Assembly: GCF_958301595.1 (NCBI RefSeq) | Contig: NZ_CATQJU010000001.1 | Coordinates: 1,240,001 to 1,304,000, forward strand | Source of the DNA: Porphyromonas vaginalis | GTDB lineage: Bacteria; Bacteroidota; Bacteroidia; Bacteroidales; Porphyromonadaceae | Direction: 5' to 3' | Length of the DNA: 64,000 nucleotides | In this document: positions 1 to 64,000 of the stretch, piece by piece | Layout of the letters: every line of letters begins with the position of its first letter | How positions within the stretch are numbered: the stretch's first letter is position 1 | The notes under the pieces: model-generated | The model's database searches: none | What the model saw: the letters and a program-made list of their open reading frames with translations, nothing else | What the model was told of the DNA's origin: nothing | Made by a program: the position numbers and the translations under genes

Positions 1-83
1 GGGGTGAAGGTCTGTCGCTCGTGTGGCGGTATAGCTCTCTCTGTAGGAGTAGATAGAGTGGAGCCGGACGTAGATGTAGGCAT
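1..83 (-). CDS. Possible start of an unidentified gene, cut by the window edge
   Basis: A reading frame opens with ATG at 83 on the minus strand and stays open to base 1. Its first residues read MPTSTSGSTLSTPTERAIPP. I do not recognise the product. A Bacteroidetes-type -7 box (TAGCTTTG on the minus strand, 107-114) lies 23 bases upstream of the ATG, which favours a real transcript start. The gene would follow the thioesterase gene on the same strand. Only 27 codons are visible, so the reading is tentative. Confidence 0.3.
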   Translation of the reverse strand, partial: MPTSTSGSTLSTPTERAIPPHERQTFT

Positions 84-226
84 AGGGTGCTAATGAATAA
101 TGTATCCAAAGCTAAGCCGGGCGCACGAAGCCTCGTAATGGTAAGGCTGTACCCTCAGCAGGCTCACAAAGATACTCAATCTTGTGGACTCTACAGGCGT
201 GTGAGACTGTACGGACTAGAGCTCAC

Positions 227-697
227 CTATTTTGCTGCGGGGCGGCGATGCTTGACGGCGACCATCTTGCCACGAGCGGTGATGCGCTCGCCACAGTGCA
301 GCTCGAGCGATAGGATGACCTTGCGGTCGGTCACCTCTACGGGGTAAGCGCGGACCTCTAGCTCGACACCCATCGGCGTCGGGGCGAGGTAGTCCACCTC
401 TAGATGAGCGGTGATGAAGCGCTGGAGGCTCTCTGCCGTCAGCTCCTCCTCGTGAGCTGCTAAGTAAAGAGCGGCAGCTGTGGCTGTGCCGTGGCAGTCG
501 AAGAGCATGGCGATAAAGCCTCCGTATAGGTTGTCGGGGACCCCGCCTGTGTAGACAGCATTGGGCGTGTGATGACAGTAGCAGTAAGCGTGGTCTTCGC
601 TGAGGTAGCTCTTGAGATGTAGTCCGTAAGGGTGCGCAGCACCACAGCCCCAGCAGTGGCTGTACTCGGGAGCGTAGAGGTCTTGGATGGCGAGCAT
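227..697 (-). CDS. PaaI-like hotdog-fold thioesterase
   Basis: A 156-residue single-domain protein of the usual size for a PaaI/4HBT hotdog acyl-CoA thioesterase. The N-terminus carries the family-like CWGCGAAHPYGLHL element. The segment YGGFIAMLFDCHGTATAAAL (about residues 58-77) matches the central hotdog helix, which carries the catalytic acidic residue. No signal peptide is visible, so it should be cytosolic and hydrolyse an acyl-CoA of unknown identity. DHNA-CoA hydrolysis in menaquinone synthesis is possible, since the men operon is in this window, but that is a guess. It is the last complete gene of the parA-parB-DUF5683-mltD run. Its start codon lies 8 bases from a TTAGAGR heptamer array. 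Confidence 0.75.
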   Translation of the reverse strand: MLAIQDLYAPEYSHCWGCGAAHPYGLHLKSYLSEDHAYCYCHHTPNAVYTGGVPDNLYGGFIAMLFDCHGTATAAALYLAAHEEELTAESLQRFITAHLEVDYLAPTPMGVELEVRAYPVEVTDRKVILSLELHCGERITARGKMVAVKHRRPAAK

Positions 698-705
698 ACT
701 AGATT

Positions 706-740
706 TTAGAGGTTAGAGATTAGAAGTTAGACTTTAGAGG
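706..740. repeat. TTAGAGR heptamer array (5 units) before the thioesterase start
   Basis: Five contiguous heptamers on the plus strand read TTAGAGG, TTAGAGA, TTAGAAG, TTAGACT and TTAGAGG. They fill most of the 49-bp spacer between the mltD stop (747) and the thioesterase start (697). The same family recurs near 16.3, 29.0, 42.1 and 56.2 kb. Confidence 0.9.
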
Positions 741-746
741 TCGGAG

Positions 747-2111
747 TTATCTAGGGATCTTGAGGCGTTGTCCAGGTCGAAGTTTGGGGTTGCGACCTTT
801 GAGTCCGTTGGCGCGCTTGAGGGCAGCGACAGAGACACCGTGTTGCTTGGCTATCTTAGAGAGAGTGTCGCCACGACGCACTTTGTAAGTCTTGTAGCGA
901 CCTTGGGGAGCTTTGCTTTTTTGCGAGGGGGCGGGTGCTTGCTTGATCTCTTCTTGCGCTTCGGCGATCTGCTTGGATAGCTCCTCCTTATGGTTGCGTC
1001 TGAGGTTGATGAGCGCATCGTCGAGCTTAGAGACTCCTCTCAGTGGTAGTCGGATGGTGTAGGGCGTCGATCCAGCAGCGGGTATGACTCCTCGCTTGTA
1101 TTGCGGGTTGAGTGTGCGGATCTGCTCGGTGGGTATGCCTGTGCTTTGCGAGATCTGGGCGAAGGTGAGCGGTATCTGTACGGCTAGTGTGTCGGTCGCA
1201 AGGGGCATAGACTGTGCCTGTGGACAGATGTTGTGCTCGTTGTGGTAGTAGCAGGCATAGTAGGCTCCGATAAAGAGCGGAATGTAGTTGCGCGTCTCAC
1301 GGGGTAGGTAAGGATAGACTCCCCAGAAGGTGGTCTTCCCCCCAGAGCGTCGGATCGCTTTGGTGACATTGCCTGGCCCGCAGTTGTACGCAGCGATAGC
1401 TAGGAGCCAATTGTCAAAGAGTCCGTAGAGCTGCTTGAGATAGAGCGCAGCCGCCTCACTACTCTTGTAGACGTCAAAGCGCTCGTCGACAAGGCTATTG
1501 ATCGTTAAGCCCAAGCTGCGTCCTGTGGGGAGCATCAGCTGCCAAAGTCCCGAGGCACCAGCCCGTGAGACGGCAAAGGGATTGAGCGCAGACTCGACGA
1601 CCGTAAGGTAAATGAGCTCGACGGGTAGCCCGTGACGATCGAAGATCTCCTCCATAATGGGGAAGTAGTAGTCCCCAAGCGCGAGGATGACACGTATCAG
1701 CCGCGGACGATCAGTGATGTAGGTGGCTATGCCCTCCTTGACCATCGCGTTGTAGGGGATCGGTATGACGGTGGGTAGAGCCTTCAGTCGAGAGATCAGC
1801 ACGGAGTCACTCAGCGAGCGAATGTTTTCAGCTTTGTAAGAGCCACACGGCACCTCAAAGCGTTGCTGCGTCGCATAGCCCGTGCGCCAAGCCTCCATGA
1901 GCAGGCCTAGGTCGGTGTCTAGACTCTTCGGCAGGCTCTCTCGTAGCTCTTTGCGAGCCGTGACAGCGTCCAGCTGGATGGCTCCCTCCGTGTCTACACT
2001 GTCTAGGGACTGATACCAAGGTGCCGCTGCTAGGAGTGTCGGCAAGCAACAACAGAGTATTATATAGGTCGTGATTCTGACACAAGCGTGTCTTAGTCTG
2101 GGGATCTTCAT
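747..2111 (-). CDS. mltD: MltD-like lytic transglycosylase with C-terminal LysM
   Basis: A 454-residue protein with an N-terminal signal peptide (hydrophobic about 13-30). The SLT lysozyme-like domain shows VVESALNPFAVSRAGASGLW near residues 171-190, where E173 is the expected catalytic acid. The later AIAAYNCGPGNVTKA motif is also typical of the family. A LysM peptidoglycan-binding domain occupies about 406-453, with the pattern RRGDTLSKIAKQHGV. The family cleaves glycan strands by forming 1,6-anhydro-muropeptides in the periplasm. The gene follows the DUF5683 gene by 12 bp, in the order parA-parB-DUF5683-transglycosylase known from other Bacteroidales. The MltD assignment rests on the SLT+LysM architecture, and only one LysM repeat is visible. 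Confidence 0.88.
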   Translation of the reverse strand: MKIPRLRHACVRITTYIILCCCLPTLLAAAPWYQSLDSVDTEGAIQLDAVTARKELRESLPKSLDTDLGLLMEAWRTGYATQQRFEVPCGSYKAENIRSLSDSVLISRLKALPTVIPIPYNAMVKEGIATYITDRPRLIRVILALGDYYFPIMEEIFDRHGLPVELIYLTVVESALNPFAVSRAGASGLWQLMLPTGRSLGLTINSLVDERFDVYKSSEAAALYLKQLYGLFDNWLLAIAAYNCGPGNVTKAIRRSGGKTTFWGVYPYLPRETRNYIPLFIGAYYACYYHNEHNICPQAQSMPLATDTLAVQIPLTFAQISQSTGIPTEQIRTLNPQYKRGVIPAAGSTPYTIRLPLRGVSKLDDALINLRRNHKEELSKQIAEAQEEIKQAPAPSQKSKAPQGRYKTYKVRRGDTLSKIAKQHGVSVAALKRANGLKGRNPKLRPGQRLKIPR

Positions 2112-2123
2112 AAGGAGTTTTGT

Positions 2124-2984
2124 CTAAAAGCGCACCGAGGCACCGACCATCACGCTTTGAGGTCGAGGCCCTGAGGGCTTGTCACGTAGCCCCTCGCCCA
2201 TATCGATCGTGAGCTGAGGAGATACATTAAAGTAGTATAGCTCCGCATCGACATAAGCGTCGAGTGCTGAGAGGAGATAGAGTGCCACCGTGAGGACGAT
2301 GCTTAGGTCTCTGCTCTCCTTGTACTGCTTGGAGCCACGCTCCAGACGCGAGCGGAGGTTCCCGTCGGAGACATATTTACTAGGGTCTGCTCCAGCCGGT
2401 ATAAAAGCTTGCCAGGAGGTGTGGTCGAGCGGGTTCTCGCTCAGCAGATCGGCGTAGGCGGTGTGGTACTCGTGGTAGAGTCGCTGATTCCACGTAACGG
2501 CATAGACACCCGCTGTCATGGCCGAGAGGACGATCGGTATCTTCCAGTAGCGCTGATTGTAGAGCTGCCCGCCACCTGGTACGATGGAGCAGATGAGTGC
2601 CACATTCGAGTTCGGGTAGCGAGTGAACCATCTAGCCATTTTATGGATAAAAGGTGCGCCACCCGATCGCCCCTTCACCTGCGTCGCTGTGGTACGCTGC
2701 AAAGCTTCAGGCGAACTCGCCGGCACCTTTGTCGTTGCAACTGAGTCTCCCACCACTTGATGCTCCGTCTGGAGTGCTGTTGGTGCGGAGAGCAGCTCGC
2801 TCGGCTCCTCTGTGCGGATAGTGTCGGATAGGCTCGTGCCCAACGTGTCGGCCACCACCGCCAGTGTGGTCGTGTCTTGTGGCACTACGGGCGCAGTCGC
2901 ATAGAGAGCTGTGCCGCTATAGTAAGCTATAGCGCAGCTCATCACGAGGAGGAGTAGTGATCGAGTCAAGGCAGTGCGGGGCAT
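2124..2984 (-). CDS. DUF5683 membrane protein
   Basis: About 286 residues from the preferred ATG at 2984. A GTG at 3014 would extend the frame but overlaps parB by 14 bases. The N-terminal hydrophobic stretch looks like a signal peptide, followed by a low-complexity Ser/Thr/Val-rich region. The C-terminal half carries the hallmark of this family: RYPNSNVALICSIVPGGGQ followed by LYNQRYWKIPIVLSAM, and a second hydrophobic helix around DLSIVLTVALYLLSALDAYV. The function is unknown. The position between parB and a lytic transglycosylase is conserved in Bacteroidales, which suggests an envelope role tied to cell division or segregation. That role is inference. Confidence 0.75.
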   Translation of the reverse strand: MPRTALTRSLLLLVMSCAIAYYSGTALYATAPVVPQDTTTLAVVADTLGTSLSDTIRTEEPSELLSAPTALQTEHQVVGDSVATTKVPASSPEALQRTTATQVKGRSGGAPFIHKMARWFTRYPNSNVALICSIVPGGGQLYNQRYWKIPIVLSAMTAGVYAVTWNQRLYHEYHTAYADLLSENPLDHTSWQAFIPAGADPSKYVSDGNLRSRLERGSKQYKESRDLSIVLTVALYLLSALDAYVDAELYYFNVSPQLTIDMGEGLRDKPSGPRPQSVMVGASVRF

Positions 2985-3000
2985 CTCTGTAGCGTGCTGA

Positions 3001-3897
3001 CTAGTGGTTAGCACCGCCCTCTAGGATTGAGCAGATCTCTATGAGCTGCTCCTCAGAGCTAAAGGGGATCGTGATGCTCCCCTTACCATTCTCCTTACAG
3101 CGTAGGGAGACCTTCGTGCCGAAGAAGCTACTCAGCTGCTTAGCTAGAGGAGCGTAGTCATTGCCATGCGAAGCGAGCTTGGAGAGCGTCTGCCTCTTCT
3201 TGTTCGTATTTGTTGGCTCCTCGGTCGGCTCTTGCAGTTCATTGGCCAAAGCCTCGACCTGTCGCACGCTCAGATGCTCCGAGAGCGTGGTCTGGTAAAG
3301 CTTCAGCTGCTGAGCCGGATCGGTCAGGCTCAGTATGGCACGAGCGTGACCCATGTCGATCTTCTTCTCCGTCAGTCCCAGCTGCACCTCTGCGGGCAGG
3401 CGCAGGAGACGCAGGTAGTTACTGATCGACGAGCGGGTCTTGCCCACCTTCTTGGCGAGCTCCTCTTGCGTCCCCTCTGAGTGCTCTAGGAGGCGCTTGT
3501 AGGTGAGTGCTATCTCGATAGCGTTGAGGTCTTCGCGCTGTATGTTTTCGATCAGCGCCATCTCGACCACCTTCTCGTCATCAGCCTTGACGATATATGC
3601 TGGGATAGAGGTCAGGTTGGCGAGCTTAGAGGCGCGCCAGCGACGCTCCCCCGATATGATGAGATGGCGTCCGTCGGTCAGCTCCCGCACCGTGATAGGC
3701 TGCACGATGCCGAGGGCGCGTATGGAGGCGGCGAGCTCCTCGAGACTCTCTGGGTCGAAGTGTGTACGAGGTTGGTCGGGATTAGGCTCGATCTTGTCGA
3801 TGGCTATCTCGCTAATGCTAGAGGAGTTGCTCACATCGCCGAGTAGAGCGTCTAGTCCTCTGCCTATTACTTTGTTCTCTTTCTTCTTGTTTGTCAT
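3001..3897 (-). CDS. parB: ParB/Spo0J chromosome-partitioning protein
   Basis: A 298-residue protein with the ParB N-terminal nuclease-like/CTP-binding fold (about 28-120). It includes the box SGERRWRASKLA and the following ENIQREDLNAIEIA. A helix-turn-helix region follows (EELAKKVGKTRSSISNYLRL, about 140-160). ParB proteins bind parS, load as CTP-dependent sliding clamps and work with ParA to segregate the origin region. The gene follows parA by 24 bp on the same strand. No canonical parS was seen in this window. The nearest repetitive DNA is the 22-bp palindrome array upstream of parA. Confidence 0.95.
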   Translation of the reverse strand: MTNKKKENKVIGRGLDALLGDVSNSSSISEIAIDKIEPNPDQPRTHFDPESLEELAASIRALGIVQPITVRELTDGRHLIISGERRWRASKLANLTSIPAYIVKADDEKVVEMALIENIQREDLNAIEIALTYKRLLEHSEGTQEELAKKVGKTRSSISNYLRLLRLPAEVQLGLTEKKIDMGHARAILSLTDPAQQLKLYQTTLSEHLSVRQVEALANELQEPTEEPTNTNKKRQTLSKLASHGNDYAPLAKQLSSFFGTKVSLRCKENGKGSITIPFSSEEQLIEICSILEGGANH

Positions 3898-3921
3898 GAT
3901 GATCGTAGGGGTAGGGTGTGG

Positions 3922-4701
3922 TTATAGGGCAGCGCGCTGAGCTGTGCGACGGATCAGTTCCTCGGCCAGTTGCAGGTGGTTGATCGCTCCCTTGCTGTCC
4001 GCATCATATAGGAGTGCAGGCAAGCCGTGGCTAGGCGCCTCGCTTAGCTTGACATTGCGCTGTATGACCGTGTCGAAGACGAGCTGCCCAAAGTGCTCCT
4101 TGACCTCGTCGTACACCTGATTAGCCAGTCGCAGACGACTGTCGTACATGGTGAGGAGAAAGCCCTCGATCTCCAGTGCTGGGTTGAGCCGGCTCTTAAT
4201 GATACGTATCGTGTTGAGAAGCTTAGAGATACCCTCCAGTGCAAAGTACTCGCACTGCACGGGAATGATCACCGCATGGCTAGCGACCAAAGCATTGACC
4301 GTGATGATGCCGAGCGAGGGCGAGCAGTCAATGAGAATGTAGTCATACTGATCCACGACAGGGCGTAGCATCTCTCGCATCACGGTCTCGCGGTCCTTGA
4401 GCTGGAGCATCTCTATCTCCGCTCCGACGAGGTCAATGTGAGAGGGGAGTATGAAGAGATTGTCCACATGCGTGGGGCGCACCACCTTGTCGAGCGGTAG
4501 TCCACCTATGAGACACTCGTAGATAGTCTCGCTGAGGGTCGTGGAGTTGACGCCCAGTCCCGACGAAGCGTTTGCCTGCGGGTCGGCATCGACGACGAGC
4601 ACCTTCTTCTCGAGTACAGCCAGAGAGGCTGCGAGGTTGATCGTAGTGGTTGTTTTGCCGACTCCACCCTTCTGATTAGCAAGAGAGATGATTCTACCCA
4701 T
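3922..4701 (-). CDS. parA: ParA/Soj chromosome-partitioning ATPase
   Basis: A 259-residue ParA-family ATPase. It begins MGRIISLANQKGGVGKTTTT, the deviant Walker A motif with the signature lysine. ILIDCSPSLGIITVNAL supplies the A' motif, and VLVVDADPQANAS is the switch region. Length is typical of chromosomal Soj. It forms ATP-dependent dimers on DNA and moves ParB-parS complexes. It is the first gene of the parA-parB-DUF5683-mltD-thioesterase run. A -7 box lies 28 bases upstream, followed by a 940-bp repeat-rich gap. Confidence 0.96.
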   Translation of the reverse strand: MGRIISLANQKGGVGKTTTTINLAASLAVLEKKVLVVDADPQANASSGLGVNSTTLSETIYECLIGGLPLDKVVRPTHVDNLFILPSHIDLVGAEIEMLQLKDRETVMREMLRPVVDQYDYILIDCSPSLGIITVNALVASHAVIIPVQCEYFALEGISKLLNTIRIIKSRLNPALEIEGFLLTMYDSRLRLANQVYDEVKEHFGQLVFDTVIQRNVKLSEAPSHGLPALLYDADSKGAINHLQLAEELIRRTAQRAAL

Positions 4702-4728
4702 GATACATATCAGTCATAAATAACGCGT

Positions 4729-4736
4729 CAAAGCTA
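4729..4736 (-). promoter_or_regulatory. Putative -7 box for parA
   Basis: CAAAGCTA on the plus strand is TAGCTTTG on the minus strand, a match to the Bacteroidetes -7 consensus TAnnTTTG. It lies 28 bp upstream of the parA ATG. No clear -33 TTG was found at the usual spacing. Confidence 0.5.
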
Positions 4737-4863
4737 CTGAATAATCTAGACATAGACGCTTAACTGTTGATAACTTAACACCCGTAAGATCTTGGCAAAG
4801 CGAGTCGCAGAGCGGTTTGTAGAGGTTCCGATGCGAGCAGCGAAATGTAAGGACGCACTGGGA

Positions 4864-4889
4864 GTGTCTAGCGGGAGGGCGTCCGTTGT
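4864..4889. repeat. 26-bp dispersed end motif shared with the 58-kb repeat cassette
   Basis: The sequence starts GTGTCTAGCGGGAGGG and ends GTCCGTTGT. The same 26 bp recurs in reverse orientation at 58262-58287, and a diverged copy lies at 57892-57918. It marks a family of repeat cassettes present at both loci. Confidence 0.85.
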
Positions 4890-4894
4890 GTCCG

Positions 4895-4964
4895 TTAGCT
4901 GTTGGCTTTTAGCTGTTGGCTTTTGGCTGTTAGCTTTTGGCTGTTAGCTGTTAGCTGTTGGCTT
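4895..4964. repeat. TTRGCTK heptamer array (10 units)
   Basis: Ten contiguous 7-bp units alternate between TTAGCTG, TTGGCTT, TTGGCTG and TTAGCTT. This lies in the long gap upstream of parA. The same family occurs upstream of menE (49049 onward) and, inverted, at 42128-42162. Confidence 0.92.
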
Positions 4965-4977
4965 TTGTTACTACGCC

Positions 4978-5107
4978 TTGTAGGGGCGGACCTATGTGTC
5001 CGCCCGTTCCAGTTAAAATCACGACGCTGTAACCTTTGATACAACGGACGCACAGAGACGACGTGCGGATGACGGGGACGGGCGGACACATAGGTCCGCC
5101 CCTACAA
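4978..5107. repeat. 130-bp element with perfect 30-bp terminal inverted repeats
   Basis: The left arm (4978-5007) begins TTGTAGGGGCGGACC. The right arm (5078-5107) is its exact reverse complement over 30 bp. Each arm is itself a palindrome (GGGCGGAC-N6-GTCCGCCC at 4984-5005 and 5080-5101). The interior (about 5028-5052, TGTAACCTTTGATACAACGG onward) is the reverse complement of the repeating unit at 58 kb. No target-site duplication was evident. It may be a MITE-like or REP-like element. Confidence 0.85.
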
Positions 5108-5146
5108 AGGGCTACTCGTATCGCGCTGTTTGTGTGATGGATACGA

Positions 5147-5380
5147 GTTCCAAAAGTTGTTCCTCGTTTGGAACTAAAAAGTTCCAAGGGAGGAACTCTT
5201 TAGTTCCAGCAGAGGAACTTTTTAGTTCCAACGGAGGAACTTTTCGGTTCCTAGGTAGGAATTTGGAAGTCCCTACGGAGGATTCTGGATTTCCTACGGA
5301 GGAAAATTAAATTTCCAGCGTTGGAAAAGAAAGTTTCCAGCGTTGGAAATTTATTTTTCCAAGGGTGGAAACTTTTTGGA
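5147..5380. repeat. 22-bp phased palindrome array, TTCC-N6-GGAA type (10 units)
   Basis: GGAA half-sites begin at 5170, 5192, 5214, 5236, 5258, 5280 (here GGAT), 5301, 5323, 5345 and 5367. The step is 22 bp except for one 21-bp step. Each is usually preceded by TTCC and a 6-bp spacer (aaggga, agcaga, aacgga, agcgtt and others). The 8-bp segments between sites vary, with matching changes in both arms (GGAACT/AGTTCC in the left half, GGAAA/TTTCC in the right half). No spacer sequences of CRISPR type are present. Confidence 0.92.
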
Positions 5381-5436
5381 AAGTTGATCGGCGACATCCT
5401 CGCCACAGGGGGAGCTTTCAGAAAGCTCTATAAGCA

Positions 5437-5472
5437 AGTAGCCCCACTCGGTGCGAACCAAGCGGGGCTACT
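5437..5472 (-). terminator. Hairpin copied from the hsp20 terminator
   Basis: AGTAGCCCC (5437-5445) pairs with GGGGCTACT (5464-5472). The same hairpin, with the same loop, lies downstream of the intact hsp20 gene at 8207-8242. It belongs to the duplicated hsp20 segment and may still terminate transcription from the 5647-7776 gene. A separate 17-bp palindrome (GAGCTTTC-A-GAAAGCTC) lies at 5412-5428. Confidence 0.6.
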
Positions 5473-5473
5473 A

Positions 5474-5503
5474 TGAGCCTGTTGCATAAAGTCAACAGGC
5501 TCA
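5474..5503. mobile_element. 30-bp palindromic micro-insertion with CTA duplication
   Basis: TGAGCCTGTTG (5474-5484) and CAACAGGCTCA (5493-5503) are perfect inverted repeats around an 8-bp centre. CTA flanks it on both sides (5471-5473, 5504-5506), while the duplicate locus at 8234-8250 has one CTA and no insert. The ends resemble those of the MITE in this window (GAGACTGTTGCA), so it could be an excision scar or minimal derivative of a related element. Confidence 0.6.
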
Positions 5504-5568
5504 CTAGGTGTGTTAGATTTTTATGGTAAGACTAGAGCGAGGTGCTCAGGTCTAGTGGTGTGGCGCTA

Positions 5569-5646
5569 TTACTCGATAGAGATGGTGCGACGAGCCTTCT
5601 GCTGCTCCTCCTTGTGGTGGCGCTCCATCGTGATGACTAGATCGTG
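5569..5646 (-). pseudogene. Remnant of a second hsp20 gene, internally deleted
   Basis: The minus-strand frame reads LVITMERHHKEEQQKARRTI then SIE and stop. This joins the start of the alpha-crystallin core of the neighbouring Hsp20 (LVITMERH) directly to its C-terminus (QQKARRTIAIE). In the intact gene the two halves are separated by 162 bp lying between two copies of TGCTGCTCCTC (8339 and 8501). The deletion is therefore explained by recombination at that 11-bp direct repeat and is in frame. The 5' part of the gene is missing and is replaced by the 3' end of the 709-residue gene. The duplicated segment includes the terminator hairpin. Confidence 0.8.
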
Positions 5647-7776
5647 TTATAGTTTGATAGTTTTGTTATCTACTTGGAGGATATAGTGAGCTATATCTAA
5701 GGTGGTCGGCAGTGTTAAGGTTGTACTGCCTAGAGCCTCTTCAGAAATAAGTAACTCTCCTGATAAGCTATGCAGTCGGATCTGATGCTTAGTTACATCT
5801 TGGAATGTAATCTGTAGGTAAGATGGTGAAAGCAAGGTTATGTCAAAGCCAAGAGCCTCTATAGTGGGACGTGAAAGGGAAGTAATATTCAAATCCTGTC
5901 TGATAGATAGGGGAAGAGATTGGAATACTTTGTCGTCTTCAGTGCGTAAGTATAAGGTGATGTAAATATCATCAGGCTCGTTTCTGCACAGCTTACGATG
6001 GAGTTTGACTTCATACATAAAGACTCCCGATTCTATCTCTTCTTCTTCTGACAAGAATGTTTCTATGATTTCTCCCTTGTAGATGTAATCTTGTCGTACT
6101 TGATAGCTTGTTTGTGTTTTCCTACAACTCCAATCCCCCTTCCAAGGAGTTACAGAAATGTACTCTAGGCATCCAGATTCATCAGATATGCATTCTGATA
6201 CCATTATTGATCTATTCCCATTATTACTAGATCTAGATTCATCAATAATAGGGATAACTGCTTCTCGGGAGCCATACTTATTTGTTGCTTTTACTTCTAC
6301 TTCAGTATAGCCGTCTGCTCGCAGAGCATGAACTCTAAAGCTTGTATAGTTGAGATGCTCTATACGTCCTTTTCTTTCGTGACCATCTTCGTAGTCTGCG
6401 ACTCTGACTTGAAATTCTTCTGCTCCTAGACTCTCAATACGAACAATGCCATCAACAAAATAAGCTGTCCTAGCAGTCTCCGTAAAGGTTACTTTTATAG
6501 ATCCTGGAGCCGTTGCTACATAGTAGATTTGCTCTCCTGATATCTTTGCCCCCTGACAGATGCCCTCTAGACTGGCTCGTATCATATAGAGACCAGCAGA
6601 GTTGACATAAGCATCGTCTGTATCGAATCGAATGGCCGTAACTAAATCTTGAGACTCAGATAAACTCATCAGATGATACTGCCCATCCTTTCCCAAGTAT
6701 TCTACACGCCATGTGATGGGTGAGATGGGTAGAGATGAGGAGGTCTTATATGTGAATGTGTAGCTAGAGTCATGGCTTAGTATATCTTCGCTACTCTGTC
6801 CTTTCACCCGAATAGTAACCTCATTATTGTGATGTTGCTTCCATCCGACACCCCACATTACTTGAAGCGAGTTGGGGTCGACTTGATGCGCAGTTTGACC
6901 CTTCTTGATCCTCCATGAGAATAGTCCTGACACCTTGTCGGAGAAGCTCATAAAGCTCTCTTTAGATACGACTCTTGGATTGTACAAAGGGAGAGCCTTG
7001 TCACCCATCCAATAGAACTCTCGACCAGCTATTGCCGAGAGCTGTCCTACTTCCTTCCCATTTACTTGCTCAAAAAGAGATAGCCCGCTAGAATCTAGTA
7101 TCTGCTTGTCAAGTATTGTACCCTGAACAATCCTTTTAGAGCTATGAGGAGCTGAAGCTCCCACAGAGGATGCAAAGCCTAAGACATTTCCTATCGCCCG
7201 TAATGTGACTGTCTTTAGATCGTACTGTTGAGCTGTTATAGACTCATTAATAGAACCCTCTACAAACCAATTGAGCTCTCTATTTATTTGTATACGACCA
7301 ACTGCTCCATTTGGGAATTCTGAATTCTTTTTCTCCCCTGTCGCAAATAGTACGGCATCAGGGACTATGGCATCATCAACCTTAAGACAGAATGGTGTAG
7401 CGACATAGGCTAAGTCCTCAGGCATCCCATCCGAGAAGCTGACCTCTATATTGAGCGTTCCCTCCGTTTGCTCGGAGACGGTTAGGTTGTCACCCCACAT
7501 CTTGGCGGCATGCTCTAGTACCTCTTTGTACCCCATCTTCATCGGGACATCATCCTTGTAGACGAGATTTATCTGGAGAGGCTTCCCTCGTTGCATATTT
7601 CTCATAGAGAGTTGTTGCACCTTACGAGGTGAATACGACTCAGTAGGTGTCGTTGCGTTAGAGCTGACAAGACCGTAGACCTGTAGCTCTGTCTGCTGGG
7701 CATATGAGAGGAGGTGGAGTGAGAGGAGTAGCCACCCACACAACAGGGAGCGTCGGAGAGATTTGTGAGCTTTCAT
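5647..7776 (-). CDS. Type IX-secreted protein with degenerate zincin motif
   Basis: A 709-residue protein with a signal peptide (about 9-27, ending YAQQ). The C-terminal 75 residues (from about LGFDITLLSPSYLQITF to the end) resemble a type A sorting domain of the type IX secretion system. Export to the cell surface is therefore expected. Residues about 187-201 (LKTVTLRAIGNVLGF) align with the metzincin helix HExGHxLGF, but both zinc histidines and the catalytic Glu are replaced (R193, A194, N197). If the alignment is right, it is a non-catalytic protease relative, perhaps an adhesin or binding protein. The middle looks like beta-sandwich repeats. Base composition is visibly more AT-rich than its neighbours. 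It sits between an hsp20 remnant and intact hsp20, which suggests insertion into a duplicated locus. Confidence 0.7.
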   Translation of the reverse strand: MKAHKSLRRSLLCGWLLLSLHLLSYAQQTELQVYGLVSSNATTPTESYSPRKVQQLSMRNMQRGKPLQINLVYKDDVPMKMGYKEVLEHAAKMWGDNLTVSEQTEGTLNIEVSFSDGMPEDLAYVATPFCLKVDDAIVPDAVLFATGEKKNSEFPNGAVGRIQINRELNWFVEGSINESITAQQYDLKTVTLRAIGNVLGFASSVGASAPHSSKRIVQGTILDKQILDSSGLSLFEQVNGKEVGQLSAIAGREFYWMGDKALPLYNPRVVSKESFMSFSDKVSGLFSWRIKKGQTAHQVDPNSLQVMWGVGWKQHHNNEVTIRVKGQSSEDILSHDSSYTFTYKTSSSLPISPITWRVEYLGKDGQYHLMSLSESQDLVTAIRFDTDDAYVNSAGLYMIRASLEGICQGAKISGEQIYYVATAPGSIKVTFTETARTAYFVDGIVRIESLGAEEFQVRVADYEDGHERKGRIEHLNYTSFRVHALRADGYTEVEVKATNKYGSREAVIPIIDESRSSNNGNRSIMVSECISDESGCLEYISVTPWKGDWSCRKTQTSYQVRQDYIYKGEIIETFLSEEEEIESGVFMYEVKLHRKLCRNEPDDIYITLYLRTEDDKVFQSLPLSIRQDLNITSLSRPTIEALGFDITLLSPSYLQITFQDVTKHQIRLHSLSGELLISEEALGSTTLTLPTTLDIAHYILQVDNKTIKL

Positions 7777-7985
7777 ACGGAGACATATCTTGTTTATGCC
7801 AGCTAAGATACAAAAAATGAATTGTAGAGGTTCTTGGACTTGTGTAACAGGGTAATAGCATTAGAAGTTTGGAGCATATTGCTCTTTAGGGTGGTAGCGG
7901 GTAGCCTCACTTGTCATACTTATTACCTTTGCATCGTCTATAGGCTATGAGGCGACAGTGTAACGGCAGGACTTTGACCCAAAAG

Positions 7986-8159
7986 GAGACTGTTGCATAA
8001 AGGCGCATCGCTGTGTTGCTTTCGGGATTCGGCTTCGGTCACATACGTAGGTATGCTCCCTTCAGACCTCACCCTCAGCGCCTTGCGCTTCATCCTTTCT
8101 GCAAAGTCTAGACAATCTTGCAAGCAAGATTGTGAGACTGTTGACTTTGCAACAGTCTC
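7986..8159. mobile_element. MITE copy 1 (174 bp, AAAAG target duplication)
   Basis: Perfect 12-bp terminal inverted repeats GAGACTGTTGCA (7986-7997) and TGCAACAGTCTC (8148-8159) are flanked by AAAAG on both sides (7981-7985, 8160-8164). There is no transposase. Internally it has a CAATCTTGC-AA-GCAAGATTG palindrome and a terminal hairpin at 8134-8159. Copies 2 and 3 lie at 34091-34265 and 47789-47913. An extra CAACAGTCTC lies at 8181-8190. It occupies most of the gap between the 709-residue gene and hsp20. The parent insertion sequence is not in this window. Confidence 0.92.
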
Positions 8160-8206
8160 AAAAGAGCTTGTTGGCTTTTTCAACAGTCTCCTCAGGGGCG
8201 AAAAGT

Positions 8207-8242
8207 AGTAGCCCCACTCGGTGCGAACCAAGCGGGGCTACT
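8207..8242 (-). terminator. hsp20 terminator hairpin
   Basis: AGTAGCCCC (8207-8215) pairs with GGGGCTACT (8234-8242), a 9-bp stem with an 18-base loop, 65 bp past the hsp20 stop on the minus strand. The U-run is short, consisting of a few T on the minus strand beyond the stem. A duplicate lies at 5437-5472. Confidence 0.6.
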
Positions 8243-8307
8243 AGGTGTGTGTTAGATTTTTATGGTAAGACTAGAGCGAGGTGCTCAGGTCTAGCGGTGT
8301 GGTGCTA

Positions 8308-8739
8308 CTACTCGATAGCGATGGTGCGACGAGCCTTCTGCTGCTCCTCTTCGCTGATCTTGGGGATCGAGAGGGTGAGGACACCGTCGGCCATGCGAGC
8401 CTGGATGCGCTCCTCGTCTACATTGTCTGGCAGTATGAGGGTCTGCTCGAACTTGCTGTAGGAGAACTCGCGACGTAGGTAGCGGCTCTGCTCGTTGTCG
8501 TGCTGCTCCTCCTCGTTGTGTCGCTCCATTGTGATGACTAGGTCGTGCTCTTCGTTGATCTCGATGTTGAAGTCTTCGCGCTTCATACCTGGAGCTGCAA
8601 TCTCTACGCGAAACTCCTCGGGAGTCTCTAGTACGTTGATAGCGGGTGCGGTAGCGTTGGGTCTTACCATCCAGTTGCTGTCAAAGAGGTCGCTCCATAG
8701 TGCGGGCCTCCAGTTGTTGTCTCTTCTTGATAGTGTCAT
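8308..8739 (-). CDS. Small heat-shock protein, Hsp20/alpha-crystallin
   Basis: A 143-residue Hsp20-family chaperone. The alpha-crystallin core spans about 35-130 and contains the conserved stretch FRVEIAAPGMKREDFNIEI and the later GVLTLSIPK, which matches the A-x-x-x-GVL signature. The C-terminus ends RRTIAIE, giving the I-x-I anchoring motif. It is an ATP-independent holdase in the cytosol. A 15-bp palindrome lies about 110 bp upstream. A partial second copy lies at 5569-5646. Confidence 0.93.
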   Translation of the reverse strand: MTLSRRDNNWRPALWSDLFDSNWMVRPNATAPAINVLETPEEFRVEIAAPGMKREDFNIEINEEHDLVITMERHNEEEQHDNEQSRYLRREFSYSKFEQTLILPDNVDEERIQARMADGVLTLSIPKISEEEQQKARRTIAIE

Positions 8740-8850
8740 AGTTGTATTGATTTTAATAGGTGTTTGTGTACTTACTCTGTGCAGGGGCTCCGATCTCTCG
8801 GGGTGACCTGCACTAACTATCTAGCAAAGGGTAAGCCAACAGCTGGAAGT

Positions 8851-8865
8851 GCGACAATTTGTCGC
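8851..8865. promoter_or_regulatory. 15-bp palindrome upstream of hsp20
   Basis: GCGACAA-T-TTGTCGC is a perfect palindrome in the 145-bp gap between the ABC ATPase stop (8885) and the hsp20 start (8739). On the minus strand the T-rich run precedes rather than follows it, so it is a poor terminator for the ABC genes. An operator for hsp20 is possible. It does not match CIRCE. Confidence 0.3.
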
Positions 8866-8884
8866 AAAAAGGCGACTGACGAAA

Positions 8885-9631
8885 CTACTCGGAGCGCTTG
8901 GCACCGCGGGCTAGCTGGTAGAAGACCTCGTCCATCGAGTCACAGTCAAATTGTCGCTTTAGGGCTCGTGGGGTGTCTAGAGCTTTGATTTGTCCGTCTA
9001 CCATGATGGAGATGCGGTCGCAGCACTCCGACTCGTCCATATAGTGTGTGGTGACGAAGACGGTGATGCCCTCGGCGGCAGCGTTGTAGATGAGCTCCCA
9101 GAAGCGTCGCCGTGCCACGGGATCTACGCCTCCCGTAGGCTCATCGAGGAAGACTATCTTGGGGCGGTGAAAGATGGCAACGGAAAAGGCTAACTTCTGC
9201 TTCCACCCGAGGGGTAGGCTGCCCACACGGAGCTTGCGCTGATCGTAGAAGTTGAGCTCCTCGAGGAGTCGCTCCATACGGCTCTGTATGATGCGTCGCG
9301 AGAGACCGTAGATGCGTCCGTAGAGGAAGATATTCTCCTCGACAGAGAGGTAGTCGTAGAGGGAGAACTTCTGACTCATGTAGCCGATGTTTCGCTTGAT
9401 CAGCTCGGTCTCTTTGCGCACGTCATAGCCTGCTACCTCGGCATAGCCTGAGGTGGGCTTGAGCAGTCCGGTGAGCATACGTATGGCGGTGCTTTTACCA
9501 GCCCCATTGGCTCCGAGGAAGCCGAAGATCTCGCCTGGCAAAACGTCGAAGGTAATCTCATCAACAGCGGTGAAGTCGCCGAAGCGCTTGGTGAGCTTAT
9601 TGGCCAATATACTATACTCGGTGGAGGGCAT
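8885..9631 (-). CDS. ABC transporter ATPase, YbhF second-half type
   Basis: A 248-residue ATPase with Walker A GANGAGKST, Walker B VFLDEPTGGVDP and an H-loop TTHYMDE. The signature reads SLPLGWKQKL in place of LSGGQ, a variant I associate with the second nucleotide-binding domain of YbhF-like exporters. It lies 3 bp after another ABC ATPase and 940 bp after an HlyD-type adaptor. Together they look like a YbhGF-type drug or solute exporter with the two halves of YbhF as separate genes. The expected ABC-2 permeases (YbhS/YbhR) do not follow; hsp20 does. Confidence 0.85.
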   Translation of the reverse strand: MPSTEYSILANKLTKRFGDFTAVDEITFDVLPGEIFGFLGANGAGKSTAIRMLTGLLKPTSGYAEVAGYDVRKETELIKRNIGYMSQKFSLYDYLSVEENIFLYGRIYGLSRRIIQSRMERLLEELNFYDQRKLRVGSLPLGWKQKLAFSVAIFHRPKIVFLDEPTGGVDPVARRRFWELIYNAAAEGITVFVTTHYMDESECCDRISIMVDGQIKALDTPRALKRQFDCDSMDEVFYQLARGAKRSE

Positions 9632-9634
9632 GGG

Positions 9635-10570
9635 CTAGGACTCTTGGGAGATGATGAGGAAGTAGTCCTCGATGGAGGGTGGGATCTTGCGGATGTCTAG
9701 TCCCCGCACGCCCTGCTCTAGGAGGCGCGTGTGGATCTCCTCGGGGGTGATGAGCTGCTCGTCGAAGGTGAAGTGGTGCGCCTCGCCAAAGGCATAGCTG
9801 CTGAGCACGCCACTGAGGCTGCGCAGCTTGAGGAGTAGGTCGCCCATATCCTCCGCAGTGGCGGACCAAAGGGCACGATCCATTTGCGAGACTAGCCCGT
9901 CGGGGGTGTCTATGGAGAGGATCTGCCCATCTTTCATCAGGGCTACTTGGTCGCATAGCACCGCTTCGTCCATGTAGGGGGTGCTGACGATCATCGTGAT
10001 CTCGCCCTGCTGGCGTAGCTTGGAGAGCATCTGCCAGAACTCTCGGCGTGAGACGGGATCGACACCGGTCGTCGGCTCGTCGAGTAGGAGGAGGCGTGGC
10101 TTGTGTATGAGTGCGCAGGAGAGAGCTAGCTTTTGCTTCATACCGCCTGAGAGCTTGCCGGCGGGCCGCTTTTCGAAGGGAAGGAGCATCTTATAGATGT
10201 CCTCGATGAGGTGGTAATTCTCCTCAACGGTCGTCTTGTAGACGGTGGCGAAGAACTCGAGATTCTCCCGTACGGTGAGATCTTGGTAGAGGGAGAAGCG
10301 ACCAGGCATGTAGCCGATCTGATGACGTAGCGGGCGGTAGTCGCGCTTGACGTCATGACCTAAGACGGTGGCCGCGCCAGCGTCGGGATTGAGGAGCGTG
10401 GCGATGATGCGTATGAGGGTTGTCTTGCCGGCTCCGTCAGGGCCGATGATCCCTAGTAGCTCGCCCTCACGGACGCTGAGGTCGATGCCCTGGAGCGCAA
10501 CGGTCTTGCCAAAGCTCTTGCATACGCCCTGACAAGATACTGCTGGTTGGGTCGCCTGAGCTACAGACAT
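9635..10570 (-). CDS. ABC transporter ATPase, YbhF first-half type
   Basis: A 311-residue ATPase with Walker A GPDGAGKTT, signature KLSGGMKQKLALS and Walker B LLLLDEPTTGVDP. A C-terminal extension of about 80 residues follows (to ISQES). It lies 4 bp downstream of the HlyD-type gene and 3 bp upstream of the second ATPase, so the three are almost certainly co-transcribed. The expected role is to power export of a small molecule across the inner membrane with an ABC-2 permease pair, none of which is encoded nearby. Confidence 0.87.
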   Translation of the reverse strand: MSVAQATQPAVSCQGVCKSFGKTVALQGIDLSVREGELLGIIGPDGAGKTTLIRIIATLLNPDAGAATVLGHDVKRDYRPLRHQIGYMPGRFSLYQDLTVRENLEFFATVYKTTVEENYHLIEDIYKMLLPFEKRPAGKLSGGMKQKLALSCALIHKPRLLLLDEPTTGVDPVSRREFWQMLSKLRQQGEITMIVSTPYMDEAVLCDQVALMKDGQILSIDTPDGLVSQMDRALWSATAEDMGDLLLKLRSLSGVLSSYAFGEAHHFTFDEQLITPEEIHTRLLEQGVRGLDIRKIPPSIEDYFLIISQES

Positions 10571-10574
10571 AGGT

Positions 10575-11489
10575 CTACTGATCTAGGACGACACGTCCGT
10601 ACTGTCCGATGCGTAGCTTGCCGTCGTTGGGGACGCGTACCTTGATCGCATAGATGAGCGAGGCGCGGGCGTCGGACGTCTGTATGTTCTTGGGGGTAAA
10701 CTCAGCTCGGTCGGAGATCCATACCACTTCGCCTGTGTAGGCTTGCGCCTCTTCCTCGCCCATATCGCTATAGACGGAGACGGTCTGCCCGAGGGTCACC
10801 TTTTGGAGTTGCTCCGCTGTGACGTAAGCACGCAGATACATCTGCTTGAGATTGGCTAGGCGAAAGAGTGGCATGCCTTGTCCTGCCAGCTCGCCCTGAT
10901 GCAGGTAAACGGTGAGCACCGTCCCCGAGATAGGTGCCTTGATGAAGCTCCGTGAGATCATCTGGTCGACCTGACTCTCCTGTACGGTGAGTGCGTCGCC
11001 ACTACCTGTGGCGGAGCGATTTTGCTGTCCGATGGTAGCTCTGGCGGCAGCTATCTGCCCTTTGACAGCAGAGATCTTAGCATCGATCTCGTCCAGTGTG
11101 CGCTGTGCCATGATGCCACGAGCTACGAGCGGAGCGTAGCGGTCACGCTCTTTGTTAAGCGCCTTGAGTTGAGCCTCTAGCGGGGCTACCTGCGTCGCTG
11201 CATTGGTATGTCCCGCTGCATTGACTGTCGCTTGCTGCGTGTCAACGAGGTCTTTCTGCAGGGCGAGGAAGGTGGTGTCGATCAGTCCTACGACCTGCCC
11301 CTCCTCTAGCTGGTCACCCTCAGAGACGTCTAGACGCAGTAGCTCGCCCGAAGTGACGGCCGAGACAACGATCTCCTCCGCCTCGAAGATGCCTTGGGCG
11401 GAGTAGTCGCTGCTGTGGCCTTTGCAGCCCCATGAGAGTAGGAGGGTGAGGAGGAAGAGGTAACCTATATATCGCTTAGCGTGTGTCAT
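10575..11489 (-). CDS. HlyD-family adaptor lipoprotein (YbhG-like)
   Basis: About 304 residues from ATG 11489. An upstream in-frame start at 11582 would add 31 residues that mask the signal peptide, so I prefer 11489. The N-terminus MTHAKRYIGYLFLLTLLLSW followed by GCKG is a lipoprotein signal with the lipidated Cys. A biotinyl-lipoyl-like half (GELLRLDVSEGDQLEEGQVV), a coiled-coil hairpin (about 95-190) and a beta-barrel domain follow, the usual membrane-fusion protein order. It should bridge the inner-membrane ATPase/permease complex and an outer-membrane channel. It lies 37 bp after mlaF and 4 bp before the first ATPase. Confidence 0.87.
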   Translation of the reverse strand: MTHAKRYIGYLFLLTLLLSWGCKGHSSDYSAQGIFEAEEIVVSAVTSGELLRLDVSEGDQLEEGQVVGLIDTTFLALQKDLVDTQQATVNAAGHTNAATQVAPLEAQLKALNKERDRYAPLVARGIMAQRTLDEIDAKISAVKGQIAAARATIGQQNRSATGSGDALTVQESQVDQMISRSFIKAPISGTVLTVYLHQGELAGQGMPLFRLANLKQMYLRAYVTAEQLQKVTLGQTVSVYSDMGEEEAQAYTGEVVWISDRAEFTPKNIQTSDARASLIYAIKVRVPNDGKLRIGQYGRVVLDQ

Positions 11490-11526
11490 CTTATTTGCCA
11501 ATGAGAGAAAGAAGGGAAGGAACGTG

Positions 11527-12264
11527 TCAAAGGTAAAGAAAGTTTTTAAGAGAGAGGGGAATGTCACCACTGAGCTCCTCACGCGACCCCTGCCATGCGA
11601 CCTGCCCTTTATCTAGATAGAGGATATGATTAGCGATGGTCTTGATGGAGTTCATATCGTGCGTGTTGACCACCGTCGTGATCTGGAACTCCTCGGTGAG
11701 CTCTTTGAGTAGCTTATCTATCGAGGCCGAGGTGGTAGGGTCTAGCCCAGAGTTTGGCTCATCGCAAAAGAGGTAGTGCGGGTTGAGTGCCACGGCACGA
11801 GCTATGGCTACGCGCTTCATCATACCGCCACTGATCTCGGAGGGGAACTTGCGTTGCGCGCCCTCTAGTCCGACCCGATCGAGGAGCGCCATAGCGTGAG
11901 CTTTGCGCTCTCGTGGCGAAAGCTTGGAGAAGAGCTGGAGCGGGAAGAGGACATTCTCCAAGACGGTCATACTATCGAAGAGCGCTGACCCCTGAAAGAG
12001 CACGCCCGTCACTTGTCGTAGTCGCTTGAGCTGCTCCTTGGACAAGAGCATCATGTTGTGTCCATCGAAGAGTATCTCTCCCGACGTGGGCTGTATGAGT
12101 CCTATGAGACTCTTGAGCAAGACGGTCTTGCCCGCACCACTACGCCCGATGATGCAGTTGATGCTCCCTGGCTTAAAGGTGGCGTTGATGTGATCCAGTA
12201 CGACCTTGTCGTCAAATGCCTTGCAGAGCTCTCTGACCTCTATGATTTTAGTCCCTTGTCCCAT
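11527..12264 (-). CDS. mlaF: MlaF-like lipid-transport ABC ATPase
   Basis: A 245-residue ATPase from ATG 12264. An alternative start at 12300 would overlap mlaE by about 30 bases. Walker A is GRSGAGKTVLL, the signature ISGGMMKRVAIARA and Walker B YLFCDEPNSGLDP, all in the form seen in MlaF, the ATPase of the MCE phospholipid transporter that maintains outer-membrane asymmetry. It directly follows the mlaE permease gene. The MCE substrate-binding subunit (MlaD) that often accompanies these two is not here; an HlyD-type gene follows instead. Confidence 0.88.
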   Translation of the reverse strand: MGQGTKIIEVRELCKAFDDKVVLDHINATFKPGSINCIIGRSGAGKTVLLKSLIGLIQPTSGEILFDGHNMMLLSKEQLKRLRQVTGVLFQGSALFDSMTVLENVLFPLQLFSKLSPRERKAHAMALLDRVGLEGAQRKFPSEISGGMMKRVAIARAVALNPHYLFCDEPNSGLDPTTSASIDKLLKELTEEFQITTVVNTHDMNSIKTIANHILYLDKGQVAWQGSREELSGDIPLSLKNFLYL

Positions 12265-12268
12265 AGCC

Positions 12269-13024
12269 TTACATAAACAATAGACTGGTGAGTACGACAT
12301 CGGCGAGGAGGATCAGCACACAGCTCGAGACCACCGCATTGGTGCTGGCGCGTCCTACGCCGAGGGCGCCCCCCTGGACCGTATAGCCAAAGTAGCTAGC
12401 CCCCGATGAGATGATGAAAGCGTAGACGAGCGACTTGATGATCGAGTAAAAGATATTTTTCACGACGAAGAAGGTCTGCAGACCCATCTCATAATCCGAG
12501 GGAGTAATCGATGGAATGAAGTAAGTGGCTAAGTATCCGCCCACCAGCCCCGTAGACATGCTGATGACGCTCAGGACTGGGATGAAAAGCATGAGCCCGA
12601 GGATCTTGGGGAGGATGAGGAAGTTGGCCGAGTTGACCCCCATAATCTCCATAGCGTCGATCTGCTCCGTCACACGCATGGTAGCTAGCTCGGAGGCGAT
12701 GCTCGAGCCGACCTTGCCCGCGAGGATGAGACACATGATCGAGGAGGAGAACTCGAGAAACATAATCTCGCGGCTGGCATACCCTATGGTAAAGCGCGGG
12801 ATGAGTGGCGAGTTCATATTGATCGTCAACTGGATCGTGATCACCGTGCCAATAAAAAAGCTGATGATCACGACGATCCATATCGAGTCGAGTCCGTACT
12901 TAGCTATCTCTCGGATCAGCTGCTTGAAGAAGATGCCCCACTTCTTCGGCCGTCTGAAGACCTGCGCCATGAGGAGTGTGTACTCGCCCATGACACTGAG
13001 CGCATTGCCGATTAGTCTAAACAT
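12269..13024 (-). CDS. mlaE: MlaE-like permease of the MCE lipid transporter
   Basis: A 251-residue polytopic membrane protein of the MlaE/YrbE family. The family's central region reads SIASELATMRVTEQIDAMEI (about 110-130), which forms the coupling helix. Around it are 5-6 hydrophobic segments (for example IWIVVIISFFIGTVITIQL and IISSGASYFGYTVQGGALGV). It should form the inner-membrane channel driven by the adjacent MlaF. The gap to the upstream MFS gene is 23 bp, so it is probably in the DUF4270-MFS-mlaEF-exporter transcript. Confidence 0.92.
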   Translation of the reverse strand: MFRLIGNALSVMGEYTLLMAQVFRRPKKWGIFFKQLIREIAKYGLDSIWIVVIISFFIGTVITIQLTINMNSPLIPRFTIGYASREIMFLEFSSSIMCLILAGKVGSSIASELATMRVTEQIDAMEIMGVNSANFLILPKILGLMLFIPVLSVISMSTGLVGGYLATYFIPSITPSDYEMGLQTFFVVKNIFYSIIKSLVYAFIISSGASYFGYTVQGGALGVGRASTNAVVSSCVLILLADVVLTSLLFM

Positions 13025-13047
13025 AGCTTAGCGGACTCGGATTAACC

Positions 13048-14322
13048 TTAAGCCGATTGAGCTGTCGCGAGTTGCTTGGGGTGGAAGAGGAGCCAGAAGA
13101 GGATTCCTGTGATAAGCGCATAGCCTGCGAAGATGTACCAGACGGTCGTCCAGGCAGTCACACCAGCCGTGGTGAAGTGCTCTACGACCCAGCCAGCACC
13201 TAGCGAACCGATGACGACACCCAGTCCGTTGGTCATCAGGAGGAAGAGCCCCTGAGCACTGGCACGCATCGAGGGTGAGACGGACTGATCGACAAACATG
13301 GAGCCTGAGATATTGAAGAAGTCAAACGCCATACCGTACACCACCATCGAGAGTATGAGTGCGATGATGCCTGGCATCCCGGGATCGCCTAGACCAAAGA
13401 GTCCGAAGCGTAGGAACCACGCGGCGAAGCTCATCGTCATCACCCCCTTGATGCCAAAGCGCTTTAGGAAAAATGGGATCGCGAGGATGAAGAGCGTCTC
13501 CGAGATCTGAGAGAGTGACAGCAAGATGTTAGGATACTTGACCGCAAAGCTGTCGGCATACTCAGTGACCCCCTTGAAGTGGTCGAGGTACATATTGCCA
13601 TAAGCATTGGTCACCTGTAGTGCTGCGCCGAGGAGTATGCAGAAGGTAAAGAAGACCGCCATCTGCCTATTCTTAAAGAGTACCAGCGCATCCAGCCCTA
13701 GTATGGATAGGAGCGAGCGACGACCCTCCTGAGCCTTCTTGACTCCGTGCGGTACTGCTGGTAGTGTCCAGGCGTAGATCGCTAGGACGATGGCTGCAAA
13801 GGCTCCGAGGTTGAACTGCATCGGGCTGTCCATCCACTTAAATAGGTTGACCATCCACATCGCCACGATGAAGCCGATGGTACCCCAGACACGTATCGGA
13901 GGGAAGTCCTTGACAATGTCTGCCTGCACCGTGCCGAGTGCATGGTATGCGACCGTGTTGGAGAGCGATAGGGTAGGCATGAAGAAGAGGTTGACCCCAA
14001 AGATGACCAGCCAGGTGGTCGCAAAGGGCGTCCCCATAGGTAGACAACCGACAGCTATCAGACAGGCTCCCGTGAGCAGATGGCAGATCGAGAGTAGCCG
14101 CTCGGCACCGATCCATCGGTCAGCAATGATACCCGTCAGTGCGGGCGTGATGATCGCTGCGAAACCCGCCGTGGCAAAGAGTCCGCCGACCTCCTGCCCG
14201 TCGTACTGCATCACATTGCCCATGTAGCGTCCCATAGAGATGAGCCATGCCCCCCAAATGAAGAACTGGAGGAAGTTCATGACGATCAGTTTGAGCTTGA
14301 TCTGTTCTTTTTCTTTAGTCAT
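13048..14322 (-). CDS. Nucleoside:H+ symporter, NupG/XapB-like MFS
   Basis: A 424-residue major-facilitator protein with about 12 hydrophobic segments. It begins with a short charged N-terminus and then LIVMNFLQFFIWGAWLISMG, the start typical of the nucleoside:H+ symporter branch. GIIADRWIGAERLL is the MFS A-type loop motif. The predicted role is proton-driven nucleoside uptake. It follows the DUF4270 gene by 32 bp and precedes mlaE by 23 bp. Confidence 0.85.
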   Translation of the reverse strand: MTKEKEQIKLKLIVMNFLQFFIWGAWLISMGRYMGNVMQYDGQEVGGLFATAGFAAIITPALTGIIADRWIGAERLLSICHLLTGACLIAVGCLPMGTPFATTWLVIFGVNLFFMPTLSLSNTVAYHALGTVQADIVKDFPPIRVWGTIGFIVAMWMVNLFKWMDSPMQFNLGAFAAIVLAIYAWTLPAVPHGVKKAQEGRRSLLSILGLDALVLFKNRQMAVFFTFCILLGAALQVTNAYGNMYLDHFKGVTEYADSFAVKYPNILLSLSQISETLFILAIPFFLKRFGIKGVMTMSFAAWFLRFGLFGLGDPGMPGIIALILSMVVYGMAFDFFNISGSMFVDQSVSPSMRASAQGLFLLMTNGLGVVIGSLGAGWVVEHFTTAGVTAWTTVWYIFAGYALITGILFWLLFHPKQLATAQSA

Positions 14323-14354
14323 ACCTTTTGCCGCTAATGTGTCTCGTCTTTGGT

Positions 14355-15785
14355 CTATCGTCTATTGTAAAAGCCAGTCCCGATGACTCCCAGCTTGAAG
14401 CCCTTGTCACCCCACTTGAGCTGTACGGCTGAGGGGTAGAGCAGGTTGGTGATAGCAACAGTCTGTCCAGCCGATCCAGATGTCGATGCTAGCTCTGTGG
14501 CTACGGGGATCAGGAGTAGATCTAAGTCTCTTGTCACACGATGATTGCCACTCGCATCGGTCTCCATATTGCCGCGCATGTGCGCCTCAATGAGGTGGCT
14601 GATATTGCTAAAGGTGTAGTTGCGCTCCAAGACGCTGTAACGACCAGAGACAAAGGATGTAGAGGCAACCAAGGGGTCGGTGATGCTCCGGGCAAAGAAG
14701 TTTGCCACACTATCCTGCGGTATGAGGAGTAGCTGAGGAGGTGGGTTGAAGTGCGTGTCTACGTTGGGGACATCTACCGTTATCTGTAGCTTGCCTTCAT
14801 TCATGACCCATCCGAAGTCCTCTTTATCTTTGCTCATCGCCTCATACTGATGGAGTAAGCGGCTCAGCTCCTCCTTCGAGCAGGAGAGCTTCGTCACCAC
14901 TCCCGCGGGTGACTTGATATAGCTCCGGCCATCAGACGACGGTTGTAGCAGCTCCTCTAGATGTGTGTGCTTGAGACTGTTCAGAGCGTAGAGGCTCTTG
15001 TTACTGCTAAAGATCTCCCATGCTGGCTTGTAGACGGTGGAGTCTGCGCCCTTGGAGGTCTTTTGTGTCGTCTCAAAGGTGTAGAAGATGCGGAGAGCCG
15101 TCGAGTAAACCGAGAGAATATGCCCAGTGCCCGTCGTCGAGGTGACGTAGAGACCACGGAGTAGATTGGACTCAAAAGCCTCTTGCGAGGCAAACCACTC
15201 GGGGTGCTCACGCGAAGCCTTTAGAAAACGCTCTCCCAGCTCATTGGGTACTCGTATCTTTAGCCCTTTGAAACCCGCCGTATCGGAGGGTTGGTAAGTC
15301 AGCTCACCGAGTAGCTTAGCCCCTCGTGTGTAGGGCGTCAGATCGTCGACCGAGTAGCGACTCTTAGGCAGTGGCTGTGTGATCTCATAGACCTGTGCCT
15401 TGCCCCATGTGGTGGTGTCGCCTACGGCACTTAGGTAGGAGAGCTCGATCATAACCGAGTCGATGCGATCCTTGATAGGCTTCTGAGTGAAGGTGAAGCC
15501 CGGCGCGCACTGCAGCCGACAGATATAGCTCGCCTCAAAGTCTCCAAAGATGGGATCTGAGATCTGCCCCAGTAACGAGATAGCACTACGACTATATATA
15601 GAGTCCAGTCGTATAGTCTTCGTTGTAAAGGTTAGTGAGTCTCCACGAGCTGTCACGAGGTCTCGCTCAGGTCGCAGACTCCCCCCGAGGGTGGAGTAGT
15701 TATCGTTGCAAGAGGTCAGTCCTAAGGCGCATAAGATGCAGATCAGGAGTGGTATCTGGAGGGTTTTTAGTAAAGTCCGATTCAT
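14355..15785 (-). CDS. DUF4270 lipoprotein
   Basis: A 476-residue protein with a lipoprotein signal (about 12-26, LLICILCALGLTSC, with Cys as the lipidation site). The N-terminal CNDNYSTLGGSLRPERDLVT and the later LLGQISDPIFGDFEASYICR are the recognisable DUF4270 elements. The family is restricted to Bacteroidetes, is envelope-located and has no assigned biochemical role. It is the first gene of the run reaching the YbhF-like ATPases. A -7 box lies 90 bp upstream, followed by a long repeat region. Confidence 0.8.
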   Translation of the reverse strand: MNRTLLKTLQIPLLICILCALGLTSCNDNYSTLGGSLRPERDLVTARGDSLTFTTKTIRLDSIYSRSAISLLGQISDPIFGDFEASYICRLQCAPGFTFTQKPIKDRIDSVMIELSYLSAVGDTTTWGKAQVYEITQPLPKSRYSVDDLTPYTRGAKLLGELTYQPSDTAGFKGLKIRVPNELGERFLKASREHPEWFASQEAFESNLLRGLYVTSTTGTGHILSVYSTALRIFYTFETTQKTSKGADSTVYKPAWEIFSSNKSLYALNSLKHTHLEELLQPSSDGRSYIKSPAGVVTKLSCSKEELSRLLHQYEAMSKDKEDFGWVMNEGKLQITVDVPNVDTHFNPPPQLLLIPQDSVANFFARSITDPLVASTSFVSGRYSVLERNYTFSNISHLIEAHMRGNMETDASGNHRVTRDLDLLLIPVATELASTSGSAGQTVAITNLLYPSAVQLKWGDKGFKLGVIGTGFYNRR

Positions 15786-15874
15786 AGATTCAGTCTAAGT
15801 GTCGGGTGCTGTGCTGGCAGTCTCGGTAGATGAGCTAGAGGCCTCTCGACAGCACCTAACATGTGATCTAGCTC

Positions 15875-15882
15875 CAAAGGTA
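15875..15882 (-). promoter_or_regulatory. Putative -7 box for the DUF4270 gene
   Basis: CAAAGGTA on the plus strand is TACCTTTG on the minus strand. It lies 90 bp upstream of the start at 15785. No clear -33 element is visible. Confidence 0.45.
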
Positions 15883-15924
15883 AGGAAAAAAACGATTTGA
15901 CCGCATATTCCTACCATTCGCCAC

Positions 15925-16318
15925 AGGGCTGACACATGATCTACAATGAGCTCATCGACCTCTCTACTTCTCGCTTGTCACTAATGTGTAGCTCCTGACA
16001 GAGCGATTATGATGCATCATCCGTGACTGGTCAAATTCAATGCTGGCTTGTTACAATAATTTAGACCCGACTACATATCCAAACGGCGCGATGTCGGGGA
16101 AAAGTGATTTCCACGTGGAGATTTTGAAATATCCACGTGGGAAATAAAAAATTCTTCGGAGGAATGAAATGAAACTTCGGAGGAATGAAATGAAACTTCG
16201 GAAGAAATAATTCGCCCCCATGTGGAAAATAAAAAATATCCACGTGGAGATTTGAGATTCCCCACGTGGATATTCGAGAAAGGAGGGAAGCGGACGAATT
16301 TCCCTGTAAAGATATGTT
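15925..16318. repeat. Long interspersed repeat, copy A (contains a palindrome array)
   Basis: This fills most of the 650-bp gap between DUF4270 and DUF4857 genes. It begins near GGGCTGACACAT (about 15926), passes through TGTGTAGCTCCTGACAGAG and GATTATGATGC, then TTACAATAATTTAGA (about 16050) and ACTACATATC. It encloses the CCACGTGG array and ends CGGACGAATTTCCC...AAAGATATGT. The right part recurs at 28768-29040 and, collapsed, at 41940-42059. The left part recurs at 41806-41960 and 42163-42260. No transposase is present. Confidence 0.85.
16111..16269. repeat. 22-bp phased palindrome array, CCACGTGG type (8 units)
   Basis: CCACGTGG cores start at 16111, 16133, 16218 (CCATGTGG), 16240 and 16262. 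Three TTCGGAGGAA-type units (16155, 16176, 16197) fill the middle. Steps are 21-22 bp throughout. It is nearly identical to the array at 28832-28990. Confidence 0.9.
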
Positions 16319-16319
16319 A

Positions 16320-16354
16320 TTAGAGATTAGAGGTTAGAAGTTAGAGATTAGAGG
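16320..16354. repeat. TTAGAGR heptamer array (5 units)
   Basis: Contiguous units TTAGAGA, TTAGAGG, TTAGAAG, TTAGAGA and TTAGAGG directly follow interspersed-repeat copy A. The same arrangement follows the copies at 28.8 and 42.0 kb. Confidence 0.9.
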
Positions 16355-16435
16355 GGAGAGGGCAGGGCTGACGCGTTATATTATAATGACCTCATCTATG
16401 CCTCCCTCCTGAAGGGGGCAGAAGGGGCCTCGCGG

Positions 16436-17470
16436 TTAGTCTAGTCGAGGCTTGACCCAGCCATCTAGGCGCGAGGTGAAGTGTAGCCCCGGCATAGCCC
16501 GCTCAGGGTGATCTACTTGTAGCGAGCTCAGTAGCGTGTAGCTCGTAGCGTCTAGCGCATAGTAGCTTGTGGCATCGGCGGTAGAGACCTTGAGGGTGTA
16601 GCTGTCTAGGTCGTTGCCGATGATGGTGAGATCCTCACGGAGTGGGTCCCACGAGGGGATCTCGAGGCGACAGGGGCGATAGCCCTCACGCTCGATCAGA
16701 TAGAGCTGATGGTCTCGGGTAGAGACGAGACCGATATGCCGACGACTAGGTAGCTCCCAGACGAAGGCCTCGGCAGCCTCTACGCCTTCGGGCAGGTCAA
16801 TAGCCCGCAGGTAGGGCTTGCCCGCCATCTGCTTGAGGTGAAAGAGCTTACCCTGCTGATCAATGAGGAGGTAACCGTTGTCATACTCCTTTTGCGCAGT
16901 TGCATTGCCAGCCACCCGCTGAGCGGGGAAGGCGAAGCCTTTCTCCTGAAAGAGCTTCGTGTAGTTAGCACTCTTCGCCTTGTCTAGCTGATTGCTCTGC
17001 ATATCTACAAATTCGATCGCTTGGTCGGTGATGCGAAAGAGATCCTCGGGCATCTCCAGCTTGACTCTCCGTGAGGCACTCTCCAGGAGGGGGTAGAGCG
17101 CCACGGCTGGTGCGGAGAGGGTGCGCGGCGAGCAGCGGAAGGTGACAGCACCCCGCTGTATAAGCTGTGGGGTCACCGCCTCTCCATAGAGCGTGTCGGG
17201 GAGGCGACCATCGGTCAGGAGCTGACGGTAGTAGAAGGTGGGGAGTAGGCTGTCGACCTCCTCTCGACTATACTGCACGCCCTTACCGCTACGGTAGGTT
17301 ATCGCCCCCTCATCATGACCTGTGACGATGAAGTCGCCTAGTAGCTGACTGTAGATGGTGAATGGCTCACGGCTTGCATCGGCTCGGAGGTAGTTGTACC
17401 ACCAGGGTATCTGCCAGGCGATGAGTAGTGCTACGGTGATGTATAGGAGTATTGTGGCTATGCGCTTCAT
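16436..17470 (-). CDS. DUF4857 membrane-anchored protein
   Basis: A 344-residue protein with one N-terminal membrane segment (about 5-22) and a large extracytoplasmic domain. It ends in beta-propeller-like repeats (for example DNGYLLIDQQGKLFHLKQMA). I recognise it as a DUF4857-type protein, a family with no known activity that accompanies small ABC-2 transporters in Bacteroidales. It follows the permease gene by 9 bp, so it is likely a partner of that ABC transporter. It is the last gene of the nine-gene locus. Confidence 0.7.
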   Translation of the reverse strand: MKRIATILLYITVALLIAWQIPWWYNYLRADASREPFTIYSQLLGDFIVTGHDEGAITYRSGKGVQYSREEVDSLLPTFYYRQLLTDGRLPDTLYGEAVTPQLIQRGAVTFRCSPRTLSAPAVALYPLLESASRRVKLEMPEDLFRITDQAIEFVDMQSNQLDKAKSANYTKLFQEKGFAFPAQRVAGNATAQKEYDNGYLLIDQQGKLFHLKQMAGKPYLRAIDLPEGVEAAEAFVWELPSRRHIGLVSTRDHQLYLIEREGYRPCRLEIPSWDPLREDLTIIGNDLDSYTLKVSTADATSYYALDATSYTLLSSLQVDHPERAMPGLHFTSRLDGWVKPRLD

Positions 17471-17479
17471 AATAGTTGT

Positions 17480-18151
17480 TTAGTCTTGTCTCCCCTTTTT
17501 GAAGCGACTCACGGAGAGCCACACGAGTGTCGAGGAGAGGATGGTGTAGATAAGTAGCGTGGGCAGGAAGGGGGCGTAAGCTCCTGCCGTGGGTGAGATA
17601 AAGCAGAGACGCATCAAGAGTACAGCGACTAGGGTGTAGAGGATGCGTCTGCGCCAAGTGGGCTCTAGGAGTATCCAACTCATCAGGAGGTAGCCGAGGA
17701 AGCCTGCCAAGATCCAGGGCAATGTGGCGGAGAGGACGTAGGTGAGGAGTTCGTAAGCTAAGAGCCCTTGCAGTCCGATGAAGAGGACACCTATATATAA
17801 TAAGGTATGCCATAGCAGTAGTGTCACCCCGCAGGCGAGCATCTGGTAGGTCGAGCGGAGCGGTGACTGAGGCAGGTGCAGGGTGAGCTTGAGGCTACGA
17901 CGAGAGAGCTCTGGCGCAAACTGAGCGATGGCGCAGAGCAAGCCTAAGATGAGGGGTACGTAGCGCATACTCTCTACGAAGACTACTCCTTTCTGTATCA
18001 TCACGAGCCAAATATGGTCAGCGCCTTGTAGGGCGATGGCTCGATGTATGCGTATCACGCCGTAGAGCGGTACGGCTAGTGCGACGAGTGTCGATAGCAG
18101 TGCGTATAGTCGGAGCTTGAGCCACTCCTTATATATTATAGAGGCAAACAT
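17480..18151 (-). CDS. ABC-2-type membrane permease
   Basis: A 223-residue protein of 5-6 hydrophobic segments (about 17-35, 60-80, 105-145, 150-165, 173-210). It lies 10 bp after an ABC ATPase gene and 9 bp before the DUF4857 gene. Length and position fit the membrane subunit of an ABC-2 transporter. There is no diagnostic motif, so the call rests on topology and context. The substrate is unknown. Confidence 0.65.
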   Translation of the reverse strand: MFASIIYKEWLKLRLYALLSTLVALAVPLYGVIRIHRAIALQGADHIWLVMIQKGVVFVESMRYVPLILGLLCAIAQFAPELSRRSLKLTLHLPQSPLRSTYQMLACGVTLLLWHTLLYIGVLFIGLQGLLAYELLTYVLSATLPWILAGFLGYLLMSWILLEPTWRRRILYTLVAVLLMRLCFISPTAGAYAPFLPTLLIYTILSSTLVWLSVSRFKKGRQD

Positions 18152-18161
18152 ATAGATAGCA

Positions 18162-19046
18162 TTAATACTTACCGGTGAGTCCTATGAAGGCATCCTCGAG
18201 CGTCGTCTCGTGTGCTGTGAGATCTTGGTAGGAGACGCCAGCCTGAGTGAGTCGCTCGGCGACCTCTGGCAGTGGAAGGAATGAGTAGCACTCCCCACGT
18301 CTGTGGTGCGCCTCAAAGTGGTACAGCCCATCGATCTCAGGGAGAGGACGGTCATCTGTGAGGGTGCATCTGTAGAGTCGCCCCTCGTTTAGTATCTCAG
18401 CGACTGGTCGCTGCAGGAGTATAGAGCCGTAGTCCATGATGATGCAGTCATCGATCAGTCGCTCCATATCCTGGATGATGTGGGATGTGAGGAAGATCGT
18501 GGTCCCCTGCTCCTTGGCATAGTGATGCAGGTAGTCTACAAAAAGCCTTCGATAGCCTGGGTCTAGCCCCATCGAGAAGTCGTCGAGGATGAGGACTTTG
18601 GGGTTTTGCGCTAGGAGCAGTCCGAGCGCGACCTGTGAGCGTTGACCACAAGACATACGACTGAGGTGCTGTCTCTCGGTGACCTTGAGTAGCTCCATGA
18701 GCTCGTAGTAAGCCTCTCTGCGCCACTTGGGGTAAAAGGGTGCGTAAAAGCGTTCTATCTGCCGTATAGTCATAAAGCTATACTGGACGTGCCCCTCGAT
18801 GAGCAGCCCGATATCCTGTCTGAGCCGGTCGGGCATACGGGTTATGTCTTCGCCTAGGATGCGACAGACACCCGACTTGGGGCGGAGGAAGCCACTGAGG
18901 ATGTTGATTGTTGTGGTCTTGCCGGTACCGTTTTTACCAAGCAGACCGAGGATGCGACCACGAGGCACGGCAAAGGAAAGATCACGGTAGATCAGTCGCT
19001 TGCCGTAGTAGTGAGTCAAGTTTTGACACTCGATTAAGTTGTCCAT
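18162..19046 (-). CDS. ABC transporter ATPase with unusual catalytic motifs
   Basis: A 294-residue ATPase with Walker A GKNGTGKTTT (about 36-45) and H-loop LTSHIIQDM. The signature reads RMSCGQRSQ instead of LSGGQ. Walker B reads VLILDDFSMGLDP, so the catalytic Glu is Asp. These changes may slow hydrolysis. A 75-residue C-terminal extension follows. It pairs with the downstream permease and DUF4857 protein, and the start is 36 bp after the PepSY gene. Confidence 0.87.
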   Translation of the reverse strand: MDNLIECQNLTHYYGKRLIYRDLSFAVPRGRILGLLGKNGTGKTTTINILSGFLRPKSGVCRILGEDITRMPDRLRQDIGLLIEGHVQYSFMTIRQIERFYAPFYPKWRREAYYELMELLKVTERQHLSRMSCGQRSQVALGLLLAQNPKVLILDDFSMGLDPGYRRLFVDYLHHYAKEQGTTIFLTSHIIQDMERLIDDCIIMDYGSILLQRPVAEILNEGRLYRCTLTDDRPLPEIDGLYHFEAHHRRGECYSFLPLPEVAERLTQAGVSYQDLTAHETTLEDAFIGLTGKY

Positions 19047-19082
19047 GTTAGTTAAGTGGTATAAGGGGGCTACCGCCTACAT

Positions 19083-19664
19083 TTATAGGAAGAGGAAGAG
19101 TAGTGGCACCGCCAGCCCGATCAAGAGAAGGATGCCTCCACGACCTATGAGTCCGCGTCTCCCCGGAACGATGAGTAGTCCCGTGAGGGTGATGAGGATA
19201 AGACCGATGGCTAGCACATCAGCGACGATCGTCCACCAGCGCCCTGGGTTGTAGTGCAGTTGTGTCATAGAGCTGATGAGCGGGCGTCGCTCGATCGACT
19301 CGTAGACGGCTACCCCCGTTGAGGTGTCGAGGAGTAGGGTGGCACGTCCCTTGAGGAAGACTTTGAGCGTGTGGTCGTCAGGGTAGTAGTGCTTGGTATA
19401 GCTACCCGACAGGTCTATCTTGTCTAGGAGCTTACGGACGGCAGATGCGTCAAGGCGTCCAGCAGCTTGCAGCTCTTCTAGCGGGATCTGATACTCCCGC
19501 TGAGTGATGATGTAGTGTGGATTGATCGAGTCTCGGTGGTTCATGTAGAGACCCGATAGGGCATAGATGAATATAAGTGCAGCAAGTAGGTAGGAGAGGT
19601 CGCGGTGTAGTAATCTACTCCAGCGACGCACGCTCCTACCTACTTCCTTAAAGGTTACTCTCAT
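19083..19664 (-). CDS. PepSY-associated membrane protein
   Basis: A 193-residue protein. It begins with a basic stretch and a membrane segment (about 24-42, LSYLLAALIFIYALSGLYMN), then a PepSY-like extracytoplasmic domain (about 60-130). Two more hydrophobic segments follow (about 145-165 and 177-193). WSRLLHRDLSYL and a later H (QLHYNPGRWW) resemble PepSY_TM proteins, which in other systems accompany TonB-linked iron or haem uptake, sometimes as reductases. The gene lies between the OB-fold lipoprotein (25 bp) and the ATPase. Confidence 0.75.
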   Translation of the reverse strand: MRVTFKEVGRSVRRWSRLLHRDLSYLLAALIFIYALSGLYMNHRDSINPHYIITQREYQIPLEELQAAGRLDASAVRKLLDKIDLSGSYTKHYYPDDHTLKVFLKGRATLLLDTSTGVAVYESIERRPLISSMTQLHYNPGRWWTIVADVLAIGLILITLTGLLIVPGRRGLIGRGGILLLIGLAVPLLFLFL

Positions 19665-19688
19665 AGAGATCTTACAGCTTCAGATGGG

Positions 19689-20276
19689 TTACTGCTGCTC
19701 TATCTGATAGCTTGTAGCATCGAGGTGGTAGAAGGAGAGGTATGCCTTGCCCTCCTGAGCTTCGCGCTCAGCGATCTGCTTGCGAAAGTCTGCGATACGA
19801 GCCTCGGGTGTGTCGGCTGTTTCGCCACGAGCCTTCTTTTCATTGGCGCAGCCTGCCTTGCCCTCGCCATGCTCTTTGGCGGCTTGAGCTTTGAGCTGCT
19901 CCTCCCAGTTTTGCAGATAAGCCTCGTCGATACGATCCTCGACAAGCTGTCCTGTGATGGTGACTATACTGTTGATACACTCCTGGGCAAAGGCGCCCAT
20001 CTCCTCACTAGCCTCAGCGCGGATCACCTTAGTGTCGTCACTGCCCATGAGGAAGGCTTTCTTAGCACCATGCTTGCAGAGGTGGGTGCAGATGCCCTGC
20101 ACGGTAACCGTCTGGCCGACGAGACTATCGGCAGAGGCGAGGAGGGCGTCCACCTCCATATAGGTCGGAGCCTCCGTCTCTGTGGTTGCTGTCTGATCTT
20201 GCTTTTGCTTATTGCACCCGATGAGTGCTAAGGAAAGCAGTGCTGTGAGGAGCACGAGAGATAGTTTCTTGTTCAT
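19689..20276 (-). CDS. OB-fold-like lipoprotein
   Basis: A 195-residue protein with a lipoprotein signal (LVLLTALLSLALIGC, lipidation Cys about 21). The central part (about 40-115: SLVGQTVTVQGICTHLC, then VTITGQL) reads like an OB-fold. It contains a CTHLC cysteine pair with an adjacent His (CTHLCKHG), a plausible metal or haem ligand set. The C-terminal third is charged and helical, with a further Cys (KAGCANEKK). Metal binding is inference. It probably starts the second transcript of the locus, because a terminator hairpin precedes it. Confidence 0.7.
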   Translation of the reverse strand: MNKKLSLVLLTALLSLALIGCNKQKQDQTATTETEAPTYMEVDALLASADSLVGQTVTVQGICTHLCKHGAKKAFLMGSDDTKVIRAEASEEMGAFAQECINSIVTITGQLVEDRIDEAYLQNWEEQLKAQAAKEHGEGKAGCANEKKARGETADTPEARIADFRKQIAEREAQEGKAYLSFYHLDATSYQIEQQ

Positions 20277-20357
20277 ACTGTGTTGATGTGATAACTGTGT
20301 TTTGAGATAATAGGGCGTGAAGTGCGAGCTTCACAGATTTGCTTATAAAAGAGGATA

Positions 20358-20389
20358 GTCCCTCTCCTCTACATAGAGAGAAGAGGGAC
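20358..20389 (-). terminator. Hairpin terminator after the type IX secreted protein gene
   Basis: GTCCCTCT (20358-20365) pairs with AGAGGGAC (20382-20389), with further pairing inside (CTCT/AGAG). It lies 9 bp past the stop at 20398 on the minus strand and is followed by a CTTTTATAAG stretch. It splits the nine-gene locus into a surface module (four genes) and a membrane/ABC module (five genes). Confidence 0.7.
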
Positions 20390-20397
20390 GAAACGGA

Positions 20398-22818
20398 TTA
20401 GATAGCGGGGATGTAGACACGATAGGCCTCGCGATCTGTCTGGATGAAGTAGATACCAGCAGGTAGTGAGAGCTCCATGTCACCAGAGAGTAGTTGCTGT
20501 GCAACCATTTCACCAGCTGACGTGTAGATAGCTACTGGACGTGCCTCATCGCTATGTACGTAGAGCGTACCAGCTACGGTAGCGATAGAGAGCTTGGCTG
20601 CTGCAACCTCCTCAACAGCTGTATTGCTCTGACCAGATAGTGTGACAATCGTCTTGACATCGCCAGAGGTTAGGACGAGCTGAGCTGTAGCCTTGGCATT
20701 AGCTGCGATAGTCTTGTCAGGCGTGTAGGTGACCTTGAGGGTAGCAGGCTCATTGGAGACGGCGATCTCGCTCTTGTCCACAGAGTAGTACTTAGCACCT
20801 TCACCCTCGATCGTACAGGTGATAGCGCTCATGAGGTTCTTCTGAGTGACGGTCAGATCGACAGACTTATGCTCACCGACAGGTATCATCGTGAAGTCGA
20901 TCTCGCTCTGAGATACCTTGATGTACTGCTCTGTCTCAGTCATTGCGTAGAGGTAGACCTCGTAGCTAGCTCCACCAGAGGTGAGGGTGAGCTTGCCGAT
21001 ACGCTCTTCGGGCGTCTTGGTGACAGCTGTCTTGAACTGTATCTCGAGAGCTCCACCCGTAGCGGGTAGCTCCTTGAGCTGTGCCGTAAAGCCTTCGCCA
21101 GAGCATGTCACCTGGATCGGATCTTTAAGGTCTGACGCTAGGACTTGTAGAGTACCCTTGCCCTCTGATAGGTGGAGAGCCTTGCAGCTAGCAGAGACTG
21201 AGGGGAAGGGGAGCTTGTGGGCAACAAAGAGGCTAAACCAGCCCTTGTAAGTCATCTCTTTATAGCCCTCGGTCGTAAGGAGCTTAGCACTGTCGCGACA
21301 ACGCGCAGCTGCTACATAGCTATTGGCGACTATATCGCCACCGAATGGAACCATAGCCTTACTTACCATCGGGTAGTCTTGTATAGAGCCCTCTGAGAGG
21401 TTGAGGTCTAGTACACGATAGTAGGTCTGCGCACCTAGAGCATAGGCATGCAAGATGACACGATCTCCCTGCGTAGAGATAGCCGTACAGTTGGAGATTC
21501 CCTTCTCTGGGAGGAGTGTATGCCACTCCGCATTGGGCTTGCCCGTAGCTTTGTCTATTGCTAGAGCATAGCCTCTGTGTCCCTTGACTTTTTGCTCGAG
21601 GATCACATTCCCCTCGGCATCAACGAGAGCTCCGGCACAGCGGCCTGCGATATAGACCTTGTCCTTGCCGACAGCTATGCCATCGACAAAAGCTACAGCC
21701 TTGACATCAATCTGAGAGATCCACGAGACCTTTAGATCTGTGTCTAGGCAGAGGGTGACAAGGCTCTCCTTATCGCTAGGGATGAGTTGCTTGCCATCGA
21801 TGGTGATAGGGGTCTTCGCTTTACTTCCTGTGAAGCGTCCAGCCGCATAGAGCTTGCCGTCTTGATACTTGATGACCGTTAGCATAGAGCGCCCGATGGG
21901 GTCTCCCTGCTCGGTGAGATACTTGAGAAGGTTACCTTTGTTGTCAAACTTGAGGATGAAGAAGTCTCCAATCTGTTTCTGTGAGTCACCATTCCACCCG
22001 ACATTGTTCTTCGCCTTGATGGTTGTCTCGCCGATGGTTATGGCCGTGCGGACGGCTCCACAGACATAGACGTTGCCCTCGGGATCTACAGCCGTGCCCT
22101 TGAAGTCGCAGCCCGTAGGGGTCCCGTAGCTATAGCGAGTTGCATCGGGCATAGGGGTGTGGTCTACGTCAAAAGCCTTGTGATACTCGATCTGTCCCGC
22201 AGCACTAACCTTGACAAGGAGTGGCATGATCTTGCGACGCGTAGCTCCGGCAGAGGCATCGTCGCCAGCTCCGACAAATAGAGACTTTATCTCTATATCG
22301 TAAGGAGTGCCGTCAGCCTGCACCAGGCGTAGCGTGTCTGTATTGCTCTTAGACTTAGCCTGAGCATCGCGTGCCATCAAGATGGTCACAAAGCCTCCGT
22401 CGGGAGTAGCCGTGATACAGTTGACATTGTTTGCTATTTCTCCGCGGCTGTTGTATATGTGCCAGAGTAGCTTGCCCTCAGGAGTCAGTTTGTAGATAGT
22501 GAGGGCGGAGTTGCCGTTGCTAGCCGTTCCGTCATCGCCATAGGAGATCGCCTTGTCAGCATCGCTGGATGCATCGAAGTTGAAGACTGAGCTAGCGTCC
22601 GTGCGCTCCTTACTGTGGAAGACATTGCTCGCAAAGAGATTGCCGTCCATTGAGGCGACCACTTGCTGAGGTGTCTGCTGACGCTCTACGCTATTGGATA
22701 CAAGTCGATACCAGAGGAAGTTCTTTGCAACACCCTCGTCTGGGGTCTGAGCTATCGTCACACTCGCCGTACAGAAGAGCGTGAGGAGTATAAGTAATAC
22801 TGGTAGTTGTTTTCGCAT
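20398..22818 (-). CDS. Type IX-secreted beta-propeller-like protein
   Basis: About 806 residues from ATG 22818. An in-frame start at 22866 overlaps the upstream gene by 17 bases and precedes the signal peptide, so it is rejected. The signal peptide is MRKQLPVLLILLTLFC onward, ending in TIAQ. The first about 480 residues carry repeated motifs of beta-propeller character (LTIYKLTPEGKLLWHIYNSR, FFILKFDNKGNLLKYLTEQG). Two Ig-like segments follow, and the C-terminal about 70 residues (VAIYTSAGEMVAQQLLSGDM onward) fit a type A sorting domain. It should be surface-anchored or released by the type IX system. It belongs to the TonB-receptor locus, where a capture role is plausible. Confidence 0.78.
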   Translation of the reverse strand: MRKQLPVLLILLTLFCTASVTIAQTPDEGVAKNFLWYRLVSNSVERQQTPQQVVASMDGNLFASNVFHSKERTDASSVFNFDASSDADKAISYGDDGTASNGNSALTIYKLTPEGKLLWHIYNSRGEIANNVNCITATPDGGFVTILMARDAQAKSKSNTDTLRLVQADGTPYDIEIKSLFVGAGDDASAGATRRKIMPLLVKVSAAGQIEYHKAFDVDHTPMPDATRYSYGTPTGCDFKGTAVDPEGNVYVCGAVRTAITIGETTIKAKNNVGWNGDSQKQIGDFFILKFDNKGNLLKYLTEQGDPIGRSMLTVIKYQDGKLYAAGRFTGSKAKTPITIDGKQLIPSDKESLVTLCLDTDLKVSWISQIDVKAVAFVDGIAVGKDKVYIAGRCAGALVDAEGNVILEQKVKGHRGYALAIDKATGKPNAEWHTLLPEKGISNCTAISTQGDRVILHAYALGAQTYYRVLDLNLSEGSIQDYPMVSKAMVPFGGDIVANSYVAAARCRDSAKLLTTEGYKEMTYKGWFSLFVAHKLPFPSVSASCKALHLSEGKGTLQVLASDLKDPIQVTCSGEGFTAQLKELPATGGALEIQFKTAVTKTPEERIGKLTLTSGGASYEVYLYAMTETEQYIKVSQSEIDFTMIPVGEHKSVDLTVTQKNLMSAITCTIEGEGAKYYSVDKSEIAVSNEPATLKVTYTPDKTIAANAKATAQLVLTSGDVKTIVTLSGQSNTAVEEVAAAKLSIATVAGTLYVHSDEARPVAIYTSAGEMVAQQLLSGDMELSLPAGIYFIQTDREAYRVYIPAI

Positions 22819-22849
22819 ACTGAAGATATTTGATTGTTTGGATTTACTA

Positions 22850-24442
22850 TTAGAATGAGATGCCACAGCGTATGGCTCCGTAGTTGCTACCGCACAGACT
22901 CGTCTGCGTATGGAGGTAGTCTAGTGATAGCCACAGCGCATAGCTACTGCTGAGCTGATAGCCGTGAGTCATAGAGAGCCCGTAGGTCATCTGCGTGGAA
23001 CTAGCTATCTGGAAGGCTCGCTCCAGTGTCTCAGCATAAGTAGGTATAGGCTGATGCTGAGGTGCTAACTGTAGCGAAGGGTGTCCCGTCTGTGCCCATA
23101 CACTATAAGTAGGTGTCAGAGAGACAAAGTACTGCCCACGATAAAAGCTAACATACGGAGCCAATGTCCCTCCTAGATGGTAGAAGAGCCGCTCTGCTTG
23201 AGGTAGCAAGTCCTCCTCATGTAGTCGATAGCCGAGCGAGGTGGATATACCCCACGACCAAGGCGTGCGAGGAGTGTCCTGACTATCCCAAAAGCCTTTG
23301 GCGCCAAACTCTAAGGTCTGGCCATAGTATGACCGCTCCGTGGCTATGCGTGGGTAGATATTTCCCTTAGGATCACCGAAGAGGTGGACAGCACCTCGAC
23401 GTATGTCGTCCTGTGTGTAGAGTGCTACGCCCCAACGCCCCAGTCGTGCTGAGCGAGCGGTGTACCCCGCCTGCAGATCTATCGTGTGACTGGAGAGTGT
23501 CGAGAGGGGCAGGTTGTTGAGCTCTCGTATGATACGGTCGGTAGTCAGCAGATGCCACGCAGCCAAAGCATAGAAGCCTTGACGCGCCTCACTAGTAGGG
23601 GTTAGCCCGAGCGAGATGCCATAAGAGAGCCCTTGATAGAAGAGCGACGTATTGCCTCCTCTAAAGCGATAGTAGTCTCCCCCGATGCCCGTAAAGTGAT
23701 ATTCACTAGCCACTCCGAGCTCACTCAAGAAGCCTACCTGATTGTTTTGCTTGTAGCGACCTAGCGTACCTGCTAGGGCTAGCGCATAGTCGGCCAGTTG
23801 ATAGCCGATGCCGATCTGCCCCTCCAGGTGTGTAGCCAGATTGCGAGGGCGAGGGTCTTGCGTGCGGTAGGCAAAGGTGGCGCGATAGTCAGCCGTCAGG
23901 GAGAGGAGCCAATTGCCAAGGCGATGCACCGTACCTGCCCCAAAGGTGTAGAGATCTTGGTGCAGACGCGCCGTATGCGCTGTGTCTCCCATGACGTAGG
24001 GCGCGAGGAGGGGGTAGTCTGTCGTCTCGTTGAAGCGTATCCCCTCCGTAGCACGATAAGTGTAGGAGGCAGCACCCCAAGCGAAGTTGTTGCGCTGACG
24101 CAAAGCACTCTCGATATGCACCGATCCATCTAGATCCTGCTTGCCCAGCTGCGGGATCATCGCCTCGCTCCTATCTAGACGCACAGCTCCGCCCAGCGAG
24201 AGGTCTGTGCGAGAGCCCCGCTCTGAGAAGAAGTAGAGCGGTGACACTACTGGCGATACCGATAGATCGTAGCCAGGTCGCCCCTGCTCTAGGAGCGACC
24301 CAGCCACCGTGAGGGTGTCAGCAGGTCGTGAGATCATCTCTGGCTCTTGCTGCTGTCCATAAAGCGAGCCCGTGAGCACAGCTAGGAGACAGAGTAAGAG
24401 CGCAAGAGATCTACTAAGACAAACAGAAGAATGATGCACCAT
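22850..24442 (-). CDS. DUF6850-type outer-membrane beta-barrel protein
   Basis: A 530-residue protein with a signal peptide (about 10-30, LALLLCLLAVLTGSLYGQ). Alternating hydrophobic beta-strand patterns continue to a C-terminus ending in Phe (RCGISF), typical of outer-membrane barrels. I recognise the layout as the DUF6850 family that accompanies DUF4876 and TonB receptors in Bacteroidales. Its function is unknown. It lies 17 bp after the DUF4876 gene. Confidence 0.75.
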   Translation of the reverse strand: MVHHSSVCLSRSLALLLCLLAVLTGSLYGQQQEPEMISRPADTLTVAGSLLEQGRPGYDLSVSPVVSPLYFFSERGSRTDLSLGGAVRLDRSEAMIPQLGKQDLDGSVHIESALRQRNNFAWGAASYTYRATEGIRFNETTDYPLLAPYVMGDTAHTARLHQDLYTFGAGTVHRLGNWLLSLTADYRATFAYRTQDPRPRNLATHLEGQIGIGYQLADYALALAGTLGRYKQNNQVGFLSELGVASEYHFTGIGGDYYRFRGGNTSLFYQGLSYGISLGLTPTSEARQGFYALAAWHLLTTDRIIRELNNLPLSTLSSHTIDLQAGYTARSARLGRWGVALYTQDDIRRGAVHLFGDPKGNIYPRIATERSYYGQTLEFGAKGFWDSQDTPRTPWSWGISTSLGYRLHEEDLLPQAERLFYHLGGTLAPYVSFYRGQYFVSLTPTYSVWAQTGHPSLQLAPQHQPIPTYAETLERAFQIASSTQMTYGLSMTHGYQLSSSYALWLSLDYLHTQTSLCGSNYGAIRCGISF

Positions 24443-24459
24443 AATCTAGCGAAGAGACC

Positions 24460-25776
24460 TTACTGCTCAATAGGCACGACACCATCATAGGTCTTAGTCG
24501 TGCAGGGTGTACCCTTAGCATTGATCGCAGTACCTTGCTCCTCAATGAGAGAGGCCGTGACCAACGGGTTGAAGTCCTCGAACGAGTTATTAGTGTCCTG
24601 TAGGATCATCCGTCCCTCGGCATCCTTGCCTAGGTACTTACGTCGTACGCTGTGGAAGTAGCGATCTTCCTGTCCGTCTACTGTGCCACAGTTTGTATAG
24701 CCAGCGTCTATCGTCTCAGGTAGGACCGTCCACTGATGCACCGCCTCGACACTACAATTGACACCATCTATGATCCAGTCATTGGGTAGCTTGTAGCACG
24801 AGCCTGACATATCATAGCTATTCCCATTGTGTGTCAAGACATAGGTGTAGTCATACTTGTAGTCCTTGAGGTACTTCTCTTTAGTGATCGGCATACGAGC
24901 TATAGCGTACGATGCAAAGCCTCTATTGAATAGGATGAAAAAGGACTTCGTGTAGCAGTACCACTTATCGAGGTTAGGCACTGTGGGACTATCAAAGTCT
25001 TGGTGTGTGGGTACACTAGACTCGTCATACCACTCAAAATCTGCCTTAGAGAGGTCGAAAGCATTTGGGTTATTTACCTTGTGATCGATGCCTATGTCAC
25101 AGAGTATCAGCCGCTCGCCAGGCTTCACGGGGTGCTCCTTACCACTACCCGGGATGACATAGACGGCCTGTACCGCCATGGCTTCTTGGCGTATGTCTGG
25201 CTTGTAGTCAAACTTGCGTGCGGAGTTAAATCCACTCTCACAGAAGGCGACCCCGTCTGCATAAAGGACTTTGTCTGTTCCATTGTAGAGAACCACATAG
25301 CTGGTCCCATGATACTGCTTGCCTGCAGGGGTTAGCGTGCCCGTAAAGAATATCTCCTGAATGACAAAGTCCTGAACAGTAGGTACTATGCGTAGCTCTA
25401 AGCGTAGCTTGAGAGGATCGGTCGTTTGGTCGGTTACCTCCATATTCTCAATCTGTGCGACCAGTCGTCCCTCCATTGAGCTCCCTTTGAGCTTATAGTG
25501 GCAGTTTGTTGTGTAGTTTAGGTTGTACAGTCCAGGAGCGAGCTTGATACCCTCCAGAGTCTTATACTCCACGTCTTGACCCGTGGTGATGTTGCGTATC
25601 GTGAGGAGCTCATCTTGTATGGTCAAGTCCGTGACATCCTCAGGCAGTGTGCGCTCGAAGAGGCAAGCGATGGTCTTTTGCTCCTTGGGATTGTCTGGTG
25701 TGACTGGGTCTGGACGACAGGCGGTCACAGTGACCAGCAGGGCTGGTAAGAGTAGTATGTAAAGTAATCGTTTCAT
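24460..25776 (-). CDS. DUF4876-type surface lipoprotein
   Basis: A 438-residue protein with a lipoprotein signal (LLYILLLPALLVTVTAC). The N-terminal about 120 residues look like an Ig-like sandwich. Residues about 130-260 (FVIQEIFFTGTLTPAG, then SYVVLYNGTDKVLYADGVAF) resemble a lamin-tail-like fold, as in DUF4876 proteins. It is probably a surface-exposed lipoprotein partner of the TonB receptor encoded 22 bp upstream. The substrate is unknown. Confidence 0.75.
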   Translation of the reverse strand: MKRLLYILLLPALLVTVTACRPDPVTPDNPKEQKTIACLFERTLPEDVTDLTIQDELLTIRNITTGQDVEYKTLEGIKLAPGLYNLNYTTNCHYKLKGSSMEGRLVAQIENMEVTDQTTDPLKLRLELRIVPTVQDFVIQEIFFTGTLTPAGKQYHGTSYVVLYNGTDKVLYADGVAFCESGFNSARKFDYKPDIRQEAMAVQAVYVIPGSGKEHPVKPGERLILCDIGIDHKVNNPNAFDLSKADFEWYDESSVPTHQDFDSPTVPNLDKWYCYTKSFFILFNRGFASYAIARMPITKEKYLKDYKYDYTYVLTHNGNSYDMSGSCYKLPNDWIIDGVNCSVEAVHQWTVLPETIDAGYTNCGTVDGQEDRYFHSVRRKYLGKDAEGRMILQDTNNSFEDFNPLVTASLIEEQGTAINAKGTPCTTKTYDGVVPIEQ

Positions 25777-25798
25777 AGAGATCTATTTGTTGGGTTGA

Positions 25799-28606
25799 TT
25801 ATATTTTGATGCGTAGCTCCATGCCAAAGTAAGGCGTGGCAGTACGTCTGAGTGTAGCCGTCCCCACCTTGTAGTCGGGCAGGTAGTCTAAGACATTGTT
25901 GGCAAAGAGAGATAGTGTGAAGAGCTTGCCCAGCTGCTTGGATACTTTTAGATTGATCCCAAGCGCTAGAGGTATGCGACTCGGCTTAAAGAGCGTATCG
26001 CTATAGCGTATCACGAGATGCTGCAGATAGGTGTCTCGCTCTGACTCGGCTGTGTAGGGGTGCATCTTGCCGTCGTGCACATCTAGGTAAGCTATCGGAC
26101 GACCATCTTGGGGGAGGCGGCGACGAGAGACCAGCCAAGTACTCTCTACGGCAGTCGTCAGGATAAGTCCCCACTGCGGGATCTGCGTGTCGAGGAGCAG
26201 GTTGGTCGAGAGCGACTGATTTTCCGATCCATCCTGCCAGTTGTAGAGCCCTAAGTATTGATCCGATAGGATTACATTTCCGTAGACTCCAGAGACGGCA
26301 TAGAAGAGCGGTACGCTATTCGAGTAGGTAGAGCGAAACCATGCGCCCCCTAGGATCAGACTCGTATTGATCACTGGGATGCGCTCCGTCATAAGTTGAA
26401 ACTCTACACCCTCCTTGCGGATCTTACTGCCATTCTCAGGGCGACTCGTCGACTCGATACGCGCAGCGGGAGTGTAGGGGATGGTAGAGATGTCGGGCTG
26501 TCCCGTCAGCTGGGTATAGTCGATCGCCGAGGCGTCATACTTATTATAAGCATAGACCTGTGCTGTGGAGCGGTATCTAAAGCCTGTGGTCATCAACTCG
26601 CGAAAGTAACTCACGGAGACTTTGTTACGTCCCCACTCGGCCGAGAGACGTAGATCTAGCTTCTGATTGCGCGTAGCACGTAGCTTATAGTTTGTCGCAT
26701 CCTCTATGTAAGTACGGACGTAGTATAGGCTACGCTCATAGGGCGCATTGATGTCGTAGTAAGCCAGTTGCGTCATATCTATGTAGCGCAGGTCAGGGTA
26801 TAGATAGTTGAGCGTAGGCATACGAGTCGTCAACCCCCAGCCCGCATCAAGCGATAGCTTGAGGTCTCGTGACCACAGCTCCCAGGCGGGCAAGCTCCAG
26901 CGTAGGTTGACACGAGGATCTAGGTAAGGCTTATAGCTCAGCGTGTACTGTGGTGCTAAGCCTAAGAGCATGGAGAGACGCACGCCCGCCTCTATCTGGA
27001 GCGTATGCGCTCCGAGAGGTTGCTTGTATAGGTCCTCCGCATAGAGTGCTAGCTGCTGCAAGGCGGGGATCTGGTAGTAGGGTCGTGGACGACTGTCCCA
27101 CGCTTTGGGGAAGAGTGGATAGGAGAGGTCGTATACCTGTCCGCGACCGAAGTTTTTGGACAGCTCATAGTTAAAGCCTCCCTTCAACTTATGCGAAGCT
27201 TTTCCCCACTCTATATTATATAGTGTCTGCCCCTTGGCAAAAAGCGTCAGTGGCTTACCATCGCTCACATAGTCTGCTACATACTCCCCGCCGATCAGTC
27301 TAGCCTCGTGCTCGCCAGCCTGGTCGCCCGTAGGGGTTATAGACATGCGGTCTGGAGCTACGAGACGACGCTGATGTAGGTAGTCAAACTGCTGTGTTGC
27401 CGAGAGTGTTAGCTCTACTCGCTGCAAGCCAGCCTTGCGACCTGACGGGGCGTATGTATAGCGCGAAGTGAGTCCTATGCGGTTGTAGTCTGTACGATAC
27501 TCGTCAGTGCGTCCGTAGGAGAGGTCGGGGTCTACCTTATTCTTGTCAAAGGTACCCGTATAGTCTCCGCTTACCTCCCATCTATGCGCCTGGTCACTAC
27601 TCGTGCCGTGATAGCGTAGTGACCCTGTCAGTCGTCTATAAGTCTCAAAGGGGACACGTGGGTCCGGCTTGGCATCTAGATAGCTCACATCCCCATTGAG
27701 GATGTGGCGCTGGGAGGGTGTGAGGGCAAAGCCTTTCTCCACAGAGACCAACTTACTGTAACCATCTACCTTAAAGCGACTCTGCACAGGCGAGGCTTGT
27801 CGCTTACGATGCACCAGCACCACACCTGAGGTGATATTGCCATACTCTACGGAGGGGACACCACGGATGAACTCGACCCGCTCTATATTGTCCGTCTGTA
27901 GCGTGCGCATATCCACACCACGATTCACATTGACCTTGCCAGCACCGAGGAGCGAGCCCGACGGCGAGGCCGTGTACTGCATATCCGCATCCGTATTGAG
28001 CGGAGCTCCATCTACCATAAAGAGGGTACCCAGCGAACTGATGGCGTAGTCTTGGTTGTTCGTCTTATTGCCCTGCATATTGATAGTGCCTGTCTCACGA
28101 AGCAAGAGGTTATTGACCCCACTCATATTAGGTACACTACTCTTGCCACCAGGTAGGAGTGCCGTCAGGTCGGAGAAGCTGCTAGGCTGCAGATGATCTA
28201 TAGCTGCCCGCTCGATCGTCGAGGAGCTGGTCAGCTGTCGTCCCTCCTGCGCTGTCACGACCACCTCGCCCAGTATCTGCTCCAGCTTAAAGGGGATGCG
28301 CAGGTATTGGTCTCGCTGCAAGGTGATCGTCTGCTCCTTGCGCAGCCCTGCGTAGCGCACCTGTAGGCGGTATCGCCCCGCTAGTACAGACTGAAAGGCA
28401 AAGCGTCCGTCATCATCCGTATAGGTCACAACATCTTTATGACCCTCGGCAGAGAGAGCCACTAGAGCGTAGGCTATCGGCTCGCTAGTAGTCGCATCGT
28501 ACACCATCCCGGTGAAGGTATGACGGGCACCCTGAGCATATAGACTCCAGGAGAGCAACGAAAAGAGTATGTAGGATAGAAGAACTCTATGGATAGACCT
28601 ACTCAT
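25799..28606 (-). CDS. TonB-dependent outer-membrane receptor
   Basis: About 935 residues from ATG 28606. A longer frame to 28729 lacks a signal at its start and would cover the -7 box, so it is rejected. The order is a signal peptide (LLSYILFSLLSWSLYAQG), a carboxypeptidase-regulatory-like beta-sandwich (FTGMVYDATTSEPIAYALVA), a plug domain (LFMVDGAPLNTDADMQYTAS; VEFIRGVPSVEYGNITSGVV) and a 22-strand barrel ending FGMELRIKI. It imports a ligand too large for porins using TonB energy. The neighbours (DUF4876, DUF6850, PepSY, ABC) suggest metal, haem or cofactor uptake, but no ligand can be read from the sequence. No SusD partner is present, which argues against glycan uptake. Confidence 0.93.
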   Translation of the reverse strand: MSRSIHRVLLSYILFSLLSWSLYAQGARHTFTGMVYDATTSEPIAYALVALSAEGHKDVVTYTDDDGRFAFQSVLAGRYRLQVRYAGLRKEQTITLQRDQYLRIPFKLEQILGEVVVTAQEGRQLTSSSTIERAAIDHLQPSSFSDLTALLPGGKSSVPNMSGVNNLLLRETGTINMQGNKTNNQDYAISSLGTLFMVDGAPLNTDADMQYTASPSGSLLGAGKVNVNRGVDMRTLQTDNIERVEFIRGVPSVEYGNITSGVVLVHRKRQASPVQSRFKVDGYSKLVSVEKGFALTPSQRHILNGDVSYLDAKPDPRVPFETYRRLTGSLRYHGTSSDQAHRWEVSGDYTGTFDKNKVDPDLSYGRTDEYRTDYNRIGLTSRYTYAPSGRKAGLQRVELTLSATQQFDYLHQRRLVAPDRMSITPTGDQAGEHEARLIGGEYVADYVSDGKPLTLFAKGQTLYNIEWGKASHKLKGGFNYELSKNFGRGQVYDLSYPLFPKAWDSRPRPYYQIPALQQLALYAEDLYKQPLGAHTLQIEAGVRLSMLLGLAPQYTLSYKPYLDPRVNLRWSLPAWELWSRDLKLSLDAGWGLTTRMPTLNYLYPDLRYIDMTQLAYYDINAPYERSLYYVRTYIEDATNYKLRATRNQKLDLRLSAEWGRNKVSVSYFRELMTTGFRYRSTAQVYAYNKYDASAIDYTQLTGQPDISTIPYTPAARIESTSRPENGSKIRKEGVEFQLMTERIPVINTSLILGGAWFRSTYSNSVPLFYAVSGVYGNVILSDQYLGLYNWQDGSENQSLSTNLLLDTQIPQWGLILTTAVESTWLVSRRRLPQDGRPIAYLDVHDGKMHPYTAESERDTYLQHLVIRYSDTLFKPSRIPLALGINLKVSKQLGKLFTLSLFANNVLDYLPDYKVGTATLRRTATPYFGMELRIKI

Positions 28607-28628
28607 AGGAGAAGCATAAAAACCTCTG

Positions 28629-28636
28629 CAAAGGTA
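28629..28636 (-). promoter_or_regulatory. Putative -7 box for the TonB-receptor locus
   Basis: CAAAGGTA on the plus strand is TACCTTTG on the minus strand. It lies 23 bp upstream of the receptor ATG and supports the start at 28606 with a very short leader. Confidence 0.55.
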
Positions 28637-28767
28637 CGGCGGCTTCGCCCCCGAGGAAATAACTATTAGTAGGTATTTTGACCCCTTCCACTCATTGATA
28701 TTGGGTAGGAGCTGTGAGCAAGGAGTCAAGTCTAGCCTTGCCCCTAGTTGAGCAAACTCAACACCGG

Positions 28768-29040
28768 GTTGTTACAATAATTTAGATCCGACTACATGTC
28801 GATACGGAGTTGTATCGGGGAAAAGTGATTTCCACGTGGATATTTCGAAATTCCCACGTGGAGAATAAAAAATTCTTCGGAGGAATGAAATGAAACTTCG
28901 GAGGAATGAAATGAAACTTCGGAAGAAATGAATCACGCCCACGTGGAAAATAAAAAATATCCACGTGGAGATTTGAGATTCCCCACGTGGATGTTCGAGA
29001 AAGGAGGGTGTCGGACGAATTTCCCCGTAAAGATATGTAA
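28768..29040. repeat. Long interspersed repeat, copy B (contains a palindrome array)
   Basis: It begins GTTACAATAATTTAGA, runs through ACTACATGTC and the CCACGTGG array, and ends CGGACGAATTTCCC...AAAGATATGTAA. It is the same as 16050-16318 and in the same orientation. It lacks the left 120 bp of copy A. It lies between the TonB-receptor promoter and the mscL terminator, and with copy A it brackets the nine-gene locus. Confidence 0.88.
28832..28990. repeat. 22-bp phased palindrome array, CCACGTGG type (8 units)
   Basis: CCACGTGG starts at 28832, 28854, 28939, 28961 and 28983. TTCGGAGGAA-type units start at 28876, 28897 and 28918. Unit order and spacing are the same as in the 16-kb array. Confidence 0.92.
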
Positions 29041-29082
29041 ATAGAGATTAGAGGTTAGAGGTTAGAAGTTAGAGGTTAGAGA
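29041..29082. repeat. TTAGAGR heptamer array (6 units)
   Basis: ATAGAGA followed by TTAGAGG, TTAGAGG, TTAGAAG, TTAGAGG and TTAGAGA. It directly follows interspersed-repeat copy B. Confidence 0.9.
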
Positions 29083-29188
29083 GCGGAGCCTCGGGATTGA
29101 CGGGAAGCTGGCTGGTGGGTCGGGACAGGTTTTTGGCGGGAACGTGCGATATCCATGTTGTGATTCCTCCGAAGTGACAAGAGACAAA

Positions 29189-29231
29189 AAAGCACCGCCT
29201 GCGTAGGAGTGACCTTCGCGGGCGGTGCTTT
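29189..29231 (-). terminator. mscL terminator
   Basis: AAAGCACCGCC (29189-29199) pairs with GGCGGTGCTTT (29221-29231), an 11-bp stem extended by partly paired inner bases. It lies 28 bp past the mscL stop and is followed on the minus strand by a T-run (TTTTTTGTCTC). Confidence 0.88.
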
Positions 29232-29259
29232 AGTTATGTAGCCTACAGATCGAGGTGGC

Positions 29260-29691
29260 TTACTGCTTCTTGTCGAGCAGGTTGCGGATCTCGGTCAGCA
29301 GTTTGACCTCGTCAGAGGGCTCGGGAGCGGGCTCGGGAGCTGCTGGCTCCTCATGCTTTTTCCTCAGACTATTGATCGCACGGATCATCATGAAGATGAC
29401 AAGTGCGATGATGAGGAAGTCGACGACGTTCTGAATGAAGAGACCATAGTTGAGCGTCGTGGCTGCAACGATCTCCTCGCCAGCAGCATTGAACTCAGCA
29501 GGCTTGATGACCCACTTTAGGTCGGTGAAGTTGATCCCTCCCGTAAAGAGTCCGACGATAGGCATCAGGATATCATCAACGAGCGAGGAGACAATCTTGC
29601 CAAAGGCACCACCGATGATGATACCGACGGCCATGTCCATGACGTTGCCACGGAGGGCAAACTCCTTAAATTCTTGCTTAAAACTAGCCAT
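29260..29691 (-). CDS. mscL: Large-conductance mechanosensitive channel MscL
   Basis: A 143-residue channel with the MscL N-terminus [20 protein letters not shown] and the following [20 protein letters not shown], which give the amphipathic helix and pore-lining TM1. TM2 is at about 88-107 ([20 protein letters not shown]). The C-terminal cytoplasmic helix ([15 protein letters not shown]) follows a Pro/Ala/Glu linker. It forms a pentamer that releases solutes on hypo-osmotic shock. It follows gcvP by 8 bp and has its own strong terminator. Confidence 0.97.
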
Positions 29692-29699
29692 AGGACTGC

Positions 29700-32585
29700 T
29701 TATTTACTCAGTTCATCGATGATCTCTGGTGTACAGGCACAAAAAGCTGGGATCAGGTTGCGGTCGCCAAAGCCGTTGTCTATGCGAGCCACATTGACCC
29801 AAAACTTATTGTCCTCAAGGTAGGGCAGAGCAAAAGCAGCCTGCTGACGTGTGTAAGCGTGATGCCACTCGTCGGCACAGACCTCGTACTGGGGGTGCGG
29901 AGCGTTCTTGATGACGTTGTCCTCTGCGTCAGCCTTGCCCGAGGCAATGTCCTGAGCCTCCTGGTAGATCTGATTCATCACAGCGACAAAGCGGTCTAGC
30001 TCAGCCTTGCTCTCGCTCTCGGTCGGCTCGATCATGAGCGTGCCGTGCACGGGGAAGGAAACCGTCGGAGCGTGATAGCCGAAGTCCATCAGACGCTTAG
30101 AGATGTCGCCCTCGTCGACGCCTGCCTGAGCCTTGACACCACGGCAGTCGAGGATCATCTCGTGTCCGACGAAGCCACGGTCGCCCGTGTAGACAACGCC
30201 GTAGTTGTCGTGGAAGAGTGCCTTCAGATAGTTAGCATTGAGGATCGCCATAGCAGTAGCCTGACGCAAGCCTTCGTAGCCTAGGAGGCGAATGTAAGCG
30301 TAGGTGATGACGAAGACACCAGCACTACCGAAGGGTGCTGCCGACACTTGGTTCGTAGCGTCAGACCAGCGCTCCACATGCTTGGGTAGATGGGGTACTA
30401 GGTGCTCAGCGACACAGATTGGGCCGACACCAGGACCGCCACCACCGTGCGGGATCGCAAAGGTCTTGTGCAGGTTCAGGTGGCAGACGTCAGCTCCCAT
30501 ATAGCCAGGGTTGGTCCAGCCTACCTGTGCATTGAGGTTGGCACCGTCCATATAGACCTGTCCGCCGATCTCGTGGATGCGGTCGATGATGGTGCGGATA
30601 TTGCTCTCGAAGATACCGTGCGTACTGGGGTAGGTAATCATGATGGCTGCGATACGATCCTTGTACTGCTCGGTGAGCTCCATAAAGTGATCCATATCGA
30701 TATCGCCGTTGTCTGCCGTGCGGACGGTGATGGTGTCAAAGCCTGCCTGTACAGCACTGGCGGGGTTGGTACCGTGTGCAGAGGCGGGTAGGATGATGAG
30801 GTCACGAGCACCCTGGCCAGTAGCCTGTAGATAGCTACGTATGACACGCAGACCAGTGTACTCACCAGCAGCACCTGAGTTGGGCTGGAGCGAAGCACCC
30901 TTCATACCAGTGATCTCACATAGGAGAGCGGACAGATTGCGTATCATCTCTAGGTAGCCCTCGACTTGGTCATCAGGAGCGTAGGGGTGGATATTGGCAA
31001 ACTGTGGGTTGCTCAGCTGTGCTACCTCCGAAGCGGCATTGAGCTTCATGGTACAAGAGCCTAGCGAGATCATAGACTGAGCCAGTGAGATGTCCTTGCG
31101 GTCTAGTCGCTTGATGTAGCGCATCAGCTCGGTTTCGGAGTGATACTTCTGGAAAGTATCATACTGCAGGAAGTCACTCTGACGAGCGAACTTCTTGTCG
31201 AAATAAACTTTCGTCTCATTGACCTCAACGCCCTCGATGTCGCCCTCTTTGCCCTGGAGCTGTGCGAAGATGTAGAGGAGTACTGAGAGGTCGCTCTCGA
31301 GCGTAGTCTCATCGATGCTGATGCCGACGTGACGACCATCCTCGTAGTAGCGTAGGTTGACCTGGCAGTCGAGGGCGATCTCACGGAGCTTCTCAGTAGT
31401 GAGTCCCTCGGGGAGCTCGATGTATAGGGTGTCGAAGAAGTTGTCGTTGAGCTGCTTGTAGCCCATCGCCTCAAGCTGCTCTGCTAGATAGCCTGCATAA
31501 GCGTGGATGCGGTGAGCGATGTGGCGCAGACCCTCGGGGCCGTGGTAGACAGCGTAGAAGCCGCTCATCGTAGCGAGCAGAGCCTGTGCTGTACAGATAT
31601 TGCTGGTGGCACGCTCACGCTTGATGTGCTGCTCGCGTGTCTGCAGCGCTAGACGGTAAGCGGGACGACCGTAGGTATCCTTGGAGATACCGATGATACG
31701 CCCAGGGATGGTGCGCTTATAGTCCATCGTAGAGGCTAGATAGCCTGCGCTAGGACCGCCGAAGTACATGGGGATACCGAAGCGCTGTGCCGAACCGAAG
31801 ACGATGTCTGCACCCCACTCGCCTGGAGGTGTGAGGAGCACGAGACTCATCAGGTCGGCGGCTACGGCTACACGTACACCTGCAGCCTTAGCACGCTCCA
31901 TAAAGTCATGGTAGCAGTGGATGCTGCCCTTTTCGTCTGGGTACTGAATGATAGCTCCAAAGACTTTGTCTGTAAAGTCAAAGGTCTCGTAGTCGCCTAC
32001 GACGATCTCCATACCTTGCTGGGGAACGCGTGTCTGGATGACTGCCTGCGTAGAGGCGAAGACGCGCTTGTCGATGAAGAGCTGGTTGGCACCGGCCTTC
32101 TTCTGCTCTCTAGACCGCTCGTTGTAGAGCATGAGGGCAGCCTCAGCGCCTGCGGTAGCTTCGTCAAGTAGCGAGCAGTTGGTCAGAGGCAGTCCTGTCA
32201 GATCTGTAATGACGGTCTGGAAGTTAAAGAGAGCCTCGAGACGACCCTGTGATACCTCAGCCTGGTAAGGTGTGTAGCTGGTGTACCATACAGGATTCTC
32301 TAGGACATTGCGGATGATAGGCTGTGGGGTTACGGTATCGTACCAGCCCATACCGATGTATGAGGTGAAGATACGATTGCGAGATCCTAGCTCGAAGAGA
32401 TGCTCGCTGAGCTCACGCTCAGTCATTGGCTCTGGTAGGTCGAGAGGCTTCTCGAGGAAGATGCCCTCGGGGTATACCTTGTGCATTAGCGCATCTACGC
32501 TGTCTACGCCGACGACCTGGAGCATCTCAGGCAGGTCAGCCTCGGAGATACCTATGTGACGATAGGCAAAGTTTCTTGTATCCAT
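29700..32585 (-). CDS. gcvP: Glycine dehydrogenase (decarboxylating), P protein
   Basis: A 961-residue, single-chain P protein of the glycine cleavage system, the usual full length. The N-terminal half starts [17 protein letters not shown]. The C-terminal half holds the PLP site, with [20 protein letters not shown] containing the Schiff-base Lys. It decarboxylates glycine and passes the aminomethyl group to the H protein's lipoyl arm. The T and H protein genes are not in the window. It follows the MBL hydrolase gene by 5 bp. Confidence 0.97.
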
Positions 32586-32590
32586 CTATT

Positions 32591-33244
32591 TTAGTTGATA
32601 TAAGGGTTATTACTTTTTTCGTTGTATATGGTTGTGTGTGGTCCATGCCCTGGGTAGACGATGGTGTCGTCGGGCAGGGGACGCAGTTGGGTCTTGATAC
32701 TGTGGAGGAGCGTCTGGTAGTCTCCGCCTGGTAGGTCACTACGGCCTATGTCGCCTCGGAAGAGGACGTCGCCCGTGAAGACAATCCGCTCGCTCGGTAG
32801 GTAGTAAGCGACATGGCCTGCTGTATGTCCTGGCACGAAGAGGTCGTAGATAGGTAGCTCGCCCAGTCGTAGCGGCTGATCGCTCGGCAGTGGATGGATC
32901 TGAGAAAGATCGAAGGCCCCTTCTGGTACCTCAAAGCCCCAAGCGCGCATCTGCGCCTCGGGAGAGACCGCTTGCGCTAGCTCGACAGGGTGTGCATACG
33001 CCTTTGCCTCGGGGAAGGCCTGGAGTGCCCAGGGCAAGCCCCAGAGATGGTCGAAGTGCAGGTGTGTGAAGAGGAGTAGGTCTACGCTTAGCCCCCACTG
33101 CTTGATGCGCTGTGCAAGACGCTCCTGCTCGCTTGCGGTGGCGCATCCGCAGTCGATGATGGCTGCGTGACCGTCGCTGGTCGAGAGGAGGTAAGTATTT
33201 TCCTGTATGACGTTACATACGAATGTAGATACTTCGCAGTTCAT
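32591..33244 (-). CDS. MBL-fold hydrolase (glyoxalase II-like)
   Basis: A 217-residue metallo-beta-lactamase-fold protein. The metal site THLHFDHLWG matches HxHxDH; further metal ligands are H in PGHTAGHVAYYL and D in VFTGDVLFRGDIGRSD, and a final H in YPGHGPHT. This is the compact hydroxyacylglutathione-hydrolase-like type common in Bacteroidetes, with an unknown thioester substrate. It overlaps the rsmG stop by 4 bases, which indicates translational coupling. Confidence 0.9.
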   Translation of the reverse strand: MNCEVSTFVCNVIQENTYLLSTSDGHAAIIDCGCATASEQERLAQRIKQWGLSVDLLLFTHLHFDHLWGLPWALQAFPEAKAYAHPVELAQAVSPEAQMRAWGFEVPEGAFDLSQIHPLPSDQPLRLGELPIYDLFVPGHTAGHVAYYLPSERIVFTGDVLFRGDIGRSDLPGGDYQTLLHSIKTQLRPLPDDTIVYPGHGPHTTIYNEKSNNPYIN

Positions 33245-33927
33245 AGTTCTTTTCCGTTAGTTAGTTTGTCCTGCTTGGCGACATAGACGATCCATTTGTC
33301 CTGATAGTAGTCGGGGTAGTCGGCCAGTGTACTGATCGCGGTGAGCTGTGCGGGTACTCCTGCTTGCGCTATCTCCTCGCTGAGGTCGCCACCCTTGAGA
33401 CAGTAGATGCCAGAGCGGGGAGCTTGTGAGCCTTGGAGTAGATGCTGCGTGTACTCATAGAGCCGTCCCAGAGGCATGGCCGCGCGTGATACGACGTAGT
33501 CGCAGTGGAGACCGCTGCTCTCGACACGGGTGTGGTGCGTAGAGACATTGGTTAGGCCTATCTCGTCAGCGATGGACCGGGCTACGTGGAGCTTCTTGGC
33601 AATGCTGTCGATCAGCAGGAACTGATATTGAGGATATAGGATAGCTAGCGGGATGCTGGGGAAGCCACCGCCACAGCCCACGTCAGCAATGGTGTAGCTG
33701 GTCGGCTCGTGGGGCAGAAGCCACGCGAGTGCCAGTGAGTGCATCACGTGGTGCAGGTAGAGATTGTCTATGTCTCGTCGGGAGATGACGTTGATGCGTG
33801 CGTTCCACTCTTTGTAGAGCGGATAGAGTGCGGTCAACTGCTGCTGGGCAGTTGGGGAGAGCGCAGGAAACTGCCTCAGGAGCCTATCCAATTGCTCCGT
33901 GGGGGTAGTGCTTGGTGTGGTGGGCAT
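33241..33927 (-). CDS. rsmG: 16S rRNA (guanine527-N7)-methyltransferase
   Basis: About 228 residues from ATG 33927. A frame from 33996 would add 23 residues across the -7 box, so it is rejected. The SAM-binding motif is IADVGCGGGFPSIPLAIL, with the preceding NVISRRDIDNLYLHHVMHSL typical of RsmG/GidB. It methylates G527 of 16S rRNA; loss of the enzyme gives low-level streptomycin resistance in other bacteria. It is the first gene of the rsmG-MBL-gcvP-mscL unit. Confidence 0.93.
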   Translation of the reverse strand: MPTTPSTTPTEQLDRLLRQFPALSPTAQQQLTALYPLYKEWNARINVISRRDIDNLYLHHVMHSLALAWLLPHEPTSYTIADVGCGGGFPSIPLAILYPQYQFLLIDSIAKKLHVARSIADEIGLTNVSTHHTRVESSGLHCDYVVSRAAMPLGRLYEYTQHLLQGSQAPRSGIYCLKGGDLSEEIAQAGVPAQLTAISTLADYPDYYQDKWIVYVAKQDKLTNGKEL

Positions 33928-33974
33928 CTCTACAAACGCACAATTAATAGGGGGAGAAGCGTTATATCTCCCCA

Positions 33975-33982
33975 CAAATGTA
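33975..33982 (-). promoter_or_regulatory. Putative -7 box for rsmG
   Basis: CAAATGTA on the plus strand is TACATTTG on the minus strand. It lies 48 bp upstream of the rsmG ATG, immediately after the clpB terminator. Confidence 0.5.
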
Positions 33983-33988
33983 CGAAAA

Positions 33989-34024
33989 AAGAGCACAACC
34001 CACGGTGTAGTGAGTTGTGCTCTT
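33989..34024 (-). terminator. Probable clpB terminator, displaced by a MITE
   Basis: AAGAGCACAAC (33989-33999) pairs perfectly with GTTGTGCTCTT (34014-34024). On the minus strand it is followed by TTTTTTCG, a good U-run. The nearest upstream minus-strand gene is clpB, whose stop is 250 bp away with MITE copy 2 between. Confidence 0.85.
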
Positions 34025-34090
34025 GATCTTTTCGTGCTGCTCTTCTACTAGAAGCCGCAGCAAAGTGTAGGGTACAGTCTAGTCCCTTTA

Positions 34091-34265
34091 GAGACTATTG
34101 CATAAAGGCGAATCGCTGTGTTGCTTTCGGGATTCGGCTTCGGTTACATACGGATGTATGCTCCCTTCAGACCTCACCCTCAGCGCCTTGCGCTTCATCC
34201 TTTCTGCAAAGTCTAGACAATCTTGCAAGCAAGATTGTGAGACTGTTGACTTTTGCAACAGTCTC
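34091..34265. mobile_element. MITE copy 2 (175 bp, CTTTA target duplication)
   Basis: GAGACTATTGCA (34091-34102, one change from copy 1) and TGCAACAGTCTC (34254-34265) form the ends. CTTTA flanks both sides (34086-34090, 34266-34270). The interior is almost identical to copy 1. It was inserted between the clpB stop and its terminator. Confidence 0.93.
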
Positions 34266-34276
34266 CTTTAGTCTAG

Positions 34277-36871
34277 TTAGTCTACGAAGGTGAGCTGCTT
34301 GTCAGCCCCTACGTCTAGCGTGATAGGCTTCGTGCGCTCTACGGTGCCAGCCAGGAGTGCCTTCGAGAGCTCGTTGAGGACGAGGCGCTGTATGACACGC
34401 TTGACAGGACGTGCGCCAAACTCGGGATCGTAGCCCCGCTCGGCTAGCAGGTCGATGGCGGCATCGCTGTAGTGGAGCGTTACGCCGTTCTCCTTGAGTG
34501 TACGAGCTACCTTGTCGAGCTGTAGACGTACGATCTGAGCGATCTGAGGCTTGGTCAGTGGCGTGAAGACGATGGTCTCGTCGATACGGTTGACAAACTC
34601 AGGACGGATCGTCTGCTTGAGTAGCGTCTTGACCTCTTCCTCGGTGCGCTCGATGACCTCTTCGCGGTTCTGCTCGTCGATATGCTCGAAGTTGCGACGG
34701 ATCAGGTCGGAGCCTAGGTTGCTGGTCATGATGATGATCGTGTTCTTGAAGTTGACCACGTGACCCTTGTTGTCCGTAAGCCTACCATCGTCCAGTACTT
34801 GGAGGAGTAGGTTGAAGACGTCGGGGTGTGCCTTCTCAATCTCATCAAAGAGTACGACCGAGTAGGGCTTACGCCTGATAGCCTCAGTGAGCTGACCGCC
34901 CTCGTCGTAACCTACGTAGCCAGGAGGCGCTCCGATGAGTCGAGTCGCGCTAAACTTCTCCTGATACTCGCTCATATCGATACGAGTCATCATGTGCTCA
35001 TCATCAAAGAGACACTCAGCCAAAGCTCTGGCCACCTCTGTCTTACCGACACCTGTCGTGCCGAGGAAGATAAAGGAGCCGATTGGCCTATTGGGATCTT
35101 GCAAGCCTGCACGGCTACGACGCACCGCATCGGCAATAGCGGTGATCGCCTCCTCCTGACCGACGACACGCTTGTGTAGCTCGGCCTCTAGGTTGAGCAG
35201 CTTGTCGCGCTCGCTCATGAGCATACGGCTTACGGGGATGCCAGTCCAGCGAGCTACGATGTCAGCGATGTCTTCAGCCGTCACCTCCTCGGTGATCAGT
35301 GCGGTGCCAGAGGCACGCTGCTCGGCAAGCTTCTGATTGATCTGAGCGATCTGATCGTCTATCTCCTTGAGTCGTCCGTAGCGTAGCTCAGCCACACGAC
35401 CGTAGTCGCCTAGTCGCTCCGCTTTGTCTGCCTCGATAGAGGTTTGTTCACGCTCTACCTTCAGCTGCTGCGCCTCATTGACCAGGTCTTTCTCGCCATG
35501 CCACTGAGCGGCCAGCGCATTGCGCTCCTCCTCTAGATCGGCTATCTGCTTGGAGAGAGCCGTCAGCTTAGGCTCGTCGTGCTCACGCTTGATCGCCTCA
35601 CGCTCTATCTCTAGCTGCTTGATACGACGCTCCAGCTCGTCTAGCTCTTCGGGCATCGAGTCTATCTGGATGCGTAGTCGTGCAGCAGCCTCGTCCACAA
35701 GGTCGATAGCCTTGTCAGGAAGGAAGCGGTCGGTGATGTATCGCTCGCTCAGCTGTACAGCCGCTAGGATAGCATCGTCTTGGATACGTACCTTGTGGTG
35801 GTTCTCGTACCGCTCCTTCAGACCTCTCAGGATAGAGATACTGCTCATCTCGTCAGGCTCGTCGACCATCACCATCTGGAAGCGGCGCTCGAGTGCCTTG
35901 TCCTTCTCAAAGTATTTGCGGTACTCATCGAGGGTGGTGGCTCCGATAGCCCGTAGCTCACCACGAGCGAGAGCCGGCTTAAGGATGTTTGCCGCATCCA
36001 TAGCACCTTGCGAAGCTCCCGCCCCGACGAGTGTGTGGATCTCATCGATGAAAAGGATAACCTGTCCGTCGGAAGCGGTCACCTCGTTGACTACAGACTT
36101 AAGACGTTCCTCAAACTCTCCCTGATACTTCGCTCCTGCTATGAGAGCACCCATATCGAGTGAATAGATGAGCTTGTCCTTGAGGTTCTCAGGCACGTCA
36201 CCACGTATGACACGGTGCGCCAAGCCCTCGGCGATAGCTGTCTTACCGACACCAGGCTCACCGACGAGGATAGGATTATTCTTCGTACGGCGAGAGAGTA
36301 TCTGTAGGACACGACGTATCTCCTCGTCACGACCTATGACCGGGTCTAGCTTGCCCTCACGAGCACGCTCGCAAAGGTTGATAGCATACTTGCCAAGGGC
36401 GTTGTACTGCTGATCACTCGTTGCGGAGTCTACCTTGCGTCCCTTGCGCAGCTCCCGAATAGCCGCCTCAGCGTCAGCGTAGGTCAAGCCCGCGTCGAGG
36501 AGTAGCTGACGCGCATCGTTGGTCACCTTGAGAAGGGCTAGGAAGATATGCTCCACAGCTATGTATTGGTCACCCATCTCACTAGCTATCTGCTCGGACT
36601 GGGTGAGTACTTGGTTCGTCTGGTCAGAGAGGTAAGGCTCTCCGCCAGATACGTGAGGCAGACGCTTCAGTTGCTCTGCTACCGACTGCTCTATCTGGTG
36701 CATGTAAGCCCCTGCCTTGGTAGCGACATACTCGACGACGTCACGTCCCTCACGTAGTAGCGCATCTAGGAGGCATATAGGCTCTAGAGCCTGATGCTCC
36801 TGCTGGCGCGCTTGGGCGATCATCGTTTGGATCACCCGCTGCGATTTGATGGTGTACTTATCTATGTTCAT
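34277..36871 (-). CDS. clpB: ClpB disaggregase chaperone
   Basis: An 864-residue AAA+ protein with the full ClpB layout: N-terminal Clp_N repeats (about 1-145), NBD1 with [15 protein letters not shown], a long coiled-coil middle domain (about 405-525), NBD2 with [17 protein letters not shown], and a C-terminal D2-small domain. The M-domain distinguishes it from ClpA/ClpC. It extracts proteins from aggregates with DnaK. It is monocistronic, with its start 75 bp from the upstream terminator region. Confidence 0.97.
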
Positions 36872-36960
36872 GTGTTTAAGGTTTGATTTTGACTACCTCA
36901 AGCAACTGATGTGCCAAAGGACAAAATGTCACACACTAGCATCTTTAGTTCATACAAAAG

Positions 36961-36995
36961 AAGAGAAGGCAAGCACACATTGCTCACCTTCTCTT
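36961..36995 (-). terminator. Terminator of the Ig-like lipoprotein gene
   Basis: AAGAGAAGG (36961-36969) pairs with CCTTCTCTT (36987-36995), 32 bp past the lipoprotein stop. On the minus strand it is followed by CTTTTGT. Confidence 0.8.
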
Positions 36996-37026
36996 ACTAT
37001 TATATAAGGGTGTCTTGATTGGCAGC

Positions 37027-37947
37027 TTACTTCTTTGGTACCGTAGACGTGGCAATCTGTAGTCTCAGACCGAAGCCAGCCCCATCGGTAGCAGGCACAG
37101 ACTGGATGCAAAGCCATAAGTCCCCCTCGGGGTATCGGTCTCTGCAGTAAGCATAAAAGAGTGGCCCTTTTCTTTCATCCTTTGTCATCCTAAAGTCGTC
37201 GGTAAAGCCGTACCCCTGAGCGATACTCTTGAGTAGGTCGTAAGCCTCGCTGTCTTTTTGGTACGCTTTGATGAGGATGTCTTCATGGGATAGATAGGCG
37301 GTGAAGAGTAGCAGGAAAGATCGATCCGTACGTCCAGGAGTGTATCTGTAAGCGATGCGCTTGATGTAGCGCATGTCGGTATAATTGTCTCCTTGACTCG
37401 GGGCGATAAAGGAGAGTGCGTAGGAAGAGCCTCCAGGTACCTTACGATCACTTTCCAAGAGCCAATCTTTAGCTTCGTTTGCCATCTGTATCTCATCCTT
37501 GCGCTGCTCAATCTCCGCAAGGATTGGTATGTAGATTGGGACAAATCGTCTGTCGGGGTCATCAGCTCCTATATATCTCTTGGCATCAACCTGGACGGCG
37601 GGCAAGACTTGGACAGAAACGGAGACCTGAGCTTCGCCAGCAGCGATAGTTATGGTACAGTGCCCCTCCGCCACGGCGGTTACTAAGCCTTGGCTGCTGA
37701 CGGTGGCGACAGCCTCATTTGTTGACTGGTAGGTGTATCGCAGTGTTGCATCAGCGGGTGTCGCTGAGACGCTCAGCTGTGCACGCTTCCCTACCCGTAG
37801 TGAGAGCCTCTCGGGTGAGACGGAGAGCGTCGTGTGAGTAGGCTCCGTGGGTGGCTTCGGCGTTGTGGGTGGCTCCTTGTGACAAGCTATGAGCGAGAGC
37901 GTCAGAGCTAGGAGTAAAACGTTTAATGGTAGTGTCTTGAAGAACAT
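37027..37947 (-). CDS. Ig-like (BIG2) lipoprotein
   Basis: About 306 residues from ATG 37947. An upstream start at 38043 covers the -7 box and has no signal, so it is rejected. The N-terminus MFFKTLPLNVLLLALTLSLI followed by AC is a lipoprotein signal. A Pro/Thr-rich linker leads to a bacterial Ig-like group 2 domain (about 35-115, including TYQSTNEAVATVSSQGLVTA). The remaining about 190 residues (from RYIGADDPDRRFVPIYIPIL) are unfamiliar. It is probably exposed on the cell surface and has no assigned role. Confidence 0.75.
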   Translation of the reverse strand: MFFKTLPLNVLLLALTLSLIACHKEPPTTPKPPTEPTHTTLSVSPERLSLRVGKRAQLSVSATPADATLRYTYQSTNEAVATVSSQGLVTAVAEGHCTITIAAGEAQVSVSVQVLPAVQVDAKRYIGADDPDRRFVPIYIPILAEIEQRKDEIQMANEAKDWLLESDRKVPGGSSYALSFIAPSQGDNYTDMRYIKRIAYRYTPGRTDRSFLLLFTAYLSHEDILIKAYQKDSEAYDLLKSIAQGYGFTDDFRMTKDERKGPLFYAYCRDRYPEGDLWLCIQSVPATDGAGFGLRLQIATSTVPKK

Positions 37948-37992
37948 ATGGTTAGATATTAGGGGGGGGAGAGTCTTTTTGTCTAAGTGGTA

Positions 37993-38000
37993 CAAAGGTA
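37993..38000 (-). promoter_or_regulatory. Putative -7 box for the Ig-like lipoprotein gene
   Basis: CAAAGGTA on the plus strand is TACCTTTG on the minus strand, 46 bp upstream of the ATG at 37947. Confidence 0.45.
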
Positions 38001-38056
38001 GAAAAAACATGCCACTTGTCGCACTGTGTTCTTTGGTGGGCATGAGCTTAATACAA

Positions 38057-38092
38057 AAGGAGACCTACACACTCTATGGTATAGGTCTCCTT
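38057..38092 (-). terminator. Terminator of the ompA-like gene
   Basis: AAGGAGACCTA (38057-38067) pairs with TAGGTCTCCTT (38082-38092), 58 bp past the ompA-like stop. On the minus strand it is followed by TTGTATT. Confidence 0.82.
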
Positions 38093-38150
38093 CGGTATGA
38101 TTAGACTGCTATTGCTATTGACTAGCTATAGGCAGACTGGAGTTGTACTA

Positions 38151-39119
38151 CTAGTAGATGACGTCCATGTCTACGCGGCGTGCATCGGTGCGCTTAGCTG
38201 GTGTCGTGTCGACACCATTGTCGTAACGCTTGATAGCAGCTGCGGGTACGCCTGCCTCTTGGAGTGCCTTGATGACACTAGCAGCACGCTTAGCTGCGAG
38301 CTTGTTGTTGAAGTCTACTGGACCATCGATACTAGCATAGCCGTATACGAGTACGAGGGCGCGTGGATCGTTGATGACAAAGTCAGCAACGTTGCGCACA
38401 GCCTCGCGACCCTCTGCATTGAGGACGTCCGAGTTGACCTTAAAGAATACGCTACGACTGAGCTGCACGTTGTTGCGTGAGCGGTCTTGGTGGATCACCC
38501 GACGGTTGTCGTAGTTGTAGACAGGAGCCTGTGCAGGAGCCTTCTCTAGCTCATCAATCTGACTACGTAGAGCGGCTAGCTGCTGAGCTATCTGATCATC
38601 GTCACGCTGAGGGTTCTGCTGAGCTGCCTTGAGGCGAGCTAGCTCCTCTTCGAGTGCTTTGATCTTGTCCGCATCGTTAGTAGCCTGAGCCCCCTGAGCT
38701 ACGACAAGATTACTCCCAGCGGGGTAGTATAGCTGTCCTCCGACGTTGATAGGCTGTCCAGGCTGTGTATAGACTGGAGTGGCCTTCATAGCGTTGAGGT
38801 TGTGATACTGTAGGAGTAGATAGAGTAGATCTCTGTCCTTATTGTTTGTGATTGTTATGTCACGTTGCTGAGGACAAGCCTTATTCATCTCATCCTCTTC
38901 GGCTGCGGTGACTATAGCATTGATGAGCGTGGCTAGCTCTTGCTTTGTCATTACCACCTCTTTCTCACGTCTGTCACGCTCGCCCTTCTCGACGCGCTCC
39001 GTGCGGTCGCGCTTCTGGCGAGGTGCCTGACGTCCATCACGCTGTGCCTCCACAGGTGTGGAGACAGCAGCTGATAGAAGGATCACGCACAGCCCGACTA
39101 TAAATGATTTCTTAGTCAT
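38151..39119 (-). CDS. OmpA-domain protein without its own barrel
   Basis: A 322-residue protein with a signal peptide (about 5-25). A basic/charged region, a helical middle (about 155-195: KALEEELARLKAAQQNPQRD, then QQLAALRSQIDELEKAP, coiled coil) and a C-terminal OmpA/MotB peptidoglycan-binding domain (about 220-322, VFFKVNSDVLNAEGREAVRN to VDMDVIY) follow. No transmembrane beta-barrel precedes the OmpA domain. The large barrel gene 20 bp upstream could supply it, so the two may act as a split OmpA-type tether between outer membrane and cell wall. Confidence 0.82.
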   Translation of the reverse strand: MTKKSFIVGLCVILLSAAVSTPVEAQRDGRQAPRQKRDRTERVEKGERDRREKEVVMTKQELATLINAIVTAAEEDEMNKACPQQRDITITNNKDRDLLYLLLQYHNLNAMKATPVYTQPGQPINVGGQLYYPAGSNLVVAQGAQATNDADKIKALEEELARLKAAQQNPQRDDDQIAQQLAALRSQIDELEKAPAQAPVYNYDNRRVIHQDRSRNNVQLSRSVFFKVNSDVLNAEGREAVRNVADFVINDPRALVLVYGYASIDGPVDFNNKLAAKRAASVIKALQEAGVPAAAIKRYDNGVDTTPAKRTDARRVDMDVIY

Positions 39120-39139
39120 ACTGTTGTAGTGATAATTGA

Positions 39140-41383
39140 TTAGAAGTAGAAGCGGTATCCGAGAGATACGCTATGATTGCGTAGTGAGTGACGTAGACCG
39201 TAATCTAGGAATACAGCACTGTTGAGCTGTGGAAGCTTGTAAGAAGTACCAACGAGGAAGTTGACACCAAGCTTTGTGTCTGTAAAGCCACCGACACCAG
39301 CACCTAGATAAGGTACGAAGTCACCTAGCTCCTTGAAGTTGAAGTTGTAAACGACGTTGCCTGAGATACCGAGGGTAGTCTTCTTGCCAAAGCCGACGAA
39401 GATCTCAGGGACGAAGTCTAGGTTCGTATTGCTGATAGGCATGTAAGCGCGAGCACCGATTGCAAAAGTACCGAAGAGGTTCTCCTCCTTAGGCTTTACG
39501 AGGTTGGTACCTACGAGTAGGCCTACAGAGTTTAGCTTGAGGAGACTATTAGAGTTCTTGTCTACGGGTGTTGCATCGCTATTCATAGCTGCTGCAGAAG
39601 GTGTAGCAGGAGTCTGATAAGCAGGGTGCGTAGGAGGTGTCGTTACAACAGTCGTCGTAGAGGCGGGCTGCTGTGCACGCATCTGATTGCTCTGCTCGAC
39701 CTTTCTATCAAGTGCATCGAGACGATCGAGGATCTTCTCGTTTTGCTCTGTTAGCTCAGTCGTAGTTGTCGTAGTGCTCTGAGCCTTTACCTGCTCATTA
39801 GCGAGCATCTGCTGCTGAGCGATGTACTGGGGAGAATTGCCGATGAGGGCGTGTACTAGCTCGCGCTCTAGTGGAGTAAGAGCGTCATCGTTGGGCTGAC
39901 GGTTGACGTTGCCCTTCTGGCAGGAGTGACCCTTCTTGTTGGTGCGGTTGCGATCGATGATGCGCTGTGCCATATCCTCGATCTCAGATGGAGTCATGCG
40001 TACATACTCATCATTGTCACGATCCTGACCATAGTAGCGGTACTCACGATACTCGCGATACTCCTTATCTCGCATCTCGTTGACCTTATCCTGGACCTCC
40101 TCGTCTACAGTTGTGTCAAACTGGTAGTGACGAGCAGCTTTACCTAGGTTAAAGCGTACACCGAACTGATAAGCCATGTTCTTAGCAACGATCTCAGAGC
40201 TCTTTGTGACCGTCGTTGTCTTGACTCCAGGAGCTGGGTGTGCGATGAAGTTTGCACTACCGAATACGCTGACATAGCGGAAGAGGGGTACCTCTAGACC
40301 GATACCAGCCATACCGAATACGACATCATGTAGGTTAGCCTTGTCTAGCTCGGTAGCCTTCTCAGAGAGCTTAGCATCGAGGTAACCAGCACCGAGGTTG
40401 ATGTAAGGTGTCACACCACGAGGTAGGTTGAGACGGCCGGTGAAGTAACCACCGTACATAGCGCACTCCTTGTCGAAGTCGAAGTTGAGCTTCTTGCCAG
40501 GCTTACCAGCTTGGTAGTAGAATCCACGTACACCGAAGGTGTTGTTGAAGTCTAGACCTACCTGACCACCGTAGAACCATGAGTCACGTGTGTTCCAGTA
40601 AGAGTTCTGATTGAAGTCCATGTATAGGAGAGAGGGCTCGATCGTGAAGACCATACCACGGAAGCCGTTTGAGAAGAAGTCTCTGTAAGCGCGGCTTACC
40701 TCATTACCACCTCTGGGGTCGTAGCCACCGAGGTAGACAGAGAGACCAGCACGAGCTGAGAAGTTGTTCATCAGAGCTAGACCATGCTTGTCGACCTTCT
40801 GACTAGCCTTTGCTAGATTGACGTATGGGTTGAGTAGATCTGTGCGGAAGCCCAGGTAGTTACCTGATAGGTTGAGGGCGATACGAGGTGCTAGATTGAT
40901 CTTAAAGCCTAGTGCTCCAGAGAAGTATAGGTGATCAGTCTTCATCATCTCGATCTTCTGATCAGCGATGGGTAGCTCGTACTTCATGTTTTGGATACCA
41001 CCACCGACGAGTAGGTAAGGAGCTAGGATGTAGCCATCGAGGAGGTTGAACTTCAGCTCAGCACCATAGCGCTCGATGTCGATCTTGCGATTACTCATCT
41101 GATCCTTAAAGATCGGATCTACGTTCCACTCATTGCCGTTGAGCTTAGACTTGATGCCGAAAGAGCGATCATAGACACCGCGTAGCTCTACAATTGGGCC
41201 GAAGCCGAAGCCAGCGCGTACGCCCCATAGCATAGCGTTGTCGATGTTGAGAGCATCGTCAAGGAACTCATACTGAAAGCCGCCACCGACAGTGACGCTC
41301 GCATCCTTGACCTGTGCCTTGGCCCCGTTGAAGCTCAGAAGAGCTACAAGAGCCGTACATAGTAGTAGGATTTTTTTATTCAT
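39140..41383 (-). CDS. Large outer-membrane barrel protein with coiled-coil insert
   Basis: About 747 residues from ATG 41383. An in-frame start at 41449 lacks a signal peptide. The signal is MNKKILLLCTALVALLSF to GAKAQ. The first about 430 residues look like one or two outer-membrane beta-barrel domains (repeated strands such as VTVGGGFQYEFLDDALNI). A charged linker follows (EYREYREYRYYGQDRDNDEY, encoded by a 9-bp microrepeat near 40040-40066), then a Thr-run and coiled coil (ELTEQNEKILDRLDALDRKV). A final barrel-like domain of about 170 residues ends in SLGYRFYF with a C-terminal Phe. The role may be structural. It is co-transcribed with the OmpA-domain gene. Confidence 0.72.
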   Translation of the reverse strand: MNKKILLLCTALVALLSFNGAKAQVKDASVTVGGGFQYEFLDDALNIDNAMLWGVRAGFGFGPIVELRGVYDRSFGIKSKLNGNEWNVDPIFKDQMSNRKIDIERYGAELKFNLLDGYILAPYLLVGGGIQNMKYELPIADQKIEMMKTDHLYFSGALGFKINLAPRIALNLSGNYLGFRTDLLNPYVNLAKASQKVDKHGLALMNNFSARAGLSVYLGGYDPRGGNEVSRAYRDFFSNGFRGMVFTIEPSLLYMDFNQNSYWNTRDSWFYGGQVGLDFNNTFGVRGFYYQAGKPGKKLNFDFDKECAMYGGYFTGRLNLPRGVTPYINLGAGYLDAKLSEKATELDKANLHDVVFGMAGIGLEVPLFRYVSVFGSANFIAHPAPGVKTTTVTKSSEIVAKNMAYQFGVRFNLGKAARHYQFDTTVDEEVQDKVNEMRDKEYREYREYRYYGQDRDNDEYVRMTPSEIEDMAQRIIDRNRTNKKGHSCQKGNVNRQPNDDALTPLERELVHALIGNSPQYIAQQQMLANEQVKAQSTTTTTTELTEQNEKILDRLDALDRKVEQSNQMRAQQPASTTTVVTTPPTHPAYQTPATPSAAAMNSDATPVDKNSNSLLKLNSVGLLVGTNLVKPKEENLFGTFAIGARAYMPISNTNLDFVPEIFVGFGKKTTLGISGNVVYNFNFKELGDFVPYLGAGVGGFTDTKLGVNFLVGTSYKLPQLNSAVFLDYGLRHSLRNHSVSLGYRFYF

Positions 41384-41534
41384 AGTCGAACTATTAAATT
41401 GGTTGATAATGCTTAGTAAAGTTGGTGTACAAATAGAAGACCGTCTCACCTCACTCCGTTATATTGGTAGATGCTCCAAAGAAAACATCTTCTAGAGGGG
41501 AGACGAGCAGACTATCTCGCTATATCTGCTGTCA

Positions 41535-41566
41535 CAAAGGTATGAAAAAGTATTGATACAAAGCAA
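41535..41566 (-). promoter_or_regulatory. Putative promoter of the barrel-ompA unit
   Basis: CAAAGGTA (41535-41542) is TACCTTTG on the minus strand. A CAA (TTG on the minus strand) at 41564-41566 is separated from it by 21 bp, which fits the Bacteroidetes -33/-7 spacing of about 19-21. It lies about 150 bp upstream of the start at 41383. Confidence 0.5.
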
Positions 41567-41723
41567 CTCTAAGCCTCTCTAATCTGCGAAAACCTCTATA
41601 TTAAAGTCTTTTTAAGTGTGCGGGAACGGCTTTTGGAGATAAAGCAGTCATCGCATTACGATCTGATAGAGAGGCTAATAGTGCGACTACTGGGACAGAC
41701 CTCTTTGGCGAAAAGAGAAGTAT

Positions 41724-41753
41724 CCACGTGGGGATTTTCTAGATCTCCTGTGG
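41724..41753. repeat. Relic of a CCACGTGG palindrome array
   Basis: CCACGTGG at 41724-41731 is followed 23 bp later by CCTGTGG (41747-41753). These are two degenerate units in the divergent gap between the barrel gene and dnaG. Confidence 0.5.
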
Positions 41754-41805
41754 AGATGCTGCAAAGGTCGTTGTTGCCACAAATAGATGCATAGGGGTGT
41801 CATGA

Positions 41806-42059
41806 AGGACGGCAGGGCTGATACATTATATATAATGAGATCGTTTACCTCTCTATTCCTCGTCTATCTTTTTGTGTGTGGCTCTTGAAAATTCGATTAT
41901 GATGCGTCACCCCTGACTGGGAAAAGTTGATGCTAGCTCGCTACGATAATTTAGAACTGACTACATATCGAAACGGCGCCGTGTCGGTGAAAAGTGATTT
42001 CCACGTGGATATTCGATAAAGGAGAGAATCGGACGAATTCCCCTGTAAAGATATGTAAA
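41806..42059. repeat. Long interspersed repeat, copy C (array collapsed to one unit)
   Basis: The left part (about 41811-41960) matches copy A from GGGCTGA through GATTATGATGC and the CGATAATTTAGA segment. After ACTACATATC and GTGATTT there is one CCACGTGG (42001-42008), then ATATTCGATAAAGGAGAG and CGGACGAATTCCC. Seven of the eight palindrome units of copies A and B are missing, as expected for recombination between units. Confidence 0.82.
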
Positions 42060-42065
42060 TGGAGA

Positions 42066-42093
42066 TTAGAGGGTAGAAGTTAGAGATTAGAGA
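42066..42093. repeat. TTAGAGR heptamer array (4 units)
   Basis: TTAGAGG, GTAGAAG, TTAGAGA and TTAGAGA follow interspersed-repeat copy C. Confidence 0.85.
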
Positions 42094-42127
42094 TCCGATC
42101 ACTCTGATAGCTCCGATGGTTCCGATA

Positions 42128-42162
42128 GCTAACAGTCAATAGCTAACAGCCAACAGCCAATC
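42128..42162. repeat. Inverted TTRGCTK heptamer array (5 units)
   Basis: GCTAACA, GTCAATA, GCTAACA, GCCAACA and GCCAATC are the reverse complement of the TTAGCTG/TTGGCTG family at 4895 and 49049. Confidence 0.85.
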
Positions 42163-42260
42163 CCTGGCTGACACATTATTATGTATAGTGCACTCATCCA
42201 TTTCTCGCTGGTCACTCATGTGTAGCTCCTGACAGAGTGATTATGATGCCTCAGCCCTGT
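42163..42260. repeat. Partial interspersed repeat (left part only)
   Basis: CTGGCTGACACATTAT, TGTGTAGCTCCTGACAGAG and GATTATGATGC match the left part of copy A. It ends 60 bp before the dnaG start. Confidence 0.75.
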
Positions 42261-42290
42261 GAAGGACGGAGCCTATTGACGTGAAATGAG

Positions 42291-42298
42291 TACATTTG
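42291..42298 (+). promoter_or_regulatory. Putative -7 box for dnaG
   Basis: TACATTTG matches TAnnTTTG. Transcription from it would start a few bases downstream and give a leader of about 15 bases before the ATG at 42320. Confidence 0.45.
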
Positions 42299-42319
42299 CA
42301 GAGCAAGAGAAGTAGACGG

Positions 42320-44356
42320 ATGATTGACGAACAGACCAAACAACTGATCATAGATACGGCACGCATCGATGAGGTGGTGCAGGACTTCGTGCATCTACGA
42401 CGCAAGGGGTCGGCCTTTGTGGGGCTGTGTCCATTTCACAAGGATCGTCACCCCTCCTTTATCGTCACTCCGTCCAAGAATATCTGCAAGTGCTTCGCTT
42501 GTGGTGCTGGTGGCACGCCTGTATCCTTCATCATGAAGATACAGAACTGCTCCTTCGTCGAGGCACTCCGCTACCTCGCTCAGAAGTATAATATCCCAGT
42601 GCCAGAGCGGGAGATGACCGAGGAGGAGCAACAGCGTCAGAGTGAGCGTGAGGCACTTTACCTCGCTAATGAGGTGGCAGCGAAGTTCTTTACCGAGCAG
42701 CTCCTCAGCAGTGAGGAGGGGCTAGATATAGCCCTGCCTTACTTCACGCAGCGTGGCGTCCGCTCGGAGGCGATACAGACCTTTGGGCTGGGCTACTCGC
42801 CTAGTGATCGTCGTGCTTTGGCTAAGTATGTCGAGGCGCATGGCTACGACATGGAGAGCTTTGTGGCGACGGGGCTGCTCTACGCTCCGAGCGAGGGGCG
42901 TCCGAGTGCTGACCGCTATCACGAGCGGGTTATCTTCCCTATATATAATGTAGGGGGGCGGGTCGTCGGCTTCGGTGGGCGTACGATGCGCAAGGCGGAC
43001 AAGATCGCCAAGTATATCAATTCGCCCGAGAGCATCATCTACGACAAGAGCCGTGAGCTATATGGTCTGTATCAGGCGAAGCGTGCCATAGCACATCTGG
43101 ATCAAAGCATCATCGTCGAGGGCTATCTCGATGTGATCGCCATGCACCAGGTAGGCATAGAGAATGTAGTGGCGACCTCTGGTACGGCACTTACGGAGAG
43201 CCAAATACAGCTCTTGCGACGCTTCTCGCACAATGTGTTGGTGCTCTTCGACGGTGACGAGGCGGGGGTCAAGGCGGCACTGCGCTCGATCGATATGCTC
43301 CTCGCTGAGGGGATGCAGATCAAGCTCTTGGTACTACCCGATGGAGAGGACCCCGATGAGTTTGTCTCCAATCGTAGTCGCACAGAGGTGGAGGAGTACT
43401 TTGCAGCCCATGCGCAGGACTTCCTGACCTTCAAGTCGCAACTCTACGCTCAGCAGATGGCTAGTGACCCGCAGCTCAAGACGCAGCTGATGCGAGACAT
43501 CTTGCAGAGCATTGCCACGATCCCCGACAGCCTCGAGCGGATCGTCTACATACAGCAGATGTCTCAGATGTATGGCGTGGCCGAGGATCTACTCTTGCAG
43601 CAGATCAAGCGAGAGCGCTTTAGCCGTGGGCGGGTCTATCAGTATGCCCCTCCAGAGGCAGAGACACCCGAAGAGGACGCTCCCGAGGAGACCCCGCAGG
43701 AGATCTCGCCTCTAGATGCGCCAATGAGCAATGAGGAACTGGATCTGATCCGCCTAGTAGTGCGCTACGGAGAGCGAAAGCTAAAGATCTCTGTGCAGGA
43801 CGAGGAGGCTGGTGAGGGGGCTGAGCCTATGGTGATACAGGTCGCTGTGGCTAACTTCGTCTATCAGGAGCTCAAGCAAGATGACATAGTCATCGACCAT
43901 CCGCTTGTCAAGCGCATTCTCAACGATAGCAACAAGATGATGCTGGAGGAGCTGAGCGTCTCGGAAGATGGTGAGTCGAAGCATCGCTGTGGCTCCTTCC
44001 TTTGCAATTCGGAGGTTCCGCAGGTGGCTGCGCTGGCGGTGGATCTCTACGCAACCCCATACAGGCTCTCTCGCAAGGCTCGCGAGGAGCTACAGATGCC
44101 AAATAACGATGATGATGACGAGGAAGTACCCGATGAGTGGGTGCGTGAGATGACCTTTAAGGTGCTATACACCTACAAGCTAGCGTACGCTGATGAGCGT
44201 TGTCAGCAGATCTCGAAGCAGATACAGACGCTACAGGAGGAGCATCCAGAGGCAGACTACGAGAGCTACCAGCCACTCCTCCAGGAGCTATCCACATGGC
44301 AAGAGATACGCAGGATGCTGGGACAGTTTAGCGGTCAGCGTGTGGTCATTTCGTGA
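42320..44356 (+). CDS. dnaG: DNA primase DnaG
   Basis: About 678 residues from ATG 42320. A TTG at 42296 would add eight residues but overlaps the -7 box. The zinc-binding domain shows CPFHKDRHPSF and CKCFACGAGG. The TOPRIM catalytic core carries IIVEGYLDVIAMHQVGI and VLVLFDGDEAGVKAALR, with the conserved Glu and Asp metal ligands. The C-terminal about 230 residues, the helicase-binding region, are acidic and poorly conserved. It makes RNA primers for lagging-strand synthesis. It is the first gene on the plus strand, followed 65 bp later by holB. Confidence 0.97.
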   Translation: MIDEQTKQLIIDTARIDEVVQDFVHLRRKGSAFVGLCPFHKDRHPSFIVTPSKNICKCFACGAGGTPVSFIMKIQNCSFVEALRYLAQKYNIPVPEREMTEEEQQRQSEREALYLANEVAAKFFTEQLLSSEEGLDIALPYFTQRGVRSEAIQTFGLGYSPSDRRALAKYVEAHGYDMESFVATGLLYAPSEGRPSADRYHERVIFPIYNVGGRVVGFGGRTMRKADKIAKYINSPESIIYDKSRELYGLYQAKRAIAHLDQSIIVEGYLDVIAMHQVGIENVVATSGTALTESQIQLLRRFSHNVLVLFDGDEAGVKAALRSIDMLLAEGMQIKLLVLPDGEDPDEFVSNRSRTEVEEYFAAHAQDFLTFKSQLYAQQMASDPQLKTQLMRDILQSIATIPDSLERIVYIQQMSQMYGVAEDLLLQQIKRERFSRGRVYQYAPPEAETPEEDAPEETPQEISPLDAPMSNEELDLIRLVVRYGERKLKISVQDEEAGEGAEPMVIQVAVANFVYQELKQDDIVIDHPLVKRILNDSNKMMLEELSVSEDGESKHRCGSFLCNSEVPQVAALAVDLYATPYRLSRKAREELQMPNNDDDDEEVPDEWVREMTFKVLYTYKLAYADERCQQISKQIQTLQEEHPEADYESYQPLLQELSTWQEIRRMLGQFSGQRVVIS

Positions 44357-44421
44357 GCTGAGGCATGTGATGAAGTACTGTTCGTTAACCCTTTTACCAA
44401 TCTAGAGAAGAAAGCACAGTC

Positions 44422-45510
44422 ATGCAGTTTGCCGATATATATGGATACCGAGCCCTCAAGCAGCAGTTCGTCCACCTGACCCAGTCTGGCCAGATGCCCC
44501 ACGCTGTGCTACTGGAGATACAGGAGGGCTACCCAGGGCTTCACCTAGCGTGGGCCTGGGCGCAGTACATACAGTGTCAGTCTCCTACGGGCGAGGACTC
44601 TTGTGGCGAGTGCGCTTCCTGCAAGAAGGTCGCAGCTAGTGCTCACCCTGACGTCATCTTCGTCTATCCCGTGGTCAAAGCGGCACAAGACGAGACCCCT
44701 ACGGAGCGATACTTCGACGAGTGGCGCACGCTCCTCGAGCGGTCGCCCTACATCACCGATCAGGACTGGCTCGAAGTGCTGGAGGCGGGCAATAGTCAGC
44801 CAGTTATTTACGTAAATGAGATCAATAGTCTCCTGTCACGTCTCTCTGTCACGACCACCGAAGGGGGCTGGCGCACGATCATCATCTACCAGCCTGAGCG
44901 CATGAATGATGCAGCGGCCAACAAACTTCTCAAGTCGCTCGAAGAGCCTCCCGCCGAGACGCTCTTTATCCTGGTGTCGGCACATTCGGATCGCCTCCTA
45001 GACACGATCCTGAGCCGTGTGCAGCGCTTCGAATTGCCTCCGATGACGGAGGCAGAGATGAGAGAGGCCTTGACAGCACTGCACCCTGAGCTAGCTACTG
45101 ATGCCCTTGAGGCGATGATCCCCCTAGTGGACGGCAATCTGAGCGATGCCCTACGGCTACTCGATAGCTCCGCCTCGCAAGACAAACTACAAGAACTGGC
45201 GCAACAGTGGTACGATGCGACGCTACGAGCCGACATCTTGCGTCTGAAGCTGCTCAGTGAGGAGGTGGACAAAGCTGGACGTGAGGGAGCGGTCGCTTTC
45301 CTCAAACTACTGATGCAACAGGTGGGGCAGCAGTGGCACCGTGCGCTCCGTGGTGAGGCACGTGTAGGGGAGCTACGGGTCAACAATAAGGCAATGGGTG
45401 CCTGCTATCGTCTCCTCGAGGAGGCAATGCGAGAGATTCGTGGCAATGTGCTGACGAAGATGGTGCTCTTCGACACATTCCTGCGTATGCTGCTCGCCTT
45501 GCGCAACTAA
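44422..45510 (+). CDS. holB: DNA polymerase III delta' subunit
   Basis: A 362-residue clamp-loader subunit. A zinc-binding cluster (CGECASCKKVAASAHPD, with an earlier C) and the sensor-like TTEGGWRTIIIYQPERMNDA and ANKLLKSLEEPPAETLFILV are typical of delta'/DnaX relatives. The P-loop position reads LLEIQEGYPGLHLAWA and lacks GxxGxGK, as expected for the non-hydrolysing delta' role. It stabilises the clamp loader that opens and loads the beta clamp. It sits between dnaG and an acyltransferase gene. Confidence 0.9.
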   Translation: MQFADIYGYRALKQQFVHLTQSGQMPHAVLLEIQEGYPGLHLAWAWAQYIQCQSPTGEDSCGECASCKKVAASAHPDVIFVYPVVKAAQDETPTERYFDEWRTLLERSPYITDQDWLEVLEAGNSQPVIYVNEINSLLSRLSVTTTEGGWRTIIIYQPERMNDAAANKLLKSLEEPPAETLFILVSAHSDRLLDTILSRVQRFELPPMTEAEMREALTALHPELATDALEAMIPLVDGNLSDALRLLDSSASQDKLQELAQQWYDATLRADILRLKLLSEEVDKAGREGAVAFLKLLMQQVGQQWHRALRGEARVGELRVNNKAMGACYRLLEEAMREIRGNVLTKMVLFDTFLRMLLALRN

Positions 45511-45521
45511 GATCACTAGCG

Positions 45522-46538
45522 ATGTCAGAGCAGACGTTACGCCATCAGGGACTTGACCTCCTGCGGCTCCTCTCGGTCGTGATGGTAATCGGCATTCACA
45601 CGGCGGGAGGGTACTTTATGGAAGAGGCTTCGCTGTCAGAGCGTTGGCAGGCTGCCCCGTGGTATGCACTCTCAGTGGGAGCGGTGTCACTCTTTGTGAT
45701 GATGAGCGGAGCCTTCATGCTATCGCCTGAGCGGCAGATCGGGAGCTTGGTACACTTCTACAAGCGTAGTGTGGGGCGCAAGATACTCTTGCCACTGCTT
45801 GTCTGGTCTGTGGGCTACTACTTCTGGTACTGTGCGAAGGAGCAGGCGTGGCTCGCCTTCCAGTGGTATCACTTGTGGTATCTCGTGATGCTGGCGGGAC
45901 TCTACGTGGTCACCCCTATGCTACGCTGGCTCTGCGAGCGGATCGAGCGTAGCGATAGTCCTACCTATGGAGGCAATCGGGGATTACTGATCTTGACGCT
46001 CGGGAGCTATCTCGTAGCGCTTGCTGTAGACATCTACTACCGCTCGTATGGCATCCAGCAGATCTGCCTGCTCTGGTGGGTGCAGTACCTCCCTTACTAC
46101 CTTGCGGGCTATCTGATCTCTCGCACCATTAGTCAGTTGCCGGGCAAAGGCTGGCTCGTGGCACTCTTCATCGGGAGTATGCTGCTACACGGAGCACTGC
46201 TCATTTACGTGCCTTACCAATTGTTAGGACGGGTGGGTGTCAACTTCTTTCCGCTGGTCGTACTCAAGGTGGTCTCGCTCTTCGCCCTCTGCTACCGATG
46301 GCGACCCACAGCACGACTCTTAGTATCGGCAAGTACGCTTTACCCCTATGTGATGGGGATCTACTTGGTACACTTTGCGGTGCTGCAGGTAGTCTTCAAG
46401 CTTTTCGTCCTTTTCCTCCCCGCACTGACCGCCTGTCCAGCTGTAAGCCTCCCGCTACGCATCCTTCTCATTGCGCTCATCTCATTAGGTGTCACCGCTT
46501 TGCTCCGCAAGGTGCCACGACTACGACCGCTAGTTTAG
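45522..46538 (+). CDS. Membrane acyltransferase, acyltransferase-3 family
   Basis: A 338-residue protein with about 10 membrane segments. It begins LRHQGLDLLRLLSVVMVIGI then HTAG, which is the acyltransferase-3 (OafA/WecH-like) signature with the catalytic His. This family acetylates or succinylates sugars of surface polysaccharides at the inner membrane using acyl-CoA. The acceptor is unknown. It starts 11 bp after the holB stop. Confidence 0.88.
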   Translation: MSEQTLRHQGLDLLRLLSVVMVIGIHTAGGYFMEEASLSERWQAAPWYALSVGAVSLFVMMSGAFMLSPERQIGSLVHFYKRSVGRKILLPLLVWSVGYYFWYCAKEQAWLAFQWYHLWYLVMLAGLYVVTPMLRWLCERIERSDSPTYGGNRGLLILTLGSYLVALAVDIYYRSYGIQQICLLWWVQYLPYYLAGYLISRTISQLPGKGWLVALFIGSMLLHGALLIYVPYQLLGRVGVNFFPLVVLKVVSLFALCYRWRPTARLLVSASTLYPYVMGIYLVHFAVLQVVFKLFVLFLPALTACPAVSLPLRILLIALISLGVTALLRKVPRLRPLV

Positions 46539-46572
46539 AGGGAAAAGCCTTTACAAGACAGCAATGATTTCG

Positions 46573-46580
46573 TATCTTTG
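46573..46580 (+). promoter_or_regulatory. Putative promoter for ribE
   Basis: TATCTTTG matches the -7 consensus and lies 37 bp before the ribE ATG. A weak -33 (TTTA, 46550-46553) is about 19 bp upstream. No FMN riboswitch is visible. Confidence 0.5.
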
Positions 46581-46617
46581 CGAAGTAACTAATCAATAGA
46601 GCAAACCGAATAGATAT

Positions 46618-47220
46618 ATGTTTAGTGGAATAGTAGAAGGTATGGCGCAGGTGCGCCGCCTAACCCGCGAAGGAAGCAACCTGCACATCACACTCGCCTG
46701 CAACTTTGCCGCAGAGCTACAGATAGATCAGAGCATCGCACACAATGGCGTTTGCCTCACCGTTGTCTCGCTTGAGGAGGGGGGCTACACGGTGACAGCC
46801 GTTCAGGAGACGCTGGATCGTAGTAATCTGGGACTCCTACAGGTGGGCGACTATGTCAATGTGGAGCGCAGTATGATGCTCGGTGGCCGTCTGGACGGTC
46901 ATATCGTGCAGGGGCATGTGGATCAGACGGCTCGCTGTACGGCCATTCGAGAGATGGATGGAAGCCACTACTTTACCTTCGCCTATGAGGTGGATCGTGA
47001 GATGATGCGCCAGGGATATATGACGGTCGAGAAGGGCTCCGTGACGGTCAACGGCGTGAGCCTCACCGTCTGCAATTCGCAGGAAAACTCTTTCGAGGTG
47101 GCAATCATCCCTTATACACTGGAGCATACCAACTTCAAGTACTTTAAGGAGGGAAGTGTGGTCAACCTCGAGTTTGACATCTTGGGCAAGTACATCGCTC
47201 GCCTACGTTCGTTTGACTAA
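46618..47220 (+). CDS. ribE: Riboflavin synthase, alpha chain
   Basis: A 200-residue protein with the two tandem lumazine-binding barrels of riboflavin synthase. Repeat 1 starts MFSGIVEGMAQVRRL with SIAHNGVCLTVVSLEEGGYT. Repeat 2 starts about residue 98 (LDGHIVQGHVDQTARC) with VEKGSVTVNGVSLTVC. It dismutates two 6,7-dimethyl-8-ribityllumazine molecules to riboflavin. The next gene, a flavin-dependent nitroreductase, starts 12 bp downstream. Confidence 0.96.
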   Translation: MFSGIVEGMAQVRRLTREGSNLHITLACNFAAELQIDQSIAHNGVCLTVVSLEEGGYTVTAVQETLDRSNLGLLQVGDYVNVERSMMLGGRLDGHIVQGHVDQTARCTAIREMDGSHYFTFAYEVDREMMRQGYMTVEKGSVTVNGVSLTVCNSQENSFEVAIIPYTLEHTNFKYFKEGSVVNLEFDILGKYIARLRSFD

Positions 47221-47232
47221 ACCCTTGTAATT

Positions 47233-47781
47233 ATGAACCCTGAAGATCTATACGCTCTCTATCGGGAGCGTCAGAGCGATCGTAGATTTGCTGACCGCCC
47301 TGTACCGCAGGAGGTGCTGGAGCGCATCCTAAACAACGCCCTGCTGGCGCCCTCTGCAACCAATCAGCAGCCCTGGAGTATCGTAGCAGTCTCCGAGCCA
47401 GAGACTGCGCAGCGTGTGGGGCAGGCGGTCATCAAAGGGGTGACAAATATGAATAAGTTTGCCCTGGAGGCACCCGTACATCTACTGATCGTAGCGGAGC
47501 GGGGACGCTGGGTGGCGCGTATGGGTAGCCGCATGATGAAGGTGGACTACCGACCCATAGACCTAGGCATCCTCGTGGCACACATCGTCCTCGCAGCTCA
47601 GGCAGAGGGCGTCGGAAGCTGCATACTAGGCTGGATCAACGATACCGCCGTGCGCAAAGAACTGGGCATACCAGACAAGCGTCAGGTGGTCCTAGACATC
47701 CTCATTGGCTACTCGGAGCAACCAACTCGAGAGAAGAAGCGCAAGAGTCCCGACGAGGTGATCCACTGGAACAAGTGGTGA
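47233..47781 (+). CDS. Nitroreductase-family FMN oxidoreductase
   Basis: A 182-residue protein of normal nitroreductase length. The N-terminal RQSDRRFADRPVPQEVLERI and NALLAPSATNQQPWSI are FMN-contacting motifs. The C-terminal IGYSEQPTREKKRKSPDEVI is the usual ending (IGYP..P..KKR) and provides the second flavin contact. It reduces nitro or quinone-like substrates with NAD(P)H. It is probably co-transcribed with ribE. MITE copy 3 begins 8 bp past the stop. Confidence 0.92.
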   Translation: MNPEDLYALYRERQSDRRFADRPVPQEVLERILNNALLAPSATNQQPWSIVAVSEPETAQRVGQAVIKGVTNMNKFALEAPVHLLIVAERGRWVARMGSRMMKVDYRPIDLGILVAHIVLAAQAEGVGSCILGWINDTAVRKELGIPDKRQVVLDILIGYSEQPTREKKRKSPDEVIHWNKW

Positions 47782-47788
47782 GTCTTAC

Positions 47789-47913
47789 GAGACTGGAGCA
47801 TAAAGGCGAATCGCTGTGTTGCTTTCGGGATTCGGCTTCGGTCACATACGGATGTATGCTCCCTTCAGGCCTCACCCTCAGTGCCTTGCGCTTCATCCTT
47901 TTTGCAAAGTCTC
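47789..47913. mobile_element. MITE copy 3 (125-bp short form, CTTAC target duplication)
   Basis: The left end is GAGACTGGAGCA (47789-47800). The right end is TTGCAAAGTCTC (47902-47913), which in the long copies is internal. CTTAC flanks both sides (47784-47788, 47914-47918). It lacks the hairpin-bearing 50 bp of copies 1 and 2 but matches their left 125 bp closely. It lies between the nitroreductase and menE stops. Confidence 0.92.
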
Positions 47914-47918
47914 CTTAC

Positions 47919-47931
47919 GGGGGGGGGGGGG
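47919..47931. repeat. Run of 13 G
   Basis: A 13-G homopolymer abuts the right target duplication of MITE copy 3 and lies 19 bp past the menE stop. Its length may vary between isolates or may be a sequencing uncertainty. Confidence 0.85.
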
Positions 47932-47949
47932 CTGCCGTGAGGCGGCGTG

Positions 47950-49047
47950 TTAGTGCGGAGAGGCGGTGGAGCTGAGGAGCTGCTGGAGGGCGCGACGGTC
48001 GAGCTTGCCGTTGTCGTTGTGCGGTAGCTGCGCTACGCAGCGGATCTCTTTGGGGCGGTGATAGGGAGGTAGGAGCTGTTCGCACGTTTCGTCTAGCCGC
48101 TTCGCCAAAGCTTCGGGGAGGCTGTCGCTTTCTAGTACGAGTACGAGCTTTTGTCCTAGCGCAGCATCGGCTACCCAGCTGATGGCGAGCGGTACGTCTA
48201 GTGTCGCAGAGAGCTTGCGCTCGATCGGCTCGGGGCTGATCTTGACACCGCCACTATTGATCATGTTATCGGCTCGACCCTCTATGGTAAAGCCGCCATC
48301 GGGGTGTAGCTCGACGAGGTCATGGGTCGTGAGGACGGGACCTTCGGGATAGAGCAGGCGATCCTCGATGATGAGTTCGCCTTCGGAGCCTTGGGAGAGA
48401 TGTACCCCCTCGAGGGGATAGAAGAGGGGAGAGGCGTGGGGGCCGTTGAGCCGTCGCAGGGCGATGTGCGAGATGGTCTCGGTCATGCCGTAGGTGGCGT
48501 AAGCTGCTACGGGTAGCGTGCTGAGCTGCGCCTCCACAGTGGGATGAATGGCTCCGCCCCCGATGATCAGTTGCTCTGCTTGGCTGAGTAGCTCACGCTC
48601 CTCAGGCACCTCCAGTGTGTGGTGTAGTTGAAGGGGTACAAGCGAGACGAAGTGCGGTGCTACGCTGAGTGTCGCCAGCGGATGACTCGAGGGAGGCACG
48701 ACGATTAGCTCGGCACCGGCGAGCAATGCGCGTACCACCATCATCTTAGCACCTATGTAGCGCAGATCCATCGCTAGGAGAAGCCGTGTGCTAGCTTCGA
48801 TCTGAAAGTAGCGGTTGCTCCTGAGTCCGCTCCTTCGCATAGCGCACTTCGTCAGTCTGATCCGCTTAGGGGTGCCCGTTGAGCCAGAGGTCTGGACGGT
48901 CACATACTCCTCTTCGCTCCACCACTCCCCGAGAAAGGCGAGGAGTGGCTGTAGCACGGCTCTGCGCTCGGAGGTTAGCCCCTGAGCGAACGGCTCTAAG
49001 CTCTCCGCATCTACTCGTGCGCTATCTATATATAGGTGCTCGGACAT
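47950..49047 (-). CDS. menE: o-Succinylbenzoate-CoA ligase MenE
   Basis: A 365-residue AMP-forming ligase, short as usual in Bacteroidetes MenE. The P-loop is VQTSGSTGTPKRIRL. The adenylation core shows AYATYGMTETISHIALR, and the hinge region IEGRADNMINSGGVKI is followed by the small C-terminal domain ending in DNGKLDRRAL, which contains the catalytic Lys. It activates o-succinylbenzoate to its CoA ester in menaquinone synthesis. It is the last gene of the menFDBCE run. A TTGGCTG heptamer array begins 2 bases upstream of its ATG. Confidence 0.94.
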   Translation of the reverse strand: MSEHLYIDSARVDAESLEPFAQGLTSERRAVLQPLLAFLGEWWSEEEYVTVQTSGSTGTPKRIRLTKCAMRRSGLRSNRYFQIEASTRLLLAMDLRYIGAKMMVVRALLAGAELIVVPPSSHPLATLSVAPHFVSLVPLQLHHTLEVPEERELLSQAEQLIIGGGAIHPTVEAQLSTLPVAAYATYGMTETISHIALRRLNGPHASPLFYPLEGVHLSQGSEGELIIEDRLLYPEGPVLTTHDLVELHPDGGFTIEGRADNMINSGGVKISPEPIERKLSATLDVPLAISWVADAALGQKLVLVLESDSLPEALAKRLDETCEQLLPPYHRPKEIRCVAQLPHNDNGKLDRRALQQLLSSTASPH

Positions 49048-49048
49048 G

Positions 49049-49115
49049 TTGGCTGTTGGCTGTTAGCTCTTGGCTGTTGGCTGTTGTTGGCTAAAAGCTA
49101 ACGGCCAAAAGCCAA
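49049..49115. repeat. TTRGCTK heptamer array with inverted half, in the menE leader
   Basis: TTGGCTG, TTGGCTG, TTAGCTC, TTGGCTG, TTGGCTG, then TTG and TTGGCTA, followed by the inverse orientation (GCTAACG, GCCAAAA, GCCAATT). It fills the menC-menE spacer and can fold on itself. The transcribed leader ends right at the menE start codon. Confidence 0.88.
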
Positions 49116-49118
49116 TTT

Positions 49119-50216
49119 CTAATCTCTGAAAAACATCTGGTCGCCGACGAGTCGTAGCGTGGAGGGCTTGTTGTTGAGATAGAGTGCGCCTGTGCCGAGC
49201 CCTTGCGGGCGGGCGATCGGGTACTGGCTGACCCACTGAGCGATGGCACTGAGCCCTACGTTCGACTCCAGCGCTGAGGTCGCCCACCAGCCGATGCCAC
49301 GCTCCTCGGCCAGCTCGATCCACTCATCGACCCCGCTATGGAGCGACGGCTTGAGGATGATATAGTGTGGCTTGCCCTCATCTAGTAGTTGCGCTTTGCG
49401 CTCTCGGGTGTGGATCCCTATCAGCTCCTCGTCGAGTGCTATGGGGAGAGGCGACGCTGCCGTGAGCTTCGCTAGGTCGTTCCACTGATTGCTCGCAGGT
49501 ATCGGTTGCTCGATCGAGTGTAGGTGAAAGTCGCTCAGTTGCTTGAGTCGCTCTAGAGCTACCTCTGGGGCAAAAGCTCCGTTGGCATCCACCCGCAGCT
49601 CCATCTCCTCGGGTGAGAAGTGCTGCCGCACGTAGCGGAGTAGCTCTAGTTCTTCGGCAAAGTCTATTCCGCCGATCTTAAGCTTCAAGCAACGGAATCC
49701 CTGCGCTAGCTTAGCTTGGATCTGTTCGTACATATAGGCTTTGTCGCCCATCCAGATCAACCCATTGATCGGGATGCCCATCTCACCACGCGTGAATGGG
49801 GTGTTGCAAAAGGGAGGTGCCGTCTCCCCCTCGACACTACGACAAGCAGCGAGGAAGCTATTGATCGCCGTGGCTAAGCCAAAAGCTATGGAAGGGTAGG
49901 GGCATAGCGAGGCTATGTCAAACTGATCGGGAGCCTGCGCCAGCTGCCCCGCCAGCTTCTCTAGCACCACCTGGTAGTCGGGCAGATCATCGCAGCTGAG
50001 CTGAGGCATCGGGGCGCACTCGCCATAACCCACATGAGCTGCCTGCTCGAGGCTCTGGAGGCGTAGGTAGTAGACCCGCTTCGTCTCATACTCGCCACGG
50101 GAGGTCTTGGCGGGTCGACGGAAGCGCAGGGTGTATGGCTCCACGCTTATGGTCACTCGCTCAGCTATCTGTGGCAGTAGCGTGGGGAGGTGGAGGATGC
50201 TCTCTTGTGGTGACAT
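49119..50216 (-). CDS. menC: o-Succinylbenzoate synthase MenC
   Basis: A 365-residue enolase-superfamily protein. The KLKIG segment (FRCLKLKIGGIDF) supplies the catalytic Lys. RVDANGAF, SIEQPI and IALDEELIG carry the three metal ligands, and HYIILKPSLHSG the second catalytic Lys. It dehydrates SHCHC to o-succinylbenzoate. It lies 6 bp after menB and 71 bp before menE. Confidence 0.93.
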   Translation of the reverse strand: MSPQESILHLPTLLPQIAERVTISVEPYTLRFRRPAKTSRGEYETKRVYYLRLQSLEQAAHVGYGECAPMPQLSCDDLPDYQVVLEKLAGQLAQAPDQFDIASLCPYPSIAFGLATAINSFLAACRSVEGETAPPFCNTPFTRGEMGIPINGLIWMGDKAYMYEQIQAKLAQGFRCLKLKIGGIDFAEELELLRYVRQHFSPEEMELRVDANGAFAPEVALERLKQLSDFHLHSIEQPIPASNQWNDLAKLTAASPLPIALDEELIGIHTRERKAQLLDEGKPHYIILKPSLHSGVDEWIELAEERGIGWWATSALESNVGLSAIAQWVSQYPIARPQGLGTGALYLNNKPSTLRLVGDQMFFRD

Positions 50217-50222
50217 CGACTA

Positions 50223-51053
50223 TTAGGGGAACTTAGGGTACTGCTCGAAGTTGGGCTTGCGCTTTTCGAGAAAAGCGTTCTTGCCCTCCTGTGCTTCGTC
50301 CGTGAGGTAGTAGAGCAGCGTCGCATCGCCTGCCAGCTCTTGGATACCGGCCTGACCATCCAGCTCAGCATTGAGTCCTGCCTTAATCATACGGAGTGCC
50401 AGCGGGCTCAGTAGCATCATCTCCTCGGCCCACTGTACGTACTCATCTTCTAGTTGGTCTAGAGGCACCACTTTGTTGACCAGTCCCATGTCAAGAGCCT
50501 CCTGAGCGGAGTATTGGCGGCAGAGGAACCATATCTCACGCGCCTTCTTTTGCCCCACGACACGAGCGAGGTACGAGGACCCAAAGCCAGCATCGAAGCT
50601 GCCTACACGAGGACCCGTCTGCCCGAAGATAGCATTCTCCGAAGCGATCGAGAGGTCGCACACCACGTGGAGGACATGTCCGCCACCGATAGCGTAACCA
50701 TTGACCGCAGCGATGACCGGCTTGGGGATGCTACGGATCTGCTTCTGCACATCGAGGACGCTCAGACGAGGCACGCCGTCCTTGCCAATGTAGCCACCCC
50801 GCCCCTTGACGTTTTGATCTCCACCAGAGCAAAACGCCTTGTCGCCAGCACCCGTCAGGACCACCACATTGATGCTCTGATCCTCACGGCAGATGCGCAG
50901 AGCGTCGCTCATCTCGGCCGTTGTGGTCGGCGTAAAAGCGTTGCGGTAGCGCTCCCGATTGATCGTGATGCGCGCTATGCCGTTGTAGTAGTCGAAGAGG
51001 ATGTCTTCGTACTCTTTGAGGGGCTTCCATACCCGTTGGTTCTTTTCACTCAT
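50223..51053 (-). CDS. menB: 1,4-Dihydroxy-2-naphthoyl-CoA synthase MenB
   Basis: A 276-residue crotonase-fold enzyme of typical MenB length. The motifs are [20 protein letters not shown] (oxyanion hole and the MenB-specific loop) and [20 protein letters not shown]. The pair [20 protein letters not shown] is also characteristic. It cyclises o-succinylbenzoyl-CoA. Its start overlaps the menD stop by 4 bases (ATGA-type coupling). Confidence 0.97.
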
Positions 51054-52780
51054 AACTCTTCTCTTGGTTGTAATTGCTTGAAATAGGTCTGTAGTTCGGC
51101 GATCTCATCCTCTGAAGAGACGAAAGCCTCGAGGAGACGTGGACGATCGGCAGGACCGACGAAGTAAGCCATCGTTTCTTCTAGTTCGCTCGCCTCTTGC
51201 ACCGACAGGTACTCCCAGCCACAGCTCTCCGCCCAGCCCTGCGCTCGTAGCTGATGCTCGGCAGTGATGTACCGCTGCGAGAGGCGGTCCATCTCTAAGG
51301 TCGGCAGACTCTGGAAGATGCTCCCTCTCTGGTTGTTGAGCAGTAGCACCCGCACATTGCTCCCCACCTCGGGCAGCCCTAGTGCATTGAGATCGTAGAA
51401 GAAGCTCAGGTCGCCGATGACGATGAAGTGCCGCTCCTCGGCTCTCTGGCGGGCGAAGCCTAAGGCGGTCGAGAGCGAGCCTTCTATGCCACTGGTGCCT
51501 CGGTTGCAAAGCGTGAGGAGCCGACGAGGCTTGCGAAAAAGCTCCGCATAGCGCACCGACGAACTGTTAGCCAGGTGTAGCACGCAAGGCTCTTCGGGTA
51601 GAAGGCTTAGGAGGCTCCCCACTACTTCCAGAGAACTGTATCGTGGTGTCGGAGAGGGGAGTTGATCAATACGCTCCCGCCAGTGACGTGCATAGGGCGA
51701 GCTAGCACAGCCCGCCAAGCTCTGAGCCATTGTCTCAAGAAATGGTTCAACAGGTGCTATGATTTGCTCGGTGAGACTGCAGAAGAGGTCTACCACCGAG
51801 GGATCAGGTGACAGGTGCCACGTCTCCCGTGGCGGGTAGCTGCGCAGGTACTGCTTCATCTTGTTGGAGACGATATGTCCGCCGAGGGTGATTAGCAGGT
51901 CGGGCTGTAGTGCTCGTCGATCCACCTCGCTGAGTGACGCTAGGAACGCATCGAGCGAACAGATCGATACGGGGCTATTCGATAGCGACTCTCCGATACA
52001 GAGAAATTGCTCCCGCAAGTTTTGTGGAAAGTTATCCCCCGTACTCGTCGCAGCAGACCAACTTTCCTGTCCTACTAGTATCATCTTGCGCTCGAACGTA
52101 GCGAGCCGATGTAACAATGGCTCTACCGCCTGCGCATCGATACTATATGGATAAAGTTGCTGGATCCGACGCCCTGGCTGCATCCCAATGGGTTGTCTAT
52201 CGCTGGACTCAGGGTCGTGCTTTGCTGAAGTTGGCGGGAGCAAGGAGACGCCCGGGTCGCTGATTGGGACATTGATCTGCACGGGTCCAGGGAGCGGAGC
52301 CAGTGCTGCGAGGAGTGCTTCGTTGATCAGACGATTGCAGTACCACCGCTCCTCCTCGGTGTGAGGCTCTGGCAGATGCACCGCTTTGCGCACCAGTGAG
52401 CCGAAGAGTCCTGGCTGAGGCAGCGTTTGTCCAGCCCACTGTCCGATCCAACGCTCAGGTCTATCGGCCGACAGGACAATCAGCGGCACCCCTTGATAGT
52501 AAGCCTCCGCGACAGCTGGGTGAAGGTTTGCCACCGCCGTGCCAGAGGTACAGCACACCACGACCGCTCTATGCGTAGCGAGAGCCAAGCCGAGCGCATA
52601 GAAGCCCGCGCTGCGCTCATCGATGATCGAGTGGCAGGTCGCCCCCGTGAGCTGGTGGCTGAGTGCATGAACGAGCGGCGCATTGCGACTACCCGGGCAT
52701 AGCACCACATCACGCACACCATGTGCCTGAAGCAGAGCAACTAGTTCGCTGATCACAGGATCTTCCATCGGTATCATCAC
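51050..52780 (-). CDS. menD: SEPHCHC synthase MenD
   Basis: A 576-residue thiamine-diphosphate enzyme. The N-terminal [20 protein letters not shown] carries the PGSR motif. The ThDP-binding region is [20 protein letters not shown] near the C-terminus (GDxxFxxDxN). It condenses isochorismate with 2-oxoglutarate. It sits between menF (10 bp) and menB (4-base overlap). Two closely spaced in-frame ATGs (residues 2 and 5) could also serve as start. Confidence 0.95.
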
Positions 52781-52789
52781 GCTCCTCCT

Positions 52790-53929
52790 TTACCTTATAA
52801 GACTATGTATTGCCGAGAGCTTGTGCAGCACCTCCTGCCACTCGCTCTCTAGACTGGACCCACGCACGATGCCGCCCCCCGCATAGAGTCGCAAAGCCTG
52901 CTCTGGGAGCAACTGCAGACAGCGTATCTGGACAAAAAGATCGACGCATCGCTCAGGCTCATACCATCCTAGGAAGCCTGAATAATAAGAACGTCCCGAG
53001 GACTCCTCCTCGAGGATCACATGCTGCGCCACTCGCTGAGGCGTGCCACAGATCGCTGGCGTGGGGTGAAGACGCTCCGCCAAGGTGATCGGTGCATAGC
53101 CGTCGGGAAGCTGCAATGCAAAGCGCGCCTGGAGATGTTGTAATGCGCCAGTCGTTGTTGTCTCTACCGCAAGCGCACGGTAGGGGATCCCCTCCTGCTC
53201 TAGTATCTCTCCGATGAAGCGCTGCACGTAGCGATGCTCCCGCTTATTCTTCTCACTCCAGAGGGGCGGCTCGCCATCTCGTTGCCGAGGCATCGTCCCA
53301 GCCAGTGCTACCGTCTGCCAGCGCGTGCCATCACCTCTGAGGAGCATCTCTGGTGTGGCACAGAGCCACAGTCCCGTCTGAGGCGTGTAGCAGAGCGACA
53401 CGAAGGCATGCGGATAGTGCGTCAAGGCTTTGTCAAAGGCTGCAACCACTTGTGCCGTAGCGATGCTGGGCAGCTCGACACGATGCGCCAAGACCAGCTT
53501 CTCCGTCGTCCCCTCCTCTAGATGCTCCATAAAGCGATCGAAGGTCGTACGATAACTATCGGGCAACGCTTGCGGTATCGGAGCCACAGGGGGAAAGTCT
53601 TCGAGTGTCTTCTCGTCGCACTCCGTGAGCTGCAGTACCCTCGCCTCCTGCTCCTCTTCGATCCAGAGCATCGGTGTCTCAGCCGTCACGGCGAAGGGCG
53701 CTATCAAGAAGCCAGCCAAATGTTCCCGACCCCTCAGTGCCTCAGCAGTAGTCTCCGCGGCCCGAGCTGGGTGATGAAGCCCAATCTCACGCACCGTACG
53801 CCCCTCGTCAGGTAGACGAAAGCAGGCAAAAGGGGAGCAGCGATTCATGCGCTCCTCCACTAGTGTGGTCAGTTCGTCGCCATTACAGCTACGACCTCTT
53901 TGCGCCTTATGAGATGCTATGTCATGCAC
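52790..53929 (-). CDS. menF: Isochorismate synthase MenF
   Basis: A 379-residue chorismate-binding enzyme. The conserved core includes EKLVLAHRVELP, WLCATPEMLLRG, ALAGTMPRQ, LHPTPAICGTPQ and the final LYAGGGIVRGSSLESEWQEV. It isomerises chorismate to isochorismate, the first committed menaquinone step. An internal ATG at 53848 (MNRCSPFACFRLP) is an alternative start that would shorten it by 27 residues. It follows the RelA/SpoT gene by 45 bp. Confidence 0.94.
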   Translation of the reverse strand: MHDIASHKAQRGRSCNGDELTTLVEERMNRCSPFACFRLPDEGRTVREIGLHHPARAAETTAEALRGREHLAGFLIAPFAVTAETPMLWIEEEQEARVLQLTECDEKTLEDFPPVAPIPQALPDSYRTTFDRFMEHLEEGTTEKLVLAHRVELPSIATAQVVAAFDKALTHYPHAFVSLCYTPQTGLWLCATPEMLLRGDGTRWQTVALAGTMPRQRDGEPPLWSEKNKREHRYVQRFIGEILEQEGIPYRALAVETTTTGALQHLQARFALQLPDGYAPITLAERLHPTPAICGTPQRVAQHVILEEESSGRSYYSGFLGWYEPERCVDLFVQIRCLQLLPEQALRLYAGGGIVRGSSLESEWQEVLHKLSAIHSLIR

Positions 53930-53974
53930 TGCTCTATTTCTTCGGGGTCTAACTGTCGGTGATCGCTGTGCTGG

Positions 53975-56173
53975 CTACTGTTCGAGGCGCACTTGCTGCA
54001 CCCCTTTGATACTTTGTAGTTGCGCTTGTAGGGCAAAGAGCGCTTGTCGCTCCCCCTCTCTAAAGGTAAAGGTGCCGTGCCAAAGCCCCCCGTCGAGCTG
54101 CTGCTCTTCGTTGAGCAGCGTGCAGTCGTCCGCTTGATGCAGCGTAGAGATGACGCGTCCTATCGCGACAGCGTCATGGAGAGCCGTCACATAGAGCGTT
54201 GCCACCACCGTAGAACTCTCCATGCCACGCCAGCGTGCTGGTAGGACGCGGTCTCCGTGACGCCCTAAGATGTCGATGGCGTTGGGGCAGTTGCGGGTAT
54301 GTATCTTCAGTCCCGACTTGGAGGGATAGGCAAAGATTTCGTCGCCCATCTTAGGGTTGCAGCAGCTAGCCAGTGTGTACTCCAGCCCCTTGAAGTCTGC
54401 CGTAGAGACCACAATCTCCCGTCCGTCGGGAGCCTCTGTCGACTTGATCGCCGTCGGTGTCGGAGCCACCCGTCTGCTCTCGGCAGCACGAGCCTCCGCC
54501 TCGGCACAAAGCTCCGCATACTGATCGAGGAAGTTCGGCACATTGATCCGCTCCTCAGAGAGGTCTATGAAGAAATCCATATTCCCCTTGTACCCCATCT
54601 TGCGTAGGAGGGTGGTGAAGATAGACTCTTGGTAGACGAGATGTCTATTCTTAAAGCGTCTCTCGAGTAGTTCCTTGCCCGCTTGCAGTCCGCTCTCCTG
54701 CTGGTCACGTATTGCTTGGCGTATCTTGTTCTTAGCCTTGCGTGTGGTGACCGACTGGAGCCAGTCTACGGAGGGTCGCTGGTTCTTTGCCGTGGTGATG
54801 CTGATGACATCGCCATTCTTCAGTTTGTCTCTCAGCTTAGCGCGCTTGCCATTGACCTGTGCGCTCTGCGCCATCAGCCCCACATTAGAGTGTATCGCAA
54901 AGGCAAAGTCTAGGACCGTAGCCCCCTTCGGCAGACGTATCATCTGCCCCGTGGGGGTAAAGACAAAAATATCTCTCGACTCGACCCGGAGGGAGAGCTG
55001 TGCATTGGCCTTCTCCTTATCCCCCGCCAAGTCTTCGATCACCTGCCGCATACTGGTGAGCTGCGAGTCGAGGCTAGCCTCTCCTGTGACGCCCTTGTAG
55101 CGCCAGTGCGCAGCCATACCGCTCTCAGCGACGCGATCCATGCGGGTGGTGCGGATCTGTATCTCTACGCTCTTGCCCTCAGGCCCCTGTACGGTGATCT
55201 GTAGCGACTCATAGCCGTTTGCCTTAGGCTGCGAGATCCAGTCGCGGAGGCGCTTCGTATTGGGTGTGTATAGATCCGTCACGATCGAGTAAACGAGCCA
55301 GCACGCCTCGTACTCCTCCTCGGGCGGGGCATCGATGATGATGCGCATGGCTGAGAGGTCGTGGATCTCCTCAAAGGAGACCCCTTTGTTGCGCATCTTG
55401 TTCATAATCGAGGTAAAAGTCTTGCTCCTCGACTTGATTGTGTAGGGCCAGCGAAGGGGGAGTTCTTCAAGTTTGGCCCGAATGGGAGCTACAAACCCCT
55501 CCATATACTCTTGGCGTGCCACGATCGTCTGCCCCATCAGCCCCTTGATCTCGTAGTAATGCTCGGGGTCGGTGTACTTAAAGGTCAAGTCCTCCATCTG
55601 GCTCTTGATCTTGTAAAGCCCTAGGCGGTGAGCTGTCGGCACGAAGAGCACCTGCGCCACCTGAGCAAGCATCACTCTACTGCTCTCGTCCATGCGCTCC
55701 TTGGCATAGACCAACTTATTGAGGCACTCCACAAGAAGTATCAAGACGACACGTATATCCTCGGCGATGGTCAGGAGAAACTCCTCTCCTTGATCTGCCT
55801 GACGTAGGTCGTAGCGATGGTACAACTCATGCGTCTGTGCCAGACGCTCTATGAGGGGGAGTGTGCCAGGCGGACAAAGCTCCTCGACCTCTTGCGCCGT
55901 GATAGTCCCGCGGATGTATGGAGGCTCTAGTAGGACTGCCGAGATCGATACGACACCCAGCCCTATCTCGTCGCAGAGCAGCTGAGCCATCTCAGCTTGC
56001 TCCATAAAGGTCTCCCGATCGTCCTCTCCTGCACTAGCTCCATACTGTCCCTCACGGATGAGTCGCTCGAGTAGCTCCCGATAAGGTGCCACATAGCTCG
56101 CCACCCCCAGCTGATCTGCTGTCCGGAGGAGGTAGCGCATGAGCTCCTGATCATCTCTGTGATGGGTCGGCAT
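53975..56173 (-). CDS. rel: RelA/SpoT (p)ppGpp synthetase with degenerate hydrolase domain
   Basis: A 732-residue long RSH protein. The synthetase domain is intact-looking (about 235-360: SRSKTFTSIMNKM, DLSAMRIIID, QPKANGYESLQITVQGPEG, AESGMAAHWRYK). A TGS domain (about 400-465, DIFVFTPTGQMIRLPKGATV) and a C-terminal zinc-finger/ACT region (ASCCNPKMGDEI, TRNCPNA) follow. The N-terminal HD hydrolase motifs are lost: the HDxxED position reads LLEPPYIRG (81-89), and the LADRLHNMR motif reads LVECLNKLV. It should therefore make but not degrade (p)ppGpp. A second, bifunctional Rel would be expected elsewhere. A heptamer array begins 5 bases from the start codon. Confidence 0.92.
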   Translation of the reverse strand: MPTHHRDDQELMRYLLRTADQLGVASYVAPYRELLERLIREGQYGASAGEDDRETFMEQAEMAQLLCDEIGLGVVSISAVLLEPPYIRGTITAQEVEELCPPGTLPLIERLAQTHELYHRYDLRQADQGEEFLLTIAEDIRVVLILLVECLNKLVYAKERMDESSRVMLAQVAQVLFVPTAHRLGLYKIKSQMEDLTFKYTDPEHYYEIKGLMGQTIVARQEYMEGFVAPIRAKLEELPLRWPYTIKSRSKTFTSIMNKMRNKGVSFEEIHDLSAMRIIIDAPPEEEYEACWLVYSIVTDLYTPNTKRLRDWISQPKANGYESLQITVQGPEGKSVEIQIRTTRMDRVAESGMAAHWRYKGVTGEASLDSQLTSMRQVIEDLAGDKEKANAQLSLRVESRDIFVFTPTGQMIRLPKGATVLDFAFAIHSNVGLMAQSAQVNGKRAKLRDKLKNGDVISITTAKNQRPSVDWLQSVTTRKAKNKIRQAIRDQQESGLQAGKELLERRFKNRHLVYQESIFTTLLRKMGYKGNMDFFIDLSEERINVPNFLDQYAELCAEAEARAAESRRVAPTPTAIKSTEAPDGREIVVSTADFKGLEYTLASCCNPKMGDEIFAYPSKSGLKIHTRNCPNAIDILGRHGDRVLPARWRGMESSTVVATLYVTALHDAVAIGRVISTLHQADDCTLLNEEQQLDGGLWHGTFTFREGERQALFALQAQLQSIKGVQQVRLEQ

Positions 56174-56178
56174 GGCGG

Positions 56179-56227
56179 TTAGAGGTTAGAAATTAGAGGT
56201 TAGAAGTTAGAGATTAGAGGTTAGAGG
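56179..56227. repeat. TTAGAGR heptamer array (7 units) upstream of rel
   Basis: Units TTAGAGG, TTAGAAA, TTAGAGG, TTAGAAG, TTAGAGA, TTAGAGG and TTAGAGG lie just upstream of the rel ATG (56173). They form the left arm of a long inverted repeat with 56259-56300. Confidence 0.92.
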
Positions 56228-56258
56228 GGAGAGAAGCTAGGAAGGGTTGGAACCAAAG

Positions 56259-56300
56259 TCTAACCTCTAATTTCTAATCTCTAACTTCTAATCTCTAATT
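56259..56300. repeat. Inverted TTAGAGR heptamer array (6 units) abutting the folK stop
   Basis: TCTAACC, TCTAATT, TCTAATC, TCTAACT, TCTAATC and TCTAATT end one base before the folK stop codon (56301-56303). With the array at 56179-56227 it gives two arms of about 42 bp around a 31-bp loop. Confidence 0.92.
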
Positions 56301-56681
56301 CTACAACTCATCTAGCTCTTCTAGTCCTGCGACGACATAGGGGCGGACCATATCTTGTGGCTTGTAGACCTCATCATTCCACTCGATGATGTCTAGATCC
56401 ATCGGTATGATACCCTCTTCGTCGTCATCGTGGTCACGTCCGAGCTTAGTCTCGAGCTTCTTGAGCTTAGCCTCTAGCGTCTCTCTATCTAGTTCGGTCT
56501 CAAAGAGCGCGATCAGATTGAGAAAGGCCTTAGCATCCTCGGGCATATCCATAGGCTCCGTGAGCTGAGGCGTCGAAAAGCGTATCGTGGGGAAGTGCTT
56601 CGTGAGTATCTCCATCACCTCCTTAACGTTGGCCGTGCGATGCTCATTACTGCCTATGCTGATGATCGCTTTGTTTTTCAT
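56301..56681 (-). CDS. folK: Short FolK-like (HPPK) protein
   Basis: A 126-residue protein resembling 6-hydroxymethyl-7,8-dihydropterin pyrophosphokinase. The start AIISIGSNEHRTANV carries the GSN motif, and IPMDLDIIEWND the two metal-binding Asp residues. It is about 30 residues shorter than typical HPPK. The basic loop R-x-GPR before DLDI is replaced by the acidic GRDHDDDEEGI, so activity is uncertain. It follows the DAHP synthase gene by 24 bp. Confidence 0.7.
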   Translation of the reverse strand: MKNKAIISIGSNEHRTANVKEVMEILTKHFPTIRFSTPQLTEPMDMPEDAKAFLNLIALFETELDRETLEAKLKKLETKLGRDHDDDEEGIIPMDLDIIEWNDEVYKPQDMVRPYVVAGLEELDEL

Positions 56682-56705
56682 TGCTTATTATTGGTAGTCT
56701 AGCGT

Positions 56706-57803
56706 CTAAAAGTTATTGTCTTCTTCATGATCCACCGCTTCTTGTCCTCGTAGGGAGTAGTCGTGGATCAGGTTGTATAGCTGCGTCGCCCAGTGCGGAT
56801 CTAGTCCATACTGAGTCGCTAGCTCTATATAGTGAGCCTCTACAGCTGCTCGTTGCTCAGCTTGATAGAAGCCTAGATGGTTGGCCGTCTTATAGCGTCC
56901 TATGGTTTGCGTGAGCTTGCAGCGCTCCGCTAGTAGCTCTACGAGTGCGGCGTCTAGATCTCGCAGTTGATAGCGCATCGGACGGAGCATCGCCTCGTGG
57001 TCGTCGCTGGGGTGCTGTAGCGACTCGAGCAACTGGTGTAGTTGCTCAGGCGTGATCTGCTGACGTGCATCTGTCCAAGCGTGCTCGGGATCGCAGTGAC
57101 ACTCGATCATAAAGCCATCGATAGGGTAGAGCAGGCCTGTGCGGCAGACTGCCTCTAGGAGATCAGCTCGTCCTGCTATGTGACTCGGATCAAGTAAGAT
57201 GGGTAGGTGTTCCTCCGCACCATAACGCTTTTGGTAGAGCGTGCGCAGCTGGGCGATCATCTCCCAGTGAGGACTATTGCGTAGCTGCTTGGTGTAGACA
57301 GGTGTACAGCCTCTCAGGATAGCCATCACCTGGGCGACGCCTCGGCTCTTGATACGCTCTAGGGCACCCATCCATAGGGGTGCGTCGGGACTGATCGGAT
57401 TCTTGACCAGGACGGTCTGCGTTGCTCCCTCTAGTTGCTCGGCAATCGCCTCTACCATAAAGGGATTGCTCACCGTGCGAGCACCGATCCATACGAAGTC
57501 AACGTCCGCAGCGCGCACCGCCTCGACCTGCTCGGGTAGGCATACCTCGGTGCCCACCTTGAGACCCGTCGAGGCCTGCACCTCTTGGAGCCAAGCAAGC
57601 CCCTCCACTCCGACACCCTCGAAGGATCCCGGACGGGTACGAGGCTTCCACAAGGCAGCCCGAAAATGTGTGACACCTTGCGCCTTTAGTCCTTGAGCGA
57701 CCTCAAGCAGTTGCTCGCGACTCTCTGCACTGCAGGGACCCGCTACCAGCATCTGACTCGCTGGAGGCTCCTCAAGGGTACTATGGGCGGACGAATCATC
57801 CAT
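56706..57803 (-). CDS. Bifunctional DAHP synthase-chorismate mutase
   Basis: A 365-residue fusion. Residues about 15-265 form a class Ib DAHP synthase (VAGPCSAESREQLLEVAQGL, FRAALWKPRTRPGSFEG, ILLDPSHIAGRADLL, IECHCDPEHAWTDARQQI). Residues about 280-350 are an AroQ chorismate mutase (YQLRDLDAALVELLAERCKL). The synthase makes DAHP at the start of the shikimate pathway, and the mutase takes chorismate to prephenate. This is the common Bacteroidetes arrangement. It heads the run leading through folK and rel to the men genes. Confidence 0.95.
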   Translation of the reverse strand: MDDSSAHSTLEEPPASQMLVAGPCSAESREQLLEVAQGLKAQGVTHFRAALWKPRTRPGSFEGVGVEGLAWLQEVQASTGLKVGTEVCLPEQVEAVRAADVDFVWIGARTVSNPFMVEAIAEQLEGATQTVLVKNPISPDAPLWMGALERIKSRGVAQVMAILRGCTPVYTKQLRNSPHWEMIAQLRTLYQKRYGAEEHLPILLDPSHIAGRADLLEAVCRTGLLYPIDGFMIECHCDPEHAWTDARQQITPEQLHQLLESLQHPSDDHEAMLRPMRYQLRDLDAALVELLAERCKLTQTIGRYKTANHLGFYQAEQRAAVEAHYIELATQYGLDPHWATQLYNLIHDYSLRGQEAVDHEEDNNF

Positions 57804-57833
57804 ATCTAAGGTCGTATACTCGTTTACTCGCTA

Positions 57834-57841
57834 CAAAGGTA
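57834..57841 (-). promoter_or_regulatory. Putative -7 box for the DAHP synthase-mutase gene
   Basis: CAAAGGTA on the plus strand is TACCTTTG on the minus strand. It lies 31 bp upstream of the ATG at 57803. Confidence 0.5.
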
Positions 57842-57891
57842 TTAAAACTATTCCGACTAGCGACACTCGGATCGGATACATTATTAATATA

Positions 57892-58287
57892 GTGTCTGGC
57901 GGGAGGGGTGTCCGTTGTAGTACAGCGACACGACTTCTGTAGGGACGCACGATCTGTGCGTCCGTTGTGTTAAAGATTACAGCATTGTTGTTTTAACGAG
58001 GACGGACGCTCAGATCGAGCGTCCCTACAGGAGTCGTAGGTGCGTGCGTCCGTTGTGTCAAAGGTTACAGCATTGTGGTTTTAACGAGGACGGACGCTCA
58101 GATCGAGCGTCCCTACAGGAGTCGTAGGTGCGTGCGTCCGTTGTGTCAAAGGTTACAGCATTGTGGTTTTAACGAGGACGGACGCTCAGATCGAGCGTCC
58201 CTACAGGAGTCGTAGGTGCGTGCGTTCGTTGTGTCAAAGGTTACTGCGTCAGGCTAGTTCGACAACGGACGCCCTCCCGCTAGACAC
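57892..58287. repeat. Repeat cassette bounded by inverted 26-27-bp ends
   Basis: The left end (57892-57918, GTGTCTGGCGGGAGGG then GTGTCCGTTGT) and right end (58262-58287, ACAACGGACGCCCTCC then CGCTAGACAC) are inverted copies. The right end is the exact inverse of 4864-4889. Near the left end is a palindrome GGACGCAC-N5-GTGCGTCC (57943-57963). The cassette fills the gap between the divergent DAHP synthase and exporter promoters. Confidence 0.85.
57956..58244. repeat. 88-bp tandem repeat (3.3 copies)
   Basis: Units begin GTGCGTCCGTTGTG at 57956, 58044, 58132 and 58220 (partial), an exact 88-bp period. Each full unit contains the palindrome GGACGCTC-N5-GAGCGTCC (58004, 58092, 58180). Units 2 and 3 are identical by eye, and unit 1 has a few changes. 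The unit interior is the inverse of 5008-5052. Confidence 0.93.
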
Positions 58288-58370
58288 ACCCGAGCGTCCC
58301 TACAGCGTGTGATATGTCTCGCTCTGATGCGACTGTTTGACTCAAGTTGTACACTGAAGCGTTTTTCCTA

Positions 58371-58400
58371 TTGCAGATTCAAATATTTGTACTACCTTTG
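58371..58400 (+). promoter_or_regulatory. Promoter of the MacB-like exporter operon
   Basis: TTG (58371-58373), a 19-bp spacer and TACCTTTG (58393-58400) match the Bacteroidetes -33/-7 consensus in sequence and spacing. The expected start is near 58406, giving a leader of about 34 bases before the ATG at 58440. Confidence 0.75.
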
Positions 58401-58439
58401 CAGTGTACTATCAAAGACAAACGCTAAGCAAACAAGCTT

Positions 58440-59159
58440 ATGAATGCTAAACCTGTCATATCGCTACGCAATCTGCACAAGACCTATCAAGGCGCGCAGC
58501 CGCTACATGTCCTCAAGGGGATCAACCTCGACATCTTCCCAGGCGAGATGGTCGCTATCATGGGAGCTTCGGGCTCGGGCAAGAGTACGCTCCTCAATAT
58601 CCTCGGGCTTCTCGACAGCTATGACGAGGGGAGTTACCATCTAGGCGAGGAGCTACTGAGCAACAGCCTCTCGGAGAACCGCGCTGCCGAGATCCGTTCT
58701 AGACAAATAGGATTCGTCTTCCAGTCGTTTAACCTTATCCCCTTTAAGAATGCGCTGGACAACATTGCCCTGCCACTCTTTTATCAGGGAGTCGGTCGCA
58801 AGGAGCGCACCAAGCGTGCTGCCGAGCTACTCTCCCGCATGGGACTAGCCGACTGGGCGGAGCATCTGCCGAGCGAGATGTCGGGAGGACAGAAGCAGCG
58901 CATAGCAATCGCACGAGCCCTCATCACCACACCCTCAGTCATCCTAGCCGATGAGCCGACGGGAGCTTTGGATAGCAAGACCACCATCGAGGTGATGGAG
59001 CTACTGCGAGAGATCAATCGCGAGTCGCACCTGACGATGATTATCGTGACGCACGAGCCTGGCGTAGCTGAGATGTGTGACCGCACGATACATATCAAGG
59101 ATGGACTGATCGAGGGCGGCGGTCTGACAAGCAGTCTGCCCGAGGAGGTGTTTGAGTAA
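58440..59159 (+). CDS. MacB/LolD-type ABC transporter ATPase
   Basis: A 239-residue ATPase with Walker A GASGSGKSTLL, signature MSGGQKQRIAIARAL and Walker B VILADEPTGALDSKT, the ALD form typical of the LolD/MacB/FtsE group. It should drive the two FtsX-like permeases encoded directly downstream. The operon with adaptor and TolC-family genes points to a tripartite efflux or secretion pump. Confidence 0.95.
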   Translation: MNAKPVISLRNLHKTYQGAQPLHVLKGINLDIFPGEMVAIMGASGSGKSTLLNILGLLDSYDEGSYHLGEELLSNSLSENRAAEIRSRQIGFVFQSFNLIPFKNALDNIALPLFYQGVGRKERTKRAAELLSRMGLADWAEHLPSEMSGGQKQRIAIARALITTPSVILADEPTGALDSKTTIEVMELLREINRESHLTMIIVTHEPGVAEMCDRTIHIKDGLIEGGGLTSSLPEEVFE

Positions 59160-59174
59160 AGAGGATCACACATT

Positions 59175-60455
59175 ATGCGTATAGGACACGAATACTTCTC
59201 CGAGATCATAGACAATCTCAAGCGCAACCGCCTGCGCACCTTCTTGACAGGCTTTGCCGTAGCGTGGGGAATCATCTTTCTAGTCATCCTCCTTAGCATC
59301 GGCGTGGGGCTTAATCGTGGTATCTCTAAGAGTGCCAATGCGGGCGACACGGAGCCAAACTACGGCATATACTTTGGCGTCTGGATGACCAACCTCCCTT
59401 ACCAGGGTTACCCAGCCGGTCGGTGGCTGTTCCTCGCGGAGTCGCAGTTCGCACAGTTGCAGGAGATGGTGCCAGCTATTGAGGACATCACACCCAGCCT
59501 TAGATCTTGGAATAAGATTACCCACGCATCACAGGTGACCGAGGGGGTGGTAAAGGGGATCGGCGCCAACTACTTCGGGCACTTCGAGACCCGTGTCAAG
59601 ATGCTGGCGGGACGTGGCATCAATGGCAACGACGTATATAATAAGGAGAAGACGCTCCTCATCAGCTCCTCCGATGCGCTGAAGCTCTTTGGCACTGATC
59701 GGTACGAGGAGGCGGTCGGCAAGAGCGTCTCCGTCGACAATGTCTCCTTTACCGTGGTGGGAGTCTACGAAGCTGCGCAAAACCAATCGGCATCCTATAT
59801 GCCGAGTAGCACCTTTACCATGATCCATCCCAATGATCAGCGTATTGATGGTGGCTATATCTATGCGCCTACGATACGGAGCAAGAAGGATTTCGAGGCT
59901 TTCAACAAGGAACTCCTCAAAGCACTCAGCTCGATACTCTCCTTCTCGCCCGATGATGATCAGGCGATGTGGGGCCACTCAAACTATGTCAACAACGAGC
60001 AGTATAATAAGGTAGTCAACTACTTCTACCTCTTCCTCTGGATCGTCGGGCTGAGCACGCTCCTCATCGGCATCGTCGGCGTGAGCAACATCATGCTGGT
60101 CACAGTGCGGGAGCGATACAAAGAGATCGGCATACGCAAGGCTCTGGGCGCTAAGCCCCGTGACATCCTAGCGATGATCATGGTCGAGAGCCTCCTCATC
60201 ACGGCGGTGGCGGGCGCTATCGGGCTGGTCATTGCCGTGGGGCTCGTCGCTCTAGGCGACTACCTCGTGACAGCTTACCACATTGGCGAGATGTCCATTA
60301 TGGGCGAGACGATCCACCTCTTTGACACGCCAGTCCTCTCGCCACAGATGGCGCTGGGCATCCTCGTTGTGATGATCATTGCGGGGATCGTGGCGGGCTA
60401 CACGCCAGCTCGCAGAGCGATACGTATATCTGCTATCGAAGCGATGAGAGATTAG
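59175..60455 (+). CDS. MacB-type permease 1 (FtsX-like)
   Basis: A 426-residue permease with the MacB layout: TM1 at about 24-45, a large periplasmic domain (about 46-285) and three C-terminal membrane segments. The FtsX motif GIVGVSNIMLVTVRERYKEI and then GIRKALGAKPRDI is clear. Unlike E. coli MacB, the ATPase is a separate gene. It starts 15 bp after the ATPase stop. Confidence 0.92.
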   Translation: MRIGHEYFSEIIDNLKRNRLRTFLTGFAVAWGIIFLVILLSIGVGLNRGISKSANAGDTEPNYGIYFGVWMTNLPYQGYPAGRWLFLAESQFAQLQEMVPAIEDITPSLRSWNKITHASQVTEGVVKGIGANYFGHFETRVKMLAGRGINGNDVYNKEKTLLISSSDALKLFGTDRYEEAVGKSVSVDNVSFTVVGVYEAAQNQSASYMPSSTFTMIHPNDQRIDGGYIYAPTIRSKKDFEAFNKELLKALSSILSFSPDDDQAMWGHSNYVNNEQYNKVVNYFYLFLWIVGLSTLLIGIVGVSNIMLVTVRERYKEIGIRKALGAKPRDILAMIMVESLLITAVAGAIGLVIAVGLVALGDYLVTAYHIGEMSIMGETIHLFDTPVLSPQMALGILVVMIIAGIVAGYTPARRAIRISAIEAMRD

Positions 60456-60483
60456 TGACACACCCTAGCGTAAAGACTGTACT

Positions 60484-61743
60484 ATGAGACTATTTGATCG
60501 AGACATCTGGGGTGAAGCTTTTCACTCCTTACGAACGAATCGCAAGCGTTCGATCGCAACCGCCTTTGGCATCTTTTGGGGCATCCTGATGCTGGTCATC
60601 TTGATGAGCTTGAGCCAAGGTTTCTCCAACGGCATGCGCAAGCAGCTAGATGGTATCTCAAGCAATACCACTATGCTCTACTGCTCCACAACCAGTAAAC
60701 CGTACAAAGGTTACCCCACCGACCGCTGGTGGTCGCTCTCAGTGAGCGATATAGCCAACCTCCAGAAGCGCTTTCCCGAGATAGAGACGATAGCTTCTAT
60801 CCAGCAAGGCTCGTGGAACACACCCGTCAGCTACGGCACCAAGAGTACGACAGCACCGCTCTACTCCGCCTGGACCTCTTATGACCAGATCGTCTACTCA
60901 ACCCTCCTAGCTGGGCGACGGCTCAACGAGAGCGACGAGCAGCAGCACCGTCGTAACTGCACCATCGGTGAGGAGGTGAGCCAGAAGTTCTTCGCTTCGC
61001 ACGAGGAGGCTCTAGGCAAGGTTATCAATATCGACGGCTCTTACTACACCATCGTGGGAGTCCTCAAAAGCAAGTCTAAAGGGATGAATATCAATGGCTC
61101 TGAAGAGCAAAAGGTACGTATCCCCTACACGATCCTTACCGCATCGCTCGGCCAGAGCAATGAGGTCTACCAAGTTATCTACTCGCTCCATGGCGATGGT
61201 AAGGATAGCAAAGCGATCAACGACCGCATCAAAGCCTACATCCGCTCTACCCACGACATAGCACCAGACGATGAGAGCGCCATAGGTGAGTTCAACATCT
61301 CAGAGATCTTCACCGCCCAGAACTCCATGCTGTGGGGTGTCAATGTCTTCGTCTGGTTCATCGGTATCGGCACGCTCCTCTCGGGCATCATCGGCATTAG
61401 CAATATCATGCTCGTCTCAGTCAAGGAGCGCACCCGTGAGATCGGCATACGTCGTGCGCTCGGTGCGCAGCGCAAAGACATCGTACGACTCATCCTCCTA
61501 GAGAGCGGCATGCTGAGCCTCCTCGCGGGGCTACTAGGCCTCCTCCTCGGTGTGGGGATCATGTCTGTCGTCGCACAGATCACCGCCTCAATGGAAAACG
61601 AGATGCTGGTCAATCCGCTGATCCCCTTTGGCACAGCGATTGGCGCACTCCTCTTCATCGTCATCGGAGGCGTGGTGGGCGGTCTTCTGCCACTCAAGAA
61701 AGCACTCGAGATTCGCTCCATCGAAGCGATTCGTGAGGAGTAA
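60484..61743 (+). CDS. MacB-type permease 2 (FtsX-like)
   Basis: A 419-residue paralogue of the previous gene with the same layout: TM1 at about 22-43, a periplasmic domain and three C-terminal segments. The motif is GIIGISNIMLVSVKERTREI and then GIRRALGAQRKDI. The two permeases probably form a heterodimer with two copies of the ATPase. It starts 28 bp after permease 1. Confidence 0.92.
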   Translation: MRLFDRDIWGEAFHSLRTNRKRSIATAFGIFWGILMLVILMSLSQGFSNGMRKQLDGISSNTTMLYCSTTSKPYKGYPTDRWWSLSVSDIANLQKRFPEIETIASIQQGSWNTPVSYGTKSTTAPLYSAWTSYDQIVYSTLLAGRRLNESDEQQHRRNCTIGEEVSQKFFASHEEALGKVINIDGSYYTIVGVLKSKSKGMNINGSEEQKVRIPYTILTASLGQSNEVYQVIYSLHGDGKDSKAINDRIKAYIRSTHDIAPDDESAIGEFNISEIFTAQNSMLWGVNVFVWFIGIGTLLSGIIGISNIMLVSVKERTREIGIRRALGAQRKDIVRLILLESGMLSLLAGLLGLLLGVGIMSVVAQITASMENEMLVNPLIPFGTAIGALLFIVIGGVVGGLLPLKKALEIRSIEAIREE

Positions 61744-61788
61744 ACCAACATTCAACTTTAGGTAAAAACAAACACAACATAAAGAACT

Positions 61789-62901
61789 ATGAAAGCTAAG
61801 CGTATCTTCAAACTTTCCCTTTGGGTTATCTTCGGCCTGCTCGTTGTCATGACCTTCGTCTTCCTCTATAAGAAGGCACAGCCCCAAGCGACCATCTACT
61901 CGGTAGAGACGGTGACCCGCGTCCCCTCTATCCAGCGGTCTATCATCCTCACTGGCAAGATAGCTCCTCGCAACGAGGTGATGATCGTGCCACAGCTCAA
62001 CGGCATCATCGCCGAGATCATGAAGAAGCCCGGCGACCTCGTCAAGGCGGGCGACATCATCGCTCGTATCAAGGTGGTGCCCGAGATGGGTTCGGTCAAT
62101 CAGGCAGAGTCGCAGGTCGAGATAGCAAAGATTGCTCTCGACGAGGCGCAGCAGAAGTACAAGATAGCGACCGAGCTACACCAGCAAGGGATCGTAGCCG
62201 AGGAGGAGTATGCCACAACCAAGGCTAACTACCTACAAGCTAAGGAGCGCCTTGCGAGTGCCAAGGATGCTTACAACATCGTCCTCACTGGTATGAGCCA
62301 GCGCAACGCTCAGGGCTCTACGACACTGGTGCGCAGCACGGTAGATGGGACGATACTTGACATACCGGTCAAGGAGGGTAACTCGGTCATTCAGGCCAAC
62401 TCTTTCAACGCAGGTACCACCATCGCCACCATCGCTGACATGACGGAGATGATCTTCATCGGTAAGGTGGACGAGGTCGACATCGCTCGTGTCGCTACGG
62501 GACTACCTGTCACGGTGCGCATCGGAGCGATCGAGGGTTCTGCCTTCTCGGGCGTTGTCGAGTACATCTCGCCCAAGACAATCCAGCAGCAACAAGGCAC
62601 GCAGTACGAGCTCAAGGCCGCCATCACCATCGACGACTACAGCCGCATACGCTCCGACATGAGTGCCAATGCGGAGCTTATCACTGACCAGGTCTCTAAC
62701 GTCTTAGCTGTCCCCGAGGGCGCACTACAGTTTGAGGGTGACAAGGTCTATGTCGAGGTGGTCACCTCCGACGCTGACCCGAAGCATCTAGAGACGGAGC
62801 GCCGTGAGATCAAGACTGGCATTAGCAACGGTAGCCTCATTGAGGTCAAGAGTGGTCTCAAGGAGGGCGAAAAGGTCAAAGGCACCCCAGTAGCAGCCTA
62901 A
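61789..62901 (+). CDS. MacA-like periplasmic adaptor
   Basis: A 370-residue membrane-fusion protein. One N-terminal membrane anchor (about 8-27), then a lipoyl-like domain split around an alpha-hairpin (about 95-165: NQAESQVEIAKIALDEAQQK to SAKDAYNIVLTGMS), then beta-barrel and membrane-proximal domains. GTILDIPVKEGNSVIQAN is the returning lipoyl strand. It should link the permease pair to the TolC-family channel. It is followed by a 277-bp gap holding a 22-bp palindrome array. Confidence 0.92.
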   Translation: MKAKRIFKLSLWVIFGLLVVMTFVFLYKKAQPQATIYSVETVTRVPSIQRSIILTGKIAPRNEVMIVPQLNGIIAEIMKKPGDLVKAGDIIARIKVVPEMGSVNQAESQVEIAKIALDEAQQKYKIATELHQQGIVAEEEYATTKANYLQAKERLASAKDAYNIVLTGMSQRNAQGSTTLVRSTVDGTILDIPVKEGNSVIQANSFNAGTTIATIADMTEMIFIGKVDEVDIARVATGLPVTVRIGAIEGSAFSGVVEYISPKTIQQQQGTQYELKAAITIDDYSRIRSDMSANAELITDQVSNVLAVPEGALQFEGDKVYVEVVTSDADPKHLETERREIKTGISNGSLIEVKSGLKEGEKVKGTPVAA

Positions 62902-62970
62902 CCGACCGAAGATTATTTATAGCCCTACTTCTGTCTGGCTCGTTCGGCTAAATTGCTGAGCCGATGATGT

Positions 62971-63085
62971 TTTCCAAAAACTTTCCACGCTTGGAAAAAT
63001 AAATTTCCAAGGGAGGAAAATAAAATTTCCAAGGGAGGAAAATAAGTTTTCCAACGGAGGAAAAGTTTCTTTCCAACGGAGGAAA
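62971..63085. repeat. 22-bp phased palindrome array, TTCC-N6-GGAA type (5 units)
   Basis: GGAA starts at 62993, 63015, 63037, 63059 and 63081, an exact 22-bp step. Each is preceded by TTCC and a 6-bp spacer (acgctt, aaggga, aaggga, aacgga, aacgga). It lies inside the exporter operon, between the adaptor stop and the TolC-family start, so it is probably transcribed. It is the same family as 5147-5380. Confidence 0.92.
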
Positions 63086-63178
63086 GCGAAAGCTCTCCCC
63101 AGCAACCCGCCAGAACTCGGCCAACTCCGATCATCAGACAGCCGTAGCGCACGCAAATCATTTAGACAAGACAATCCT

Positions 63179-64000
63179 ATGCTTACACTTCGTCATATCT
63201 TTCCCTTAGCCCTACTGGTCGCGGGGAGCTTTACCCTAGCAGCGCAGCAGAGCTGGACGCTGCAGCAGTGCATCGATCACGCCGTCGCTCACAGCATCAC
63301 GGTCGAGGAGGCGCGACTACGCTTAGCTGGGAGTGAGCAGCAGCTCGCCACCACGCAGCACAGTTACCTGCCCTCGCTCTCGGCTAGTGCTAGCCAGAGC
63401 GTCAGCCTCGGACGTAGTGCCGACAAGACGGGCGTCATCGGCGATCAATCCTCGAGCAGCACCTCCTTTGGGGCAAATCTCTCGTGGGACGTTTTTTCTG
63501 GTATGGCTCGTCCTAAGGCTACGGAGATAGCGCGTCTCAATCTAGACGCTGCGACCGCTGGACTCTCATACGCCAAGGAGCAGATCGGGCTACAGGTGGC
63601 TGAGGGGTACTACAACTTGCTCTTCCGCCAAGAGATAATCCACGTGGCCGATGAACAGCTGAAGCTAACCCGTGAGACGCTCACGAAGACGGCGGCACTG
63701 GTCCGTGCGGGCAAATGGTCTCGTGACAAACTCGCTGAGGTGGAGGCGCAGCTCGCTAAGGACAGCGTCAACTACCTCCGCGCCTGCAGCGATACGGAGC
63801 TGGCACGTCATCAGCTGGCACTCATCATCGAGTTGCCCGACTACACAGAGCTGCAGATCACCTTGCCCGATGTCAAGAGCCTCAGTGCTACGCCCGCTCC
63901 TGAGCTGGCTTTGGCTAACGATGCGCTCCTCGAGCAAGCGCGCACGATGCGCCCCGAGATGGAGCAGGCAAGGCTACAGCTACAAATGGCGGAGCAGCAG
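63179..64000 (+). CDS. TolC-family outer-membrane efflux protein, cut by the window end
   Basis: The frame opens with ATG at 63179 and continues past the window edge; 274 codons are visible. The signal peptide is MLTLRHIFPLALLVAGSFTL to AAQQ. It continues SWTLQQCIDHAVAHSITVEE, the usual TolC/OEP start, and later SWDVFSGMARPKATEIARLN and helical stretches (AEGYYNLLFRQEIIHVADEQ). It should form the outer-membrane exit duct of the MacAB-like pump encoded just upstream. Confidence 0.9.
   Translation, partial: MLTLRHIFPLALLVAGSFTLAAQQSWTLQQCIDHAVAHSITVEEARLRLAGSEQQLATTQHSYLPSLSASASQSVSLGRSADKTGVIGDQSSSSTSFGANLSWDVFSGMARPKATEIARLNLDAATAGLSYAKEQIGLQVAEGYYNLLFRQEIIHVADEQLKLTRETLTKTAALVRAGKWSRDKLAEVEAQLAKDSVNYLRACSDTELARHQLALIIELPDYTELQITLPDVKSLSATPAPELALANDALLEQARTMRPEMEQARLQLQMAEQQ

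Follow-up and report, generated by a model that had tools for sequence, protein, structure and literature searches.

The array of short palindromes upstream of parA and parB in Porphyromonas vaginalis raises the question of whether it serves the partition genes beside which it stands or is one instance of something more widespread. The window analyzed here, a stretch of 64,000 nucleotides, corresponds to positions 1,240,001-1,304,000 of the 2.52-Mb genome, and all coordinates without a contig name refer to it. It contains parB (3001..3897, minus strand; Pfam ParB_N, HTH_ParB, and ParB_C), parA (3922..4701, minus strand; Pfam AAA_31), and the array at 5160-5370, followed by an open-reading frame of 709 amino acids without a Pfam match (5647..7776, minus strand), whose 3′ end points at the array. 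The array starts 458 bp from parA, in line with the approximately 450 bp given in an earlier note on this DNA, and 276 bp separate its other edge from the 3′ end of the 709-residue frame; a terminator-like hairpin, recognized by eye, sits between the two at 5438..5471.

Ten units make up the array, nine of them perfect TTCC-N6-GGAA palindromes and one decayed, with starts at 5160, 5182, 5204, 5226, 5248, 5270, 5291, 5313, 5335, and 5357. All steps are 22 bp with the sole exception of 5270 to 5291, which is 21 bp, as the earlier note had described. Its further statement that the sites are phased at exactly two helical turns holds for the strictness of the 22-bp period and fails for the turns, since two turns of relaxed B-DNA take ~21 bp, and nine steps of 22 bp drift by almost one turn. 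The A-end (5116..5159, plus strand) consists of a TCGTAT...ATACGA inverted repeat and then an outer half-site, TTCC at 5148-5151, 12 bp ahead of the first unit; it is similar across 25 A-ends of this genome, and the DNA outside it is unrelated. Next come five units 22 bp apart (5160..5261), of which four are type A with GTTCC-N6-GGAAC arms while the fifth has mixed arms, then the decayed sixth unit (5270..5283; TCCC-TACGGA-GGAT, TCCCTACGGAGGAT), and finally four type-B units with TTTCC-N6-GGAAA arms, again 22 bp apart (5291..5370). The paired arm changes reported previously, GGAACT/AGTTCC in the left part and GGAAA/TTTCC in the right, are thus present as described. The B-end (5371..5383, minus strand), with its outer half-site GGAA at 5378-5381, is a variant copy that falls outside the stricter B-end pattern covering nine ends.

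In the window as a whole, TTCCN6GGAA occurs at 14 sites compared to 0.64 expected by shuffling, and 14 sites were reached in none of 100 shuffles. When the window was scanned for inverted symmetry (periods 16-33), two period-22 clusters rose above the null, the array upstream of parA and the stretch 62990-63078. The latter belongs to a second array (62969..63084, plus strand) made of a B-end and then five type-B units (62983-63084), flanked by genes that by eye resemble those for an efflux adaptor and an outer-membrane factor. Outside period 22, the same scan returned 8099-8195 at period 24 and the array upstream of parA again at period 33; the period-24 inverted symmetry at 8099-8195 was slightly above the null of six simulations.

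The earlier note had likened the array to centromere-type or nucleoid-protein sites, and its position 458 bp upstream of parA would suit a centromere used by ParB or another partition protein. Three observations led us to dismiss this role. About 40 further arrays are dispersed over other parts of this chromosome. A canonical parS is missing from the window, as had been stated, with no match at up to 3 mismatches, and a near-canonical parS, TGTTTCACGTGAAACG, with 1 mismatch, is located elsewhere, at C1:825308-825323 (L181). The tie to parA is also not kept in relatives: orthologous parA genes are preceded by 10 units here (9 perfect), 6 in relative G020, and 4 in G013, while in G002 the A-end is kept with different units, and in G018, where the neighborhood is rearranged, there is no array, so that the array upstream of parA is absent or rebuilt in two of four close relatives. 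A partition function is therefore highly improbable, and the link of the array to parAB is accidental.

Across this genome, the 22-bp pattern yields 160 pairs, 112 triples, and 70 quadruples of units, and the arrays amount to 0.18% of the genome. We read 42 clusters covering 156 of the 160 pairs, the other four pairs lying in loci outside those read; the cluster pairs L077/L078 and L086/L076 are halves of arrays split by a transposon. Each unit has inverted 5-6-bp arms flanking a variable 6-bp spacer, of which 39 forms were found when a form and its reverse complement are counted once. All 160 TTCC-N6-GGAA pairs lie at exactly 22 bp, with none for the reversed-pattern control. When the linker was freed to 0-30 bp, a search of this genome that is not conditioned on the 22-bp period, the number of pairs rose only to 167, and the additional ones, among the matches listed, skip one unit. 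In other genomes, loci were chosen for a match to the 22-bp pattern, which conditions the spacing counts there. Among 201 units of this genome, 186 have complementary bases next to TTCC and GGAA, where independence would give 95.7, and complementarity across the linker was found in 144 of 156 cases compared to 77.2; because units share descent, the flank-complementarity counts are descriptive. They bear out the earlier observation that the palindrome is kept while spacers and linkers vary, with units that are not identical and arms that co-vary.

The borders of the arrays are as informative as their interior. A complete element runs from an A-end through a variable number of 22-bp units to a B-end, and many copies have one recognizable end or none. 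The type-A end (25 cases) is a similar stretch of ~44 bp, TCGTATCGtgCTG...ATACGAGTTCCAAAAaTaG, beyond which the DNA is unrelated, and the type-B end (9 cases) is GTTTTCCAAAAAC or a near variant. At both ends, an outer half-site, usually 11-12 bp ahead of the first unit, replaces the regular inverted half-site, and such a cap at an offset of 10-12 was present at 40 of 79 array ends in this genome, at 45 of 101 in P. uenonis and a metagenome-assembled genome (MAG) taken together, at 8 of 21 in P. levii, at 10 of 41 in RUG12444, and at only 1 of 30 in other genomes. When the ends are compared as the terminal inverted repeats of a MITE would be, the outer half-sites TTCC/GGAA are present at both, and the A and B ends are otherwise unlike. 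Conserved ends with sharp borders and caps indicate that the arrays are discrete elements with a polarity, many of them truncated. The arrays of RUG12444 also seem to have two unlike ends, one capped, GAGTTCCAGAAAA, and the other reading GTCGAG or similar.

Where type A changes to type B, the N6 unit is symmetric on both sides in eight direct switches, and at least three further switches (L065, L066, and L069) have an asymmetric unit and symmetric linkers; N6 is thus favored, though not firmly, as the center of symmetry by eight switches, with at least three to the contrary. At L051, L083, and L085, TCCC/GGGA units stand beside TTCC units, at L051 on one 22-bp grid, which indicates that half-sites change in blocks. 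TCCC/GGGA units at the same geometry were found in one of 393 genomes, in one array of this genome alone.

Given these borders and this dispersal, the feature is on balance probably a member of a dispersed family of intergenic repeats, non-coding and defined by their ends, of a REP/MITE-like kind. Comparison with G020 is consistent with this, as 12 of its 19 array loci have a counterpart among the array loci of this genome (8 by both flanks, 4 by one flank), and unit number differs in seven of the eight two-flank pairs, indicating that arrays are mostly inherited, with units gained and lost. The seven unmatched arrays could reflect gain, loss, or a partner outside the loci read. For the first array of locus L080 (at 2493-2572 within L080), the left flank lies at one G020 array and the right flank at another (L265, L269), ~115 kb apart, which places a rearrangement border within an array. 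Against the repeat-element reading, no cognate transposase was found, and arms and period are conserved across several Bacteroidales lineages beyond what a neutral repeat needs.

The breadth of that conservation was seen in a scan for four perfect units in 84,980 species genomes (one genome per species, contigs of at least 3,000 bases; near relatives may be missing), which returned 92 stretches in 16 genomes, all Bacteroidales (Porphyromonas, Parabacteroides, Prevotella, and uncultured kin), with arms and linkers that vary from lineage to lineage. Arrays therefore occur in related genomes, and three perfect units in a row were found in 12 of the 61 genomes of a search among relatives, this genome included. 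One relative, G025, has arrays of 3-4 TTTCCACNNGTGGAAA-like units inside repeated stretches of up to ~670 bp. No IMG/VR viral contig had four perfect units. We found no name for this Bacteroidales repeat in the open-access literature, and the excerpted text of PMC5771137 mentions no such repeat.

The genes around the arrays bear on two functional explanations. The 42 clusters lie in 16 convergent, 22 tandem, and 4 divergent gaps, and without ten loci interrupted by or adjoining mobile elements the numbers are 13, 17, and 2 (n = 32). Because convergent and divergent pairs are equally many on a circular chromosome, chance would seldom give 13 versus 2 (one-sided binomial p = 0.004 for these 32 loci). 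The gene calls came from a crude hexamer scorer, making the contexts approximate; for L060, counted as tandem, the left gene could not be called. Two of the 42 clusters, L054 and again L060, are overlapped by an open-reading frame that this scorer called. A terminator-like hairpin precedes the array at 18 of 40 gene 3′ ends compared to 1 of 15 on 5′ sides, in a simple scan restricted to the 32 loci that have no mobile element.

If the arrays acted as terminators, insulators, or mRNA-stabilizing hairpins, both the excess of convergent gaps and the folding of array RNA, which is far better than that of shuffled sequence (z = -10.3 on one strand and -11.8 on the other), would be expected. The z-scores, however, are a trivial consequence of repeated palindromes, and with a hairpin already ahead of the array at 18 of 40 3′ ends, arrays are not needed there as a first terminator. 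By eye, there was no clear bias for transcripts to enter arrays from one end, and no Rfam family was matched at its gathering score, the 13 weak matches below the cut-off being 12 microRNA models and one riboswitch. We regard this hairpin explanation as quite unlikely.

The same excess of convergent gaps, where supercoils meet, would also fit site arrays for a Bacteroidales DNA-binding protein, whether a nucleoid protein, a gyrase-type organizer, or a regulator, bound as a dimer to each palindrome with neighbors cooperating at 22 bp. Such a protein would account for the strict spacing, for arms that change together with symmetry kept, and for the same geometry in 16 Bacteroidales genomes. It is harder to reconcile with orthologous loci at which unit number, and even presence, varies, and repeats copied from one another hold their spacing without selection. 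Protein binding is accordingly a possible, though doubtful, explanation, and a dedicated host function is not needed for the data.

A use of the arrays by another agent is nevertheless evident, as several of them are cut by a mobile element whose left end is GGAACTATTAGG. Six right and five left ends of this transposon are present in this genome. Its five two-ended copies, ranging from 3.1 to ~13.9 kb, all lie inside arrays at a GGAACT arm (junction between GGAACT and ATTAGG), each at one unit; thus five of six copies are in arrays, which make up so little of the genome, and copy 6 is outside arrays. Two adjacent tyrosine recombinase genes follow the left end in four of the five two-ended copies. 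In copy 1 these match PF00589 twice, with SAM_5 and Arm-DNA-bind_5 domains, and are accompanied by a VapE-like gene, a primase-type gene (Toprim_2/Zn_ribbon_DnaG), and a Mob_Pre relaxase; the two integrases are 28% identical to each other over 398 aa (E = 3e-42). Copy 4, a derivative of 3.1 kb, has no integrases. At L196 (G000:C1:1953900-1958100), the 3.1-kb derivative in an array has both transposon ends and one called gene, by eye encoding a secreted leucine-rich-repeat-like protein. An insertion sequence with a 478-aa transposase and the ends TGTCCTCTTCCTGAAAAAAGTACAC was also seen in or adjoining arrays at four places (L056, L079, L081, and L183).

In related genomes, a close copy of the transposon abuts an array in G002, an internally deleted copy abuts one in G020, and a Porphyromonas MAG has an intact, empty array at the locus of copy 5. 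Copies at single units together with an empty array in a relative indicate that the arrays act as landing pads: a mobilizable transposon uses single array units as integration sites. At least 23 integrase loci were recovered from 393 genomes in a search that scored at most the best 4 candidates per genome, making copy numbers lower bounds. Six of these loci have at least 86% identity and 17 have at most 68%; array dimers accompany five of the six and none of the 17. The five include loci in G013 and in G095, a genome of another family whose array, TTTCCCATCGGGGAAACTATTT, also has a 22-bp period, and the sixth is copy 6. That copy, together with the more distant integrase relatives not at arrays, counts against the favored explanation. 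A weak further case is array L114 of Prevotella brunnea, near which lies a truncated relative of the integrase (80% over 118 aa) with no recognizable end. The transposon was rejected as the creator of the arrays, as most arrays read are without it. G020, with 46 triples, gave no integrase match at 1e-80 among the best 4 of 7 candidates, although its deleted transposon remnant means that it cannot count as a genome with arrays and no transposon.

At both borders of all five copies, the sequence is an 11-bp N5+GGAACT, with N5 equal on the two sides in copies 3 and 4 and different in copies 1, 2, and 5. The left spacer of copy 1, AAGAGG, is the usual spacer of the A-end unit, so its right spacer probably came with the element. 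Such an N5 pattern has the look of the coupling sequences of tyrosine-recombinase transposons such as Tn916 and CTnDOT. A more far-reaching explanation would make the arrays Bacteroidales-wide tandem recombination sites, each palindrome being a core site with an exchangeable 6-bp spacer and its symmetry kept for a recombinase, resident or transposon-borne, that reads both arms, with spacers, units, and cargo shuffled among the approximately forty sites; we consider this unlikely.

If the arrays are instead a repeat element that a transposon exploits, the following course can be proposed. The arrays would have spread earlier and may persist in harmless gaps, often behind terminators, with unit number changing as neighboring units recombine or slip. 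The integrase of the transposon would read a unit as its core site, composed of arm, spacer, and arm, and would join the element end to the GGAACT arm, presumably accepting any type-A unit as attB, and the element could bring along a 5-6-bp spacer from its previous site.

Several known systems resemble parts of this arrangement. REPs and BIMEs lie outside genes in arrays to which several proteins bind, and their description as extragenic palindromes in regular composite arrays, with many species-specific copies, applies to the arrays here as well (PMC2817692). Unlike them, the arrays have no GTAG-type head that was seen, form an exact 22-bp tandem of short arms, and have two unlike ends. The Y1 transposase family PF01797 had no match in this genome or in G002 and two each in G013 and G020; with none in this genome, the arrays are not REPs by the RAYT criterion, and a RAYT-driven REP was ruled out. 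Palindromic intergenic repeats are already known as mobile-element targets, since, according to the excerpted text of PMC1525189, specific insertion sequences insert into REPs, just as the element described here enters intergenic palindromic repeats; unlike those insertion sequences, the inserter here is a mobilizable transposon with tyrosine recombinases.

A closer counterpart to the transposon is the group MTnPi1-3 of Prevotella intermedia, which in the excerpts of PMC4755523 have two tandem integrases, a relaxase, a primase, and an 11-bp att, most copies excising as circles. The transposon here shares the two tandem integrases, the relaxase, and a primase family protein, and its 11-bp border sequence agrees with the att in length. 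The MTnPi1-3 integrases are reported there to lack significant mutual homology, in contrast to the identity between the two integrases here, and these excerpts make no mention of arrays as MTnPi1-3 targets. The same excerpts describe PINSR of P. intermedia, 177-184 intergenic non-coding repeats with a 188-bp consensus, about three quarters of them common to two strains, which resemble the arrays as intergenic non-coding repeats when compared by description only. The BrickBuilt MITE of P. gingivalis, which in the excerpted text of PMC4596501 has a 23-nt unit and IS5-type terminal repeats, resembles the arrays as an intergenic minisatellite element with two unlike flanks and a variable unit number. 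Identity with BrickBuilt was rejected because its 23-nt unit is unrelated, with 9 of 23 mismatches in the best of the 42 arrays. That text also gives 22-nt tandem direct repeats for P. gingivalis W83, the same unit length as here in a comparison by length. The strict 22-bp geometry, the polar ends, and the use as transposon landing pads are the noteworthy traits of the repeat family described here.

If this reading is true, it would account for a Bacteroidales repeat without a found name, it would mean that cargo-carrying mobilizable transposons have a set repertoire of safe places to land in the chromosome, and it would make the arrays points at which recombination can rearrange chromosomes. 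Past insertions could also be traced through the variable number of units and through the spacers that remain at joints.

Other repeats were observed in the window. A second dispersed repeat, at 16100-16290 and 28820-28995, has CCACGTGG palindromes, spaced by 22 bp, around CTTCGGAGGAATGAAATGAAA repeats of 21 bp, and in G002 units similar to this CCACGTGG/CTTCGGAGGAATGAAATGAAA repeat take the place of the array ahead of parA. Contig C2 of G000, whose 5,386 bases equal the length of the phiX174 sequencing control, is probably a spike-in left in the assembly. Tandem repeats of 7 bp (TTAGAGG and TGTTGGC types), intergenic in appearance, were found at 706-741, 4894-4967, 16319-16353, 29042-29081, 42125-42160, 49047-49086, and 56177-56303. 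At 57956-58244, an 88-bp unit is present in 3.3 copies that are 98% alike, and parts of its motif recur near some arrays.
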